NCBI GenBank assembly: GCA_913052475.1
Contig: CAJXEJ010000006.1
Location: 1 to 64,000 of the forward strand
Direction of reading: 5' to 3'
DNA: 64,000 nucleotides
Source of the DNA: an uncultured Dehalococcoidia bacterium
GTDB taxonomy: Bacteria > Chloroflexota > Dehalococcoidia > Lucifugimonadales > Lucifugimonadaceae
Part shown: piece after piece, positions 1 through 64,000 of the stretch
How the letters are laid out: the number at the start of each line of letters is the position of its first letter
Numbering within the stretch: position 1 is the stretch's first letter
The notes under the pieces: generated by a model
Databases searched by the model: none
What the model was told of the DNA's origin: nothing
Seen by the model: the letters and a program-made list of their open reading frames with translations, nothing else
Translations under genes and position numbers: made by a program

Positions 1-278
1 CCCATGCCTGGGGCTAGTGCGACCGGCCAGTTAGCCCAAAATCCCATTATCAGCGTCCCTACCACTGCAGCGATTATCGTTGCAGTGAAGACAGCACCGA
101 ACTCCATGCCAGTTCCTTCTGTAGAAAGTATTGAAGGGTTGACAACGGTTATGTAAGCCATCGTCAGGAAAGTAGCCAGCCCAGCCAGTAGTTCTACGCG
201 GATTGATGATCCTGCCTTACTGACTCCAAATAGTTTTTCCAACCCTGTCTTACTGGGTCCAAATAGTTTTTCCAACAT
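1..278 (-). CDS. NCS2/AzgA-like purine (guanine/hypoxanthine) permease, N-terminal part, truncated by window edge
   Basis: Reverse-strand translation [51 protein letters not shown]...[33 protein letters not shown] matches the AzgA/PbuG N-terminal signature ([18 protein letters not shown]). Confidence 0.85.
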
Positions 279-605
279 TCAAAGTCTCCTTCCATGAGAA
301 CCCAAGATCCACACGAAACAACGTAGGTTGTTTCAAATCCTGAGAGTCTATTGAGGCAGCCAAATCTCAGTGGATAATTACTGATTTAGCCATATCACGA
401 GGTTTATATCATGCCCCAGCTTTTTTCTCAGATGAATATGCTGCGAGAGCTTTGAAGCCCACCAGATACCCGAGATCATCTATTACAGCAGCTTGCTAAA
501 AAGGTTTCAGAAAAGAGCAGTTTGGCGAAATGCGTTGTGACGCCCGTTCGTTCACAGCAGCCCAGACTGAACCGGCAGAAACCGCCCGCCATCTAGATGG
601 TTGGC

Positions 606-680
606 CAGGACGTGGCGCAGTGGTAGCGCACCCGCTTTTGGAGCCGGGGAGGGCAAGTTCGAACCTTGCCTCCCCGACCA
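606..680 (+). tRNA. tRNA-like sequence; Pro-like body (C1, G72, A73, CCA) but anticodon loop TTTTGGA would read TTG; several acceptor-stem mismatches, possibly a degenerate tRNA
   Basis: GTGGCGCAGTGGTAGCGCA D-arm, CCCGC-TTTTGGA-GC(C)GGG anticodon arm, GCAAG-TTCGAAC-CTTGC T-arm, CTCCCCGACCA 3' end; followed by a terminator hairpin at 696..722. Confidence 0.5.
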
Positions 681-695
681 ACATTGAATCCCAAC

Positions 696-722
696 AAAGA
701 CCCAGCGCTTGGCTGGGTCTTT
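696..722 (+). terminator. Rho-independent terminator-like hairpin after tRNA-like sequence
   Basis: AAAGACCCAGC-gcttg-GCTGGGTCTTT perfect 11-bp stem. Confidence 0.6.
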
Positions 723-874
723 GAATTTAAGGCTTTTCTATCTACCTACAACGATGCATGATTGGTGAAGTTCGAGGAGAGTCGGGCTGGACTGTGGGAC
801 TATTTTAAAACTGCGCGCCGAATTGCATGGAGTAGACGTAAGATACGCCTCACAAGGTAGGTGCAGGTTCAGCC

Positions 875-1123
875 GTGATAAAGACCGCCATTTCTTTTCT
901 CATTTTGGGGATAGCCATTCTGGCGGTCTCCAGCGGTCTCCTGTTTATGACAGAGACCCAGCTTGATAGACGCCCGGAAAATCCGGTAAGTCTGCTTCTG
1001 ATAGCAGAAAAGAATAATCTGACCCAGACCAAGCAAGTATCTCAAGCTGGAATGATGGTTGGAGCAGGAGTGGTCGTGCTCTCAGCAACGACATCTTTTG
1101 TCTTATACTGGCGAGATCGCTGA
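875..1123 (+). CDS. small two-TM hypothetical membrane protein
   Basis: 82 aa ORF with hydrophobic segments at both ends; no family recognised. Confidence 0.4.
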   Translation: MIKTAISFLILGIAILAVSSGLLFMTETQLDRRPENPVSLLLIAEKNNLTQTKQVSQAGMMVGAGVVVLSATTSFVLYWRDR

Positions 1124-1173
1124 GCGTGGCTACGGGACACTACCACTATGTCTTCTGGTTGATGTGCGATGTC

Positions 1174-2115
1174 CTAAAGCTGGCGCAAACGCGGGTCCCA
1201 CTTGTCTCGCAACCAGTCACCGAGGAAATTGAACGCGAGAACAGTTAAGAAAATCGCGATTCCAGGGAAGACGGTTATCCACCATGCCGATCCCACCAGC
1301 AGGTATTCCCGACCGTCCGAGATCATTGACCCCCAAGCGGGCGTTGGAGGCGGCACGCCTGCACCCAGGTAACTGAGAATAGACTCCGCGAGGATGACAG
1401 ATCCGACTTCAAGTGTCCCAACCACAACAATAACGTTCCTCGTACCAGGCAAGATATGTTTGATGATGATCCGTGTGTTCGAACCACCTGAAATACGCGA
1501 AAGATGCACATAATCCATCGTTTTTAACTGTAGTGCTTGTCCTCGCACGAGTCGGGCCGGGCCGGACCAATTGCTGAGAGCGAGAACGACAATAAGGGTC
1601 ATTAGACTCTGGCCCATTACTATTACGATCATCAATGCAAGTAAAATGAACGGGATAGCTGAATTTACGTCTAGCAGCCGCATGATCGCTTCGTCAATTA
1701 CTCCACCGAAGTAACCAGCGATCAAACCCAGCGTAGATCCGATTGTGACGCCCGCTGCGATCGCGATCGCAGCAACCATGAGCGATATCCTGGCGCCGTA
1801 GATGATCCGACTAAAAACATCTCGTCCAAGAGCGTCAGCTCCCAGAAAGTAACTGCCCGGTTCTCGCCCGGCGTTTATTTCGGTCGCGTCCATATCGGCA
1901 TCTTGCCATACCGGTGGATAATTCCTGTGTCGAAGATTGTTCTTTTCGGGATCTTTGGGCGCAATTAACGGAGCGAAAATAGCGAAGATAATAAGAACCA
2001 AAATGATAAGCCCTGGAATTATCGGATACCTGCGGACAACATGAACAGGCCTTCGGACGATACTAATATCGTCCGAAGACTCTGCGGAGAATTGCTCGGA
2101 AATTGCTTCGGCCAT
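1174..2115 (-). CDS. peptide/nickel-type ABC transporter permease (DppC/OppC family)
   Basis: Translation has BPD permease motif (GSxxWITVFPGIAIFLTVLAFNFLGDWLRDKWDPRLR); adjacent to DppB-like gene. Confidence 0.93.
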   Translation of the reverse strand: MAEAISEQFSAESSDDISIVRRPVHVVRRYPIIPGLIILVLIIFAIFAPLIAPKDPEKNNLRHRNYPPVWQDADMDATEINAGREPGSYFLGADALGRDVFSRIIYGARISLMVAAIAIAAGVTIGSTLGLIAGYFGGVIDEAIMRLLDVNSAIPFILLALMIVIVMGQSLMTLIVVLALSNWSGPARLVRGQALQLKTMDYVHLSRISGGSNTRIIIKHILPGTRNVIVVVGTLEVGSVILAESILSYLGAGVPPPTPAWGSMISDGREYLLVGSAWWITVFPGIAIFLTVLAFNFLGDWLRDKWDPRLRQL

Positions 2116-2120
2116 GTTCG

Positions 2121-3041
2121 CTACTTGATCCTGATTCTGGGGTCAATAAGGGCGTAAGAGATGTCAACGATAAAAACGGTGACTACGTACAGAACCGTGA
2201 AAACCAGCACTGCGCCCGTCATCACAGGAAAGTCGTTGTTGTTGATGGCTGTCACCACCAGACGGCCCAATCCCGGCCATGCAAATACGGTCTCGGTGAC
2301 AACTGTTCCGGTGAGGAACGAAGCCAGAATTAGGGCAGACATCGTCAGAGGCGGGATCGCTGCGTTTTTGAAGGCGTGTTTCCAAATCACCTTCCATTCC
2401 GCGACGCCCTTAGCCCTGGCAAGTTTTATGTATTCCGAATCCAAGGTCTCGAGCATTGAAGATCGCACAAGCCGCAATACCGCTGCAGCAGGTAGCCACC
2501 CGAGCGTGACCATGGGCAAAATGTAGTGTTCCCAGCCTCCCCTCTGGCTTGTCGGTAACCAACCAAGATTTACCGAGAAGATGAGTATCAACATCAGCCC
2601 CAAAAAGAATGGTGGTAGTGCCTGTCCGAATAGGGCAAATGTTCTGCCTATCAGGTCGAAGGCGGAGCTGCGTTTTGTAGCGGATAGCACGCCCAGCGGA
2701 ATTCCGACCAGGAGAGCGAATACCCATGCTCCTGCAGCCAGCTGCAGGGTGGCAGGAACTTTCTCTTTTATTGTTTCAATCGCCTGGTGACCAGTTTGAA
2801 TTGATTCACCAAAATCCAGTTGAATTGCATCTTTGAACCAGATCCAGTATTGGACTGGGAGCGGCTTGTCGAGACCGAAATCTCTGCCCCATTGCTCCCA
2901 AATTTCAGGAGTGAGCATGCCGGTACCCAGGTAAAGATTCCTCGGATCGCCCGCAAGCCGAGATAGAACAAAAACTATGAAAGTTGCGCCAATAACCGAC
3001 AGAACACCGAAGAAGAACCGGCGCACCAGGAATCGAGTCAT
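2121..3041 (-). CDS. peptide/nickel-type ABC transporter permease (DppB/OppB family)
   Basis: MTRFLVRRFFFGVLSVIGATFIVFVLSRLAGDP ... SALIDPRIR typical of DppB family. Confidence 0.93.
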   Translation of the reverse strand: MTRFLVRRFFFGVLSVIGATFIVFVLSRLAGDPRNLYLGTGMLTPEIWEQWGRDFGLDKPLPVQYWIWFKDAIQLDFGESIQTGHQAIETIKEKVPATLQLAAGAWVFALLVGIPLGVLSATKRSSAFDLIGRTFALFGQALPPFFLGLMLILIFSVNLGWLPTSQRGGWEHYILPMVTLGWLPAAAVLRLVRSSMLETLDSEYIKLARAKGVAEWKVIWKHAFKNAAIPPLTMSALILASFLTGTVVTETVFAWPGLGRLVVTAINNNDFPVMTGAVLVFTVLYVVTVFIVDISYALIDPRIRIK

Positions 3042-3346
3042 GCTGGTATCTTCTCTTCACGATTTCGGTCGTTACTAATTGGTTCGGGACACCCGACGGC
3101 GGTCGGTACGAGTGAATTCAAAGCCTCTGCGCGTACCTGGGCACAGGTATCGCCTGCGAATACCGGTGTCGATCGGACAGGTCGGTTACCCGGCATGCGG
3201 TCTATTTCTCTCAATCGAGATCCTCCGATAACTACAAGCCGTGTCCTAGTTATATTCCGACGTACATTAGCCCATTACGCAATAAGGCTTCTCTGGGGCT
3301 GTGCGGCACACCGTCACCTTCAGAGAAGCGGTTCATTTTGAGTTGC

Positions 3347-3386
3347 TTGCTGTGTCCCCGGACCAGATGATCCGGGGACACAGCAA
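3347..3386 (-). terminator. strong perfect hairpin downstream of the substrate-binding protein gene
   Basis: TTGCTGTGTCCCCGGA-ccagatga-TCCGGGGACACAGCAA, 16-bp perfect stem. Confidence 0.55.
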
Positions 3387-3400
3387 CATCAGTTACTAAC

Positions 3401-5323
3401 TTACTCTGTCGCGAGTATCACAGTATGGAAACTGTTGATCTCTCGGAAGGGTTGAAGCGTCCAGCTCATCACTCGATCGGGGTTTATTCCAATCAGAGTT
3501 GGCACCTCAACAATGCCAGCAGCGAATCGCTGCTCAAAGGCCCAGTCGAAGTATGCCTCACGTGCAGCGAGGTTCTCCGCCGATCCTTTAATCGAGGCAC
3601 CCGTTTCTATGAACACGTCGTAGAACTTCTGGTGCTCAAGTCCAGGGTTGTAGCCTCCCGTAGGCTGTGGGAAGAGGCAGCAACCATCGGTTCCGCCCGA
3701 TTCGCCATCGTAGGCAAGGCGGTTCGGACCCCATGTGGTCTGCCAGATCGTATTGATCGTGCGTCCAACCATGGTTGGCCTGCGGGCCGTGTACGCCGAT
3801 GTGTCAAGCTGAACTTCAATGTTCAGTAAATCTTTCCACATGCCAGCGACTGCCTGACAGACTTCACCGTTCGTTCCGATGTCAACGGGGCAGAAGTAGT
3901 CCGGAACAGAGAATCCGTCTGGATAGCCGGCCTCTGCTAGTAGAGCCTTCGCTGCATCAACGTCATACGGAATAACCCACCGGTCCTTGAATTCCGGGTG
4001 ATTCTGGTGAATCGGAACCTGACCATGACCACCGTATATCGGGCCACCGTAGCCAGCAAGGATCGTGTCGTTAATCAGTTCACGATCGATTGCCATTGAA
4101 AGCGCCTGCCGAACCTTACGGGCCGACTCATCGCGAGCGGCATCGTTGGGATCACCGATCCACGGGTGATCATCATCCGGCATCAATGAATCTCTGGTTA
4201 CCGCTTCACCGTTTTCGGGGATGTTGTCCAGGTAGTAGTTTCCACTGAAGTAGATGAAGTTTCCTTTGAACTGTCTCAGACCGTCGTCAAAGACGAAACC
4301 GTTAGATTCCAGTGACGGCACGTCCGAGATCGGAACCGGTGCAATGTCTACTTCGCCTGTCCTCAACTGTGCAGTTCGGATCGCGCCTTCCGGGCTCTCA
4401 ATGAGTTCCAGATTAGCGACGTACGCCGCTTGCTTCCAGTAGTCGTTGTTTGCGCGGAAGGTTATTTTCTCATTCGCTTTCCAATCCGTCACGATGAACG
4501 GGCCGGTCCCATGCGGGGTAATGAGTGTCTCGTCGGGGCCAAGTTCATCGGTCAATACTTTCGAAACCACAGCCGCAGAGTCGTTGCATTCGCTCACAGT
4601 ATTAGCCGTGAGGTAATCACCCTGAAATTGCTTGAAGGGCGCATCGACTTTGGTCGGGTTGTCCGGGTTTATAACCCAGGGTTCGAATATCGAGTTCAGC
4701 TCTCCGGCGGCGGAGTGGACTGATGACGGGTTGTCCGCACCAGAACTGTTGTAGCTAAACACGACATCTTCTGCGGTCATTTCTCCCCAGTCCTTGTCGT
4801 CGGTGTAGAAGTGCACACCGGGTCGAATCGAGAACGAGACCTTGCTCAGGTCCGATGCCAACTGCCAGCCTGTGGCGAGTTGTGGCACTGAACAACTGTT
4901 CTTGTCTCCGGTCAACAGGGTTTCCTGAACTCCGAAGTAGTATTGCAAGGTGTTGGTGGGGAACACGGCCTTCTCGTTAAGGAAAACCGGGCTACCTACC
5001 TGCGGGACAGACACTCTAAGAGTGCCTTGCTGAATCGGTTGGCCTGTAGACGAGCCTTTTTCCGGTACAGCCGTCTGCACGACAACTACCGTCTCAATGA
5101 CAGTGTCGCCCTTGATTTCTTTCTCGACGACCACTGTCTCCACGACGGTGTCACCCTTGATTTCTTTCTCGACGACCACGGTCTCCACGACGGTGACCGT
5201 CTCGGTACCGCAAGCGATTGCGGCGACCAGTGCAAAGCCGAGTACCGCCATTGCCAGCCATCTGAGTTTTTTCACACCAATGTTCAGATCCATGTTCACT
5301 CCAATTGTTAGATCCGATATCAA
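3401..5323 (-). CDS. peptide-type ABC transporter substrate-binding protein (SBP_bac_5), lipoprotein-like signal
   Basis: Signal segment ending LVAAIACG; SBP family 5 sequence; adjacent permeases. Confidence 0.92.
   Translation of the reverse strand: MISDLTIGVNMDLNIGVKKLRWLAMAVLGFALVAAIACGTETVTVVETVVVEKEIKGDTVVETVVVEKEIKGDTVIETVVVVQTAVPEKGSSTGQPIQQGTLRVSVPQVGSPVFLNEKAVFPTNTLQYYFGVQETLLTGDKNSCSVPQLATGWQLASDLSKVSFSIRPGVHFYTDDKDWGEMTAEDVVFSYNSSGADNPSSVHSAAGELNSIFEPWVINPDNPTKVDAPFKQFQGDYLTANTVSECNDSAAVVSKVLTDELGPDETLITPHGTGPFIVTDWKANEKITFRANNDYWKQAAYVANLELIESPEGAIRTAQLRTGEVDIAPVPISDVPSLESNGFVFDDGLRQFKGNFIYFSGNYYLDNIPENGEAVTRDSLMPDDDHPWIGDPNDAARDESARKVRQALSMAIDRELINDTILAGYGGPIYGGHGQVPIHQNHPEFKDRWVIPYDVDAAKALLAEAGYPDGFSVPDYFCPVDIGTNGEVCQAVAGMWKDLLNIEVQLDTSAYTARRPTMVGRTINTIWQTTWGPNRLAYDGESGGTDGCCLFPQPTGGYNPGLEHQKFYDVFIETGASIKGSAENLAAREAYFDWAFEQRFAAGIVEVPTLIGINPDRVMSWTLQPFREINSFHTVILATE
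5101..5190 (-). repeat. two tandem 45-bp units coding (K)GDTVVETVVVEKEI-type linker in the substrate-binding protein N-terminus
   Basis: gtgtc(g/a)cccttgatttctttctcgacgaccac(t/g)gtctccacgacg occurs twice in tandem. Confidence 0.85.
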
Positions 5324-5890
5324 TCAGAATCTAACGTAAGCAACCTCCGAAACGAGGTGGTAGTGGGCAGGTCGCGATCTCTCGGCGAGCCTCCAGCCCA
5401 CCCAGTTCCCGCAGCATAAATGTGCGTACTGGTGTTGCTGAATAAAGATGTACTAATTACCACAAGGCTAAATAGCTCCGTGATAATTTTTATATTTGCG
5501 AGCTAAATATTCATAGAGGCTCCAGTCACATCCCGGCAATATCTGGAACCGTCTGGGGACGAGTAGCCACCAGAGACGCGGCGAAGTTGTCCGCGAAGCA
5601 GGGCAAATACTGGCTTTCGAGCCGGCCTCCGTTTGGTGGCGGGTCGAATGCGGCGGTCATTTGATCGATTAACGGCAAATTCATCCCTAACTAACTCACC
5701 TCAAAGTCGGTAATCATGCGGTGCATGAATTCCGATCGAGGCTGTATCGAGGCTGTTAGGAACCGCCTTACCATCTCGCAGGCGCCGCATATATTTGATG
5801 AATAAACAGTGATCTGTGGCATTGTGTTGTTCTCAGGTTCTCGTCTCTCGAGGAGATCGGAGCACATCGACTGGGAATTTGTGCGTTAGT

Positions 5891-7570
5891 TCATGCCCTA
5901 TCCGTGATTTTCGCTGTACGAGATTGACTGTTTGTCATCAGAATCATGCTTTTACCTGCAGGGCCGCCAAATGAAGCGATCTCAATCTGCTCAGGACTAT
6001 TGAAAGCGGGCAAAATCGTATTAGCTGCTTGATCCGGCGTCAAATCGAGCACCCACTTCCATGGCGGAAGTAAGAACGCCGGATTTACTTTGAAGCCTTG
6101 CTGAATTTGCGCCGCGGTGATCTTGGTGTTGCCCCAGAGAAAATCCTGGACCATTTTCTTGTTCCAGCCGGCATCCTTGCATGCGTTCGCATGGTCGGGA
6201 CTGAGGATCACCAGCGCGCCGCCTCCGCCTCCAGCTGAGTACGGATCCGGGTCTGACCATCGGTAGCCGGTGTAACCACCACCACCTCTGATTCCGCCGG
6301 CGACTGATTTAAGAACACCTTCAGCTGTGTAATTAACAAGATCAGCCGCATCGTAAACGTTGCGGGCACCGACTACGGTCACAGTTGATTCGGAAGCTTT
6401 GAAACCTCGGCTCTCGTGGAATCCTTCCCATCGATCTGTAACGGAGGGTTCTGCGCCACACCATGAGAACTTGTTTGGAGAACCGATGGTGTCCATGTCC
6501 ATCTCGGTCGGGTAGTTGTGTCCCACGTTCATCAGCGCGAGCCGCATAGCCCGACCCAGCACGATGTTCACACGAGACTGCCTGCCTGGACCCAGAATGC
6601 ATTGCCCGGTGTTGATTCCGAGCTCTTCGACAATAGGACCGTTCACCATCATGAACGGTGCGTCGGGGGAAGTAGACATCAGCCACTGACGTGCCCGCGG
6701 TCCCAACTTGAGTATCGCCTTTATCGCAGTGATCACTACTGGAAGATGTGCTGGTTCGCAACCTGCCATGGCTGCAGAAATAGCGATCTTTTCGACCGTT
6801 GCGATACCCTCGCCCGGGGGCAGAATACCAACTACGTGGTCAGGTGCCAGCGTGGTTCCGCATAGCACAGCGTCGACACGTTCGCGGGTTGGCGGCATAA
6901 GCGGGAAGCCATCACCCCATCCGCGATCTAGATAATCACGATTGAAGTCGATGTACGCATCGATTCCAATCCCGTCGTATTCCAGATCCGGACCCGGTAT
7001 ACGATTTTCGGCGTCACCCTCATCCTCTTTTTTTACCTCTTGGGCAGGATTCGTTAAGCCTCGAATAATGCCGTCGATCTGTTCCGATATTGAATCTGCG
7101 GAACGCTCGGGTGGAACACCGGTAATGACCTCAGGGACAACGACGTACGGCGCGAGTGGCATGCCAAAGGCACGACAAGTTGCCAGAGTGTCGGTTTCGA
7201 AACCGGCTGAAGCGATCGAAACGGTCGGGATTCCCTTGCGCTCGATATAAATCATGTCGTGGACAAGCCACGACGTGCACTGGCCTCAGTCAGAGGAAGA
7301 GCCGACAACCACGTCGGACTCTTCAGCTGCCTGATCAAGAACTGCAGCCGGGGTGGGGATACCACCTTCGTACAGCGTTATGGACACATCCTTATACTGT
7401 CTGGAAAGCTCTTCTCCAACCCGGGTGAGGACGGCGTCTCCGCCTCGCTTCCTGTTCCAGACCAGCCCGAGTTTTAGACCGTCCAGCGATTTCGGACGAG
7501 GAGCAATGTCTGTCTGAACAGCGAGTTGCTTCATCTCCGATACCGGATTCAGGGTCACCAGTTTTTCCAT
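5891..7570 (-). CDS. UGSC-family (seleno)protein with long C-terminal extension; in-frame TGA (7286..7288) proposed as selenocysteine, Sec95
   Basis: ORFs 7286..7636 and 5891..7255 share one frame separated by a single TGA: ...SDVVVGSSSD-[TGA]-GQCTSWLVHDMIYIERKGIPTVSIASAGF...; start taken at internal Met (MEKLVTLNPVSEMK). Confidence 0.85.
7256..7274 (-). promoter_or_regulatory. candidate bacterial SECIS (bSECIS) hairpin downstream of in-frame UGA
   Basis: GTCGTGG-CTTGT-CCACGAC perfect 7-bp stem; apical loop begins 19 nt after the TGA; extends by 2 bp past a C-A mismatch. Confidence 0.6.
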
Positions 7571-7702
7571 ACCACAGTCCTTCTCAAAACGTTTATGAAA
7601 CCACCACCAGACAGGATGAATAGGCGAACAATCCATCCTGTTTAGTGACAGAACACAATTACCGAATTCGATAAGTCGCTCAGCGTGCCTAATTGATCAC
7701 TA

Positions 7703-7717
7703 TGAACAGTCTGTTCA
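7703..7717. promoter_or_regulatory. palindrome, candidate TetR-family operator
   Basis: TGAACAG-T-CTGTTCA perfect inverted repeat in divergent intergenic region. Confidence 0.45.
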
Positions 7718-7754
7718 CGGTGACTTGATAAAACACCTAAACAGCGTAAATCAT

Positions 7755-7771
7755 ACATACAACTTGTATGT
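7755..7771. promoter_or_regulatory. palindrome, candidate TetR-family operator
   Basis: ACATACAA-C-TTGTATGT perfect inverted repeat, 8-bp arms, in divergent intergenic region. Confidence 0.45.
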
Positions 7772-7832
7772 TTGCGAAGCGTATATCATGCCATTCGAAA
7801 AGTAAATAATTCACTCAGTTGAGTACCTGTAT

Positions 7833-8429
7833 TTGACGACCAACTCACCACGAAAGCGAAGGACTTCTCGCGACCGTATCCTTGCGATTGCAACCATGCA
7901 TTTTGCAAAACTTGGCTATCTTGGGACCTCTCTCGAAGCGGTGGTCAAAGACGCTGGCGTGTCAAGAGGCGCGCTGTACCACCACTTCGCTGATAAACAT
8001 GATCTATTCCGACTTGTTTGCCTCAAGTTGCAGAGCGACAACGCAAAGAAAATCGACTCTGCGATCGCGAGCGGCGCGAATCCCTGGGAAGGCTTTGTTA
8101 ACGGAATACACTCGATGCTGGATACAGCGGCAGACAAAGGGGTCAGGAGAATCCTGTTCGTCGAGAGGGTCTCCGTTCTTACCTGGGACGAGTGGTCCGC
8201 GATCGACATGGGAACGGTTGGTGGTTCTCTCCGGCCGGCAATGATACGGGCGATGGACGAGGGGTACATGGAACGGCGACCTGTGGCGGCGTTGTGGTAC
8301 CTGATTGCTGGGTCAATAAGTCGTGTCACAACCATCGCTGCGGAATCGGATGAGATCGATCTCGACGACATGCATGATGAATTCGAACAGCTACTTTCCA
8401 AGTACCGAATCGACAGAGATCAGGATTAG
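7833..8429 (+). CDS. TetR/AcrR family transcriptional regulator
   Basis: N-terminal HTH: SRDRILAIATMHFAKLGYLGTSLEAVVKDAGVSRGALYHHFADKHDLF; TTG start. Confidence 0.93.
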   Translation: MTTNSPRKRRTSRDRILAIATMHFAKLGYLGTSLEAVVKDAGVSRGALYHHFADKHDLFRLVCLKLQSDNAKKIDSAIASGANPWEGFVNGIHSMLDTAADKGVRRILFVERVSVLTWDEWSAIDMGTVGGSLRPAMIRAMDEGYMERRPVAALWYLIAGSISRVTTIAAESDEIDLDDMHDEFEQLLSKYRIDRDQD

Positions 8430-8489
8430 GTCTTACAGTGTGATCGTCCACGAATTAAACCGGTCATTCGACCACGTAGGGACAGCAAT

Positions 8490-9641
8490 ATGACGATGGG
8501 GCACCGTGAGCGAGTTCTAAAAGCATTGAACCACGAGGAGCCGGACCGGGTGCCGTTCGATCTCGGTGGTGCTGCTGGCAGTTCGGTTCATATCGATAAA
8601 TACGAGGAACTGAAGGTGCACTTCGGCGTCGAGGAACAAACCACACTGGGCAATCGTTGGGTCCAATCGGTGGTTGTACACGAACAGATTTTGCAGGCTC
8701 TGGATATCGATTTCCGGTACTTATCGACAGGACCTTCCAACAGCAAACCGGAGATCGAAGTTGGAGACGACGGTTACCGGGATGAGTTTGGACTACTTCG
8801 TCGCATGCCGCCTGGATCCCGCTACTACGACGTAGTCGAATTTCCTTTGTCGGGTTTAATTTCCGTCCGCGATATCGTGAATTACCCGTGGCCCGACCCA
8901 ACTGATCCCGGATATACCAGAGGGTTGCGGGATCGAGCACTGGCCCTTCGAGAGAGTACCGACTGCGCCATCGTGCTTCAGCTTGCGTCTCCGTTTGTAC
9001 ACACTACGCAGTTCCTACGTGGCTTCGAGGACTGGTTTATGGATCTAGCCGGGGATCCTGCGCTGGCATCTGCTCTCTTCGAGGCAACGGTCGAGGTTTC
9101 GTCGGTACGGGCTGCGGAAGCACTCAAAGTCGTAGGCGACCTCGTAGATGTTGTTGTAATGGCCGACGATCTCGGTTTCCAGACGACTCCGATAGTTTCG
9201 CCGGAGATGTACAGGCGGTTATTCAAGCCCTGGCACAAGAAATACTTCGATGCCGTAAAGGCGCACACGTCGGCCTACATTAGTTTTCACTGCTGCGGTG
9301 CCATCAGTAAGCTGCTTGACGACTTAATCGACATCGGGGTCGACGCTGTTAATCCGGTTCAGGTGGCGGCTACTGGCATGGATTCAGCGAGTCTGGCTTC
9401 CGAATTTGGTGATCGGCTTAGCTTCTGGGGCGCCATTGACACTCAGGACGTGCTGCCCAACGGGTCTGTAGGGGACGTTCGGGCCGAGGTCAAGAGGCGG
9501 TTTGGTGACCTCGCCCCAAGTGGTGGTTATGTGTTTAGTGCAGTGCACAATATCCAACCCGACGTACCGCTCGAAAACATCCTCGCCATGTTCGAAGCCG
9601 CAAAAGACTACGGTGGATATCCGATCGACCAGACCGGCTAG
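8490..9641 (+). CDS. uroporphyrinogen decarboxylase (URO-D)-like protein / methyltransferase MtaA-CmuA type
   Basis: MGHRERVLKALNHEEPDRVPFDLGG... HCCGAISKLLDDLIDIGVDAVNPVQ typical of URO-D family. Confidence 0.9.
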   Translation: MTMGHRERVLKALNHEEPDRVPFDLGGAAGSSVHIDKYEELKVHFGVEEQTTLGNRWVQSVVVHEQILQALDIDFRYLSTGPSNSKPEIEVGDDGYRDEFGLLRRMPPGSRYYDVVEFPLSGLISVRDIVNYPWPDPTDPGYTRGLRDRALALRESTDCAIVLQLASPFVHTTQFLRGFEDWFMDLAGDPALASALFEATVEVSSVRAAEALKVVGDLVDVVVMADDLGFQTTPIVSPEMYRRLFKPWHKKYFDAVKAHTSAYISFHCCGAISKLLDDLIDIGVDAVNPVQVAATGMDSASLASEFGDRLSFWGAIDTQDVLPNGSVGDVRAEVKRRFGDLAPSGGYVFSAVHNIQPDVPLENILAMFEAAKDYGGYPIDQTG

Positions 9642-9656
9642 TTCTCCGACTGGTTT

Positions 9657-9887
9657 TTGTCGCCTATTACTGCATCACTGAACGTCCACAACCGACGAAT
9701 CCCTATTCGACAGTTTTGGATGATCCACCCAGGGCAACGACGGTCGAAGCGCAATGCCGTACAGGTCCGAGCTGGTCACTCGAGCACAATGGTGACACTG
9801 TCCATCTACGGTCATGTCATTCCCGTTGAAGATGAACTTGCTGCCAGCGTATTCGCGCAAGTGATGGCAAACGTAGAAATCAGTTAG
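9657..9887 (+). pseudogene. tyrosine recombinase (phage-type integrase) C-terminal remnant
   Basis: RNAVQVRAGHSSTMVTLSIYGHVIPVEDELAASVFAQVM matches the C-terminal end of integrases (GHSS..VTLD.YGH..P); catalytic R and most of the domain missing. Confidence 0.75.
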
Positions 9888-9956
9888 TCGGCAGCTAGTC
9901 GTAAAAATCCGAATGTTGGTTGAAATAACACTCAGCTCTTTACGTTTGGTTTGAGA

Positions 9957-10003
9957 TTGGTGACGGGCCGGGGACTCGAACCCCGAACCTAGTGATTAAG
10001 AGT
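9957..10003 (-). repeat. 47-bp exact copy of the 3' part of tRNA-Lys(CTT); candidate att site
   Basis: ttggtgacgggccggggactcgaaccccgaacctagtgattaagagt identical to 11382..11428. Confidence 0.9.
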
Positions 10004-10214
10004 TCTGCTCAACACATGTCCTGTCGTGCGGTTTCGTGCCGTTCCGTACTGAAATCACAGGATAAGGCCGGAGGTTCGTGTCCTGTCCTGCCCCGTCATA
10101 TTGAACCGCTTGTGGGCAAGTTAGTGGGCAGGACATGAGCAGGTCTCCTCAGCAATTGAGGAACGATGCGATTCTGCCCCGACGCCGAGTCCTGACAGAA
10201 CTACCCATCAGGCT

Positions 10215-10961
10215 CTAGCTACCAACCTCGTACGGTATGTTGCTCAAAATCGCTGCTTCCTTCATAACGATCTCAGTCATCTCACGCGGGCTCTGCCCTT
10301 CGAAGTAGTGAGGTGTTCCAAATCGGACGATTATCTTCGTTCGAACCGCCGGGATGGTCCAGTTAGGGGCGAACGGAATCCATTTGGAAATCCACTTGCC
10401 GACAGCCGATTGCTCAAGCCCTTTGCCTTTGCGATCGTACTCGATACCGACCGGGACAATCGGAATACGCAGTTCATGTCCCTTTTGCTTTAGATGACGA
10501 ACCTCGTATCGCTCCAACAGACCTACCAATCCATCTTCGATCGATGTGACCGAGTCGTACTGATACTCGCCCTGGGTAAAAACGGCTGTAATCAATCGAC
10601 GATTCAGACGATCTTCGACATCCTTTGCCAGCGCTACTGCACGCTTCCGAGGGTTTTCAATTCCATCTTCCTGCCAGATAACCGTCCCCATAGCAGCGGT
10701 GCTTTTCTTCTGGATAAAGTTAATCACACCGTTGTGACCGAACGAATCAGTCGAAACAAAGCTGATGAACTCTCCCACTACATGGGAAAGCGCGAAAACA
10801 TCCGCCGATGTGCGGTGAACCGGCGCCAACATAATTGGGCGGATGTTAGGAATCTCGCCTTCGACTCTGCTACTCAGCAGCAGAACACGTTTAGTTACAG
10901 GAATGAATCCCAAACGAATGGCGTGATAATTGAACCGCCACCAATTTTCCTTTACGCCCAA
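10215..10961 (-). CDS. PlsC-like 1-acyl-glycerol-3-phosphate acyltransferase family protein
   Basis: IMLAPVHRTSADVFAL (H-x5-D type motif) and IPIVPVGIEYDRKGKG. Confidence 0.75.
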   Translation of the reverse strand: MGVKENWWRFNYHAIRLGFIPVTKRVLLLSSRVEGEIPNIRPIMLAPVHRTSADVFALSHVVGEFISFVSTDSFGHNGVINFIQKKSTAAMGTVIWQEDGIENPRKRAVALAKDVEDRLNRRLITAVFTQGEYQYDSVTSIEDGLVGLLERYEVRHLKQKGHELRIPIVPVGIEYDRKGKGLEQSAVGKWISKWIPFAPNWTIPAVRTKIIVRFGTPHYFEGQSPREMTEIVMKEAAILSNIPYEVGS

Positions 10962-11382
10962 TTAGGTCCTTGCTGAGCAGCGAGATGCACCACACCACGA
11001 ATTAGATAATCAGCCATGCGAGCGAGTTCTCTTCAGGTCAGACTCTAAATATTATCTCCAAAAATATCTTTAATCTCGAATTCACCTCTGGAATTGCTCA
11101 CCAATACAAACCCTCACCATGACGACTAATTCCATAACCTCTCGGGACAAGCCGAACATGGATCTGCCAGAACTCAGTGACCTGCCCCCACATGTGAACT
11201 GCAGTGCTGCCGTGGCTCTTACGCTAGTAGCCATGCACCCGGGCTGCCCCAGTGATCGTCAGAGCACACGGGGTTGCGGGTGGTTGAAACAGTACGTTTT
11301 AAAGACGCTTGTGAGCAGTTAGTGACCATCATGCGAAAAGACCCCGGAATAATCCGAGGTCTTGTTCAGAAGGTATCCAGTT

Positions 11383-11458
11383 TGGTGACGGGCCGGGGAC
11401 TCGAACCCCGAACCTAGTGATTAAGAGTCACTTGCTCTGCCAATTGAGCTAGCCCGTC
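11383..11458 (-). tRNA. tRNA-Lys (CTT), CCA encoded
   Basis: GACGGGC/GCCCGTC acceptor, AGTGA-CTCTTAA-TCACT anticodon arm, CGGGG-TTCGAGT-CCCCG T-arm, ACCA end. Confidence 0.95.
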
Positions 11459-11673
11459 CAAGTCATCACTTAACAATTCAATCTGAGGCTCAATGCAGTG
11501 TCAACGGCAATTCGTGTGGGTATGGAGATGAGTCGAACTCACGCAACCCGAAGGATCAAGTTGAATCCGCAAAGAATCCTTCAGCTAGCTGCTACACACT
11601 CGGTCGCGCACAACCGACTAACGTGCAACCACAATAACTGAGCCCAACTACCGTTTCACTGCTCTCGCAACAA

Positions 11674-12027
11674 TCACAGAGCGGCTTCGTTGCGCTCGCC
11701 TGTTCGTACCCTAACAACGTCTGTAACGGGCGACACGAAAATCTTTCCGTCACCGATAGAGCCTTTTTCAGAGCTCTTTGCAGCATCCAGAATGGCTTCG
11801 ATAATTTTCTCTTTGTCCGGTTCCAATACCACGATCGTGATCATCGCTTTGGGCAGTGATGTTCGGGTGGCGGTCTTTGCTCCACGCCCTGTGAACACTT
11901 CGACACCCTGCTGCTGACCCCGTCCATTCACGTTGTGGACAGTGAATCCGCGACAGCCTACTGCGTCGAGCGCGTCGATAACGACGTTGATCCGGTCGGG
12001 ACGAACTATGGCTTCTATCTTGATCAA
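11674..12027 (-). CDS. glnB: P-II family nitrogen regulatory protein
   Basis: MIKIEAIVRPDRINVVIDALDAVGCRGFTVHNVNGRGQQQG...GDGKIFVSPVTDVVRVRTGERNEAAL. Confidence 0.93.
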   Translation of the reverse strand: MIKIEAIVRPDRINVVIDALDAVGCRGFTVHNVNGRGQQQGVEVFTGRGAKTATRTSLPKAMITIVVLEPDKEKIIEAILDAAKSSEKGSIGDGKIFVSPVTDVVRVRTGERNEAAL

Positions 12028-12127
12028 TTCAGTTCACCTCACTCATAGCCCACTAGCGTGCGGCAATTAATTCCTAGTTAGCCGTCCACCGCAATTGCCG
12101 CGGTGGGCGACGTTGGTTTCTGTTTGG

Positions 12128-13363
12128 TTAGTCTGCTCCGTCGCCGACATAGCCACGCTCACCGTGCAGCGTGATGTCGAGACCGAGATCTTCATCGTTA
12201 GCCTCAACCCTGATTCCTAGACCGGGGATTACATCTAGGATTTTCAAGATGATGAATGTAGCAACACCGGAGTAGACCGCTACTGCTGCGACCGCTCGAG
12301 CGTTTGCCCATAGAAGTCCAACTTCACCATCAATGAGTCCGACGTTTTGAAGCACCCCGTTGTCGTCGACTGCCTGAACGGCGAATATTCCCGTTGCCAG
12401 CGAGCCCCAGATACCGCCAACACCGTGGACAGCAAAAACCTCAAGAGCATCGTCGATACCGGTTCTGGCCATGATTTTAACCGCAGTGTAAGCGGCAGCA
12501 CTGCCGACAATTCCAATAGCGAATGCGCCCATTGGGCCGACGAATCCTGCCGCCGGTGTGATCGATGCAAGACCAGCGATGGCTCCTGTGGCAAAACCGA
12601 CACCGCTTGTTCGACCTGTTGACTGAAATTCAAGAATCATCCACACCAAACCAGCGACCGCAGCGGATGTGTTGGTCACCAGGAACGCCATTACCGCCAC
12701 ATTGTCGGCAAGAAGACCTGATCCGGCGTTGAAGCCGAACCAGCCGAACCACAACAGGCCAGTGCCAAGCAGCACATACGGAACGTTGTGTGGTTCGACA
12801 CCACGTTCGATCTGGCGTCTCGATCCGATCATACGGGCGGCCACGATAGCCGCAATACCGGCCGAAGCGTGAACCACGATTCCACCAGCGAAATCGAGAG
12901 CACCGATTCCAGCAATCCAACCATCTGCAGCCCAGACCCAATGAGTTATCGGTACATAGACCACTGTGACCCAAACGAACAGGAAAACGATATAAGTGGT
13001 GAACTTGAAACGTTCAGCGAACGCACCTGTGATCAACGCGGGAGTGATGATCGCGAACATCATCTGGAATATTGCAAACAGGATTGGAGATATCCCACCA
13101 TCGACGCCTTCAGAAGAGACGTCACGGAATCCGATGAAATCGAAGTTGCCGATAAAATCACCGCCGGCTCCGAACGCCAGACTGTATCCCCAGAGAACCC
13201 AGAGAACGCTCACCACACCCATGGCGACATAGCTGTACATCATCGTCGAGACAACGTTTTTACCACGAACAAGACCGCCGTAGAAGAAAGCGAGGCCAGG
13301 GGTCATTAATAGCACCAGAGCCGATGCGGTTAGCATCCATGCAACATTGCCGGGATCAGACAT
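12128..13363 (-). CDS. amt: ammonium transporter
   Basis: Amt family sequence (AWMLTASALVLLMTPGLAFFYGGLVRGKNVVS, HASAGIAAIVAARMIG); next to P-II gene. Confidence 0.96.
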   Translation of the reverse strand: MSDPGNVAWMLTASALVLLMTPGLAFFYGGLVRGKNVVSTMMYSYVAMGVVSVLWVLWGYSLAFGAGGDFIGNFDFIGFRDVSSEGVDGGISPILFAIFQMMFAIITPALITGAFAERFKFTTYIVFLFVWVTVVYVPITHWVWAADGWIAGIGALDFAGGIVVHASAGIAAIVAARMIGSRRQIERGVEPHNVPYVLLGTGLLWFGWFGFNAGSGLLADNVAVMAFLVTNTSAAVAGLVWMILEFQSTGRTSGVGFATGAIAGLASITPAAGFVGPMGAFAIGIVGSAAAYTAVKIMARTGIDDALEVFAVHGVGGIWGSLATGIFAVQAVDDNGVLQNVGLIDGEVGLLWANARAVAAVAVYSGVATFIILKILDVIPGLGIRVEANDEDLGLDITLHGERGYVGDGAD

Positions 13364-13618
13364 ATTGAAGTTCCATTTCTAATTCGTACTTAAAATGATC
13401 CAGGGCAAACCACGATCCCTGGATTCTCAGTAAGCCCGGAGGCGCCGTTGTCGGCCTGAAAAGGAACGGCGGAGTTATCGTCGCATCAAACACGGTCCCT
13501 GACTATCGTGTTCGATAAGTAATCGCAGACGCAACTTAGCAAACGAAATCCCGTTGATAAACCGTTTTCATCCTGTTTATCGAGATTTCGCGAACATATC
13601 CGTTATGCAAGGTCAGGA

Positions 13619-13804
13619 TTAGCTCTCCGACGCCATAACACCACCAACTGACCAACTGGCTTTCTCGACATCCTGAAAGATGATCGTTGTAGCAGAATCC
13701 GGTATCCCAGCGGTTTCCGAGATCGCTTTCGTAATCGCCTTTGCAAGGTCGGCTTTCTGTTCGTCTGTTCGGCCGGCATAGAGGGCTAAGTTTACTACTG
13801 GCAT
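13619..13804 (-). CDS. 4-oxalocrotonate tautomerase family protein
   Basis: MPVVNLALYAGRTDEQKADLAKAITKAISETAGI...TIIFQDV; 61 aa with N-terminal Pro. Confidence 0.8.
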   Translation of the reverse strand: MPVVNLALYAGRTDEQKADLAKAITKAISETAGIPDSATTIIFQDVEKASWSVGGVMASES

Positions 13805-13932
13805 GTTCTTCTCCTTGTTGCTTCGTGTCTGAACTCAACTCGAGTCGAATTATAGGCGGAGGTCCGCTCTAACCTCAGGATCTATCACGTTCCAGACAGA
13901 GTAATACCCGGATTCGCAATATAATTGGTTCG

Positions 13933-14952
13933 ATGGTCGACTTTTCTGGAAATAGCGACGGCAGCGGTCTGGGCGAATTCAAGTTAATAGCGCGTCTCGC
14001 CGAATTCGGTTCAGCACCGGAATTGCAGCAGGCTGAATCGGTGCTTACCGGTATCGGAGACGATGCTGCGGTCGTCTCGACACCGTCAGGCCAGATGTTG
14101 CTGACCACCGATGCGATAGTCGATGGAGTCCACTTTCGCTCGGCCAACGAACGCTGGTACGACATAGGCTGGAAGTGTGCGGTGTCAAACCTCAGCGACA
14201 TCGCTGCGATGGGCGGTGTTCCCGATCATGCTCTGGTGACCCTCGGCGTCCCTCGGGGTGCTTCAGAGGATACGTACGTCGAATTTTACTCAGGTATGAA
14301 CGAAGCGTTCGAAAAGTTCGGAGGTCGGTTGGTTGGCGGCGATGTCGTTTCATCGCCAACAATGTTCGTGAACCTCGCCCTCACGGGTCATCCTGTGACC
14401 GATGGAATATGGCTTCAGCGGAGCACAGCGAAACTCGGCGATCTCGTGTGTGTCACTGGAACCCTTGGTAGTTCCGCCGGTGGACTCGAAGTTTTGCTCA
14501 GCGGAGAATCCAATCCGAGCGGTCAGATTCTTATCGATCGACATTACCGCCCTACCCCACGGATCGAGCTTGGTAATCGACTGGTCGAGTCAGGCGTTCG
14601 CTGTGCGATGGACGTGAGTGATGGTCTCGTCGGTGATCTTGAGAAAATCGCCAGTATGAGCAGCGTGGGTATCAAGATCGAAATGGCGTGCATTCCAATC
14701 GCACCCGAGCTGAAATTCATGGTAGGTACCAGTGCCATTGAACTGGCGTTGAGCGGAGGCGAAGATTACGAACTGGTTTTTACTACGCCTGAATCAGTTG
14801 TCGACAATTTGCCGCATGATGTAAAAAGCCAAATCAGCGTAATTGGACGTGTCACCCATGACACCGTAGTGGGTGGCGATTTACGAGTGGTTGATTCTAC
14901 TGGCAAGACTTACGAACCGATTCGCAAAGGTTGGGATCATCTGAATGGCTGA
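13933..14952 (+). CDS. thiL: thiamine-monophosphate kinase
   Basis: GEFKLIARLAEF...TGIGDDAAVV...LLTTDAIVDGVHF...MGGVPDHALVTLGVP...MDVSDGLVGDL...SGGEDYELVFT. Confidence 0.95.
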   Translation: MVDFSGNSDGSGLGEFKLIARLAEFGSAPELQQAESVLTGIGDDAAVVSTPSGQMLLTTDAIVDGVHFRSANERWYDIGWKCAVSNLSDIAAMGGVPDHALVTLGVPRGASEDTYVEFYSGMNEAFEKFGGRLVGGDVVSSPTMFVNLALTGHPVTDGIWLQRSTAKLGDLVCVTGTLGSSAGGLEVLLSGESNPSGQILIDRHYRPTPRIELGNRLVESGVRCAMDVSDGLVGDLEKIASMSSVGIKIEMACIPIAPELKFMVGTSAIELALSGGEDYELVFTTPESVVDNLPHDVKSQISVIGRVTHDTVVGGDLRVVDSTGKTYEPIRKGWDHLNG

Positions 14953-15502
14953 TAGCTTCTTAGCTGGCGGTCCCAATCCAGCGTTGTTGCTGGTTTCGGA
15001 TTCTGAGTCAGAAACAGTTAGAATCGGTGAATCGATCGGTCTTGCCCTGCGTACTGGAGATACCGTGCTTCTGTCGGGTGATCTCGGAGCGGGTAAAACA
15101 CGACTCGTACATGGAATGGCAAACGCTATCGAAAGCCCGATTCCAGCTCGCAGCCCAACTTTCGTGATCGTCAACGAATACCCCGGGAGAATCCGGCTCA
15201 GTCACTGCGATCTGTATCGACTGGGTTCGGTAGATGAGGTCGAAGAGCTTGCACTAGATGAACGATTGCACGATGGCGCACTTGTAGTTGAGTGGCCAGA
15301 AATCGGAGCCAACGCCCTTCCAGAGGACGTTCTATTCTTGAAACTCGACAATGGTGAACACGACGATCAACGGTTGATCTCCTTCACACCAACTGGCCCA
15401 AGTTCAGCCGGACTCCTCGGTCGATCCGCGGCTGTATACGAAGCACTCGATGCAACCGCCGGTCTCAATATTCCCTCAGCCACAGAGCAATCAACGAATT
15501 GA
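14945..15502 (+). CDS. tsaE: tRNA threonylcarbamoyladenosine biosynthesis ATPase
   Basis: VLLSGDLGAGKTRLVHGMA, SPTFVIVNEYPG, HCDLYRLGS. Confidence 0.93.
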   Translation: MADSFLAGGPNPALLLVSDSESETVRIGESIGLALRTGDTVLLSGDLGAGKTRLVHGMANAIESPIPARSPTFVIVNEYPGRIRLSHCDLYRLGSVDEVEELALDERLHDGALVVEWPEIGANALPEDVLFLKLDNGEHDDQRLISFTPTGPSSAGLLGRSAAVYEALDATAGLNIPSATEQSTN

Positions 15503-16164
15503 ATCTAGTAGTAATCGATACCTCCACCCGCTTTGCCGGAGTGGGAGCAGTCAACAACGAAGGCAAACGGGCAACTCGCAGTTGGCGATCGAACCAGAAT
15601 CATGGTCGAGAGCTGATGACTGCTGCGATCGACGCGCTCAGTGAGCTATCGCTCTCACCGCAGGATCTGTCACACGTTGCGGTAGCCCTTGGTCCCGGTG
15701 GATTCAGCGCGGTACGTGTCGGTATCAGCGCGACACTCGGGCTGGCGGTATCCAAACAACTTCCCGTTCTTGGCATACCGACTCACGAAATCGAGGCACA
15801 TCTGCACATGTCTTCCGCTAGTCCAGAATCGCCCGTATATTCACTGATTCCAGCGGGACGAAACGAGCTATCGTGGACTCGTCACACCGGTGATTCAGGC
15901 TCGACATTTGGTGTGCTTGCACCGGACCAACTGGTTACTCAACTTGAGCCTGATGCAATTCTATGTGGTGAAGCATGCGATCTGATGGCGAATCTTGTCG
16001 ATCCGTCACGATTCGGGGAGCACGAACCTCCGACCCGAAATCCGAACATATTGATCGACATCGCGATCGCGAAGTTCAACTCCGGCATTTCGACTCCCTA
16101 CGAAGAGTTGCGCCCAATCTATGCCCGACCCCCGTCGATCAGCAAGCCAAAACCTGCGAAGTAG
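15499..16164 (+). CDS. tsaB: tRNA threonylcarbamoyladenosine biosynthesis protein TsaB
   Basis: LVVIDTSTRFAGVG...GRELMTAAIDAL...VALGPGGFSAVRVGISATLGLA. Confidence 0.92.
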   Translation: MNLVVIDTSTRFAGVGAVNNEGKRATRSWRSNQNHGRELMTAAIDALSELSLSPQDLSHVAVALGPGGFSAVRVGISATLGLAVSKQLPVLGIPTHEIEAHLHMSSASPESPVYSLIPAGRNELSWTRHTGDSGSTFGVLAPDQLVTQLEPDAILCGEACDLMANLVDPSRFGEHEPPTRNPNILIDIAIAKFNSGISTPYEELRPIYARPPSISKPKPAK

Positions 16165-16264
16165 TTGATTCTTGGCGAATGGTGCCAAACACTGCCGCCC
16201 AATTCGGATGTTTTCGCGGCACAATGATTAGACACTATTCCTGTAATTCCTGTAGGGAGAAGAA

Positions 16265-16720
16265 ATGACAACGGAGCGAACACTCGTACTGGTAAAGCCT
16301 GACGGCGTACAACGCGGACTTGCCGGTGAGATTATTGGGCGCCTGGAACGCACCGGACTGCAAATCGTTGGAATGAAGCTAATGCAGATTTCAAACGAGC
16401 TTGCCAACACACATTATGGCGAGCACGAAGGTAAGCCCTTCTACGACGGTCTCGTTGGATTCATCACTTCTTCTCCGGTTGTGGCAATCTGTCTTGAAGG
16501 CCCAAGTGCTATATCGACAACGCGCAAGATCATGGGTGCGACCAATCCTGCAGATTCAGCACCCGGAACGATCCGTGGTGACTTCGGAGTCGACATGGGT
16601 CGGAACTTGATTCACGGATCGGCTAACGAAGATGATGCAGCGCGTGAAGTCGCTCTCTTCTTCATTGATTCTGAATTGACTTCCTACGAGCGGGCTACTC
16701 AGCCCTGGATCGTGGAATAG
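16265..16720 (+). CDS. ndk: nucleoside diphosphate kinase
   Basis: ERTLVLVKPDGVQRGLAGEIIGRLERTGL...MGATNPADSAPGTIRGDFG. Confidence 0.96.
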   Translation: MTTERTLVLVKPDGVQRGLAGEIIGRLERTGLQIVGMKLMQISNELANTHYGEHEGKPFYDGLVGFITSSPVVAICLEGPSAISTTRKIMGATNPADSAPGTIRGDFGVDMGRNLIHGSANEDDAAREVALFFIDSELTSYERATQPWIVE

Positions 16721-16772
16721 CGACCGATTACTAAACGCCACGTGGTTTTGACGCTGGCTCAGGTGTTGCTCG

Positions 16773-17147
16773 CTACTGGACTCGGACGACTTCGGTGGCA
16801 CGCTCCCAGAGTTGTTCAAGCCCGTAGTGGTCACGCTGTTCCCGCGTGAACAGATGGACAACAACCCCAGTAAAGTCGATCAGAACCCAGCCACCTTTGC
16901 CTGATCCTTCACGATGCGTGACGTGCACGCCCATCTTCCGTGATCGACGGCTGATGTCTTCAGCCATCGATTCAAGGTGGCGATCGGTTTCCCCACTGAT
17001 GATCACGAAGTAGTCGGCGAAGCTACTGACGCCGTCAGTGTCGAGTAGCACGATATCGGATCCGAGTTTTTCGGATGCCTCGTCGACCGCGGCGCGAGCG
17101 ATCTCTTCGTTGGTGGCGATTGTCTTTGTTTCTGTCGTATCTGCCAT
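16773..17147 (-). CDS. rsfS: ribosome silencing factor
   Basis: DIVLLDTDGVSSFADYFVIISGETDRHLESMAEDI...GWVLIDFTGVVVHLFTREQRDHYGLEQLW. Confidence 0.94.
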   Translation of the reverse strand: MADTTETKTIATNEEIARAAVDEASEKLGSDIVLLDTDGVSSFADYFVIISGETDRHLESMAEDISRRSRKMGVHVTHREGSGKGGWVLIDFTGVVVHLFTREQRDHYGLEQLWERATEVVRVQ

Positions 17148-17255
17148 TGCTACAAATTATAGACGCTGTAACAGTGATTCTCGTTGATCAATTCTGAACA
17201 TTTCGTTCAACCCTCGTTCAGTTGTTCATTACTACTCTTTTGCTACTCTGGATGA

Positions 17256-18413
17256 ATGGTACAAGTTGATAAAAACAAAAAGAAACGAGCTGTAGTGGCT
17301 ATGAGTGGTGGGGTCGACTCATCGGTTGCCGCTGCCCTGCTTGCTCGTGATGGATACGAAGTCGTTGGAGTAACCATGCGACTTTTCAATGCGCCCAACG
17401 AGCAGATGGCTCGGTTGAACAAGTCGTGCTGTTCGCTCGAAGACGTTGAAGATGCACGAGCTGTTTGTCGAAAAATCGGTGCAAAACACTACTTTCTCAA
17501 TTTCGAAGAAGACTTCCAGAAGCATGTTGTCGACTATTTTGTAAGTGAGTACGAACGAGGTCGCACACCTCATCCTTGCCTAGCGTGCAACGATCGCCTC
17601 AAATTTGAATTCCTCATCCGCCGCGCCGAGCTTATGGACGCCGATGTTGTCGCTACCGGCCACTACGCACGTATTCTCGAAAACGATGGTGAATACCGTC
17701 TGCTGGCGAGCGTCGATCCTCTGAAGGATCAATCGTATGTGCTCTACACACTTACGCAGGATCAATTGTCGAAGCTGTCGCTGCCAATCGGTGATTACTC
17801 TAAGAATAAGATCAGGGAAGTAGCCAGAGAGCTTGGACTTTCGATCGCTGACAAGCCTGATTCTCAGGACATCTGTTTTATTCCCGATGGCGACTACAAC
17901 CAGTTCATTGAACCTCGTCTGAAGCGCAAACTACCTGGCGATATTGTTGATCCTGACGGAACTGTCCTCGGTGAGCACGACGGTATTCACGGATTCACAA
18001 TCGGCCAGCGTAAGCGAATACCGATCGTGAACAGCACCCAGCGCCCGCTTTACGTGACCGATATCAATGCAGACTCCGGAAGTGTCACTGTAGGTCCTGC
18101 TGAAAATCTTATGAAAACCCGTTTATACGCTTCCGGTGTGAATTGGATTTCACGATCAATCCCGACTGGAATTATCTCTGTCGAAGCCCGCATTCGTTAC
18201 AACGGTAACAACACTCCGGCGCTGGTTCGCCCGCTCTTAAATGGTGCGGAAATTGAGTTCAAACAGCCAGTTCGCGCCATCACTCCGGGGCAGGCAGTCG
18301 TGTTTTATCAGGACGATGTGGTGATAGGTGGCGGGTTGATCGAAACTTCACTCCCCAACAATTCAGAAACTGAAAATTCAAAAACCGTCGATATACCTGC
18401 AATAACGGTCTGA
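17256..18413 (+). CDS. mnmA: tRNA-specific 2-thiouridylase
   Basis: VVAMSGGVDSSVAAALLARDGYEVVGVTMRLF...ATGHYARI...KPDSQDICFIPDGDY. Confidence 0.96.
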   Translation: MVQVDKNKKKRAVVAMSGGVDSSVAAALLARDGYEVVGVTMRLFNAPNEQMARLNKSCCSLEDVEDARAVCRKIGAKHYFLNFEEDFQKHVVDYFVSEYERGRTPHPCLACNDRLKFEFLIRRAELMDADVVATGHYARILENDGEYRLLASVDPLKDQSYVLYTLTQDQLSKLSLPIGDYSKNKIREVARELGLSIADKPDSQDICFIPDGDYNQFIEPRLKRKLPGDIVDPDGTVLGEHDGIHGFTIGQRKRIPIVNSTQRPLYVTDINADSGSVTVGPAENLMKTRLYASGVNWISRSIPTGIISVEARIRYNGNNTPALVRPLLNGAEIEFKQPVRAITPGQAVVFYQDDVVIGGGLIETSLPNNSETENSKTVDIPAITV

Positions 18414-18464
18414 CTTTCCCACGGTAACGATAATCTTCGGATACTGTCGCATCAGTGACATGAG

Positions 18465-19169
18465 GTGCCGTTCCGTTTTGACGGTTCCCAACAATATTCC
18501 TGCGAACATGGGTTCCGCCTGTTGCCGAAGACCGCCAGAGTTCTACCCGATTTTTCGATTGAAACTGAAATCGCCAACGGATCAAATCTTCTCGTTGCCG
18601 GTGTCGATGAGGTAGGGCGAGGTACGTTGGCAGGGCCGGTAGTCGCCGCAGCAGCAATTTTGCCGGGGCCTGTCCCAACTGAGTACAAAGAACTGGTCAA
18701 CGACAGCAAGTTGCTTTCTGCTGCACAACGTGAGAAGGCTTTCGCGTGGCTGATCGATTGGTGCGTCGGTTACGGTGTTGGAGCCTGCACATCAGACGAA
18801 ATAGATTCGATGGGAATTGTTCCCGCCACCCGTCAGGCGATGTCACGAGCGATCGCGGAGCTCGAGCCACCGCCCGATCATCTACTGATCGACGCGGTTG
18901 AGCTCGGTGCTGTTGCGATACCGCAGACCTCTATGATCAGGGCAGACTCGCGTAGCCAGAGCGCGGCAGCAGCTTCGATCATCGCCAAGGTCACCAGAGA
19001 TAAGCTGATGGTCAGCGTGTTCGATGTGGAATACCCCGGCTATGGTTTTGCCGCTCACAAAGGCTACGGAACAGCCGGTCATATCTCGGCGTTGAAAAAA
19101 TTGGGGGCCTCACCAATCCACAGGCACAGCTTCAAACCTGTGGCTGTTGTATTAGGTACATCCGACTGA
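18465..19169 (+). CDS. rnhB: ribonuclease HII
   Basis: VAGVDEVGRGTLAGPVVAAAAIL...NDSKLLSAAQRE...GAVAIPQTSMIRADSRSQSAAAASIIAKVTRD. Confidence 0.94.
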   Translation: MPFRFDGSQQYSCEHGFRLLPKTARVLPDFSIETEIANGSNLLVAGVDEVGRGTLAGPVVAAAAILPGPVPTEYKELVNDSKLLSAAQREKAFAWLIDWCVGYGVGACTSDEIDSMGIVPATRQAMSRAIAELEPPPDHLLIDAVELGAVAIPQTSMIRADSRSQSAAAASIIAKVTRDKLMVSVFDVEYPGYGFAAHKGYGTAGHISALKKLGASPIHRHSFKPVAVVLGTSD

Positions 19170-19179
19170 CGAAACGCCT

Positions 19180-20124
19180 CTAGAATATCACCATCGGATT
19201 CACTGGTGATCCTGTCACTGATGGCAGCTTCAACGGGAGTATCGAGATCATGAACTCCCACTTACCTCGCTGTTTGCATGCCTCGGCGAGATCGTCAAGC
19301 CACGCGTTATCAAGGATCCATAGTCCCAAGCCCACGATCCCGACCTGGTGAACAGGATTTGAGAAGCGTTCGTACGGATTCGGACCAACGTCATTGCCAG
19401 TATCGGAACCCATAACTGCCACTCCCCTTTCGTGAATCAGTGGCAGAATCTCCGGAGAGGGTCCTGACGAGCCTCCAACGGCCACATCTACCGGTCCGGC
19501 CAAAGCTCGTCGTCCCATTTGCCCTGTTCGCAGTAGAAGTACGTCGCCTTGTTCGACCTTCACCCCGTGGTCTCTTTCTGCAGCCTCGATATCGGCAACT
19601 CCCACACCATCTCCCCGTTCGATGTGATCTTCGTCTCTGAGTAATGGAGCGTCGATCAGAACGCCTTTAGTGACGATTCCACTAGAGGCAGCCATCACGT
19701 CGAATTCAGTGGCTCCTTCGAACGTAGAGATGACACTCGATGGGCGTCCGTTGTACGTCTGGCCGTCCCAGAAGAAGTGAGCAAGGCTGTCGATATGAGT
19801 GATGGTGTGCCCATGGAAGATCATTCCAAAATAGTCCATCGCCACCTGTCGATCGCCTGTTTCGCCTTTTCTGTAAGTATCTCCGGCAGAAACCATGAAA
19901 TGCTGAGGGGGGCGCGGTACATCGACAGACGCGGTGAATTCGACCGGCTGCGCGCAGCTGACGGTAACGCCATCGGACACCAAACTCAGTGCCTGAAGCG
20001 TTTTCTCGGCCGAAAGATGATTCAGCGTTCCCTTCTGGTCGTTTTTACCCCAGCGTCCCCAGTTATTGAGGTCGGACTTCATCCAATTCAATAGATCGTC
20101 CTGTGAAGGCCATTTGACGGTCAT
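19180..20124 (-). CDS. cyclase family protein (kynurenine formamidase-like)
   Basis: NHLSAEKTLQALSLVSDGVTVSCAQP...HGHTITHIDSLAHFFWDGQTYNG. Confidence 0.88.
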   Translation of the reverse strand: MTVKWPSQDDLLNWMKSDLNNWGRWGKNDQKGTLNHLSAEKTLQALSLVSDGVTVSCAQPVEFTASVDVPRPPQHFMVSAGDTYRKGETGDRQVAMDYFGMIFHGHTITHIDSLAHFFWDGQTYNGRPSSVISTFEGATEFDVMAASSGIVTKGVLIDAPLLRDEDHIERGDGVGVADIEAAERDHGVKVEQGDVLLLRTGQMGRRALAGPVDVAVGGSSGPSPEILPLIHERGVAVMGSDTGNDVGPNPYERFSNPVHQVGIVGLGLWILDNAWLDDLAEACKQRGKWEFMISILPLKLPSVTGSPVNPMVIF

Positions 20125-20333
20125 GCAGGCGGTGCTCCTGTTTTGTTTCGAAAAGTAAGCTCAGAAAGAACGGGGGAAGCTGATCGGAATCGCGTTTGCG
20201 AGGGTACAGGAATCGGAATGTCTTGACGGAAGCCCCGGAAGGGGCAAACCACCGTTCAGCATTGCCGGTTCCCACCAGGTAGCTCAGTACAGTCGAGCGA
20301 ACTGGGATTACGATTATTCTGCCCATAGTCCGT

Positions 20334-20986
20334 ATGAGAAAGCAACATTTGAGGTCTGATACTGCTGCCAAATTGGCTGGCAGTTACATAATGGCCGATC
20401 CCGAACACACAAATGGCCGAGACGTCGTCGATATCGCCACGTCTGTCTATGAATCGGGAGCTTCGGTGGTGCAGTTGCGGGACAAACTCTCCGGTCAAAA
20501 ACTCATCACTGAACGGCTACTCTGATTCAGAAACGGTCACACGATGCCGGCAAGCTGTTCATCGTGAACGATCACGCCGATATCTCTCGAATAATCAGTA
20601 CAGATGATCTTTATGTCGGGCAGAAAGACCTTTCCGTCGGAGATTAGCGACTTATTCTCGATGAAAAGCAGATCATCGGCACTTCCATAACCTCCTCAAC
20701 TAAGCAGGGAATCGGATCGTACAGGCGTGGATTATCTGGCGGTCGACACAATTTTCCCAACAACTCTAAGTGCGATACGCGTCAATCGGGAATAGAAACG
20801 TGGCGTACTGTTCGGTCGGTCAGTTCCTCCACGACAGTTGCGATCGGTGGGATAAATTCGGCAAACATTACGCCGGTGGTTCAGACCGGTGTTGACTCGA
20901 TCTGTGTCGCATCTGCGATAACAAAAGCAGGCGACGTAGGCATCGCCACCACGGAACTCGCCGAATTGTTCAACAAAGCCAAATAG
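20334..20986 (+). pseudogene. thiE: thiamine-phosphate synthase pseudogene
   Basis: SYIMADPEHTNGRDVVDIATSVYESGASVVQLRDK, then TGA, LFIVNDHADISRIISTDDLYVGQKDLSVGD, TAG, and later frame TTVAIGGINSANITPVVQTGVDSICVASAITKAGD; multiple stops/frameshifts. Confidence 0.85.
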
Positions 20987-21244
20987 CTAGTTCGTACCGT
21001 TCAGAATCTCCCTGATTTCCAAAACCGATGAATTGTTTCAATCGATCTAATCCGTGGCTCGAATCGTTGACTGGCATATTTGCCGATGCTAGCTTTCATT
21101 CGTCAACTTTAAGTTGGGTAGAGTCGATACGGGTTCAAAACTCGAAATGAACGACTGTCTGATGTTCCAACTTTTAATGCAGACCTTCCTACTTACAACG
21201 TTGAGTGCGTGTGTACGGAAGGTTTTTTTTGCGGAGATATCTAA

Positions 21245-23344
21245 ATGGAATCGATTCTGCTTGCAATTGCGGCAGGAGGTGTCGGCCTAGTCGCCGCCGC
21301 CTTACTCGCTATGCGAGTGCTGAAGCAATCTCAGGGCAACGATGAAGTTCGAGCTATTGGTGAACTCATTCAGGAAGGCTCATCGGCATTCCTGCGCAAG
21401 GAATATTCAATCCTAGCGGTGTTTGTTGTGATCATTTTTGTGGTCCTAGCATTGTTTATCGACTACAACATTCTCGATAACGCTAAGATCGAAACTCTGA
21501 GCGATGGTGGAGCGATGACCTCGCAGGGTCCGTGGACTGCAATTGCCTATCTCTTTGGAGCGATCGGCTCTGCTCTCGCTGGATTTATCGGCATGAGCAT
21601 CGCGGTTCGGGGTAACACACGAACTGCCACCGCTGCTCAGACCGGACTCAACAAGGCACTTCAGGTTGCGTTCAGCACCGGTGCAGTGATGGGCCTCACG
21701 GTTGTCGGCATCGGCATCGTCGGTGTATCGGTGCTCTGGCTCGTATTCGAAAACCCCAACGTGATCGCCGGATTCGGATTCGGAGCATCGTCGATCGCAC
21801 TGTTCGCTCGAGTCGGAGGCGGCATCTACACGAAGGCCGCTGACGTTGGAGCCGACCTTGTGGGTAAAGTCGAAGCCGGTCTTGATGAAGACGATCCTCG
21901 CAACCCCGCAGTTATCGCCGACAACGTTGGCGATAACGTCGGTGACGTAGCTGGCATGGGTGCCGACCTGTTCGAGTCGTATGTCGGTTCGATCATCGCA
22001 ACCATCTCTCTAGCCTTTTTCACGGTCACCACTACAAATGTCACTGCGATTCCGTTCGATGTAAATGCGTCGAGGGCGATTCTGCCGCTCGTAATTGCTG
22101 GTGTCGGAATCGTTTCCTCGATTCTTGGAATGTTCCTAGTCCGCACTGGCGACAACGCCGACATGGGCAAGCTGCTCTGGACGCTTCGATACGGAATTTT
22201 CGGGGCAGGCATTCTTTCCCTCATCGGAACCGCGGCCTACATCAACATGAACGACTCTCTTGAGTTTGATCTCTTCTGGGTCGTCGTTACGGGTATCGTA
22301 GTTGGTCAGGTGATTGGAACTTCGACTGAATGGTTTACTTCGTACGAAGGTCTGACGATTTTCGGTAAGGAATTCAACCCGGTACGATGGATTGCCCAGC
22401 AATCCGAAACAGGTCACCCGTCAACGATCATCGCTGGTCTCTCGGTGGGTCTCTACAGCACGGTAATCCCGGCAATTGCAATCGTAGTCGGCATCTTTGT
22501 GGCCAACGAACTTGCCGGTCTCTACGGAATCGGTCTTGCTGCAGTTGGGATGCTGTCTACTCTTGGTATCACCCTGGCAACTGACGCATACGGTCCTGTT
22601 GCCGATAACGCTGGCGGTATCGCCGAGCAGGCTCATCTCGATCCTGAAGTTCGGGAGCGCACAGACGCTCTGGACGCCCTCGGAAACACCACTGCGGCTA
22701 CCGGTAAGGGTTTTGCCATTGGATCGGCTGTGCTCACAGCCCTGGCACTTCTGGTGGCCTACGCATTCGCGACTGGTATCACCGAACTCGACCTGCTGAA
22801 CCCGAAAGTTCTGATGGGTACGATCATCGGTGGCCTACTCCCGTTCCTCTTCTCCGGTCTCACAATGCAGGCGGTAGGAACGGCAGCTGGCGCAATGATC
22901 GAAGAAGTTCGACGTCAGTTCCGAGAGATCCCCGGCTTGCGCGAGGGTGCGGAGGGTGTGAAGCCTGACGCAGCTCGTGCGGTTGCAATTAGCACTGAAG
23001 GCTCCCTCAAGGCAATGGTCGTCCCTGGGCTCATCGCAATCATCGCTCCGATCGCAATTGGCGCGCTGATGGGTGCTGCGGCACTCGGCGGTATGCTCGC
23101 CGGCTCGATCGTCTCTGGCTTCCTACTCGCCATCTTCATGGCAAATGCAGGTGGCGCGTGGGACAACGCAAAGAAGTATGTAGAGCTAGGTAACTTTGGT
23201 GGTAAGGGTTCGGATACCCATGCAGCTGCTGTGACAGGTGACACTGTTGGTGACCCTTTCAAGGACACCTCAGGACCAGCCATCAACATTCTTCTTAAGT
23301 TGATGGCGATCGTGTCACTGATCTTTGGGCCTTTGTTCATATAA
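21245..23344 (+). CDS. hppA: membrane-bound ion-pumping pyrophosphatase
   Basis: GGGIYTKAADVGADLVGKVEAGLDEDDPRNPAVIADNVGDNVGDVAGMGADLFESY; GNTTAATGKG. Confidence 0.97.
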   Translation: MESILLAIAAGGVGLVAAALLAMRVLKQSQGNDEVRAIGELIQEGSSAFLRKEYSILAVFVVIIFVVLALFIDYNILDNAKIETLSDGGAMTSQGPWTAIAYLFGAIGSALAGFIGMSIAVRGNTRTATAAQTGLNKALQVAFSTGAVMGLTVVGIGIVGVSVLWLVFENPNVIAGFGFGASSIALFARVGGGIYTKAADVGADLVGKVEAGLDEDDPRNPAVIADNVGDNVGDVAGMGADLFESYVGSIIATISLAFFTVTTTNVTAIPFDVNASRAILPLVIAGVGIVSSILGMFLVRTGDNADMGKLLWTLRYGIFGAGILSLIGTAAYINMNDSLEFDLFWVVVTGIVVGQVIGTSTEWFTSYEGLTIFGKEFNPVRWIAQQSETGHPSTIIAGLSVGLYSTVIPAIAIVVGIFVANELAGLYGIGLAAVGMLSTLGITLATDAYGPVADNAGGIAEQAHLDPEVRERTDALDALGNTTAATGKGFAIGSAVLTALALLVAYAFATGITELDLLNPKVLMGTIIGGLLPFLFSGLTMQAVGTAAGAMIEEVRRQFREIPGLREGAEGVKPDAARAVAISTEGSLKAMVVPGLIAIIAPIAIGALMGAAALGGMLAGSIVSGFLLAIFMANAGGAWDNAKKYVELGNFGGKGSDTHAAAVTGDTVGDPFKDTSGPAINILLKLMAIVSLIFGPLFI

Positions 23345-23376
23345 GAATTAAACTGAGTTCCGTTGAGAAACTCTTG

Positions 23377-23440
23377 CGAGTTATGAATGTAAAAACGCCC
23401 GACCCAGTGATGACTCGGGCGTTTTTACATTCATAACTCG
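23377..23440. terminator. bidirectional terminator-like perfect hairpin between convergent genes
   Basis: CGAGTTATGAATGTAAAAACGCCCGA-cccagtgatgac-TCGGGCGTTTTTACATTCATAACTCG; 26-bp perfect stem. Confidence 0.85.
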
Positions 23441-23451
23441 ATTTGTCGGGG

Positions 23452-24075
23452 CTATCTCACGAACCGATTGGCGACCTTCTCGTGTCCGATCGTCGTGGAC
23501 GGACCGTGCCCGGGAAGAACGATGGTATCGTCTTCGAGGGCGAATAGTACGTTCCTGATGCTCGCTATCTCCTGATGCTCGTCGCCATCTACGAGATCGA
23601 ATCTCCCGATAGTCTCCCGAAATAGCGTGTCGCCGGTAAATACGTGACCGTCGACGTAAAAAGAGCTACTTCCTGGTGTATGGCCCGGTGTTGCCAGAAC
23701 GCCGATCTCAAAACCGGTCCCAGCGATTGAGTCGCCATGCTCGAGTGTTTGAGCAGGCGCTGGAGGCTCTTGGAAGTCTCCGAGCATGCTCTTTAGCCAG
23801 TCGAGTTGCTGGGAGGCTGCTTCGACGTCAGGGGTACCGATAACGAAGTTGCTGCCAAAGCGATTTACGAGTGGGGTGACGGCTCCTGTGTGATCGGCGT
23901 GGGCGTGGGTCGAGATGATCGTGCCAGGTGAGAGTTGTCGCTCATCGAGATACTCAATAATTCGAGCCGATTCTCCGCCAGGGTCGATCATGACGCAATC
24001 CAATTCACCCTGCGCGTAAACTACGTAGCAATTGGTGGCAAGTACGCCTACCTGCACCACATCTATCACCACCAT
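23452..24075 (-). CDS. MBL-fold metallo-hydrolase (glyoxalase II-like)
   Basis: ISTHAHADHTGAV...TPGHTPGSSSFYVDGHVFTGDTLF...VLPGHGPSTTIGHE. Confidence 0.94.
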   Translation of the reverse strand: MVVIDVVQVGVLATNCYVVYAQGELDCVMIDPGGESARIIEYLDERQLSPGTIISTHAHADHTGAVTPLVNRFGSNFVIGTPDVEAASQQLDWLKSMLGDFQEPPAPAQTLEHGDSIAGTGFEIGVLATPGHTPGSSSFYVDGHVFTGDTLFRETIGRFDLVDGDEHQEIASIRNVLFALEDDTIVLPGHGPSTTIGHEKVANRFVR

Positions 24076-24093
24076 GAACTAGAAAATTCCTAA

Positions 24094-24300
24094 CTAGATT
24101 TGCGCCTCTATCCAGTCGATAATCGTTCGGAAGTAAAGCATCGAAACGATCCCGCCAGAGACTAAATACGGGCCGTAGGGTTTCAACACGCGATTGAATC
24201 TAAACATGCGCACAGCGTAGACGATAATCGCGATGAAACCACCGATGAGCATTCCGATGTACAGCCCCAGAAACAGCGGTGCAACCCGAGTATTGCGAGT
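24094..24300 (-). pseudogene. prepilin peptidase (A24 family) C-terminal remnant
   Basis: Reverse-strand reading FLGLYIGMLIGGFIAIIVYAVRMFRFNRVLKPYGPYLVSGGIVSMLYFRTIIDWIEAQI* resembles the A24 C-terminal TM/PFGPFL region; no intact upstream. Confidence 0.6.
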
Positions 24301-24509
24301 AGTCCAGATTCCACTCGTTTCCTATTTTGATACGACGGTAGACACGATTGTGGCGTATTCACACACCGACGACGTAGGTGCCAGTTACACACTTTGGGGC
24401 AATCGACAATTTGCACCAAGCCAAAGTATGCCTCGCATCTGCAATCGCTGAGCGCATATCAGTGCATACTCGACTATAGTCATATGTTATTGCTTTACCG
24501 GATTATTGT

Positions 24510-25607
24510 TTATCTCCCAAGAGTCTTCAACTTAGGCATAACCTCTTCCTTCAACAATCCCATGGAGGTTTTCCAGAAGCCTTCTGGTACCCACTCATGA
24601 CCCATTGCCATCAGTGTTCCGAAGCCACCAACTGACTCATCGAGAGACGATAACTTTTCGGTAACTTCCTCGGGTGAACCAACGATAAATATATTGTCAA
24701 CCAGATATTCAACCGTTACGTCTGAGTCAGGCATGTTTGGATCAATCTTGAGTAAACCCATCATCTTTGATCGTGGGAGCAATTTGAGGAAATAACACTC
24801 CATATCGCGAGCAAGTGTGCCGCTCAAAGCCTGCTTACGGGCTTCTGTACTCGAATCAGCGACCACGACTTCCCGCGCAATACGCCAGTTCGAACGATCC
24901 GCGCTCTTACCTGCCCTCGAGGCACCTTCTTCAATCGCAGTCCAGTGTGAGCGCAATATGTGTTCAGATACGAAGTTGATACTCATCGGGAGCCATCCAC
25001 GCTCACCTGCCATCGTGAGCGTCTCTGACTTCGGAGACACGCCAGCAACACCGATTGGTGGGTGTGGGTTCTGATATGGCTTCATATGCACTCTCAAAGC
25101 GATATCGTCTTCCGGTTCGGGAATATTAAAATCCCACCACTCACTCTTGTAGATGCCGGGTTTTGGGTCCTTCCACAACTGGAGAACCAGTTCGACAGCC
25201 TGACGGGTCATTTCACGATTGGCTCCCGTTCGAGGATCGAAGCCATTTACGTGCAAATCACCGGGAAACCCTCCCGAACCCACGCCCCAGTTAAAGCGTC
25301 CACGTGACATATGATCGAGTTGCGCGATTCGATGTGCAATCGAGAACGGATCGTGGTTAGGCATGCAGGTAACGCCCGTACCTAGGCGAATCTGAGAAGT
25401 GACTCCAAGCGCCTGAGCGATCAGCAGATCCGGTGCGGGAATGTTTTCCCACTCAGCTGTGTAATGTTCCCCTATCCACGCTTCGGAATAGCCGAGCTGG
25501 TCGAGGTAGATGAGTTGCTTGAGATCAGCCTCGAGAGTGTCAGCATGATTTGCACCGGGCGGATGCAGGGGCATTGTAAAGAAGCCCAGTTCCATTCCAA
25601 CCTCCAA
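24510..25607 (-). CDS. LLM class flavin-dependent oxidoreductase (luciferase-like)
   Basis: MELGFFTMPLHPPG...YSEAWIGEHYTAEWENIPAPDLLIAQALGVTSQIRLGTGVTCMPNHDPFSIAHRIAQLDHMSRGRFNWGVGSGG. Confidence 0.93.
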   Translation of the reverse strand: MEVGMELGFFTMPLHPPGANHADTLEADLKQLIYLDQLGYSEAWIGEHYTAEWENIPAPDLLIAQALGVTSQIRLGTGVTCMPNHDPFSIAHRIAQLDHMSRGRFNWGVGSGGFPGDLHVNGFDPRTGANREMTRQAVELVLQLWKDPKPGIYKSEWWDFNIPEPEDDIALRVHMKPYQNPHPPIGVAGVSPKSETLTMAGERGWLPMSINFVSEHILRSHWTAIEEGASRAGKSADRSNWRIAREVVVADSSTEARKQALSGTLARDMECYFLKLLPRSKMMGLLKIDPNMPDSDVTVEYLVDNIFIVGSPEEVTEKLSSLDESVGGFGTLMAMGHEWVPEGFWKTSMGLLKEEVMPKLKTLGR

Positions 25608-26020
25608 ACGTTTTCTTGGATAAACATGCGCACAAAGAAGTTCGGGGCATCCTACAACTATTTACAGTGATAGTTTAGTCAACTAGTTCGAGTTTTACCC
25701 GGCACCTAGAGGGGAATTACTGTGCGCGACACTCCAAAGGTATTTTCCAACCAATGCCGATTGAAATTGCGGTGGTGTAGCCATAATCGCCGGAGGTGTT
25801 TATCTCATATCCTGAATCACCCATCCCACGCACATTTGCTCTCTGAATAGTCACCCCCGTAACTGAGAATGGAATCCTCGATCAGAATCTCTTCGATTTT
25901 CTCCCTCGCGGTTCGTACAGACTCTTCGAATATCACCATCCCAGCAGCGTGCAACACCACCGCGGATCAAGTTACCTAGCGAAATTTAACGATGCCTGCT
26001 ACTAATTGCATTGTTGTATT

Positions 26021-28690
26021 TCAATCATCTGTCCGCTTGACCTGCTCCTGAAGCTTGAAGAGTGCGTTGATTGCTTCGAGCGGTGTCATGTTGGCGACAT
26101 CAAGTTTTTTTAGCTCGTCGAGTGATTCACTACCAACTTGTTCTACACCAAACGGCATTTGGAGTTGATACCCGGCAGGTTTTGGTGAAGATTTCGCACC
26201 GTTTTCGAGTTCATCAAGTAGATCCCACGCTCGGCTCACAACGGCTCCCGGCATACCTGCCAGTCGCGCAACGTGAACTCCGTACGATCGATCCGCCCCA
26301 CCTGGCACGATCTGATAAAGGAATATGACCTCACCAGCTTCCTCAGCAACAGCCACACGCAGGTTGTGAGCGCGAGGTAACTGATCAGCCAGTTGAGTCA
26401 TCTCGTGATAGTGAGTCGCAAACAAAGTCTTACAACCCAGCTTTGGTGAGTTATGGATATGCTCCGCAACAGAGCGAGCGATAGCCAATCCATCGTAGGT
26501 TGAAGTACCACGCCCAATCTCATCGAGCACCGCCAGCGATCGACTGGTCGCCTGATTCAAGATAGATGCGGTCTCAACCATTTCGACCATGAAAGTCGAT
26601 TGTCCACCTGAGATATCGTCGGAGAGGCCAGCACGTGTGAATATGCGATCCACAACACCGATTCTCGCCTTAGTAGCTGGTATGAAGCTACCAACCTGCG
26701 CCATGAGCACTAGAACTGCTGCCTGACGGATGTACGTCGACTTACCTGACATATTCGGACCGGTAATGATCATCACCTGGCGTTCGTCGTTTGAGAGATC
26801 GATGTCATTGGGCACGAATCTGCCAGGGCCCAACGATGATTCGACCACCGGGTGCCGACCGCCCTCGATCTCTAGAACGGTATCGTTATCAATCAATGGT
26901 CGAATCCATTCGTTCTCAGCGGCCGCCTGAGACATCGAAACCAGAGCATCTAGGACTCCCATCGCCTTTGCGGTTTCCATGATTCGATCACCGTGAACGG
27001 CCAGTTCACCGCAAACTCGTCGGAATATCTCACGTTCAAGTTCGCTGATACGGTCTCGAGCGTTGAGAATTTTCGATTCGAGTTCTTTCAGTTCCGGAGT
27101 GATGAATCTCTCACCATTCACGAGAGTTTGGCGACGCTCGAAACTTTCGGGAACGAGATGAACATTGGCCTTGCTCACTTCGAGGTAGTAGCCAAATACA
27201 CGGTTATAGCCGATTTTCAGGTTTTTAATACCCGTCGACTCACGGTGGTCCGCTTCAAGGGCTGCGATGTTGGAGCGTGCGTCGCCCGACAGCGAGCGTA
27301 CTTCGTCGAGCTCCTGGTGAAATCCATCCCGTATCGCTCCACCTTCGCCGACCGTGATCGACGGTTCGTCAGGAATCGATGCCTTCAGCAGCTCAACCGC
27401 CTCTGAAGAGGAATGCAACTTGCCGACAACTGCTCCACCGGGGACAACGTCAGCAGGGAGTGCTCCGATCAATTCCGGAACAACAACGAGTCCCGTTAGC
27501 AGTGCGGCAAGGTCACGCGGCGTGGCCGTATTGGTTCGCACACGGTTCGTCAGCCGTTCGAGATCGGACACTCTACCGAGAAGACCCTGAACACTTGATC
27601 GAACGCTCTGATCATCGTAGAACGCGGCGATTATCTCCTGCCGACTCTGAACGTCGTCGGGATCAAGCAGCGGACGATTCAGCCACGACCGCAGGGTTCT
27701 CACACCCATCGCAGTTTTTGTGAAATTCAAGGTGCGAAACAGTGTGGGAACGGTCGAATTTCCCATCGACGATTCGAACACTTCGAGATCTCGCAGGGCC
27801 TTCTGATCCAGCTTCATGTACGTATTGGTCGATTCGGTTCGCAGCGAAGTGAGTTGCGGGATTGCCCCAAACTGGGTGTCGGCGACGAAATCGAGGACCG
27901 CCGAAGCAGCCACGATCGCGAGTGGCATGTTCTCGCACCCAAACGCCTCGAGGGTCTTGACCTTGAAGTGATCGATCAGTCGTCCACTGGACAAGTCGGA
28001 ATCAAGATACTTTTCATCGAGAGGCCTAACCGTCATTTTCGTATCTTGCTCGATGTTGACCAACTCCAGAGATGCCGCATCGGCAATCAATTCTGCTGGA
28101 GAGAGGCGAAATAATTCGTCCTGCAATTCGGAAGCAGGAAATTCTCCAGTTACAAATTCGCTGGTTGAAATATCGACATAAGCCAGTCCTGCGCGCCCAC
28201 CATCACTGACTGCGGCAGCAAGGTAGTTATTCGTTGTCTGATCGAGTAACGCCGGCTCGATTACGGTTCCCGGAGTGACCACACGTACAACAGCTCGCTC
28301 GACCAATCCTCGCGTTTTTGCTGGATCACTCGTTTGCTCAGCGATAGCGATTTTCAGGCCGGCTAAAACGAGAGCCCCCAGATGATTATCGAGCGCATGA
28401 TGGGGAATCCCGGCGAGAGGTGCTTTGCCACCGGCACCCGATTCGCGTGACGTAAGAGCGATACCAAGCACGTTCGATAGCGTGTGTGCGTCGTCGTCGA
28501 ACGCCTCGTAAAAGTCACCCATCCTGATCAGCAGCAGCGAATCGGGATACTGAGCTTTGAACTCAAGAAATTGACGGCGCCCGGGCGACAGTTTTTTTCC
28601 TGCCGCTTTTTTTTCTTTCGTCGACTTTACGGGCGTGTTCTTAGCGCCATCATCGGTGGAAGTCGCTGTTATTTTGGGGGTAGCTGCCAT
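26021..28690 (-). CDS. mutS: DNA mismatch repair protein MutS
   Basis: QYPDSLLLIRMGDFYEAFDDDA...MIITGPNMSGKSTYIRQAAVLVLMAQVGSFIPA...DEIGRGTSTYDGLAIA. Confidence 0.97.
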   Translation of the reverse strand: MAATPKITATSTDDGAKNTPVKSTKEKKAAGKKLSPGRRQFLEFKAQYPDSLLLIRMGDFYEAFDDDAHTLSNVLGIALTSRESGAGGKAPLAGIPHHALDNHLGALVLAGLKIAIAEQTSDPAKTRGLVERAVVRVVTPGTVIEPALLDQTTNNYLAAAVSDGGRAGLAYVDISTSEFVTGEFPASELQDELFRLSPAELIADAASLELVNIEQDTKMTVRPLDEKYLDSDLSSGRLIDHFKVKTLEAFGCENMPLAIVAASAVLDFVADTQFGAIPQLTSLRTESTNTYMKLDQKALRDLEVFESSMGNSTVPTLFRTLNFTKTAMGVRTLRSWLNRPLLDPDDVQSRQEIIAAFYDDQSVRSSVQGLLGRVSDLERLTNRVRTNTATPRDLAALLTGLVVVPELIGALPADVVPGGAVVGKLHSSSEAVELLKASIPDEPSITVGEGGAIRDGFHQELDEVRSLSGDARSNIAALEADHRESTGIKNLKIGYNRVFGYYLEVSKANVHLVPESFERRQTLVNGERFITPELKELESKILNARDRISELEREIFRRVCGELAVHGDRIMETAKAMGVLDALVSMSQAAAENEWIRPLIDNDTVLEIEGGRHPVVESSLGPGRFVPNDIDLSNDERQVMIITGPNMSGKSTYIRQAAVLVLMAQVGSFIPATKARIGVVDRIFTRAGLSDDISGGQSTFMVEMVETASILNQATSRSLAVLDEIGRGTSTYDGLAIARSVAEHIHNSPKLGCKTLFATHYHEMTQLADQLPRAHNLRVAVAEEAGEVIFLYQIVPGGADRSYGVHVARLAGMPGAVVSRAWDLLDELENGAKSSPKPAGYQLQMPFGVEQVGSESLDELKKLDVANMTPLEAINALFKLQEQVKRTDD

Positions 28691-28750
28691 CGCGCCCCGA
28701 TTCTAGCGTGAACCAGGCCGGAACTGGGCAGATTGTCCATTGATTCGCGT

Positions 28751-29710
28751 CTACTGGTACTTAATTGTCGCCGAATCGGAGGCGATCCAACGGAGTTCGA
28801 TAAATGAACTGTCTTTTGGCAACTCGAATACCAACATGCCGGTAAGTTGTTCGCCGTCGTTCAATTTCGCTGAACCCCACAGCGGGACAAATTCCGGAAC
28901 ACTGAACTTCGGTGCCGGTTCGGCCGTGTAGGCTCGTGTGATCGTATTGAGCGGCTTGTAAGTCGTTCGATTCCCGTCCATCAGAGTTGCGGCCTTTTCG
29001 TCGACCACCAAATTCACCGTTCCGGACGTCTGGTTGATCAATGTGACTTTGACGTAAACAAGTTCGTTGTTCGCTTCGTCGTCCGGCTTCATCGCCCAGT
29101 TGTAAAGGGTGCCGGAAATATCGGCTCCCTGATAGGTGATGAACAGTTGCTGTTTCGGCTCTTCTGCTCGAATCCACAGCGTTCGACCTGCGACATATAG
29201 CGGATCGCCACCTTCTGACTTGAAAACGGTCATCAAGCTGATTAAAACCACTGAAAGAACTACAGAAAATGCCGTGATGCCCATCAACACGCCCGGGCTG
29301 CTCTCCTTCGGCGTGCCGACCTGGCGACGTGCAAGAACCGCACCGCCAGCATCGATATCCATGTACTCAGTACCAGGATCGCCACGGAAACCGGTTGCGG
29401 GTGCGAATTCAAGACGAACGCGAACGATCTCGTTGGCCATTCGCTCGGCCGAAATCACTTCCCACTGCAATTCAGCGCCACGCAGACGCGGGCCGTACTC
29501 ATATTTGTTGGCAGCAGCGTACTCAAGAGCAGCTTTTACCTGGTTCGGGAACTTGCTCGCAGCGTCATCGCCAAATGCAAATACAGCCGATTCTTCACCC
29601 GCCACTAGCGTTGAATCAGCGCTATCGGCTACAGGCGAGTTCTCTGTTGATTGAGACTCGTTAGCGGCGTCGTTTTCAGTTCGATTCTCTTCAGTCATCC
29701 ATTGCTCCAC
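28751..29710 (-). CDS. hypothetical single-TM protein with extracytoplasmic C-terminal domain
   Basis: Acidic/polar N-terminus, one TM segment (GVLMGITAFSVVLSVVLISLMTVF), long C-terminal domain; no family recognised. Confidence 0.7.
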   Translation of the reverse strand: MEQWMTEENRTENDAANESQSTENSPVADSADSTLVAGEESAVFAFGDDAASKFPNQVKAALEYAAANKYEYGPRLRGAELQWEVISAERMANEIVRVRLEFAPATGFRGDPGTEYMDIDAGGAVLARRQVGTPKESSPGVLMGITAFSVVLSVVLISLMTVFKSEGGDPLYVAGRTLWIRAEEPKQQLFITYQGADISGTLYNWAMKPDDEANNELVYVKVTLINQTSGTVNLVVDEKAATLMDGNRTTYKPLNTITRAYTAEPAPKFSVPEFVPLWGSAKLNDGEQLTGMLVFELPKDSSFIELRWIASDSATIKYQ

Positions 29711-29875
29711 TGTTCAGGACTACCCCGAACCGACAAGCGAGAGTACATGATGTGCGAGAGTTACCGCACAGTATTTTCATTTCGAAGAACTAATTATTGC
29801 CAAGGATCGCGGATTCGGCGAATTCAATTTCGTTTTCGGGGCAAATCAATCGAAAATCAACGATGGTCAAGTACA

Positions 29876-31066
29876 TCAATCCTCGGCTGTGGGGAATGTT
29901 TCGAGCTGCTGAACTACATCCGTCAGTGCTTGAAGTACGTCTTCAATATCGGTTTCGGTTGTATCCCGGCCCATCGATATTCGAACGCTGCCGACGGCCA
30001 GACCAGGATCCACGCCCATCGCCATCAACACGTGCGACGGCTCCAGAGATGCCGAACTACAAGCACTACCGCTTGAAGCTGCGATGCCTTGGAAGTCCAG
30101 TCCAAGAAGAATCGGTTCACCTTCGACACCGGGGAAAGAAAAGTTTGAGATTTCCGGTACTCGATGTGTATGGCTGCCATTGAACGACGAACCGCGAATT
30201 CGCTCAGCCACACCCGCAATTAGTCGATCGGATAAATCCCGCATCCGCTCTATCGAAGAGAGACGTTCTGCCTCAGCCAGAGCCAGTGCCTCACCGATTC
30301 CGACAATGTTGGCAACGTTTTCCGTACCCGATCTTCGCTGCCGTTCCTGTCCTCCACCGGCAATCAACGGTTCCAGCTCGACGCCGCGGCGTACGTACAA
30401 AATGCCAGTGCCTTTCGGACCGTAGATCTTGTGACCTGACAGGCTTAGCAGATCGACACCGAGTTCGTCGACGTTCAGAGATAGTTTCCCAGCGCCTTGC
30501 ACCGCATCGGTGTGAATAAGTATTTCTCCGCCTTGCTGTCGAGATTTTTCTCGAGTACGCCTAGCGATCGTCGCCACATCCTGGATCGTGCCAACCTCGT
30601 TGTTCACAAGCATCACGCTGGCAAGGAATGTGTCGGGGCGAATCGCGGCGGCAAACTCGTCTGGATCGATTCGCCCAGCGCTGTCGACTCCAACGTAGGT
30701 CGCCTCATATCCCAGCTTTTCCAACTGCTCCACGGGGTGAATAACGGCGTGATGTTCAATGGCAGTGGTGGTGATGTGACCGGCAGCCGACGATTTCATC
30801 ATTGCGGAACCTTTGATTGCAAGATTGTTTGATTCAGATCCACCGCCAGTAAACACGATCTCACTCGACCGTGCTCCCAGCACCGCTGCGACTTTCTCCC
30901 GCGCCTCGTCGAGACCGTAACGTGCTTCCCCGGCCAAAGAGTAAAGGCTCGAAGGGTTACCAAACTTCTCAGTGAAATACGGCAGCATAAGTTCAAGAAC
31001 CTCGGATCGCACCGGGGTTGTAGCTGCGTAGTCGAGGTAGTTAATTCGGTCGTCGCTCGATGTCAT
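29876..31066 (-). CDS. cysteine desulfurase (NifS/IscS family)
   Basis: INYLDYAATTPVRSEVLELMLPYFTEKFGNPSSLYSLA...SLSGHKIYGPKGTGILYVRRG...SSGSACSS. Confidence 0.95.
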   Translation of the reverse strand: MTSSDDRINYLDYAATTPVRSEVLELMLPYFTEKFGNPSSLYSLAGEARYGLDEAREKVAAVLGARSSEIVFTGGGSESNNLAIKGSAMMKSSAAGHITTTAIEHHAVIHPVEQLEKLGYEATYVGVDSAGRIDPDEFAAAIRPDTFLASVMLVNNEVGTIQDVATIARRTREKSRQQGGEILIHTDAVQGAGKLSLNVDELGVDLLSLSGHKIYGPKGTGILYVRRGVELEPLIAGGGQERQRRSGTENVANIVGIGEALALAEAERLSSIERMRDLSDRLIAGVAERIRGSSFNGSHTHRVPEISNFSFPGVEGEPILLGLDFQGIAASSGSACSSASLEPSHVLMAMGVDPGLAVGSVRISMGRDTTETDIEDVLQALTDVVQQLETFPTAED

Positions 31067-31274
31067 AGTTCAAGTATTCGCTATTGAGCAGGAATGGACA
31101 ACGAAACCGTGTAGCCGTTGTGATTGAGCTTGGATAGAATATCTTGGTTTGGAATCCACGCAAGCAGATGTTTCCTATCTATGTGCCGTGTACACCACGG
31201 TGCATTTAATTTTGGCAGAATAGTTCTGTTGTGGCGCAAATAGGCGTTATTCAAACGATAACCGGAGTGAGTAT

Positions 31275-32246
31275 TTGATCAAGATTGAGCACATGTCGAA
31301 AAGTTACGGCCCCTATCCGGCCGTCATTGACATCTCATTCGAAGTGCTCAAAGGCGAAATAGTCGGATTCCTCGGCCCCAACGGCGCAGGAAAAACGACC
31401 ACCATGAGAGTTGTCACGGGCTTCACGCCACCGACCGACGGTGACGTAACGGTGGGCGGCTACGATGTCGTATCCCACTCGCTCGACGTTCGACGCCACA
31501 TCGGATATCTCCCGGAAACAGTCCCGTTGTACCTCGACATGACCGTCACGGACTATCTGACTTACATGGGTGAAATCCGTGGAATGAACTCGTGGTGGGT
31601 GAAAGAGCGCTTGCCGAAAGTCATCGACATGGTGAGGCTTGGTGAGTACCGGAACACGCTAGTCGGTCGACTCTCGAAGGGTTACCGACAGCGAACAGGC
31701 ATTGCACAGGCGATCCTTCACGAGCCTGACGTCTTGGTAATGGATGAGCCGACAATCGGTATCGACCCGATTCAGGTCGTAGAAACTCGAGAGTTGATCA
31801 GCAACCTCGGTGAAGAGCACACTATGCTCCTCAGCTCACACATCCTTCCAGAAGTCAGCGCTATATGTAAACGAGTGCTTGTAATCAACGACGGCCGAAT
31901 CGTCGCTGACGACAAGCCAAACGATCTTTCAGAGAAACTTCAGCACGCAGAGCGCATCGAAATCAGCGTTCGCGGTGCCGAAGCACCTGCGTTTATCAAT
32001 GCTATGCGTGATTTATCTGCAGTCGTTGATGCCCGATCCGATCAGCGTGTAGCGGTTGTACAAAATGCCGAGCGGGAAGATTTTTTGCCGTTCATCGTTG
32101 ACGCTCGACCGAACATGCAGGCATCGGAACAAATTGCGAAAATAGTCGTCGAGAACGGTTGGGGATTGTCAAACTTGACACCGCTCCCAATGACTCTCGA
32201 AGAAATCTTCCTCGAATTGACAACAGAAGAGAATTTAGGCGAGTAG
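31275..32246 (+). CDS. ABC transporter ATP-binding protein
   Basis: GFLGPNGAGKTTTMRVVTGF, LSKGYRQRTGIAQAILHEPDVLVMDEPTIGIDP. Confidence 0.95.
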   Translation: MIKIEHMSKSYGPYPAVIDISFEVLKGEIVGFLGPNGAGKTTTMRVVTGFTPPTDGDVTVGGYDVVSHSLDVRRHIGYLPETVPLYLDMTVTDYLTYMGEIRGMNSWWVKERLPKVIDMVRLGEYRNTLVGRLSKGYRQRTGIAQAILHEPDVLVMDEPTIGIDPIQVVETRELISNLGEEHTMLLSSHILPEVSAICKRVLVINDGRIVADDKPNDLSEKLQHAERIEISVRGAEAPAFINAMRDLSAVVDARSDQRVAVVQNAEREDFLPFIVDARPNMQASEQIAKIVVENGWGLSNLTPLPMTLEEIFLELTTEENLGE

Positions 32247-32249
32247 GAA

Positions 32250-33011
32250 TTGCGTTTCATATCCGTCATAGCGATCAAAGAGATTCGCACATACTTCGCC
32301 TCGCCAATGGCTTATGTGGTCTCGGCAGCATTTCTGGCCATCACAGGCTTTTTCTTCGTAGCATCGGTTTCCGACGCCTTCGCTGAAGCAAGCATTCGTG
32401 GTTATCTGGCGGGTGCAGTGTTCTTCATGATTTTCATGTCACCGGCACTCACGATGCGACTCATCGCCGAAGAGCAGAAACTTGGCACACTAGAGTTGCT
32501 CCTGACCTCGCCTCTACGCGAATTCGAAATCGTGTTCGGCAAGTTCCTCGCTGCGTTCGCAACAACGCTAGTCATGATTATCCTGTCGCTCTACTTCGTT
32601 ATCGTTCTGTTTGTCTACGGTGATCCCGATATCGGTCCGCTGCTGAGCGGGTTACTCGGCTTGAGCTTGTACGCAGCAGCGACTCTCGCAGTCGGGCTCT
32701 TCGCTTCATCGCTGAGCAGTAACCAGATCGTTGGGTTGGTCGTTGGCTCCGGGATCCTGACAGCCCTTACGATCATCGATTTTGTGAGCGAACGGCTCTC
32801 GGGTTTGGCGTCAGAGGTTCTGAATGCGTTCCAGCTCGGGGCTTCATTCTCAGTATTTGATCTCGACAGCTTCGGCGTTGCCGAGGGCGGTCACTTCGCA
32901 GACTTTGCACGAGGCATTATCTCTCTGACCGATATTGCCTACTACTCATCAATAACAGCAGTGTTCTTGCTCCTCACAGTTCTTGTGTTGGAAGCAAGGC
33001 GATGGCGCTAG
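32250..33011 (+). CDS. ABC-2 type permease (GldF-like)
   Basis: MRFISVIAIKEIRTYFASPMAYVVSAAFLAITGFFF...LTMRLIAEEQKLGTLELLLTSPLREFEIVFGKFLAA. Confidence 0.92.
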   Translation: MRFISVIAIKEIRTYFASPMAYVVSAAFLAITGFFFVASVSDAFAEASIRGYLAGAVFFMIFMSPALTMRLIAEEQKLGTLELLLTSPLREFEIVFGKFLAAFATTLVMIILSLYFVIVLFVYGDPDIGPLLSGLLGLSLYAAATLAVGLFASSLSSNQIVGLVVGSGILTALTIIDFVSERLSGLASEVLNAFQLGASFSVFDLDSFGVAEGGHFADFARGIISLTDIAYYSSITAVFLLLTVLVLEARRWR

Positions 33012-33026
33012 GCCAGTATTCAGTAG

Positions 33027-34784
33027 ATGTCCACAGAGCAGCAAAATAGTCCCGACAGTCGGCCGTCACCCGACTCCGTTCGGGAAAAGACACCACTCTT
33101 CGAGAGTCTGAAGAACAACACGAATTCGATCAGGCAATCCCTCGCCCTTGTGGGTGGTGGCGCCATCGTTTTCGGAGTCCTGATATGGATCTTCCTGCGT
33201 GGTCTTGAAGAACCAGCGTTCATCGTTGCGGGTATTGGCCTCGGATTACTTATCGTCGATGCCGTCATCTCTCTCGCAACTGTTCGCCAGGCCGTTTTTG
33301 GTCGCCGGGGTCGCTACGGTCTCAACACGGCAATTGTATTTATCGTTTTCCTGGCTATCGCCGTGACAGTCAACTTCGCCCTGCACTGGGCCGTTGACCG
33401 ATCGAACCCGGCCGGATGGTTGCGGGTCGACACTACAGCTACCAAACAGTTCCTTCTTGAAGAGCAGGTCGTAAACACCCTCGAAAACCTGAAGGAACCT
33501 GTCAAGATCACGGCGTTCTTCACGACCGACACCGCTGCTGATGCAGCTGCATGGCGGGATACAGAAGACATGCTCAGCGAATTCCGTCGCCGTTCAGGGG
33601 ATTTCGAACTCACCTACGATCGTATCGACCCTGAATTGAATCCAAACGCAGCAACAGGATTGGGTGTGACCCAGTTCCCTGCGCTCGCAATTGAGGGAGT
33701 CGAAAGTCGGCGAACCGAGATCGTTGTCGGCGGCAACCCGAATGACGGACCCAACGTATTTACCGAACAACAGGTGGTCACAGGACTCCTCGTTATCAAC
33801 CAAATTGCCCAGAAAAGAGTTGTTTTTATCACCGGTCACTCAGAACGTGATGTAACCGACATTTCAACCATCACGAGCGTGGGGCTTGCTGGAAGCGCGC
33901 TTAGTCGAGAAAACTACGTCATCTTGAACGAGACGCTTCAGGAACTCGGTACTCGGATGGCCGCTGGTAATCCTCTTGATATTCCGGCTGTCATCGTCTT
34001 TGCCGGTCCGACACAGGAATTGCTGCCTATCGACCAGCAGGCTCTGCTCAACTACGCCCGATACGGCGGAAGCATTCTCTTCTTGTTCGAACCTGACGAA
34101 ACACCCGACAGCTTCAAGCAGTTCCTATCCCGCTACGCTGTAGCCATTGGCGATGGTGAAGCGACCGATATTGCCAGCTTCGTGGCACCTAGCCCAACAT
34201 TCATTCAGGTGAAGAAGAGCAACAGTCAGCTTCCTCCGCACCCTGTGACTGAAGGATTTGAAGTTCTCTACATGCCGGGTGCTACTCATTTTGGCTGGTC
34301 GGTCGACCCGCAATCACTCCCGCTAGTCAACGACAACACCCCCCTCGTCTCGCAGCGCATCCTGGCGTCCACCACAATCAACAGTTGGGCAGAGACGGAT
34401 CCTGACACTCTTGAATTCGACGTCAACAGCGAAATTGGTGGACCTCTACCACTGGCAGTTGTGATCGAAGCAGTTGGCGAAGTTACCGGCGGTGTCTACT
34501 CCGATGGTGAAGAGTTGACCACTGTGAACATGATTGTTATCGGTGACACCGATTTTGCTTCCAACAACTACTTCGGCTCGGCGAACAACTCCGATCTATT
34601 CGTAAACTCAATAAATTACCTCGCAAAGGATTTCCAGCTCATTTCGATCCGAGCGAAGACCGACACCAATCGCCAGCTATTCCTCACGAAAAACGAACGT
34701 GATTTCGTTCGATGGTCAGGCTGGCTTCTGATGCCTTCGTTGATCAGTATTTTTGGGTTCTGGACCTGGTGGAGAAGGCGCTAA
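33027..34784 (+). CDS. GldG-like ABC-type auxiliary protein (Gldg family)
   Basis: TATKQFLLEEQVVNTLENLKEPVKITAFFT...VVFITGHSERDV; C-terminal TM; in ABC cluster. Confidence 0.85.
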   Translation: MSTEQQNSPDSRPSPDSVREKTPLFESLKNNTNSIRQSLALVGGGAIVFGVLIWIFLRGLEEPAFIVAGIGLGLLIVDAVISLATVRQAVFGRRGRYGLNTAIVFIVFLAIAVTVNFALHWAVDRSNPAGWLRVDTTATKQFLLEEQVVNTLENLKEPVKITAFFTTDTAADAAAWRDTEDMLSEFRRRSGDFELTYDRIDPELNPNAATGLGVTQFPALAIEGVESRRTEIVVGGNPNDGPNVFTEQQVVTGLLVINQIAQKRVVFITGHSERDVTDISTITSVGLAGSALSRENYVILNETLQELGTRMAAGNPLDIPAVIVFAGPTQELLPIDQQALLNYARYGGSILFLFEPDETPDSFKQFLSRYAVAIGDGEATDIASFVAPSPTFIQVKKSNSQLPPHPVTEGFEVLYMPGATHFGWSVDPQSLPLVNDNTPLVSQRILASTTINSWAETDPDTLEFDVNSEIGGPLPLAVVIEAVGEVTGGVYSDGEELTTVNMIVIGDTDFASNNYFGSANNSDLFVNSINYLAKDFQLISIRAKTDTNRQLFLTKNERDFVRWSGWLLMPSLISIFGFWTWWRRR

Positions 34785-34787
34785 TAA

Positions 34788-35801
34788 ATGAACCTGCGTC
34801 TTCTTCTTGTGCTTATTACAGTTCTTTCGTACGTCGCCATCGGTGTGACGTGGTTCATCACGAACCCGACCGAGGAAGTGGAAGAACCCACTCCTCCGTT
34901 CTTCTACACTTTGGCACCAAGCGATCTACGCAATATCGAAATCGACACTGGGGAGAAAGTAACCAGTTGGTCGCTACGTGAAGACGTGCGTCGCTGGTAC
35001 TTCGACGACATGGACAACATTCCAGCCGATCTGTTCCGCTGGGGTGGTATCACTCAACTTCTTGGCGGTCCCCGCACTCAGCGAGTACTATCTCAGAATA
35101 TCGACGATCCATCGCTTTATGGCCTCGACACTCCGAGCGCACAATTCGCGGTCACACTGCGTGATGGCTCTGTTGTGCGGCTGGTTCTTGGCGATTTGAC
35201 ACCGGATGGCGTGAACAATTACGCACGTGTCGAGGGTTTCCCGCAATTAGTTCTTGTGGATGCTACCTGGGGTGGGGTTTTTAAACGGCTCGTGAACGAA
35301 CCCCCGGTTCCTGAGTGGTACTACAGTCTCAACGGCCAGGCTCGTGAGATCATTCTGTTCGACAACAACGAAGTGCTCCGTGCCTACGGATACGAACGTG
35401 ATACTGGAGTGTGGTTCGTATGCGATCTTCCGCTTGAAACCGATCCGTGTACCGGTGCACAAATTGCAGATGGCGCAGCTATCGAGGCTGAACTCGAACA
35501 TTTTGGTAATCCGGAGATTAGAGGCGCAGTTGCCCTCAATCTCGAAGATGACAATGAGTTTGAAACGTATGGCACGGTTGTTGAATCGCCCTACATAGCG
35601 GTTCGAGTCGAAAATCGCAATCCCACTACGAATGTAACTGAAGTTACCCGGCTCACGATGACTCTCGGTGACCTTACCGATGATGGCTCCACACGCTACG
35701 CAGTGGCGAACGAGACCTCAGACGTTATCAAGATCGACGCAGTATGGGCAGATCGAGTCCTCGATCTGTTCTTTGGCGACTTGCTCATAGACAACGGCTA
35801 A
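34788..35801 (+). CDS. DUF4340 domain-containing protein
   Basis: N-terminal TM; LRNIEIDTGEKVTSWSL...; typical partner of GldFG-like ABC modules. Confidence 0.8.
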   Translation: MNLRLLLVLITVLSYVAIGVTWFITNPTEEVEEPTPPFFYTLAPSDLRNIEIDTGEKVTSWSLREDVRRWYFDDMDNIPADLFRWGGITQLLGGPRTQRVLSQNIDDPSLYGLDTPSAQFAVTLRDGSVVRLVLGDLTPDGVNNYARVEGFPQLVLVDATWGGVFKRLVNEPPVPEWYYSLNGQAREIILFDNNEVLRAYGYERDTGVWFVCDLPLETDPCTGAQIADGAAIEAELEHFGNPEIRGAVALNLEDDNEFETYGTVVESPYIAVRVENRNPTTNVTEVTRLTMTLGDLTDDGSTRYAVANETSDVIKIDAVWADRVLDLFFGDLLIDNG

Positions 35802-35882
35802 GGCTCCAGCCATCAGGCCAACACCGATCTATAGTGTGCGTTGACAACGCCCCACACCCTTGGAGAGGCTAACGAGGGCGGT

Positions 35883-38800
35883 TTACGTAGTCAGGTTGCG
35901 ATAGAGTTGGGGCAGACGCTTCGGCAGCAGACTGATGTCAGGAAGCACCTCATAGCTAAAATCGTCCATCATCGTCTTCATGTAGTCGTGCCCTGCCTTG
36001 TCGACGGTCAAACAGAACGGCGTAATACCCAGGTTCCGCGCTTCGATCAGGGATTGGCGGGTATCGTGCACTGCGTATTCCTTCTCAACACCTTCACGTG
36101 AGTAACCGCGGTCCTGCGGTCGTCCATCCGAGATCAAGAACAGGAATCGTGAGCGAGCCTCTGCTTCCGCGAGTTTTGTGGCCGTGTGCCGGATAGCGGG
36201 TCCCATGCGTGTAGCATGGAGTGGAGCGATACGATCGATTCGACGCGGAACCATGTCGCTAAAGTTTTCGTCGAGATCCTTGATTGTGTAGAACTCGACG
36301 TTCTCGCGACCGTATCCCGAGAATCCATAGATTCCGTACATATCACCAAGCGTTTCGAGTGAATTGACCAGAAGGGTGATCCCTTCCTTTTCAACGTCCA
36401 CGATTCGTTTGTAGGTACGTCGTAGCCCCTCCGAACGGCGCGAGCGCAGCCACACCATGTATTCCACTGGATCGTCGGGGGCTCCCCAATCGTCAGACGG
36501 CTTCTTAGCCTCATCAATCGCTTCTGCGGTAGATGCCGACAGGTCGAGTAGGAACGCGACGGCGACTGACCGTTCGTTCTTGTTGCGGCGCCAGAACAGT
36601 TTTTCGTCAGGCGATACTCCGACCTTTAGGTCGATAAGTGCTTCGAGCACAGCGTCTAAATCATGCTCTTCCCCATCTTCAAGTCGCTTCTGCTTGCGGT
36701 ACATCTCTGGGATGACCAGCTCGAATTGGCGTTTGATCTGAGCAACGAGTCCTGCATTATCAGCAAGAGTTTCGCGGAAGAAATTCGGTTCGCCGTCGGT
36801 CATGATCTTCTCGTGGATCATGCACCAGTTCGGCTTATATTCGTTCGCCCTGAAATCCCACTCTGGATAGGTGAAAGTGTCGGGTTCGGTTGCTGTTAGT
36901 GGACCACCGTCTTCATCGACGTGTTGCGAAGGACCTGGCTGGAACTGCTGGTTTTCCGGATCGCGTTTCTGCAGCTCTTTCATCAGGTTCTCGATCATCT
37001 CGGAAACCTGTTGATCGCCACCTTCCTCGCCTTCGGTTTGCTCCATCTCCATTTCGGGAGCATTTTTCATCATTTCTTCGAGTTGTTCTTGAGTTATCGG
37101 CTCCATCTCGCCGGTCTCCGACATCTCGCCGCGTTCCATCATCTGCATCTGGGAAAGCAGTTGGGAAAGCTCTGGCTTGAATTCACCACGGTAGTCGACT
37201 TCCTGCGGAGAGGAGTAGTCCTCTTCTCCTTCGTCTGCAAACTCCTGGTCGCCTTCGCCGTCTTGTTCTTCACCCTCTCCGTCGCCAACAGAGGAGGACA
37301 TTCCCATGAATTGCTGAACAACCTCTTCAGGATCGACAACGTCTTCGTCGTCAGATTCGGATGACTCTTCTTCGTCTTCAGGCTCGAGCTGTTCGTAGTC
37401 ATCGTCTTCGAGGTCTTCGTTCTTGATATCTACCAAGATGGAATACGCACGAATTGCAGCTTCGGCAGCGTCTTCTACAAGCGCCTCAATAGTCGTGACC
37501 TGCCTGATCAGCTTGCGAAGTTTTCGAGCTGCTACCTTGTGCTCAGAAGGCACATACATTTCGTCGACCTGTCCGAGACTGACGCGGATCATGAACTCAA
37601 CCAATGCTTCTCGCGCTGGAAGGTTTATGACATCGGGGCGTGATTCGAGCGCTGCGGTACGTACGATCCTGTACATCCCCATGATGCCGGGGTAGAGCTC
37701 TTCGACGTAGCCATCAATTCGTGAACTCTCGAGAACGGTGAAAGCATCCAACGCCAGACGGCGTTCCTGGAACAGGTCGAAGAATCGGCTCATATCAGTC
37801 AAGAACTCAGGCGTGCCTGGTTCGGGAACAGCTTCCGGGATGGAGGGTGTTGAAACGGCGGATTCTGGGTCTTCGTGCCCGAAAATGACAACCTGGGGTT
37901 TCTCCGCTGCCTTCTTCTTTGCAGCCTCGTCGACACCTTTGGCAGCCTGAAGCTCGACAGCACCGGGCAAGCGCGGGCGAAGATCATCGTACAGGCGCGA
38001 TGGCGTATTGAAATCGAACATGAACGAGCCAAACTCGATGTGTCCGATCTGATGGGTCGAAATTACTTTAAAGAAACCAAAATTTTCGTCCTTGGTCGTG
38101 TATCGATTGATAACCGATGGCATATAGATCGTCGTACCTTCGGTCGTTGGCAGTTCACCCTGGAACCAGCCGATATTTTTCTCGGCCAGTTGCTGGGCTG
38201 CCTGAACATCGATCGTGTGTCCCGTAAGCGCCAGACAGTACATCTGTATGATGTCGCGAACTCTTGAAAGTTCGATCGAAGAAGAGAGCGAGTCGAGCGT
38301 CTCCTGCGAGCTAGGCGATTCCAGTTTGAAGTACGCAATCGCTGCTTCATCGCTCTCTTGAGCCATGCGAATTCCTTCAGCCTGCCACTGTCTCATCTGG
38401 TCGAAGGTGACTCGTTCCAGTATTTCGGGAACTATCTTGAGAAATTCTGGTGCCGCAGGAGCCGAAACAACTGCGATCCCGTCAGTCATTTCAAGAAGAC
38501 GGTCCCGCTTGTTCGCAGGAACACGATTTACCGTGTACGCACCGTCCTTAAGAACGCCGGCAGCATCGCTAACACCGGTTATCACCAAGCGGCGCGCCAG
38601 TGAGATTAGCGGTGCGCGGTGGGGCGATCCGAGTTCAACAAGAGATGCTGTCGCTGAGTCGAAAAGTACTGCGGTTTCTCGCCAGGATTTTTCTGCAACG
38701 ATCTGGGCGAGGTTGATAAATCGATCGACATCGTCGGTGATTTTCGGGAAAAGATCGATACCGGCACCAAGTGCGTCGCCCGCCTGATCGTAGGACCGAC

Positions 38801-39323
38801 GTGACAGGATTTCGAGGAATTCACCGAAGTGGCAAAACTCTTCGAACGATAGAGCTTCAAGCAGATCAGGCGTTGCCTCGAACAATCGACACGCCAGAGC
38901 TGAAGACTTCCATGTGCCCCTATAGAGAGCACGGCATACATTCGCCCAGTCGTCGATGTAACGCGGTCGAAGTCGCAACATCGCCTTTGGAGACGACTTG
39001 AAATACGCAACTGCCAACGAAGGGGAGTCTTCACAGAGCGATGTGCCAGTCTTTGCCCACTTGAGGAACTGACCGGACGGAAGTTGGCGCTGAACGGCCA
39101 CCGACGCATCGAAGAACTCTGCCGCGGCTTCCCATGACCTCACGGTCTTACGAGCGATCTCCAGTCCCTCAGTCGCCCATTGCTGGCACGTCTCATCGGC
39201 TAGCCGACCGGCTAACTTCTCCAGAGCGACTTCATACCGCTCAAGAACAGGTGCCGGAAATTGTTCGAGTTCCACTCTCGTGGTTTCGATGGCGTTTTGT
39301 TTCGGATCGTCAGAACTAGTCAA
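35883..39323 (-). CDS. VWA domain protein (NorD/CbbO-like) with N-terminal helical repeats and acidic linker
   Basis: C-terminal VWA (VAVAFLLDLSASTAE, FLFLISDGRPQDRGY), HQIGHIEFGSFMF metal-binding-like segment; neighbours MoxR-like ATPase. Confidence 0.9.
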   Translation of the reverse strand: MTSSDDPKQNAIETTRVELEQFPAPVLERYEVALEKLAGRLADETCQQWATEGLEIARKTVRSWEAAAEFFDASVAVQRQLPSGQFLKWAKTGTSLCEDSPSLAVAYFKSSPKAMLRLRPRYIDDWANVCRALYRGTWKSSALACRLFEATPDLLEALSFEEFCHFGEFLEILSRRSYDQAGDALGAGIDLFPKITDDVDRFINLAQIVAEKSWRETAVLFDSATASLVELGSPHRAPLISLARRLVITGVSDAAGVLKDGAYTVNRVPANKRDRLLEMTDGIAVVSAPAAPEFLKIVPEILERVTFDQMRQWQAEGIRMAQESDEAAIAYFKLESPSSQETLDSLSSSIELSRVRDIIQMYCLALTGHTIDVQAAQQLAEKNIGWFQGELPTTEGTTIYMPSVINRYTTKDENFGFFKVISTHQIGHIEFGSFMFDFNTPSRLYDDLRPRLPGAVELQAAKGVDEAAKKKAAEKPQVVIFGHEDPESAVSTPSIPEAVPEPGTPEFLTDMSRFFDLFQERRLALDAFTVLESSRIDGYVEELYPGIMGMYRIVRTAALESRPDVINLPAREALVEFMIRVSLGQVDEMYVPSEHKVAARKLRKLIRQVTTIEALVEDAAEAAIRAYSILVDIKNEDLEDDDYEQLEPEDEEESSESDDEDVVDPEEVVQQFMGMSSSVGDGEGEEQDGEGDQEFADEGEEDYSSPQEVDYRGEFKPELSQLLSQMQMMERGEMSETGEMEPITQEQLEEMMKNAPEMEMEQTEGEEGGDQQVSEMIENLMKELQKRDPENQQFQPGPSQHVDEDGGPLTATEPDTFTYPEWDFRANEYKPNWCMIHEKIMTDGEPNFFRETLADNAGLVAQIKRQFELVIPEMYRKQKRLEDGEEHDLDAVLEALIDLKVGVSPDEKLFWRRNKNERSVAVAFLLDLSASTAEAIDEAKKPSDDWGAPDDPVEYMVWLRSRRSEGLRRTYKRIVDVEKEGITLLVNSLETLGDMYGIYGFSGYGRENVEFYTIKDLDENFSDMVPRRIDRIAPLHATRMGPAIRHTATKLAEAEARSRFLFLISDGRPQDRGYSREGVEKEYAVHDTRQSLIEARNLGITPFCLTVDKAGHDYMKTMMDDFSYEVLPDISLLPKRLPQLYRNLTT

Positions 39324-39351
39324 CTCTTGTCCTAGGCTTTTTTAGACTGTC

Positions 39352-39933
39352 TCATGATGCATTCATCACAATGTCAATAGTGTTTGAAATGATCGTTGCC
39401 GAGGCGCCCCAGATGATGCGATCTTCATAGGCATAACCAGTTAATCTGCGTGTGCCCTCACTCCGTACAACAGTTATTGACCGTCGATACATTTCATCAA
39501 CGAATATCCGCACAGGAACATTCACTATTTCTGTCACCTCAGCTTCAGCAAGGGTGAGCTCGATACCGTCGGTCACCCGGCCAGCGTACGGCCACACTTC
39601 GAACCCAGTCGATGTATCGATCGGTGGCATCTGGCACCAGATATCAATATCACTCGATTCGATACCAAGCTCTTCGTTCGTTTCTCGAAGAGCTGCATGC
39701 ATCGCCGAATCGTCCGATTCCTCGATCATCCCGCCCGGAAACGCCCATTGACCACTGTGGTGCCTGAGAGTTTCCGCACGCTTGATCATCAGCACACAAG
39801 GTTCGTCTTTGATCATGTTGAACAAAACGCTTACGGCCGCGGGAGGACTAGTACCCAGTGCCTCATGGTTCATTCCCGAGTAAGACCTCAGGGTAGTTTC
39901 GAGCCGGTTGATCGTAAGCTTAGAAGTATTCAC
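39352..39933 (-). CDS. NUDIX hydrolase (CoA pyrophosphatase-like)
   Basis: GQWAFPGGMIEESDDSAMHAALRETNEELGI Nudix box. Confidence 0.92.
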   Translation of the reverse strand: MNTSKLTINRLETTLRSYSGMNHEALGTSPPAAVSVLFNMIKDEPCVLMIKRAETLRHHSGQWAFPGGMIEESDDSAMHAALRETNEELGIESSDIDIWCQMPPIDTSTGFEVWPYAGRVTDGIELTLAEAEVTEIVNVPVRIFVDEMYRRSITVVRSEGTRRLTGYAYEDRIIWGASATIISNTIDIVMNAS

Positions 39934-40811
39934 GCGAAGATCGAAGTTACAACCTCATCAATGCTGCGCTGTACCTGTGGATCGTCGGTTATACCCCAGG
40001 TGACAGACACCTGACAGGCTCGTCGGTTCGATACGCCTTCTTTAATGAGACGGCCGGCGTAAATGAGCATTCGGGTGCTTGCACCTTCTTCGAGGCCGTG
40101 CTCACGCAGGTTCCGAATTTTCAGACCAAGGCGAGCCAGTCTTTCGGCGATTTCGGAATCACAACCAGATTCGTGAGCAATGATCTGCGCCTCATGCTCC
40201 TCGTCCGGGAAGTCGAATTCCAGGGCAATGAAACGCTGGCGTGTCGAGTGCTTCAAATCCTTGAGTGCGTTCTGGTAACCAGGGTTATAAGAAACAACCA
40301 GCAGGAAGCCATCGGCTGCATCTATAGTCGAACCGAGCTTATCGATGGTCAGTGAGCGACGGTGGTCGGTGAGCGGGTGAATGATGACCGTGGTGTCTTT
40401 ACGTGCCTCAACAATTTCGTCGAGGTAGCAGATACCGCCAAATTTGACCGCACGAGTCAGTGGACCATCGATCCATCGAGTCCCCTCGGCATCAAGCAAA
40501 TATCGCCCAACGAGGTCGCTGGCGGTGAGATCTTCGTGACATGCCACGGTGATGAGCGGAAGTTTGTCGCTCGCGCCGTTCTTGGCCCCACCCGGGTTAC
40601 GGGTTGCAACACCTTCGCTCAAACGCCACGCCATGTGCTCAACAAATCGGGTTTTACCAGTGCCTGTCGGTCCCTTTAGGAGAATAGGAACTCGCTGGCG
40701 ATAGGCCGATTCAAAAATTTCGATCTCGTCAGAAGTCGATACGTAAAACGGCTCATCCGATACGTAATACTCTTCGATGTTCCGTTCGTTGTATTTCTGT
40801 TGAGTGACCAT
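39930..40811 (-). CDS. MoxR/CbbQ/NorQ-family AAA+ ATPase
   Basis: VPILLKGPTGTGKTRFVEHMAWRL...GGICYLDEIVEARKDTTVIIHPLTDHRR. Confidence 0.94.
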   Translation of the reverse strand: MVTQQKYNERNIEEYYVSDEPFYVSTSDEIEIFESAYRQRVPILLKGPTGTGKTRFVEHMAWRLSEGVATRNPGGAKNGASDKLPLITVACHEDLTASDLVGRYLLDAEGTRWIDGPLTRAVKFGGICYLDEIVEARKDTTVIIHPLTDHRRSLTIDKLGSTIDAADGFLLVVSYNPGYQNALKDLKHSTRQRFIALEFDFPDEEHEAQIIAHESGCDSEIAERLARLGLKIRNLREHGLEEGASTRMLIYAGRLIKEGVSNRRACQVSVTWGITDDPQVQRSIDEVVTSIFA

Positions 40812-40879
40812 TAGTACTCGCGCCCTGAAGGCATTTCCTCACCGATTTTCGGTGAACTATTTCGGATGTTCATAGGTTT

Positions 40880-41470
40880 CTATGAAAGTGATTCCCAGAG
40901 TTTCGATGTTCGCGTGCGCAGTACTTCGAACGTTGCGTCGTTTTCGATCACCGAGTCGGCTCTGGCGACACGTTCCTGTCGTGTGAATTGGGCTGCAATT
41001 CTTGCGTTGGTATCCGATTCGCTCAGTCTCGATCGTTGCCCAACTCGTCTACTGATTTCGCCCTCAGGCGCTTCTACAGTCCACACGATGTCGACCAACT
41101 CGTCCCATCCCGATTCAAAAAGTTTGGGGACCTCGATCACAACGATGTTCGAACCGCGTTTCTCCTCTTCTAAAAGGCGAGCCGTAATCCAATTTCTTGC
41201 AGCTGGCCAAACAATCGCCTCAAGCTCTCTGCGTAGACCAGAGTCCGAAAAAACTACTTTCCCGAGGCGGTCCCGGTCGATAACACCGGAATCGTCTAAA
41301 ACCCCGTTCCCGAACCGTCGCGCCACCGCGCTGTGGGCCGCAGTGCCTGGTTCGTAAGACAAATGCGCAACCTTGTCCGCCTCTATCACCAGCGCACCTA
41401 GTTCACGAAGAACATGTGCAACTTCGGTTTTCCCGGTACCAATGCCGCCGGTAAGGCCGATAACTAACAC
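40880..41470 (-). CDS. coaE: dephospho-CoA kinase
   Basis: MLVIGLTGGIGTGKTEVAHVLRELGALVIEADKVAHLSYEPG. Confidence 0.95.
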   Translation of the reverse strand: MLVIGLTGGIGTGKTEVAHVLRELGALVIEADKVAHLSYEPGTAAHSAVARRFGNGVLDDSGVIDRDRLGKVVFSDSGLRRELEAIVWPAARNWITARLLEEEKRGSNIVVIEVPKLFESGWDELVDIVWTVEAPEGEISRRVGQRSRLSESDTNARIAAQFTRQERVARADSVIENDATFEVLRTRTSKLWESLS

Positions 41471-41669
41471 TTGAGCTCCCAGTTACGTCGGATACGCCAG
41501 TTACAAACATGGCGAACCGAGTAATCTTACGCTCGCGAGTTCCATATCGCTGTATTTTTTCTAACTAGATCGCAGTTAGACAGTAGTAAACTTTTGCATC
41601 CGGTGTTGCCCAAAAGTAATTAGTACCCCTAATTCGCCAGATAACTGGCAGGCACCCTACCCGCCTTTT

Positions 41670-43094
41670 GTGGGAGTGCCAACCAACGGAACGCACAGCA
41701 GGAGAGATATTTTGACCGAGTCCGCATACCGATCATTGCCATCGGTTGATGCACTTCTTCAATCAGATGAAGTTGCAGCACTAATTCGCGATTTCTCTCA
41801 TGACGCCGTGACCATGATCGCTCGAGACGTGCTGGGAAATGCCCGATCGAGAATTAAAGCCACTGGAAATGCTCCCGCAGCTGAAACGATGATCGCCGAA
41901 ATCGTAGAAAGAGTTGACACCGCATGGGGTGTATGGCCAAAGGCCGTTGTAAACGCCACCGGCGTGGTACTACACACGAATCTGGGTAGATCCCCACTGA
42001 GCGTGAGCGCTGCAAAGGCTGCCGCCGATTCTGCTTCGATCTACTCCGGCCTTGAGTTCGATATGGCATCCGGGAAACGGGGTTCTCGAAACGCCCATAT
42101 TTCAGAACTAATCTCGCAAATCTCGGGTGCCGATGCTGGTCTAGCCGTGAATAACAATGCATCGGGCGTGCTTCTCACACTCGCTGCTGTTGTCGGTGCT
42201 AATCCCGAAAAAACTGAAGTGATTGTTTCTCATGGTGAAGCTATCGAAATCGGTGGTGGGTTCAGGATTCCAGATGTCATGCACCAGTCGGGAGCGATGC
42301 TGGTCGAGGTTGGAACAACTAATCGAACTTATGCGACAGATTACGAAGCAGCGATCACTCCAAACACAGCCGCGATCCTAAAAGTCCATCCCAGCAATTT
42401 CGTGATTGAAGGATTCACGCATGTGCCTGAACTTTTTGAACTCACCGATGTTGGTAAAAAACACAACATTCCGGTAATTAACGATCTGGGTTCTGGTTGC
42501 CTTGTGGATACTCGAAAGTACGGTTTAAATCAGGAACTTCAGGTTCAAGATTCGGTATCTGAGGGTGCGGCGTTGACATTGTTCTCTGGTGACAAACTAC
42601 TTGGTGGACCTCAGGCAGGTTTGATCGCCGGTGACCAGAAGTGGGTGGACATCGTTGCAAAGCATCCGCTCGCACGAGCGGTTCGCATCGACAAAATGAC
42701 TCTCTCGGCGATCGCGGCAACACTGGTTTCGTACCTGAAGCAGGCACACGAGGAGGAAATCCCGATCTGGAACATGATTTCCATGAGTGAATCTCAAATT
42801 GCTGCACGAGCCGAACAGTGGCGCACCGAGATCGGTATGGGTAGAGTCGAACGAGCCCGTTCAGCGATCGGCGGTGGCTCGCTCCCCGGCCAAACCCTTC
42901 CGACTAGCGTCTTGGCTATCGAGCCACCCGTAAGTGCCGATCACTTTGCCGCCTGCCTTCGACAAAGCCCGGTCGCAGTTGTGGCGCGGATCGAGAACGA
43001 ACGTGTGTTGCTTGATCCGCGAACGGTGTTACCCGGACAAGATTCCGCAGTTGTTGAGGCAATTAAGTTTGCGCACGGGCAGTCAAGTGAATGA
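41670..43094 (+). CDS. selA: L-seryl-tRNA(Sec) selenium transferase
   Basis: VVNATGVVLHTNLGRSPLS, VNNNASGVLLTL, INDLGSG, LTLFSGDKLLGGPQAGLI (SelA signature incl. PLP-Lys region). Confidence 0.95.
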   Translation: MGVPTNGTHSRRDILTESAYRSLPSVDALLQSDEVAALIRDFSHDAVTMIARDVLGNARSRIKATGNAPAAETMIAEIVERVDTAWGVWPKAVVNATGVVLHTNLGRSPLSVSAAKAAADSASIYSGLEFDMASGKRGSRNAHISELISQISGADAGLAVNNNASGVLLTLAAVVGANPEKTEVIVSHGEAIEIGGGFRIPDVMHQSGAMLVEVGTTNRTYATDYEAAITPNTAAILKVHPSNFVIEGFTHVPELFELTDVGKKHNIPVINDLGSGCLVDTRKYGLNQELQVQDSVSEGAALTLFSGDKLLGGPQAGLIAGDQKWVDIVAKHPLARAVRIDKMTLSAIAATLVSYLKQAHEEEIPIWNMISMSESQIAARAEQWRTEIGMGRVERARSAIGGGSLPGQTLPTSVLAIEPPVSADHFAACLRQSPVAVVARIENERVLLDPRTVLPGQDSAVVEAIKFAHGQSSE

Positions 43095-43483
43095 GTCCGA
43101 AACGTCGCAAACGTCCACGTCCTGCTTCGGAACGGGATTGGGCTCCGAGTTCTGTGGATGGGATCGACTCCCCGGAGATCGAAATCGATCTCCATGGAAT
43201 GAGAGCGCATGAAGCCGACACGGCAATCAAAATTCATCTCCAGAGATGTCACAACGCCCGACTTCACATTGCCAAGATCAATCATGGCCATGGCGCAGGC
43301 GTGCTCAAGAAACTGGCACGTGAAATTCTCTCCAAAAGTGATCAGGTCACCCGCCACTACCCCGCCTCCTACGGCGATGGCGGTGACGGTGTAACTATCG
43401 CCGAATTGGACTACGGTGGACACAAAGCTTTTAACCGGCGTTCCAACAATTCGATCGTACCAAAAGCCCTTCCGCGCAATTAG
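43091..43483 (+). CDS. Smr domain-containing protein
   Basis: EIEIDLHGMRAHEADTAIKIHLQRC...INHGHGAGVLKKLAREIL. Confidence 0.9.
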   Translation: MSPKRRKRPRPASERDWAPSSVDGIDSPEIEIDLHGMRAHEADTAIKIHLQRCHNARLHIAKINHGHGAGVLKKLAREILSKSDQVTRHYPASYGDGGDGVTIAELDYGGHKAFNRRSNNSIVPKALPRN

Positions 43484-43583
43484 CCAGCAGCGTTTTGCCA
43501 AACCGTATTAGATATGCGCTCACGTGGCGTATTCTGTCTACCATGTAAACGACTCGATTCAAAAAGTCTCCTAGAAACTAAAA

Positions 43584-44924
43584 ATGACGCTGTTTGACCA
43601 TCGAAAACAAGAGCTTCAAGATCGCATTGCCCCGTTGGCAACCCGAATGCGACCGCGAAATCTCGATGAATTTGTTGGTCAAAAGCAGATTCTGACTCCC
43701 GGCAAAGTACTTCGAAGGGCGATTGACGAAGATCGATTACCTTCGATGATCTTGTGGGGGCCACCGGGAAGCGGAAAAACCACACTGGCACGACTTGTCG
43801 CAGGTGCCACCAACTCGCATTTTGAACAGTTGAGCGCAGTGACGTCGGGTGTAAAGGACGTTCGAGCAGTGATGGCGCTGGCGGGTGACCGGCTCGGACA
43901 GACAGGTCGGCGAACGATCCTGTTTATCGATGAAATCCACCGATTCTCGAAGCCGCAGCAAGATGCACTACTACCTTACGTCGAAGACGGCACAGTAACC
44001 CTCATCGGTGCCACGACCGAAAATCCGTCGTTTGAGGTGATATCTCCTCTACTTTCTCGAACTCGTGTGTACACGCTCGAACCTCTGCAAGACGAAGATA
44101 TCGTCGAAATCATCAACCGCGCGATCAACGACGAAGATCACGGTTTGGGACGTGATGGTGTGTCGCTTTCAGATGATGCGATTAACTTCCTGCTTCGAGT
44201 CGCAAACGGAGATGCCAGATCTGCCCTGAACACACTTGAGTTAGCGGTCGAATCGACCGAAAGGGATAAATCGGGAAAGATCTCAGTCGAAGTCGAAACG
44301 ATGGAGGAGTCGCTACAGCGGCAATCCCGCTACGATCGACTCGGCGATATGCACTACTACACGATTTCGGCGTTCATCAAGACGATTCGTGCCTCCGATC
44401 CAGATGCCGCACTCTACTACTTGGCTCGAATGATCGACGCTGGAGAAGATCCCGTTTTCATCGCACGGCGTCTTGTCATTTCTGCTGCTGAAGATATCGG
44501 ACTTGCCAACCCCAACGGTCTCGCCGTAGCGATGGCTACCCAGCAAGCAGTGAGTTTTGTGGGCATGCCTGAAGGTCGAATTCCGCTTGCCGAAGCCACC
44601 ATCTACCTCGCAACTGCGCCGAAATCGAACTCGGCTTACAAGGCGATAGACAAGGCGTTGGAATTCGTACGTAACTCCCGAGATGAGCCGGTTCCTCAGC
44701 ATCTACGAAACGCACCGACACGCCTGATGAAAGATCTCGGCTACGGTGGAGGATACGAATATCCGCATGACAAGCCGGGACACTTTTCGCAGTCGGACAA
44801 TCTGCCCGAAGTAGTCAAGAACGAACGCTTCTACGAACCAGGTGATCTGGGTACCGAACAGGCGATCCGCGACCGACTGATAAATTGGTGGGGTAAACGC
44901 TACGGAAAACCCACTGATGATTAG
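43584..44924 (+). CDS. rarA: replication-associated recombination protein A (MgsA/RarA AAA ATPase)
   Basis: LATRMRPRNLDEFVGQKQIL...MILWGPPGSGKTTLARLVA...FIDEIHRFSKPQQDALLPYVEDGTVTLIGATTENPSFEV. Confidence 0.96.
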   Translation: MTLFDHRKQELQDRIAPLATRMRPRNLDEFVGQKQILTPGKVLRRAIDEDRLPSMILWGPPGSGKTTLARLVAGATNSHFEQLSAVTSGVKDVRAVMALAGDRLGQTGRRTILFIDEIHRFSKPQQDALLPYVEDGTVTLIGATTENPSFEVISPLLSRTRVYTLEPLQDEDIVEIINRAINDEDHGLGRDGVSLSDDAINFLLRVANGDARSALNTLELAVESTERDKSGKISVEVETMEESLQRQSRYDRLGDMHYYTISAFIKTIRASDPDAALYYLARMIDAGEDPVFIARRLVISAAEDIGLANPNGLAVAMATQQAVSFVGMPEGRIPLAEATIYLATAPKSNSAYKAIDKALEFVRNSRDEPVPQHLRNAPTRLMKDLGYGGGYEYPHDKPGHFSQSDNLPEVVKNERFYEPGDLGTEQAIRDRLINWWGKRYGKPTDD

Positions 44925-44959
44925 ATTCGCCTGAGCTGTCTGGTCGACCGAGTTCGTCG

Positions 44960-45435
44960 ACTTTGAAAAGTGAGTAAGCTGGTGGTTGCAGCACCCGTGC
45001 TACTTCGACCTCCGACAATCCGTTATCAGCAACCGCCATCCGGGGCATATAAGAAAAGCGTTGCCGGAACTGTCTTCTGCCGCCAAACCTGATCTCTGGC
45101 GATACCAATCGACGTCGCTGGTTTCGACGTAGTTTTCAGGTACTACGAAAAAGGTTTTGATCTCTTCTTCTGCAAGTGCCTTTATACCGACAGAGAACTC
45201 ATTCGGATGTGCCCCGGTATTCCTGTGAGTGAACCTGTTACGCCAGATTGATTGACATAACCGATCGAATCGCCAGCAGCCCGAGCCGAATCGTCGATCG
45301 AAAAACTATCGATTATCAGCGGTACGACATACGTGACGAGCAGCATGATGACCAAAACACCGATTGTAAAAACCCACCGACTTGTTCGTCACATTTGACG
45401 ACTGAACTCTTCTTCAAAGATGATGCTCGCATCAT
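44960..45435 (-). pseudogene. ABC-2 type (NatB-like) permease pseudogene
   Basis: Broken frames: ASIIFEEEFSRQM*RTSRWVFTIGVLVIMLLVTYVVPLIIDSFSIDDSARAAGDSIGYVNQSG ... KALAEEEIKTFFVVPENYVETSDVDWYRQ. Confidence 0.7.
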
Positions 45436-46286
45436 CAGTTCTGCCGAATATTGCTCACCTCCTCGATAAAGATGTCGTTCAACGATGGCATCACCTGTTC
45501 AAATCTTGAAAGCACGATCCCGGCGGGTGCATAAGCAGCCAATATCGCTTCAGGATCAAGTTCGCTACCTAGTCGACATTCAACTTGACCTGCACGCTCG
45601 GCGTGCCTCTCTGCGGCGGGAAACGGATCGCCTCTCTGCGGCTTCCACGACTACGGCATTGATCCTCGAGAGCGGCGAATTTTGGCAAGCTCACCGAAAA
45701 GCAACAGGCGGCTATCAGCATTGAGGGCTACCTGTTCATACATCTCTTCAACATCTGACATGGCGTGTGTGCTGAATATGATCGTGGCTCAGCGCTGCTG
45801 CTCAGCCGAGAGCATCTCCTTCATCAGTTGCACGTTGAGAGGGTCGGGCTCGAAACCGGTTTGTCGAGGATGATCAGTTCAGGGTGGTGAATCAGCGATA
45901 CAACGTACCGAACAAGCTGCATCATTCTCCTAGAAAGCCCTTCGTCTTTCTTGTCGCTATGCTCATACAGGCCAACCCAGTGAAGAAGTTCAAGATCTCG
46001 ATCGTAGGCTCCATCTTTTTCGAGACCGCGAAAGCGCTCCAGATACCGAAGAACGTTCGAGACTTTCTCTTTCCGGAGTAGACCACGCTCCTCGGGAAGA
46101 TAACCAACGCGCGGCATTGCCTCGGAAGCGGTTAAGCCATCGAGTAATCGTTGTTGTCTTGTTAGAACCGTTTGGTCCAAGGAATCCGAGTACATCGCCC
46201 TACTAGACTGTAAACGAAACGTCGCCGACTACCGTTTTGTCGCCAAACTGCTTGGTGAGTCCCTCAATTCCGAGCGCGTATGCCAT
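45436..46286 (-). pseudogene. ABC transporter ATPase (NatA-like) pseudogene
   Basis: MAYALGIEGLTKQFGDKTVVGDVSFTV* / GDVLGFLGPNGSNKTTTI (Walker A G-to-N) / VGYLPEERGLLRKEKVSNVLRYLERFRGL...LSRRMMQLVRYVVSLIHHPELIILDKP / STHAMSDVEEMYEQVALNADSRLLLFGELAKIRRSRG / FEQVMPSLNDIFIEEVSN in different frames with stops. Confidence 0.85.
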
Positions 46287-46326
46287 CGATCCGATCCTGT
46301 GCGCGTCCCACAGACAATACGTAACG

Positions 46327-47361
46327 CTAGGCGATCTCGTTCATCACCCGGTCTAGAGCCGAGATAGTAAATTCGTAGTCTTCAGAAGAAACACCATAGT
46401 GAGTCACGATGCGCAGATCAGAATCACCACCGTTGATGTAGACGCCTTCTTCTTTCATTCGAGCCGCTATTCGGTTCCCTGTGTGGGCAGGCACACCAAA
46501 CCGGATGATGTTGGTCTGGATGTGTTCGGGATCGACCGTGATACCTTTCATCTCCGCCATTCTCGAGGCGATGTGACGTGCGCTATCGTGATCTTCCTGC
46601 ATACGATCAATCATCGAATCGAGCGCCACTAATCCGGCAGCTGCAACAACTCCAACTTGTCGCATTCCAGAGCCAAGCATCTTCCGCCAACGATCTGCTT
46701 CTTCGATGAAATCTTTGGAACCGACAACAATCGATCCGATCGGACAGGAAAGACCTTTCGAAAGACAGAAGGTGGCACTATCAACATTTTCGGTCAGATC
46801 AGATGCAGGAACTCTGAGCGCAATGGCTGCGTTGAAAATTCGTGCTCCGTCGAGATGGACGTTCAATCCCATCTCGTGGGCAGCATCGGCCATCGTTTTC
46901 ATCTGATCAGCGTTCAGCGCTCTACCGCTCGACGCGTTGTGGGTATTCTCGATAGTAAGCAAGCGGGTCGGTGGCTTGTGGTAATCGCGAGGATTCACAG
47001 CTGCCTTGATCAGGTCTGGTTCGAGAAATCCGAATGCGTTCGTCTTGATTGGAAATAAAACCACGCTACCTAGCACCATTGCGCCGCCGGCTTCAGCATT
47101 CATGATGTGGCACTGGTCACCGACAAGCACTTCATCGCCTCGCTGTGCGTGAGAAAGCACCGAAACAAGGTTTCCCTGCGTGCCGGATGAAACGAATAAC
47201 CCGGCTTCTTTACCAAGCATGTCAGCTGCGCGCTGCTGTAACTCGTTGACTGTAGGATCGTCGCCATAGACGTCATCACCGAGCTCAGCCTCGTACATCG
47301 CTCGTCGCATTTCAGGGCTGGGATGTGTGACGGTATCACTCCTCAGGTCGACTCGGATCAT
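46327..47361 (-). CDS. low-specificity L-threonine aldolase / GLY1-type beta-eliminating lyase
   Basis: RSDTVTHPSPEMRRAMYEAELGDDVYGDDPTVNELQ...ENTHNASSGRAL...CLSKGLSCPIGSIVVG. Confidence 0.94.
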   Translation of the reverse strand: MIRVDLRSDTVTHPSPEMRRAMYEAELGDDVYGDDPTVNELQQRAADMLGKEAGLFVSSGTQGNLVSVLSHAQRGDEVLVGDQCHIMNAEAGGAMVLGSVVLFPIKTNAFGFLEPDLIKAAVNPRDYHKPPTRLLTIENTHNASSGRALNADQMKTMADAAHEMGLNVHLDGARIFNAAIALRVPASDLTENVDSATFCLSKGLSCPIGSIVVGSKDFIEEADRWRKMLGSGMRQVGVVAAAGLVALDSMIDRMQEDHDSARHIASRMAEMKGITVDPEHIQTNIIRFGVPAHTGNRIAARMKEEGVYINGGDSDLRIVTHYGVSSEDYEFTISALDRVMNEIA

Positions 47362-47475
47362 GCCGTTAGTTCTCCAGTTGGGAAATTGTGCCTAGGTTGA
47401 ATTTCGATAATAGATTCCGACCGCAGATTCTATCCTTCAGATGACTCCCCGCATACGATCCGAACGTATACTCGA

Positions 47476-48123
47476 ATGGGATTTTCCGGGCAGATACGCT
47501 CGGATACTCAACCGGAACTCAGAGAACCGTCGAACTTGACTACCGATCAATCCAACGAATCACCTGGCAGCACGCCTGAGAGCAATCGATCAAAGATTGC
47601 CGATCCACTTCCATGGATCATGATGGTGCTTGCGCTGTCTCTCGACCAACTCACCAAGTGGGTAGTTGTCGAGAACCTTGCGGTTGGCGAATCATGGCCA
47701 GCGATGGGGCTGTTCCGTTTTACGCACACATGGAACACAGGTACCGCATTCTCCCTGTTTCAGGGTGCGGGCGACATTCTGACGTGGGTATCGTTCGGTG
47801 CTGTGGGTGTGTTGACCTGGATTTATCGTTCGATAGACGATCCACCGTGGGTGCTGCGCATTGCGTTTGGCCTCCAGTTCGGTGGTGCGATCGGAAATAT
47901 CGCCGACCGTATTCGATTGGGTCACGTTATCGATTTCATCGATGTTGGCTGGTGGCCTGTGTTCAACATCGCCGATTCATCGATCGTCATCGGCATTGGC
48001 TTGATGATCTTCTACTTCTGGTTTCTCGACGAAAGTTCGAAATCAGATGACCCCATTGATGAAGTGACGACTGAGACAGCCGGACCTACGGTTGCCAGCA
48101 CATCTCTCGATTCCCCCGAATAG
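47476..48123 (+). CDS. lspA: signal peptidase II
   Basis: LALSLDQLTKWVV...TWNTGTAFSLF...GGAIGNIADRIRLGHVIDFIDVGWWPVFNIADSSIVIG. Confidence 0.95.
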   Translation: MGFSGQIRSDTQPELREPSNLTTDQSNESPGSTPESNRSKIADPLPWIMMVLALSLDQLTKWVVVENLAVGESWPAMGLFRFTHTWNTGTAFSLFQGAGDILTWVSFGAVGVLTWIYRSIDDPPWVLRIAFGLQFGGAIGNIADRIRLGHVIDFIDVGWWPVFNIADSSIVIGIGLMIFYFWFLDESSKSDDPIDEVTTETAGPTVASTSLDSPE

Positions 48124-48129
48124 ACACTG

Positions 48130-49041
48130 ATGGAATTCACAGTCTCCAACGAGCAGTCGGGTCTACGCCTAGACGTGTTCCTGACCGAAAAATGGGGGCA
48201 GGTAGAATCCCGTTCGAACGTACAACGCGTGATCAAAGCTGGCGAAGTGCGAATCGATGGCAGGCCGGTGTCTCGCGTATCAGCGAAAATTAACGCAGGC
48301 CAAATTGTCGAAATTGCGAACCTGACCAAAGCAGATTCCGCCGGATTGATCGTCCCGAGTGATATTCCTTTGGTCGTTATGTACGAAGACGACGATATCG
48401 CCGTTATCAACAAACCGGTTGGGATGACCGTTCACCCGGGAGCGGGACACACAGACGACACCCTTGCCAATGCCGCCGTTCATCGGTGGCCGCGAATAGT
48501 TGCAATCGGGGAGTCAGATCGACCCGGAATTGTTCACCGACTTGATCGGGATACAAGCGGTTTGATGGTTATCGCGCTCAGCCAGCCGGCGTATACAAAA
48601 CTTTCCGAGATGATTCGAGATCGGAAGATCACTCGTATTTACACAGCACTGGTGCACGGAATTCCAAAATCCTCTCAGGGTGTGGTCGATGCACCGATCG
48701 GCCGCAGTCCTCACAATCGAACCAGACAGGCGATCAACGGCTCAGGACGACCTTCCCGCACACATTACCGAGTCGACTACGATCTCGGCGATTTTGCATA
48801 TCTTGAAATTCGGCTTGAGACGGGCCGGATGCACCAAATTCGAGTTCACATGGATGCTATCGGGCATCCGGTTATCGGTGATCAAATGTACGGTCGGCGA
48901 AAGAACTTGCCAAACCTGAATCGCCAATTCCTTCACGCCTCGAAACTCGAATTCAAGCATCCCGTGACCGGCGAGCCTGTATCCGTTTCGTCTGAACTTC
49001 CCGACGATCTCAAGCAGGCACTTGAAACGCTGCGCGAATAG
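48130..49041 (+). CDS. rluD: RluA/RluD family pseudouridine synthase
   Basis: INKPVGMTVHPGAGHTDDTLANA...PGIVHRLDRDTSGLMVIA...ETGRMHQIRVHMDAIGHPVIGD. Confidence 0.94.
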   Translation: MEFTVSNEQSGLRLDVFLTEKWGQVESRSNVQRVIKAGEVRIDGRPVSRVSAKINAGQIVEIANLTKADSAGLIVPSDIPLVVMYEDDDIAVINKPVGMTVHPGAGHTDDTLANAAVHRWPRIVAIGESDRPGIVHRLDRDTSGLMVIALSQPAYTKLSEMIRDRKITRIYTALVHGIPKSSQGVVDAPIGRSPHNRTRQAINGSGRPSRTHYRVDYDLGDFAYLEIRLETGRMHQIRVHMDAIGHPVIGDQMYGRRKNLPNLNRQFLHASKLEFKHPVTGEPVSVSSELPDDLKQALETLRE

Positions 49042-49111
49042 AGTCTCGTTTCCGCTTCGATAAATATTTCATCTCTCGCTAGTCTCTGTGATTCGCTGTA
49101 AAGTTTTTTGA

Positions 49112-50623
49112 ATGACTAACCCAACCACTCCCGTTCGAGTTCGCTACGCTCCCAGTCCGACTGGCATCCCGCACATCGGAAACATCCGTACAGCCCTGTT
49201 TTGCTGGGTGCTCGCGCAGCAAACCGAGGGCCAATTCGTTATTCGTATCGAAGACACCGACCGCAGCCGCTACGATGCCGATGCCGAAAAAGCGATCTTC
49301 GAATCGCTGGATTGGCTAGGACTCGGCTGGGACGAAGGACCCGGCAAGGGCGGTCCGCACGAACCGTACGTGCAGTCAGAGCGCAAGCAGATTTATATCG
49401 AAGCTGCCCATCGGCTTGTGGAGTCGGGACACGCCTACTTCGACGACACTACGCCGGAGCAGCTTCACGCTCTCCGTGAACGCCAACGCGCTGCCAAGCA
49501 GCCACCTCGCTACGACGGTCGCGGTCGACATCGTAGTCCAGAGGAGATCGAAGAATCTTGCAAAGCCGGACTGCCGATCACGATTCGCCTGAAGGTTCCC
49601 GAATTTGGCTCGGTCTCGTTCGTTGATGCCATTCGCGGAAAGATCACGTTCGAATTGAAAGAACTCGATGATTTCGTAATTCTGAAGTCGGACAAAATGC
49701 CGACTTACCACCTAGCTCACATCCTCGACGATCATGCGATGGGCATCACTCACGTGATCCGCGGCGATGAATGGATTTCCAGCACGCCTCGCCACCTGTT
49801 GATTCATCAAGCGCTCGGCATCGAGCCGCCTGAATACGTCCACGTACCGTTAATTTTGGGCAAAGATAAAGCCAAACTTAGCAAGCGACACGGGGCCACA
49901 TCTGCTCTCGAATACCGGGATCTGGGATTCCTGTCCGACGCCGTTTTCAACTTCATCTGCCTTCTCGGCTGGTCGCCGGGTGACGACACCGAAGTGATGA
50001 AACGCGAAGAGATCGTCAAGCGCTTCAGCATCGATCGAATCAATGATTCGCCCGCCACGTTCGATGCTGAAAAGCTCGAATGGATGAACGGCGTGTACAT
50101 CCGAAACATGGACGAAGACACGTTGATGGGACATCTATTGCCGTTCATGGAGCGACCCGAATCCGAGGGTGGACTTCCCGATTCGGTCACCCGCCCAATC
50201 GACCGCGAATATCTAAAACGATTGCTCCCACTGGTGCATGAGCGTCTGAAATTGCTCACCGAAGGTACTGAAACACTCGATTTCTTTTTTGCTAACAATG
50301 TGAGTCCTGCTGCTGAGGATCTCCTAGGTCGAAAGATGGATATAGAGATGACAGAGCGTGCGCTCGCTACAGCGCTTGAACTCTGCAAGACTGCAACATC
50401 GTTCGAACCTGAGCACCTAGAAACTGAATATCGTGCATTGGCGGAACAAATCGAGATGAAACCGGGTCAGTTATTCTCGCCGATTCGGGTTGCCACGACC
50501 GGCAAGCCGTTCGCTCCTCCGCTATTCGACACGATGTCGGCCATCGGTCAGGACCGCTGTATTGAACGAATCGAAAACGCTCTTAGTGTTTTGCGTTCGG
50601 CTGCACCAGCTTCTACCGACTAG
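49112..50623 (+). CDS. gltX: glutamyl-tRNA synthetase
   Basis: VRVRYAPSPTGIPHIGNIRTALF...FVIRIEDTDRSRYD...KDKAKLSKRHGATSALEY. Confidence 0.97.
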   Translation: MTNPTTPVRVRYAPSPTGIPHIGNIRTALFCWVLAQQTEGQFVIRIEDTDRSRYDADAEKAIFESLDWLGLGWDEGPGKGGPHEPYVQSERKQIYIEAAHRLVESGHAYFDDTTPEQLHALRERQRAAKQPPRYDGRGRHRSPEEIEESCKAGLPITIRLKVPEFGSVSFVDAIRGKITFELKELDDFVILKSDKMPTYHLAHILDDHAMGITHVIRGDEWISSTPRHLLIHQALGIEPPEYVHVPLILGKDKAKLSKRHGATSALEYRDLGFLSDAVFNFICLLGWSPGDDTEVMKREEIVKRFSIDRINDSPATFDAEKLEWMNGVYIRNMDEDTLMGHLLPFMERPESEGGLPDSVTRPIDREYLKRLLPLVHERLKLLTEGTETLDFFFANNVSPAAEDLLGRKMDIEMTERALATALELCKTATSFEPEHLETEYRALAEQIEMKPGQLFSPIRVATTGKPFAPPLFDTMSAIGQDRCIERIENALSVLRSAAPASTD

Positions 50624-50758
50624 CAATTCGAGAACAAACTTTTAATTGACCTGGTGTCGGGCTACTACCTATACTGGAAGGTAGCGCATTTGCATTTCAG
50701 ATGTTGTATTTGACCGGTCAGGCAATCACCTGGCTCAAACTACGAATCAGGAACACCG

Positions 50759-50953
50759 TTGGTAGAATTACGAATCAACGAAGGCGAGAGTTTCGAAGGC
50801 TTCCTCCGACGCTTCACCAAGCGGGTACAGCAGGAATCGATCATTTCCGAAGCTCGACGACGACAGCACTTCGAGCCGCCCAGCATCACTCGTAAGAAGA
50901 CTGCCGCTGCAAAGCGACGCAAGAGCGTTAAGGCGACACTGAAGAACATGTAA
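50759..50953 (+). CDS. rpsU: 30S ribosomal protein S21
   Basis: ELRINEGESFEGFLRRFTKRVQQESIISEARRRQHFEPPSITRKKTAAAKRRK; TTG start. Confidence 0.92.
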   Translation: MVELRINEGESFEGFLRRFTKRVQQESIISEARRRQHFEPPSITRKKTAAAKRRKSVKATLKNM

Positions 50954-51237
50954 TCAGTGCGGAGACCCGATTGCGGGTACTTGGTTCGAATGCGATAGCA
51001 CTCCGGTTTATCTGGGGTGTTTTTGTTTGTCTGATCTTTGCGTTTACTACCGACCTATCGGTCCACTCCCAAAAGATTTCACATCCGCTTAATAAAAAGG
51101 ACTGTTTGACCGGTGATTTTGTGTTCGGGAGAGGTGACAATAGAATCATTGTTCGCATAGTGAGTTGGCGCGAGTTGATCGGCGCCAATTGGTCTGCCAA
51201 TAGTCGCTCGCTTTAGTCTCTCTGGGGAGCACCTAAA

Positions 51238-51939
51238 TTGAAGTTCGGGATTGTTGTGTTCCCCGGTACGTGGAGCGAGAAAGACACCCACCATGCTGTA
51301 AACGGTGTGCTAGATCAAGATGCCGAGTACATCTGGCACGGCGATGAAGCGTTGGATCAGTACGACGCAATAGTGCTCCCAGGCGGATTTTCCTACGGTG
51401 ATTTCCTGAGATGCGGTGCAATCGCCCGTTTCTCTCCCGTTATGGAAGCGGTTCGAAACTTTGCCGACCGGGGCGGACCTGTTCTGGGAATCTGCAACGG
51501 ATTTCAGGTCTTATGTGAGTCTGGACTCCTTCCCGGCGTTCTTATGCGCAACGACCATCTCGAATTCAGGTGTATTTGGACCGATCTCAGAGTCGAAAAC
51601 GACTTGACTATGTTCACCTCAACAGCCACCAAAGGCCAGACGCTCCACATCCCAATGTCGCACGGTGAAGGCAACTACCAAGCTGACGATGCAACGATCG
51701 AACGACTCGAAAGCAATTGGCAGGTGGTGCTCCGTTACGCCGATGCTGCCGGAAACGTAACCCCTGAAATCAATCCCAATGGCTCGATCAACAACATCGC
51801 CGGGATCATCAACGAACGTGGGAACGTGATGGGCATGATGCCTCATCCCGAAAAAGCGAGCGAAAAGCTGATTGGTGGAGATGACGGAAACGTTATTTTC
51901 AGCTCGATGATCGAGAACCTCGTCGCAACACTGACGTGA
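51238..51939 (+). CDS. purQ: phosphoribosylformylglycinamidine synthase subunit PurQ
   Basis: MKFGIVVFPGTWSEKDT...VLPGGFSYGDFLRCGAIARFSPV...GICNGFQVLCESGLLPG. Confidence 0.96.
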   Translation: MKFGIVVFPGTWSEKDTHHAVNGVLDQDAEYIWHGDEALDQYDAIVLPGGFSYGDFLRCGAIARFSPVMEAVRNFADRGGPVLGICNGFQVLCESGLLPGVLMRNDHLEFRCIWTDLRVENDLTMFTSTATKGQTLHIPMSHGEGNYQADDATIERLESNWQVVLRYADAAGNVTPEINPNGSINNIAGIINERGNVMGMMPHPEKASEKLIGGDDGNVIFSSMIENLVATLT

Positions 51940-51993
51940 TCACACAGTCGTAATTTTCCTAAAGCAACAAAGAAAACGGGACGAACAATCTAA

Positions 51994-54204
51994 ATGACGG
52001 TAAGCCAGGAAATACTCGACGAAATCGCTCTCAGTCGCTCTGAATACGAAGCAATAATTGACCGACTAGGTCGAGAACCAGAACCGCTCGAACTCGGGTT
52101 GTTCGGTGCGTTGTGGTCGGAACACTGCGGATACAAGCACACCAAAGCGTTGCTCCGTACCCTGCCCTCATCATCAGATCGATTGCTGGTAGCTCCCGGT
52201 GCTGAGAACGCTGGCGTTATCGATCTTGGCGATGGGCTTGCGGTTGCGTTCAAGATCGAATCTCACAACCACCCTTCCGCGGTCGAACCGTTCGAGGGTG
52301 CGGCAACCGGTGTCGGCGGAATCATCCGTGACATCTTTGCAATGGGTGCCCGACCGATCGCCCTTCTCAACTCTCTCCGATTCGGGCAACCCGACAACGC
52401 GCATACTCGCTACCTGCTCAATGGCGTTATTGGCGGCATTTCCTCGTACGGCAATTGCATCGGAATTCCTAATGTAGGCGGTGAGATATTTTTCTCCGAA
52501 ACTTACAAGGGCAATCCGCTGGTCAACGCCATGTGCGTTGGGTTAATTGAGGATGGAAACATGGCGAGCGCCTCGGCGAAAGAACCGGGCGACTTGCTAA
52601 TGCTCGTCGGTGCCGATACGGGTCGTGACGGTATCCATGGTGCTTCTGGGCTGGCATCTCGATCGTTCGAAGAACAGGCCGAAATGCGGTCGGCCGTGCA
52701 GGTTGGTAATCCGTTCCTTGAGAAGGTATTGATTGAAGCGTGTCTGGAAGCCCTCAATCTGCCTAGTGTGGTAGGTCTGCAAGATTGCGGAGCCGCCGGA
52801 ATCACTTCAGCAGCAATCGAAATGGCTGAACGATCGGGCATGGGACTTAAACTCCTAATCGACGAAGTTCCACGCCGTGAGGAAGGTATGACGCCATACG
52901 AGGTCATGCTCTCAGAATCTCAGGAGCGAATGCTTCTTGCCATCACTCCCGGACAGGAGGGACCGGTACTGGAGCTTTTCGAGAAATGGGACCTCGACGC
53001 CACGGTTATCGGTGAGTTTGAGATCGGTGAAAACGTTCGCATTTACGACAACGGCGAGCAGGTAAGTTCAACTCCTGTAATCACCTTGACTGACGCACCC
53101 GAATACAAATTCACGGGAACAAAACCAGGCTGGTTGAAAGATCTGCAAGAAGCCGATCTTTCCGCTACTCCATTACCTTCGGAATCTCCCGCAGACGTTC
53201 TGTTGAAAATGTTGGCGGCTCCGAACATTGCATCCCGCTTCCCGATCTATCGCCAATACGACTATCACGTTCAGACCAATACGGTTGTAGAACCGGGCGG
53301 TGATGCCGCTGTGCTCCGTCTGAAGGGATCGAAACGAGGTATCGCGGTGTCGACCGACTGCAACGGACGAATCTGCTACCTCGACCCAAACATCGGCACG
53401 GCGATTGCTGTTGCCGAAGCCTGCCGAAACCTTTCGGTCACGGGCGCAGAGCCTGTAGCACTTACCGACGGGCTCAATTTCGGAAATCCCGAGACACCCG
53501 ATGTGCAGTTCCAACTCACAGAATCAATCGAGGGCATGGGACGTGCTGCCGAGGCGTTCGGAATTCCGATCGTCAGCGGGAACGCCAGCCTCTACAACCA
53601 GTCGGCAGGCACCGACATCTTCCCGACTCCCATCATCGGCTCGCTTGGCCTGCTCGAAGATGTCGAAAAACACTCCACCGCGGGATTCAAATCCGATGGC
53701 GATTTAATCGTTCTCCTCGGCACCGATTCACCATGGGATGAAATCGATGGATTCGCTGGCAGCGAATATCTCGATCTGATCCACGGCAAGGTCGAAGGTC
53801 AACCAAAACTCGATCTCGATCTCGAAGTTCGCACTCAGACCGTGTGCCGCATGGCGGTGGCTTCTGGAATCGTAGCGTCCGGGCACGACGTTTCTGATGG
53901 AGGTCTAGCAGTGGCTATCACCGAGAGTGCTGTGATCGGCGGAATCGGTGCCACGATCACCGCTACGCCCGGCGATCGCTGGGATGCCGCAATGTTCGGC
54001 GAGTCGCAGTCGAGAATCGTCGTTAGCGTGGCCGCGGCAGATCTAAGTAAGCTTGAACTTCTCGCCGGTGAAGGTGACGTTCCGATGGGTGTGATCGGTA
54101 CTGTCGGGGGCGATTCATTAAGATTCGGTGATTCGATCTCGATTCCAGTTGCCGACGCTGATAATGCCTGGAAAAACGGCTTCAGCCTAGCGACGTCTGA
54201 CTGA
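51994..54204 (+). CDS. purL: phosphoribosylformylglycinamidine synthase subunit PurL
   Basis: LELGLFGALWSEHCGYKHTKALL...FKIESHNHPSAVEPFEGAATGVGGIIRDIFAMGARP. Confidence 0.97.
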   Translation: MTVSQEILDEIALSRSEYEAIIDRLGREPEPLELGLFGALWSEHCGYKHTKALLRTLPSSSDRLLVAPGAENAGVIDLGDGLAVAFKIESHNHPSAVEPFEGAATGVGGIIRDIFAMGARPIALLNSLRFGQPDNAHTRYLLNGVIGGISSYGNCIGIPNVGGEIFFSETYKGNPLVNAMCVGLIEDGNMASASAKEPGDLLMLVGADTGRDGIHGASGLASRSFEEQAEMRSAVQVGNPFLEKVLIEACLEALNLPSVVGLQDCGAAGITSAAIEMAERSGMGLKLLIDEVPRREEGMTPYEVMLSESQERMLLAITPGQEGPVLELFEKWDLDATVIGEFEIGENVRIYDNGEQVSSTPVITLTDAPEYKFTGTKPGWLKDLQEADLSATPLPSESPADVLLKMLAAPNIASRFPIYRQYDYHVQTNTVVEPGGDAAVLRLKGSKRGIAVSTDCNGRICYLDPNIGTAIAVAEACRNLSVTGAEPVALTDGLNFGNPETPDVQFQLTESIEGMGRAAEAFGIPIVSGNASLYNQSAGTDIFPTPIIGSLGLLEDVEKHSTAGFKSDGDLIVLLGTDSPWDEIDGFAGSEYLDLIHGKVEGQPKLDLDLEVRTQTVCRMAVASGIVASGHDVSDGGLAVAITESAVIGGIGATITATPGDRWDAAMFGESQSRIVVSVAAADLSKLELLAGEGDVPMGVIGTVGGDSLRFGDSISIPVADADNAWKNGFSLATSD

Positions 54205-54208
54205 GGGC

Positions 54209-55081
54209 TTGGCTAAAGCATTGACGATTCCAGTCCAAACCGACATCACGTCGCTGATCGAAAGATATGACACGCTCTTCTTTGATTCGTTTGGTGTACT
54301 AGTCGACGGTGTCGACGCCCTTCCGGGAGCGGTCGAACTCGTTAACCGGATGAATGCCGACGGTGTGAACTATTTCGTTGTCACGAATGATGCATCGGTA
54401 TCCCTCGAATCGCGAGTCAAAACATTCGCCTCGAAAGGATTCGATATTCCGGTTGAGCGAATTGTTAATTCAGGCTCTCTCATTTGTGGATATTTCGCCG
54501 AAAACAATCTTCATAGCGCACCTACACTGGTATTGGGAACCCGGGCCGCGAAGGACTACACCATCGCGGCCGGTGCTCGGTTGGTCGAGCTTGGCGCCGA
54601 TGAAGAACCCGATGTGATCGTGCTCGATCACAGTGATCCCCACGACTGGAAGACTACGCTTGAAGACGTTCTAGCTCTGATGAGTCGGAGATTCCATCAG
54701 GACAAACCAGTCAAACTCGTGCTCCCAAACCCTGACTTCATATATCCGAACGGTCCGGGAGTATTCGGGTTTGGTGCAGCGGCGTTCATCAATCTGCTCG
54801 AACAAGCACTCGAACGGCTTCACGGACCGCACCTGGCACTGGTCGCATCGAAGTTAGGCAAGCCTTATTCACCGATATTTTTAGAAGCCGTGAGACGAGC
54901 GGGAACGGACAATGCCGTGATGATCGGTGATCAACTGGAAACCGACATCCTTGGAGCCAACAATGCCGATATCGATTCGGTGGTTGTCACTACCGGGATC
55001 AATCGACGTTCATCCCCCGACGAATTCAAAGATGTCGCTGATGAGCTAACTCCCCGCTATATCCTTACTTCACTCGTATAA
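54209..55081 (+). CDS. HAD-IIA family hydrolase
   Basis: YDTLFFDSFGVLVDGVDALPGAVELVNRMNADGVNYFVVTNDAS...MIGDQLETDILGANNADIDSVVVTTG. Confidence 0.92.
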   Translation: MAKALTIPVQTDITSLIERYDTLFFDSFGVLVDGVDALPGAVELVNRMNADGVNYFVVTNDASVSLESRVKTFASKGFDIPVERIVNSGSLICGYFAENNLHSAPTLVLGTRAAKDYTIAAGARLVELGADEEPDVIVLDHSDPHDWKTTLEDVLALMSRRFHQDKPVKLVLPNPDFIYPNGPGVFGFGAAAFINLLEQALERLHGPHLALVASKLGKPYSPIFLEAVRRAGTDNAVMIGDQLETDILGANNADIDSVVVTTGINRRSSPDEFKDVADELTPRYILTSLV

Positions 55082-55168
55082 AATCAATAACCAGAATAAT
55101 TCAAACGATAACTGGCGCGAGTGCTTCCGGTACTCGCGTTTGTGTGTAGCTGCTAACCCTCAACAACG

Positions 55169-55519
55169 ATGCCAACCTACGTTTACAAGTGCGCCGACAC
55201 TGGTCATATTTTCGAGATAATCCAGAAGTTCAGCGATGAACCAGAGGCAAACTGCCCGACGTGCAACAGCACGTCGAAACGTCAGATTTCAGCCCCGACG
55301 GTTATCTATAAAGGTTCAGGCTTCTACACGACCGACTACGGCTCCGGATCAAGCCCCGGCACGAAATCCTCAAACGGCGGTTCATCGAGCAAGGCTGATT
55401 CATCCGATTCTGACCAGTCGAGCTCGTCATCGTCTTCTGAGTCGAAGAAGACCGACAGCAGCAGCGGTAGCAGCGATTCAGGCTCTCATTCCCACGGCGG
55501 CGGCAGCCACACTCACTAG
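55169..55519 (+). CDS. FmdB family zinc-ribbon protein with Ser-rich, His-containing tail
   Basis: MPTYVYKCADTGHIFEIIQKFSDEPEANCPTCNSTSKRQISAPTVIYKGSGFYTTDY. Confidence 0.93.
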   Translation: MPTYVYKCADTGHIFEIIQKFSDEPEANCPTCNSTSKRQISAPTVIYKGSGFYTTDYGSGSSPGTKSSNGGSSSKADSSDSDQSSSSSSSESKKTDSSSGSSDSGSHSHGGGSHTH

Positions 55520-55534
55520 CTCTCAGGAGCCCAA

Positions 55535-56008
55535 ATGCGTGCCGTTATCCAGCGGGTCAACAAAGCGTCCGTAACCGTTTCTGGCGAAGTCACTGGCGCA
55601 ATAGATCGCGGGCTGTGTTTGTTGGTTGGCATCACTTACGACGATACCGAGGACGATCTCAAGTACATTGTCGAAAAGACTCTCAATATGCGGATTTTCC
55701 CTGACGCAACTGGTGATTCAGGGTTCGACGAATCGGTAGTTGATATTTCAGGCGGGCTCCTACTGGTAAGCCAGTTCACGCTCTACTCAACGACCCGCAA
55801 AGGACGACGCCCCGGATTTACCGACGCTGCCCGTCCGGAACAAGCTGAGCCGATGTTCAAGCAGTTAGTCGATTCGTTCCGACTCAATAGTGGACTCCGC
55901 GTGGAAACAGGGGTGTTCGGAGCCATGATGACCGTTGAGATCGAAAACGCGGGTCCGGTGACGATTATTCTCGATTCAGCAGATCGAAACACGCCCCGGC
56001 GAAGTTAG
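55535..56008 (+). CDS. dtd: D-aminoacyl-tRNA deacylase
   Basis: MRAVIQRVNKASVTVSGEVTGAIDRGLCLLVGI...LLVSQFTLYSTTRKGRRPGFTDAARPEQAEPMF. Confidence 0.95.
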   Translation: MRAVIQRVNKASVTVSGEVTGAIDRGLCLLVGITYDDTEDDLKYIVEKTLNMRIFPDATGDSGFDESVVDISGGLLLVSQFTLYSTTRKGRRPGFTDAARPEQAEPMFKQLVDSFRLNSGLRVETGVFGAMMTVEIENAGPVTIILDSADRNTPRRS

Positions 56009-56257
56009 TTCGCTCTACTGCGGCGACCAGCTCGCAATGGTCCCATTGCCAACGCTTACAGAGTCGGTGGCCCACTCGCATCAAGCACCCAAACCTGGGG
56101 GAGTTGAACTCCTCGGACAGATAGACCTCGCCATCCGGTGATTAATTAGCAAATTGACTCGTTTCAAGATTGGGAATAATTGAACGCACCACGCGCCCTA
56201 TTACGATAGAAAATGATTGTCAGATCCACAGCCCACCGTGACGTTAGGAAGTAATGA

Positions 56258-57196
56258 TCAGGCGTTCTTCGTTTCGTAATCGAGTGAAATGTCCAATGCA
56301 CGAACCGAGTGTGTGAGCGCACCAATCGAAATAATATCCACACCACTTGCCGCCACTTCCGCGACATTAGCTAGTGTGATGCCTCCTGAGGCCTCCACCG
56401 TGCAGTCGGTAGCAATCTGGTCGACTGCAACCCGCATTTCGTCAGGTGACATATTGTCGAGCATTACGATGTCAGCACCGGCCGATGCCGCTGCCAGTGC
56501 GGCTTCGATCGATTCGACTTCAACTTCGATCTTCACCGTGTGTGGTGCTCTTGCCCTAGCTCGTTTTATCGCTTGTCTAAGATCCACGCCTTCACCCTGT
56601 AGCGCGGCGAGATGGTTGTCCTTGATCAGCACACCGTCGGCGAGCGTCATTCGATGATTCCTGCCACCGCCGATCGAAACTGCATACTTATCGAGCAGGC
56701 GAAGACCAGGAACTGTCTTCCGGGTGTCAGTTATCGATACTGCTGTGCCGTCAACTGCTTGCACATACTGGTCGGTCAGCGTGGCGATACCGCACATCCG
56801 CTGAAGGAAGTTGAGTGCGGTTCGTTCGGCTGTCAAAATCGATGCCATTGAGCCAGTAATTGTGGCAACTATCTCGCCACCCTCAACGCGATCGCCATCA
56901 AGTAATTTCGATGTGAACACGAGATCCGAATTCACTCTTAGGAACGTCCTCGCAGCAACATCAAGGCCAGCGAGTATCCCGGCCTCTTGAGGAACCAAAG
57001 AAGCACGAGACTCAAGGTGTGGTGGTATCAATGCCGAGGTTGTGACATCAGATCCGACCGAGTCCTCTTCAAGTGCACAATCAATGAAGACATCAAGTTC
57101 TCTTGGAGTTAGGAGCATCAGTTTCTTGGAGGCTAAACGTGAGCGTGAGATTGTCGGGCGATTAGCCTGCGACTTCGAGCATTCGCTCAAGTGCAA
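56258..57196 (-). CDS. nadC: nicotinate-nucleotide diphosphorylase (carboxylating)
   Basis: [18 protein letters not shown]...[43 protein letters not shown]-type motif; true start probably internal because the ORF overlaps nadA. Confidence 0.95.
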   Translation of the reverse strand: [312 protein letters not shown]

Positions 57197-58376
57197 TCAG
57201 GGCGTTTCGCTGAGTTTCCGGTTCGACTTCAATACGGTTGATCGCCAGGCCAGCCATGATGCCTTCGAGTACCCACAGCACATAAGCCGGGTGAATTCGA
57301 TACATCGTGGCACACGGACAAACCACAGAATCAAGGCAGAAGATTTCCTTGTCGGGATTCTCAGTTGCCAGCCTCCGGACCATGCTGATCTCGGTGCCAA
57401 CACCCCACGACGTTCCCGCGGGTGCAGCGGCGATCTTCTGAAGTATCAATTCAGTCGATCCGTACATGTCGGCGGCAGCAACGACTTCCCGCGTGCACTC
57501 GGGGTGAACAATGATCGTCGTTTCCGGGTTGCGCTCACGTGTTGCTTCGATTTGATCGACAGTGAAGCGGGTATGAACAGAGCAATGCCCCTGCCAGAGC
57601 AAAACCTTCGCGTGGTTAATCTCTTCTTCAGAGAGACCACCCATCGGCAAGAATGGATTCCATACCACCATGTGGTCTTCTGAAATACCCTTGGCAATGG
57701 CGGTGTTCCGACCAAGATGTTGGTCGGGCAAGAATAGGATTTTCTCGCCGCGATCTAGCGCCCAGTCGAACGCTTTGTCGGCATTCGAAGAGGTGCAGAC
57801 CAGTCCGCCATTTTTTCCGCAGTGAGCCTTGATCGCAGCGGCAGAGTTCATATAGGTGATCGGAATGATATCTTCGGTAGTTCCGAGAACAGATTCGAGA
57901 TCATCCCAGCAATCGTTTACATCGGAAGCAGTAGCCATATCCGCCATCGAACAGCCAGCTGTCATGTTGGGTAAAAGAACGTTTTGGTCGCTTGACGTCA
58001 AAATCTCGGCAGTTTCCGCCATAAAGTGAACACCGCAGAAAATGATCCACTTGGCGTCTCTCGCTGCCGCTGCCATCTTCGACAGTTTGTATGAATCGCC
58101 GGTGAAGTCGGCGTACTGAATAACGTCATTACGTTGGTAGTGGTGCCCGAGAAGAATGGCTTTTTCGCCAATTTCGTTTCGGGCGAATTCGATATCTTCG
58201 GCAATCTCACCGGGAGTCAACTTCAAGTAGCGGGTTGGTATTTTTTGCCAACGCACACCAGCCTTAAACTCCTCTTCAAGAGTTTTTGTACGCAGATTGC
58301 CATCGGTCTGGCAAAAGGCCGACTGTTCCAGTTCCGAAATCGGAACGGTAATCTGCTTTGTGAACAGTGGCGTCAT
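57162..58376 (-). CDS. nadA: quinolinate synthase
   Basis: AILLGHHYQRNDVIQYADFTGDSYKLSKMAA...IFCGVHFMAETAEILTSSDQNVLLPNMTAGCSMADMA. Confidence 0.95.
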   Translation of the reverse strand: MTPLFTKQITVPISELEQSAFCQTDGNLRTKTLEEEFKAGVRWQKIPTRYLKLTPGEIAEDIEFARNEIGEKAILLGHHYQRNDVIQYADFTGDSYKLSKMAAAARDAKWIIFCGVHFMAETAEILTSSDQNVLLPNMTAGCSMADMATASDVNDCWDDLESVLGTTEDIIPITYMNSAAAIKAHCGKNGGLVCTSSNADKAFDWALDRGEKILFLPDQHLGRNTAIAKGISEDHMVVWNPFLPMGGLSEEEINHAKVLLWQGHCSVHTRFTVDQIEATRERNPETTIIVHPECTREVVAAADMYGSTELILQKIAAAPAGTSWGVGTEISMVRRLATENPDKEIFCLDSVVCPCATMYRIHPAYVLWVLEGIMAGLAINRIEVEPETQRNALIALERMLEVAG

Positions 58377-59722
58377 TCGACCGGTACCTTTTCCTTTTTC
58401 ACCCGAGATTGAACTTGTGACAACTCGGATTCGAGCGACCAGGGTGAGCTACCCGTTATCTCCACGCTGACAGTTTCGCCTGCCTTAGGCACGCCCAGTC
58501 CATCTGGCACGCTTAAATAGATAAGTTTATCGCCTCGATTGCGCCCGTGCAGCCTACCGCGTTTACGACCTTCTACAAGTACCGTATATGTTTGGCCGAC
58601 TAGTTTTGCGTTATTTTTCGCCTGAATTTCGTTCTGTAGCTCCTCTACCGTCGTTTTGCGAGCCTTCTTGACTGCACGTTCGATGTCGTCATTCATCTTG
58701 CGCGAAGCGAACGTTCCTTCCCGATACGAATATTCAGACGTGTGAACTTTTTCGAACTCGACGGCACGGAGTATGTCGAGTGAGTGCCCGAATTGAGTTT
58801 CGGTTTCCCCTGAGAACCCAACGATCAGATCAGTAGTCAGATGAACATCCGGGATCGTCTTCTTTGTTAGCTCGATCTTGTCGAGATATTGCCCACTGGT
58901 GTAACCACGTCGCATGTTCGCTAGCACAGTGTCGTCACCAGCTTGGAACGGCAGATTGATCGTTTCGCAGACTTTGGGCAGATCACGAACTGCCTCGAGA
59001 ATCCGAACTGACATGTCGTTTGGATGCGAGGTCAAAAAGCGCAATCGTTCGAGGCCATCGATCTCGTGAACTTCCTCTAGCAGGTCTGCCAGATCAACTC
59101 TGGGCTGCAGATCATGGCCGTATGAGTCGACGTTCTGTCCGAGTAGCGTGATGTCTTTCACGCCGCGGGCAACCAGCATTTCAGCTTCGTGAACTATCTC
59201 GATGGTTGATCGGCTGTTTTCTCGTCCCCGGCGATACGGGATGATGCAAAACGTGCAGAATTTGTCGCATCCGTGGACGATCGGGATAAACGAAGCGACA
59301 TTGGGAAACTGCGGGACTACGCCATTTATGCAACCTTCGAGATCAAGGCCGTGCCGTAGTCCCGCAGTTTTGAGAATCGGTTCGTACTCTTGCGGTCGTG
59401 CCCAAACATCGACATAGGGAAATCGACGTTTTAATTCGGTTTGCTGCGGGCCAACCATGCAGCCCATCACCGCGATCATGCGGTCGCTGTTGCCCTTCAT
59501 CTTCTTACCGAGTCGGCCAATAAGACCTGTGGCGGTATCTTCGGCAGACTGGCGAACCACGCAGGTGTTCAACACGACAACGTCGGCAATCGCCATGTCG
59601 TCGATCGATTCGAATCCCATTTGAGAGAATCCAGTGGACAAGCGTTCAGAGTCAGATGTATTCATCTGGCAGCCAACGGTCCAAACGTGATAACTGGGCA
59701 ATTTAAAGCTATTCGCTGTCAC
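58373..59722 (-). CDS. miaB: tRNA-2-methylthio-N6-dimethylallyladenosine synthase
   Basis: YHVWTVGCQMNTSDSERL...VHGCDKFCTFCIIPYRRGRENSR; C-terminal TRAM. Confidence 0.95.
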   Translation of the reverse strand: MTANSFKLPSYHVWTVGCQMNTSDSERLSTGFSQMGFESIDDMAIADVVVLNTCVVRQSAEDTATGLIGRLGKKMKGNSDRMIAVMGCMVGPQQTELKRRFPYVDVWARPQEYEPILKTAGLRHGLDLEGCINGVVPQFPNVASFIPIVHGCDKFCTFCIIPYRRGRENSRSTIEIVHEAEMLVARGVKDITLLGQNVDSYGHDLQPRVDLADLLEEVHEIDGLERLRFLTSHPNDMSVRILEAVRDLPKVCETINLPFQAGDDTVLANMRRGYTSGQYLDKIELTKKTIPDVHLTTDLIVGFSGETETQFGHSLDILRAVEFEKVHTSEYSYREGTFASRKMNDDIERAVKKARKTTVEELQNEIQAKNNAKLVGQTYTVLVEGRKRGRLHGRNRGDKLIYLSVPDGLGVPKAGETVSVEITGSSPWSLESELSQVQSRVKKEKVPVE

Positions 59723-59965
59723 AGCTTCGAATACGGATTGGAGGTCGGAAACGACCAGCCCTAACTCGACTTTGTGAATGATTTAACCAACCGAGAGACT
59801 CTAAGGATATCTCGACTCTCGACTGCACACCAGATTTATACGATCAAGATTGTGCAGCGATACCAGCGTACCGGATATCATGCGCCGAGAAATTGTGCGT
59901 GGGTCGTCGAATTCCGAACACATTTTCCGTGAAGATGGGATTCAATCAGTGGAGTATCTATTACT

Positions 59966-60805
59966 GTGTCGGAGCAAGTTAATGTCGGACTCATCGGGTG
60001 TGGCTCGATGGGTTCAGAACTGGCACGAGCTGTATCGGACGGAAAAGCTGGATCGGCCAGAATCATCGCGTTGTTCGATGAGTACGTGCCCGGTCGAACA
60101 ACACTTGCTGAAGAACTCGGTGGAAACGGTGCTTCTAGCCCGGCAGAATTCGATTCGGTCAGTGAACTCATCACACAGCCCGGTCTCGATCTCGTCGTTG
60201 AATGTGCTTCGCAGGTAGCCGTAGCCGCTCATGCTGAAGCCATCCTGTCGGCCGGTATTTCCATGATGGTGATGAGTTCAGGAGCGCTCGCTGATCCCGA
60301 ATTTCTAGAAACGGTTTCTGCGATAGCGACCCGGACGGGCGCTTCGATTTACGTTCCATCAGGTGCAGTCGGCGGTATCGATACTTTGCGGGCAGCTAAA
60401 TCGCTCCTCGAAGAAGTGACTATCGTAACGACCAAACCGCCTGTCGCTCTAAGCGGTGGACCGGGATACGCCGATTGGGAAGACGGTGAAATTACCGAGC
60501 CGACAGTGATATTTGAAGGGTCGGCAACCGAGGCGGTTAAGCTATTCCCGGCGAACGTCAATGTCGCGGCGACTGTGAGCCTTGCAGGGATCGGTCCGGA
60601 TGCCACTCGGATCAAAGTTGTCGCCGATCCCGATTCACCGGGGAACGTACATGAAATCAAAGCTGTGAGCAAAGCAGGTAATTTCTCGTTCCGATTCGAG
60701 AATGTGCCGCACGAAACGAATCCAAAGACAAGTTTCCTTGCAGTGTTGGCAGCGATCGAAACGCTCCGCTCGATCTGCGAGCCGGGAATACGTTTCGGGA
60801 CGTAG
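59966..60805 (+). CDS. nadX: L-aspartate dehydrogenase
   Basis: VGLIGCGSMGSELARAV...LVVECASQVAVAAHAEAILSAGISMMVMSSGALAD...VPSGAVGGIDTLRAA; nad genes nearby. Confidence 0.9.
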   Translation: MSEQVNVGLIGCGSMGSELARAVSDGKAGSARIIALFDEYVPGRTTLAEELGGNGASSPAEFDSVSELITQPGLDLVVECASQVAVAAHAEAILSAGISMMVMSSGALADPEFLETVSAIATRTGASIYVPSGAVGGIDTLRAAKSLLEEVTIVTTKPPVALSGGPGYADWEDGEITEPTVIFEGSATEAVKLFPANVNVAATVSLAGIGPDATRIKVVADPDSPGNVHEIKAVSKAGNFSFRFENVPHETNPKTSFLAVLAAIETLRSICEPGIRFGT

Positions 60806-60994
60806 AGGTGGATTGGCGATCCTGACAACCACCATCCTGAACTTGATTCATGATCCCAAACAAAGCGGGATCAATGTCCAACTCAGAACCAGCCCGTGCG
60901 CCGCTCTGAGCGTGATTGCCACGTCATCGGACTGCTCGTAATGACAGTTCTGAGCATCTGATAGCCGATGAAACTGTCACCAAGCGAGAGAAAA

Positions 60995-61087
60995 TGGCGG
61001 AGGGTGCGGGATTCGAACCCGCGAGGGAGCTCAACACCCCCAACCCGCTTAGCAGGCGGGCGCACTAGGCCACTATGCGAACCCTCC
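60995..61087 (-). tRNA. tRNA-Ser (GCT), CCA encoded
   Basis: GGAGGGT/ACCCTCC acceptor, CCCGC-CTGCTAA-GCGGG anticodon arm, long variable arm, GCGGG-TTCGAAT-CCCGC T-arm. Confidence 0.95.
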
Positions 61088-61204
61088 GCGGAAGATGTGC
61101 CAATGTGAATCATTTCAATATAACTTCACACTCCACCATCGGCAAAGGAGTTCTGAGTGAGTCTTCTGACTAATCTCACAACTTTTACTTCATCACTGAC
61201 TGTA

Positions 61205-61990
61205 CTACTTGATCAGCTTGCGTCTCAACAGGAAGGTCGCAATAGGCCACAGAACGGCCGTCAGCGCGATCAGATACAAAGCGGACCACAAGTGAGACAT
61301 ATCAAGGCTTGCGAGCGCAAATCCTCGACCGATGTTAACGGCGGCGGTAAGTGGCATTGCCCAGGCGATCGGCTCCACCCAATTGGGAAGGATCGAGATA
61401 GGGAAGAACGAACCCGAGAAGAAGAACATTGGTGTCGCAATAAGCGTGAACACCAGAGTCAAAAATGTCATGTGTGGTGCAGTAGCCGAAAATAAGAACC
61501 CCAATGTGCCGAAAGTTATACCCACCATGATCGCTGGAATAATTATTCCGATCGCTTCCCAATTATTTAACCAACCAAAAAGTGCGGCAACGACCGCGGT
61601 ACCAGCCACCGTCATTATCGATCTCGTCACCGCCCATAAAATATCTCCCATGGCGATCTCGGTGATAGTGATCGGGGTGGTTAGCGCCGTTTCGTAAATG
61701 TCATTGTCCATTCGGTTGTAAGCGTTCCATGATGTCTCGAAAAGAGCGTGGAACATCGCGTTGCCGACAAGCAGTCCCGGCGTTACAAATTCAGCGTATG
61801 AAACTCCGTCTTCAACCGACCCCACAAGTTTTCCAACGCCAAATCCGACCGCCACTAGCATGATGACCGGTTCGATCAATACCCAAGTGATCACGAATTT
61901 CCAATAGCGTACAAACGAAACTGCGTGACGCAGCCAGAGACCGGTAACGCTGCGGCGACGAATGCCTGAATTTGGAATTGCGAGGTTCAT
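61205..61990 (-). CDS. ABC-2 type transporter permease (drug/polysaccharide export type)
   Basis: RYWKFVITWVLIEPVIMLVAVGFGVGKLVG...FSGSFFPISILPNWVEPIAWAMPLTAAVNIGRGF. Confidence 0.93.
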   Translation of the reverse strand: MNLAIPNSGIRRRSVTGLWLRHAVSFVRYWKFVITWVLIEPVIMLVAVGFGVGKLVGSVEDGVSYAEFVTPGLLVGNAMFHALFETSWNAYNRMDNDIYETALTTPITITEIAMGDILWAVTRSIMTVAGTAVVAALFGWLNNWEAIGIIIPAIMVGITFGTLGFLFSATAPHMTFLTLVFTLIATPMFFFSGSFFPISILPNWVEPIAWAMPLTAAVNIGRGFALASLDMSHLWSALYLIALTAVLWPIATFLLRRKLIK

Positions 61991-61992
61991 CG

Positions 61993-62958
61993 TTAGTCTC
62001 TTAGTTCTCGACCTGTGATCGCCAAAAATACATCTTCAAGATTGCCGGCTCGGAATGTGGTTTGAACGCCCTCGGTTCCTTCGAGTCCGGATAGATCGGG
62101 TCGGTCACCATTTACGCCTTTGACACTAACGAGAGCGCCGACTTCTCGAAACGAAATCTCTCGCTCATTCAAGTAGTCACGCACCGTTCGAAGCGAAGCT
62201 GGCGCAACTCTGAGCTGTGCTATTTCTTTGGGAGCGTGCCGTTCGATCATCTCGTCTGGCGTTCCCTCATCGAGGATCTTGCCGTGATCCATGATCGATA
62301 GTCGATCACACAGAGTCGTCGCCTCTTCCATGTAGTGGGTTGAAAGAAGCACGGTGACTCCAGCGTCTTTAAGTATCGCCAACTCCTCCCACACCCGGTT
62401 TCGACTCTGCGGATCAAGACCAGTCGACGGCTCGTCCATGACGATGACGTTTGAGCTGGTCATCATTGCTCGAGCAATAGCCAACCGACGCTTCATTCCA
62501 CCGGAAAGTTCGTACGTGTTCGCCTTCGTACGGTCACGCAAACCAAAGAATTCGAGCACTTCATGTGCTCGATTCTTCGAGTCTTTCCATGAAAGTCCGG
62601 CGAGGAAGCCGAAGAGAAAGAGGTTTTGAAATACGGTTAGTCCACCATCGAGACCATCGTGCTGAGTTACAACACCCATCACTTCTCTGACTGCGCGATT
62701 GTTTTTCACAACATCGATGCCCGCGACCATTATCTCTCCGGAATCGACGGGTGAAAGCCCGGCAAGCATTCGCATCATTGTGGTCTTGCCTGCACCGTTC
62801 GGGCCCAGCAATCCGTAGGTCTCACCCGGTTCAACTTTGAACGTGATTCCATCGACAGCTGCCACGTCGCCGTAAAGTTTGCGGATATTGTCCGCATGTA
62901 TTACCGAGCCATCAGTATTTCGCGTGGCATCGTTGTGCAATTTCGATTTTTCGGTCAC
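61993..62958 (-). CDS. ABC transporter ATP-binding protein (DrrA/NodI-type)
   Basis: GLLGPNGAGKTTMMRMLAGL, LSGGMKRRLAIARAMMTSSNVIVMDEPSTGLDPQSRN. Confidence 0.95.
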   Translation of the reverse strand: MTEKSKLHNDATRNTDGSVIHADNIRKLYGDVAAVDGITFKVEPGETYGLLGPNGAGKTTMMRMLAGLSPVDSGEIMVAGIDVVKNNRAVREVMGVVTQHDGLDGGLTVFQNLFLFGFLAGLSWKDSKNRAHEVLEFFGLRDRTKANTYELSGGMKRRLAIARAMMTSSNVIVMDEPSTGLDPQSRNRVWEELAILKDAGVTVLLSTHYMEEATTLCDRLSIMDHGKILDEGTPDEMIERHAPKEIAQLRVAPASLRTVRDYLNEREISFREVGALVSVKGVNGDRPDLSGLEGTEGVQTTFRAGNLEDVFLAITGRELRD

Positions 62959-63010
62959 GTCCCCTCTTTATGTCAGCCAATTAAGGCTGCCTAGACCATT
63001 CAGATTCACG

Positions 63011-63727
63011 CTACTCAGCAGGCTGTCCGGAACCAGATGTTTCGCCGATCCACACTTCCCCATCCTCTAAGTGTTCCTTTTTCCATATCGGAACGATCTC
63101 CTTGAGACGATCTACAAAATAAAGCGCCGATTCAAACGCCGGTCGTCGATGGGCCGAGCCAACCGCTACAACCATGCTCGTTTCGCCGATATCGACTCGT
63201 CCTGTGCGATGAGCGATCGCGATCTGACCCAGTTCCCACTTATCCCGCATCTCTTCGATAATTTCAGCGATCTTGTTCTCGGCCATCGGCTGATAAGCCT
63301 CATAGTCGAGGTATTTAACCTTCCGACCTGCGTTGTGGTCGCGAGTGACACCCAGGAAGATTACGACTGCACCATCTGCACCGGTAGTTACAAACTCGGT
63401 TAGCGGTTCTTCGTCGAGTTCGTCAGGAGTGATGAACACCCAGTCAGAATTGGTCTTGATATCGTCCGACCCACCACTAACCGGCGGGATCAGCGCGATT
63501 TCGTCGCCTGCACTTACCGTCTGATCCCCCTTCACATACTCACCGTTCAAGGCAAGCATCACGCTGGAGTCCGGTTGCGGATCACGAGGAGTCGCTTTTC
63601 GAGCTTCGGCAATGACTTCATCGACCGTCATACCTTCCGTTATTGCGATCTGAGCGGAGCGCGTACCTGCGCGCTGCCGCAATACGGCGAAGAACAGAAC
63701 AGTGATGTGTTGTTCGGAGTTGGCCAA
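63011..63727 (-). CDS. MoaD-MoaE fusion, molybdopterin synthase
   Basis: N-terminal MoaD ubiquitin-like domain ending ALIPPVSGG; C-terminal MoaE (GAVVIFLGVTRDHNAGRKVKYLDYEAYQPMAE...IAIAHRTGRVDIGETSMVVAVGSAHRRPAFES...PIWKKEHLEDGEVWIG). Confidence 0.94.
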   Translation of the reverse strand: MANSEQHITVLFFAVLRQRAGTRSAQIAITEGMTVDEVIAEARKATPRDPQPDSSVMLALNGEYVKGDQTVSAGDEIALIPPVSGGSDDIKTNSDWVFITPDELDEEPLTEFVTTGADGAVVIFLGVTRDHNAGRKVKYLDYEAYQPMAENKIAEIIEEMRDKWELGQIAIAHRTGRVDIGETSMVVAVGSAHRRPAFESALYFVDRLKEIVPIWKKEHLEDGEVWIGETSGSGQPAE

Positions 63728-64000
63728 GATTTCCTATCGAAGTGATATTGGGCGCTAGAAGACATCTGAACTTCAAGTGCGTCAAACGATGTGATTCAGG
63801 GTACTGCCGAACCGGTGCACCGGGTACGACGCGTGTCACCAGAAGTAGTGGATTTTATTGCAAATCGAGCAATCGGACGCTCAAACACTCTGCGACGATG
63901 GCCACTCTCGAGTCAGAATTGAATACACTGCGTTGCCGAAAAATTTACCGCCAACAAGCATGGTGTGCGAAGGCATTCTCGAATTTGAATCCCACTCGTT

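Follow-up and report, generated by a model that had tools for sequence, protein, structure and literature searches.

Is a reading frame that is cut by a TGA codon the remnant of a broken gene, a pair of adjacent genes, or a single gene in which this codon is translated, and, in the latter case, what would be the function of its product? This question is raised by a locus on the minus strand of contig C6 of a bacterial genome (2.13 Mb, 86 contigs, 90.6% complete) whose relatives by sequence are Chloroflexota MAGs, many of them carrying a SAR202 or Dehalococcoidia label. The window, that is the whole stretch of 64,000 nucleotides that was analysed, lies on this contig. A first-pass annotation, made from the letters of the window, had noted that an ORF spanning 7286..7636 stops at a TGA and that the same frame then continues without any further stop. 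A second reading agrees with this description and follows the frame down to the TGA at 5893..5891; the junction, VVGSSSD-U-GQCTSWLVHDMIYIERKGIPTVSIASAGF, was read identically. This first ORF was listed from position 7636, whereas a likelier start is the ATG at 7570..7568 (MEKLVT). This codon is most likely the start of the gene because a Shine-Dalgarno-like AAGGA precedes it at 7578..7582 (minus strand) and because the relatives begin at the same place; the overall architecture is also common to the orthologues. The coding sequence would therefore occupy 5891..7570 (minus strand, 559 aa), with a single internal TGA (7286..7288) falling at codon 95 of 559, which agrees with the number given earlier to the presumed selenocysteine (Sec95). 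Since TGA is the normal terminator of 15 of the 47 confident genes of the window, a genome-wide reassignment of this codon was rejected.

Judged by the Pfam model PF24696, the read-through protein is a member of the UGSC family, as had been proposed: it matches over residues 7-173 with an E-value of ~9e-32 and 111 bits, far over the cut-off of 25. Taken separately, the two halves obtain weak scores of 41 and 29.5 bits, and a full-length match is produced by the joined protein only. The earlier assignment had named the NCBI model of the family, and on this point the agreement is partial. NF041046 does place the protein in the same family, over profile positions 2-144 of 147, but the score of 91.7 bits lies below the equivalog cut-off of 125, which assigns the protein to an outlying branch of the family. 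The UGSC domain is encoded at 7052..7552 (minus strand) and is predicted to be a Rossmann-like alpha/beta domain, with Sec between strand 3 and helix 3. Its U/C-G-x-C motif, which reads U-G-Q-C here, aligns with the Sec position of the homologues, and the position of the predicted resolving Cys98 (codon 7277..7279, minus strand) is occupied by Cys in 63 of 64 UGSC rows.

The TGA is strikingly conserved. Among 60 related genomes, exactly one internal TGA is present in nearly all full-length homologues, and 51 of 51 aligned fused genes carry it at this very codon. A wider sample of 80 loci, distributed over many phyla, was obtained when the C-terminal domain (CTD, see below) served as query against the GTDB species genomes; all the scorable UGSC copies of this sample have TGA in the Sec column (77/77). 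Its UGSC-CTD fusions, 36 in number, comprise 34 genes with one internal TGA and two in which the Sec site is unscorable, and an additional internal TGA is absent. In 301 Chloroflexota genomes, TGA was observed in 68 of 72 UGSC matches, the other four being a decayed copy from the source genome itself, a short piece that stops before the site, and two full-length matches from which the motif has been lost altogether. The alignment of a Cys or Sec with this residue, raised by the first-pass annotation, is thus borne out by both counts, and homologues ending at the TGA, envisaged there as the contrary case, are not what is observed, the codon being kept within a continuing frame. No Cys-containing UGSC homologue was found in the sampled genomes, and the two full-length non-TGA homologues that were inspected have lost UxxC entirely, with neither Sec nor Cys left there. 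On this sequence basis, Cys versions appear to be nearly absent from the sampled genomes, which seems to be a new observation. Three loci (L087, L124 and L140) come from MAG records entitled Bordetella parapertussis or Asaia bogorensis, titles that look like the automatic misnaming of environmental MAGs.

The search for a SECIS signal, also suggested earlier, led to a conserved SECIS-like hairpin at 7256..7274 (minus strand), which begins 11 nt past the UGA and is made of a 7-bp stem (GUCGUGG/CCACGAC) and a CUUGU loop. In counts that come from related sequences, and hence are no independent trials, the stem is complete (7/7 pairs) in 50 of the 51 fused genes of the alignment, and the codon bias at the stem is among the highest of the alignment, with CAC for His104 in 45/46, GAC for Asp105 in 49/51 and TCG for Ser100 in 50/51, the last being the highest bias of the gene. 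Double compensatory changes, A-U for G-C, can be observed at the stem base in L051 and in the middle of the stem in L055. When synonymous codons are drawn randomly according to the codon usage of the gene concerned, the stem is retained on average in 7.6% of the draws per gene. Considered by itself, the hairpin of the window is of unexceptional stability (z -0.85). The rule applied by bSECISearch, a G within the first two loop positions, is satisfied only when the closing G-C pair is taken as open.

The machinery for selenocysteine insertion is encoded by the same genome. The selA gene (L-seryl-tRNA(Sec) selenium transferase), already recognized in the window by the first-pass annotation, was confirmed at 41670..43094 on the plus strand (TIGR00474, E 3.5e-151, 504 bits for a cut-off of 268). 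The three other genes that had been named for a search are all present: a tRNA-Sec at C13:33156 (67.7 bits; anticodon TCA according to ARAGORN), a selB on C26 whose N-terminal 336 aa run up to the contig end (290 bits, cut-off 242), and a selD on C70, which contains a Sec itself within a CAGU motif. It is virtually certain, then, that UGSC-CTD constitutes one frame of 559 aa, in which UGA95 is predicted to be decoded as Sec by means of the downstream hairpin and the organism's own SelA, SelB, SelD and tRNA-Sec. Because both the TGA and the hairpin are conserved, the Sec machinery is present and TGA is otherwise an ordinary stop, reassignment, pseudogene formation and sequencing error are excluded in practice as causes of the internal TGA.

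The second part of the protein, from residue ~195 to the C-terminus, deserves particular attention. Standard gene callers had been expected to split the gene and to misannotate its C-terminal product; they would indeed split it, but the C-terminal part is no mere fragment and represents a separate conserved partner domain. This CTD of ~365 aa (5894..6988, minus strand) has no family match in Pfam or NCBIfam and no relative by sequence among solved structures, profile searches of the PDB (A1, A2 and A3) having returned chance matches only. A fold search against the PDB gave no convincing match and a search of a viral fold library gave nothing useful. The domain is nevertheless well conserved at W218, D220, G221, A269, G270, P273, N310, G311, P312, N335, G339, R340, N348, G363, K367, C371, E374 and W381. 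Cys371 (codon 6458..6460, minus strand) is a Cys in 64 of 66 CTD rows, and Cys271, which belongs to an M-A-G-C motif (codon 6758..6760, minus strand), in 57 of 66, the nine others having Ala. Two candidate relatives were rejected: the pyruvoyl subunit (score 18.3 and probability 0.2 against PF09338 members) and the cyclic amide hydrolases AtzD/TrzD, which recurred as fold matches of low TM-score and for which the hhalign score of 19.6 is within the decoy range (<=23.0).

Found alone or fused in the 80 loci, the CTD accompanies UGSC in 74 of them, either in one fused gene or as its neighbor: 36 are fusions behind UGSC, one is a fusion in front of it, 10 stand beside an upstream UGSC gene and 27 beside a downstream one. 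The reverse-order fusion CTD-UGSC (L109:3492-5093) has one TGA, at the Sec site. A CTD-UGSC pair also occurs in a cultured bacterium, Reyranella aquatilis (L120). The six loci labelled as having no UGSC within 600 bases are L098, where a UGSC gene does lie 950 bases upstream, four loci from Poribacteria and one on a 2.6 kb contig. According to the CTD tree, the forward fusion requires ~6 changes, at least three of which are forced by well-supported branches. Proteins that have been fused repeatedly, and in both orders, usually turn out to belong to one complex as its two subunits; this applies to UGSC and CTD, which are very probably subunits of one enzyme. The lone CTDs of Poribacteria (L112, L116, L129 and L135), which have no nearby UGSC, adjoin CBS-domain and 2-oxoacid:ferredoxin oxidoreductase-like genes.

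Other copies can be observed in the source genome. On C1, a small UGSC gene of its own is immediately followed by a stand-alone CTD gene. A second fused UGSC-CTD selenoprotein (C36:18772-20346, L026) contains the UGTCA motif and represents the common form in the genus; the Cys of its MAGC motif is replaced by Ala. The decayed paralogue of the fused gene (C4:10860-11742, L174) consists of pieces 70-82% identical to it; the frame changes along its length, and residues ~85-343, including the Sec site, are deleted. A PrdB-like selenoprotein, with a TGA in U-P-L-C, is encoded at C1:98847-99257 (L156) and reaches 98 bits against TIGR04483 for a cut-off of 300. In another genome (L172, G236:C21), two fused copies (ORFs at 184 and 4237) flank the gene of an ABC substrate-binding protein; one has U-G-S-C and the other GDTRSG, without Sec and Cys, so that the redox motif appears to have been lost from this copy once the gene had been duplicated.

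The fold of the UGSC part was approached with an AlphaFold2 model built from a 95-row alignment (mean pLDDT 93.7, pTM 0.93). In this model, a strand-helix unit is repeated five times, with strands at 33-38, 63-68, 87-93, 116-121 and 142-145, and Sec95 is located between strand 87-93 and helix 96-111. The thioredoxin order (beta-alpha-beta-alpha-beta-beta-alpha) is absent from the model, and the best 50 matches of a PDB fold search are partial matches of the Rossmann type, with zero thioredoxin among them. As modelled, the UGSC domain is Rossmann-like and not thioredoxin-like.

A distant kinship emerged from a scan of all the alignment members with NCBIfam, in which the sole other recurrent families were selenoproteins B of the glycine, betaine, sarcosine and D-proline reductases. 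TIGR01917 (GrdB) is matched weakly by 27 of 64 UGSC rows, with a best E of 3.1e-4; GrdF, TIGR01918 and GrdH are matched as well, as is PrdB (TIGR04483), weakly, by four UGSC rows. The window protein itself has no match to PF07355. When the UGSC profile is compared by hhalign with a profile of GrdB and PrdB-like selenoproteins taken from other Chloroflexota, trimmed to the Sec region, the probability is 90.2 and the score 46.1, Sec being aligned on Sec, while 100 column-shuffled decoys score <=24.2. The probability is 21 against the PrdB-like proteins alone and reaches 90 with true GrdB added and the Sec region trimmed, so that this result depends on the set of templates. One GrdB-like protein (L143) has ATUGSCNRCG at its Sec. 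These comparisons make it rather likely that the UGSC domain has a common origin with PrdB of D-proline reductase and with selenoprotein B of the glycine, betaine and sarcosine reductases; because the alignment spans only ~47 columns around Sec, the link is probable rather than proven. It is not described in the passages searched of the selenoprotein literature; among the papers searched, none deals with selenoproteins in SAR202.

The neighborhood of the gene provides some indications about its role. The closest complete orthologue (G009, 88% identical) is followed immediately, on its own strand, by the gene of a CGAC glutaredoxin (L178:189-437) and then by a NifU-like gene, named by sequence reading. 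The latter is missing from the window, where the intact glutaredoxin of the orthologue corresponds to a truncated remnant of 43 aa (5691..5822, minus strand; TIGR02196, E 0.0019). Genes of the glutaredoxin/NifU-like type are also present beside L063, L051 and L055. A dipeptide-type ABC transporter accompanies UGSC-CTD here and in L062, L063, L068 and L097; this transporter neighborhood is not universal, and genes named by sequence reading at other loci include those of tripartite-type binding proteins, CoA transferases, MmgE/PrpD-type proteins and 2-hydroxyacid dehydrogenases, as well as apparent indolepyruvate oxidoreductase genes at the Synergistes locus. The adjoining ABC transporter genes suggest that the substrate is imported, and the combination of transport and catabolic genes points to the breakdown of a compound that is taken up by the cell and resembles an amino or carboxylic acid. 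Elsewhere in the window, a decayed ABC transporter ATPase gene lies in several frames at ~45857-46274 (minus strand), between the genes 43584-44924 and 46327-47361.

UGSC-CTD is probably a reductase that acts through its selenol on a small molecule imported by the cell. Kinship with GrdB/PrdB would imply that its selenolate serves as nucleophile or reductant on a small substrate. Located at the start of helix 3, this selenolate would cleave or reduce a molecule, probably amino- or carboxylic-acid-like, that the CTD would hold for Sec95; Cys98 may then resolve a selenenyl-sulfide with Sec95, and re-reduction could be ensured by a small thiol donor, for example the glutaredoxin that neighbors the gene in close relatives. 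Such a scheme, in which attack by Sec95, resolution by Cys98 and thiol-dependent re-reduction succeed one another, has slightly less than an even chance of being correct, and the truncation of the glutaredoxin in the source genome is a point against it. Glycine or proline reductase cannot be copied exactly in this chemistry, since the source genome has no pyruvoyl subunit (PF09338, GrdE/PrdA) and the CTD is not detectably related to PF09338. The best explanation overall, favored to a moderate degree, is a predicted two-domain Sec reductase related to GrdB/PrdB.

Other explanations have to be weighed against it. The TGA could be a true stop or a sequencing error, in which case the locus would hold either two distinct proteins or a gene that is broken. 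This is exactly what gene callers would see, and the decayed paralogue on C4 and the truncated glutaredoxin next to the gene point in the same direction. It is scarcely credible, and already refuted by conservation, as the same TGA recurs in an otherwise intact frame in dozens of independently assembled genomes, together with the hairpin and its synonymous-codon constraint, and the genome possesses the Sec machinery.

Once UGA95 is taken as Sec, the discussion concerns the function. In line with a suggestion made in 2008, UGSC could be a thiol oxidoreductase of a general, thioredoxin-like kind, the CTD being either its disulfide substrate or a further redox domain equipped with a Cys pair. UxxC does resemble CxxC, and both C271 and C371 of the CTD are conserved; but C271 is replaced by Ala in 9 of 66 rows, the predicted beta-alpha repeat does not follow the thioredoxin order, the 50 best fold matches are of the Rossmann type, and the profile similarity goes to GrdB/PrdB, which makes this explanation unlikely. 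Alternatively, UGSC-CTD could be non-catalytic in redox metabolism, its selenolate serving to bind a metal or a heme-like ligand. According to a review (PMC13188914), metal binding is presumed for several other uncharacterised selenoproteins, and such a role would be in keeping with a CTD that lacks a fold match and in which Cys, His, Asp and Glu residues are conserved, and with the NifU-like gene near close orthologues. However, the placement of Sec behind strand 3 of a Rossmann-like domain, followed at a distance of three residues by a resolving Cys, is that of the GrdB/PrdB reductases, and catabolic and transport genes predominate among the neighbors; a purely ligand-binding role is quite improbable.

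Part of this picture is already known. The UGSC family, its Sec and its fusion with another domain, named 'Unknown_1', were reported in 2008 (PMC2398784, Figure S1A), where it is presented as a major selenoprotein family of ocean metagenomes, with 255 Sec forms and 21 Cys forms, and termed 'likely Trx-like' without being assigned a function. In another study (PMC9402790), UGSC accounts for 8.2% of selenoprotein genes and is among the commonest in ocean and freshwater metagenomes. The 2008 fusion resembles the present one by its wording, UGSC with a conserved domain that has a conserved Cys, in aquatic organisms, and judging by this description, Unknown_1 is probably the CTD; the same text proposes a thioredoxin-like UGSC, whereas the model obtained here is Rossmann-like. 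What seems new is the recognition, on a broad sample, of the CTD as a genuine partner domain that was fused on several separate occasions, and the Rossmann-like model of UGSC with its link to GrdB/PrdB. With this partner domain and this likeness, UGSC becomes the subject of a testable hypothesis, according to which many proteobacteria and SAR202-like Chloroflexota carry out a selenium-dependent catabolism. Such genes are hidden by automatic annotation, which would record their halves as hypothetical proteins without any relation to each other. It is tentatively proposed, with a somewhat stronger chance of being wrong than right, that UGSC and CTD form a widespread, unrecognised, selenium-dependent two-component reductase, often fused, which would share an ancestor with selenoprotein B, would have replaced the pyruvoyl subunit by a protein outside all known families and would be nearly obligately selenium-dependent in the sampled genomes.

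With the UGSC family proper (PF24696/NF041046), the window protein has in common a whole-profile match, the U-G-x-C motif, the Sec codon and the downstream hairpin; it differs from it by the NF041046 score below cut-off, the additional CTD of ~365 aa and UGQC instead of UGSC. PrdB of D-proline reductase works with a pyruvoyl protein, PrdA. PrdB (TIGR04483), like the window protein, is a UxxC selenoprotein, but its partner PrdA is absent here. PrdB is in turn described as homologous to GrdB in the review cited above (PMC13188914). From GrdB/F/H (PF07355, TIGR01917/01918), the window protein is distinguished by a less extended N-terminal part, by the lack of both a PF07355 match and a gene for a pyruvoyl partner, and by the CTD as partner, while both have in common U-G-[ST]-C-[TN] in a strand-Sec-helix arrangement, E..G[IL]P.V thereafter, and the profile similarity at Sec.
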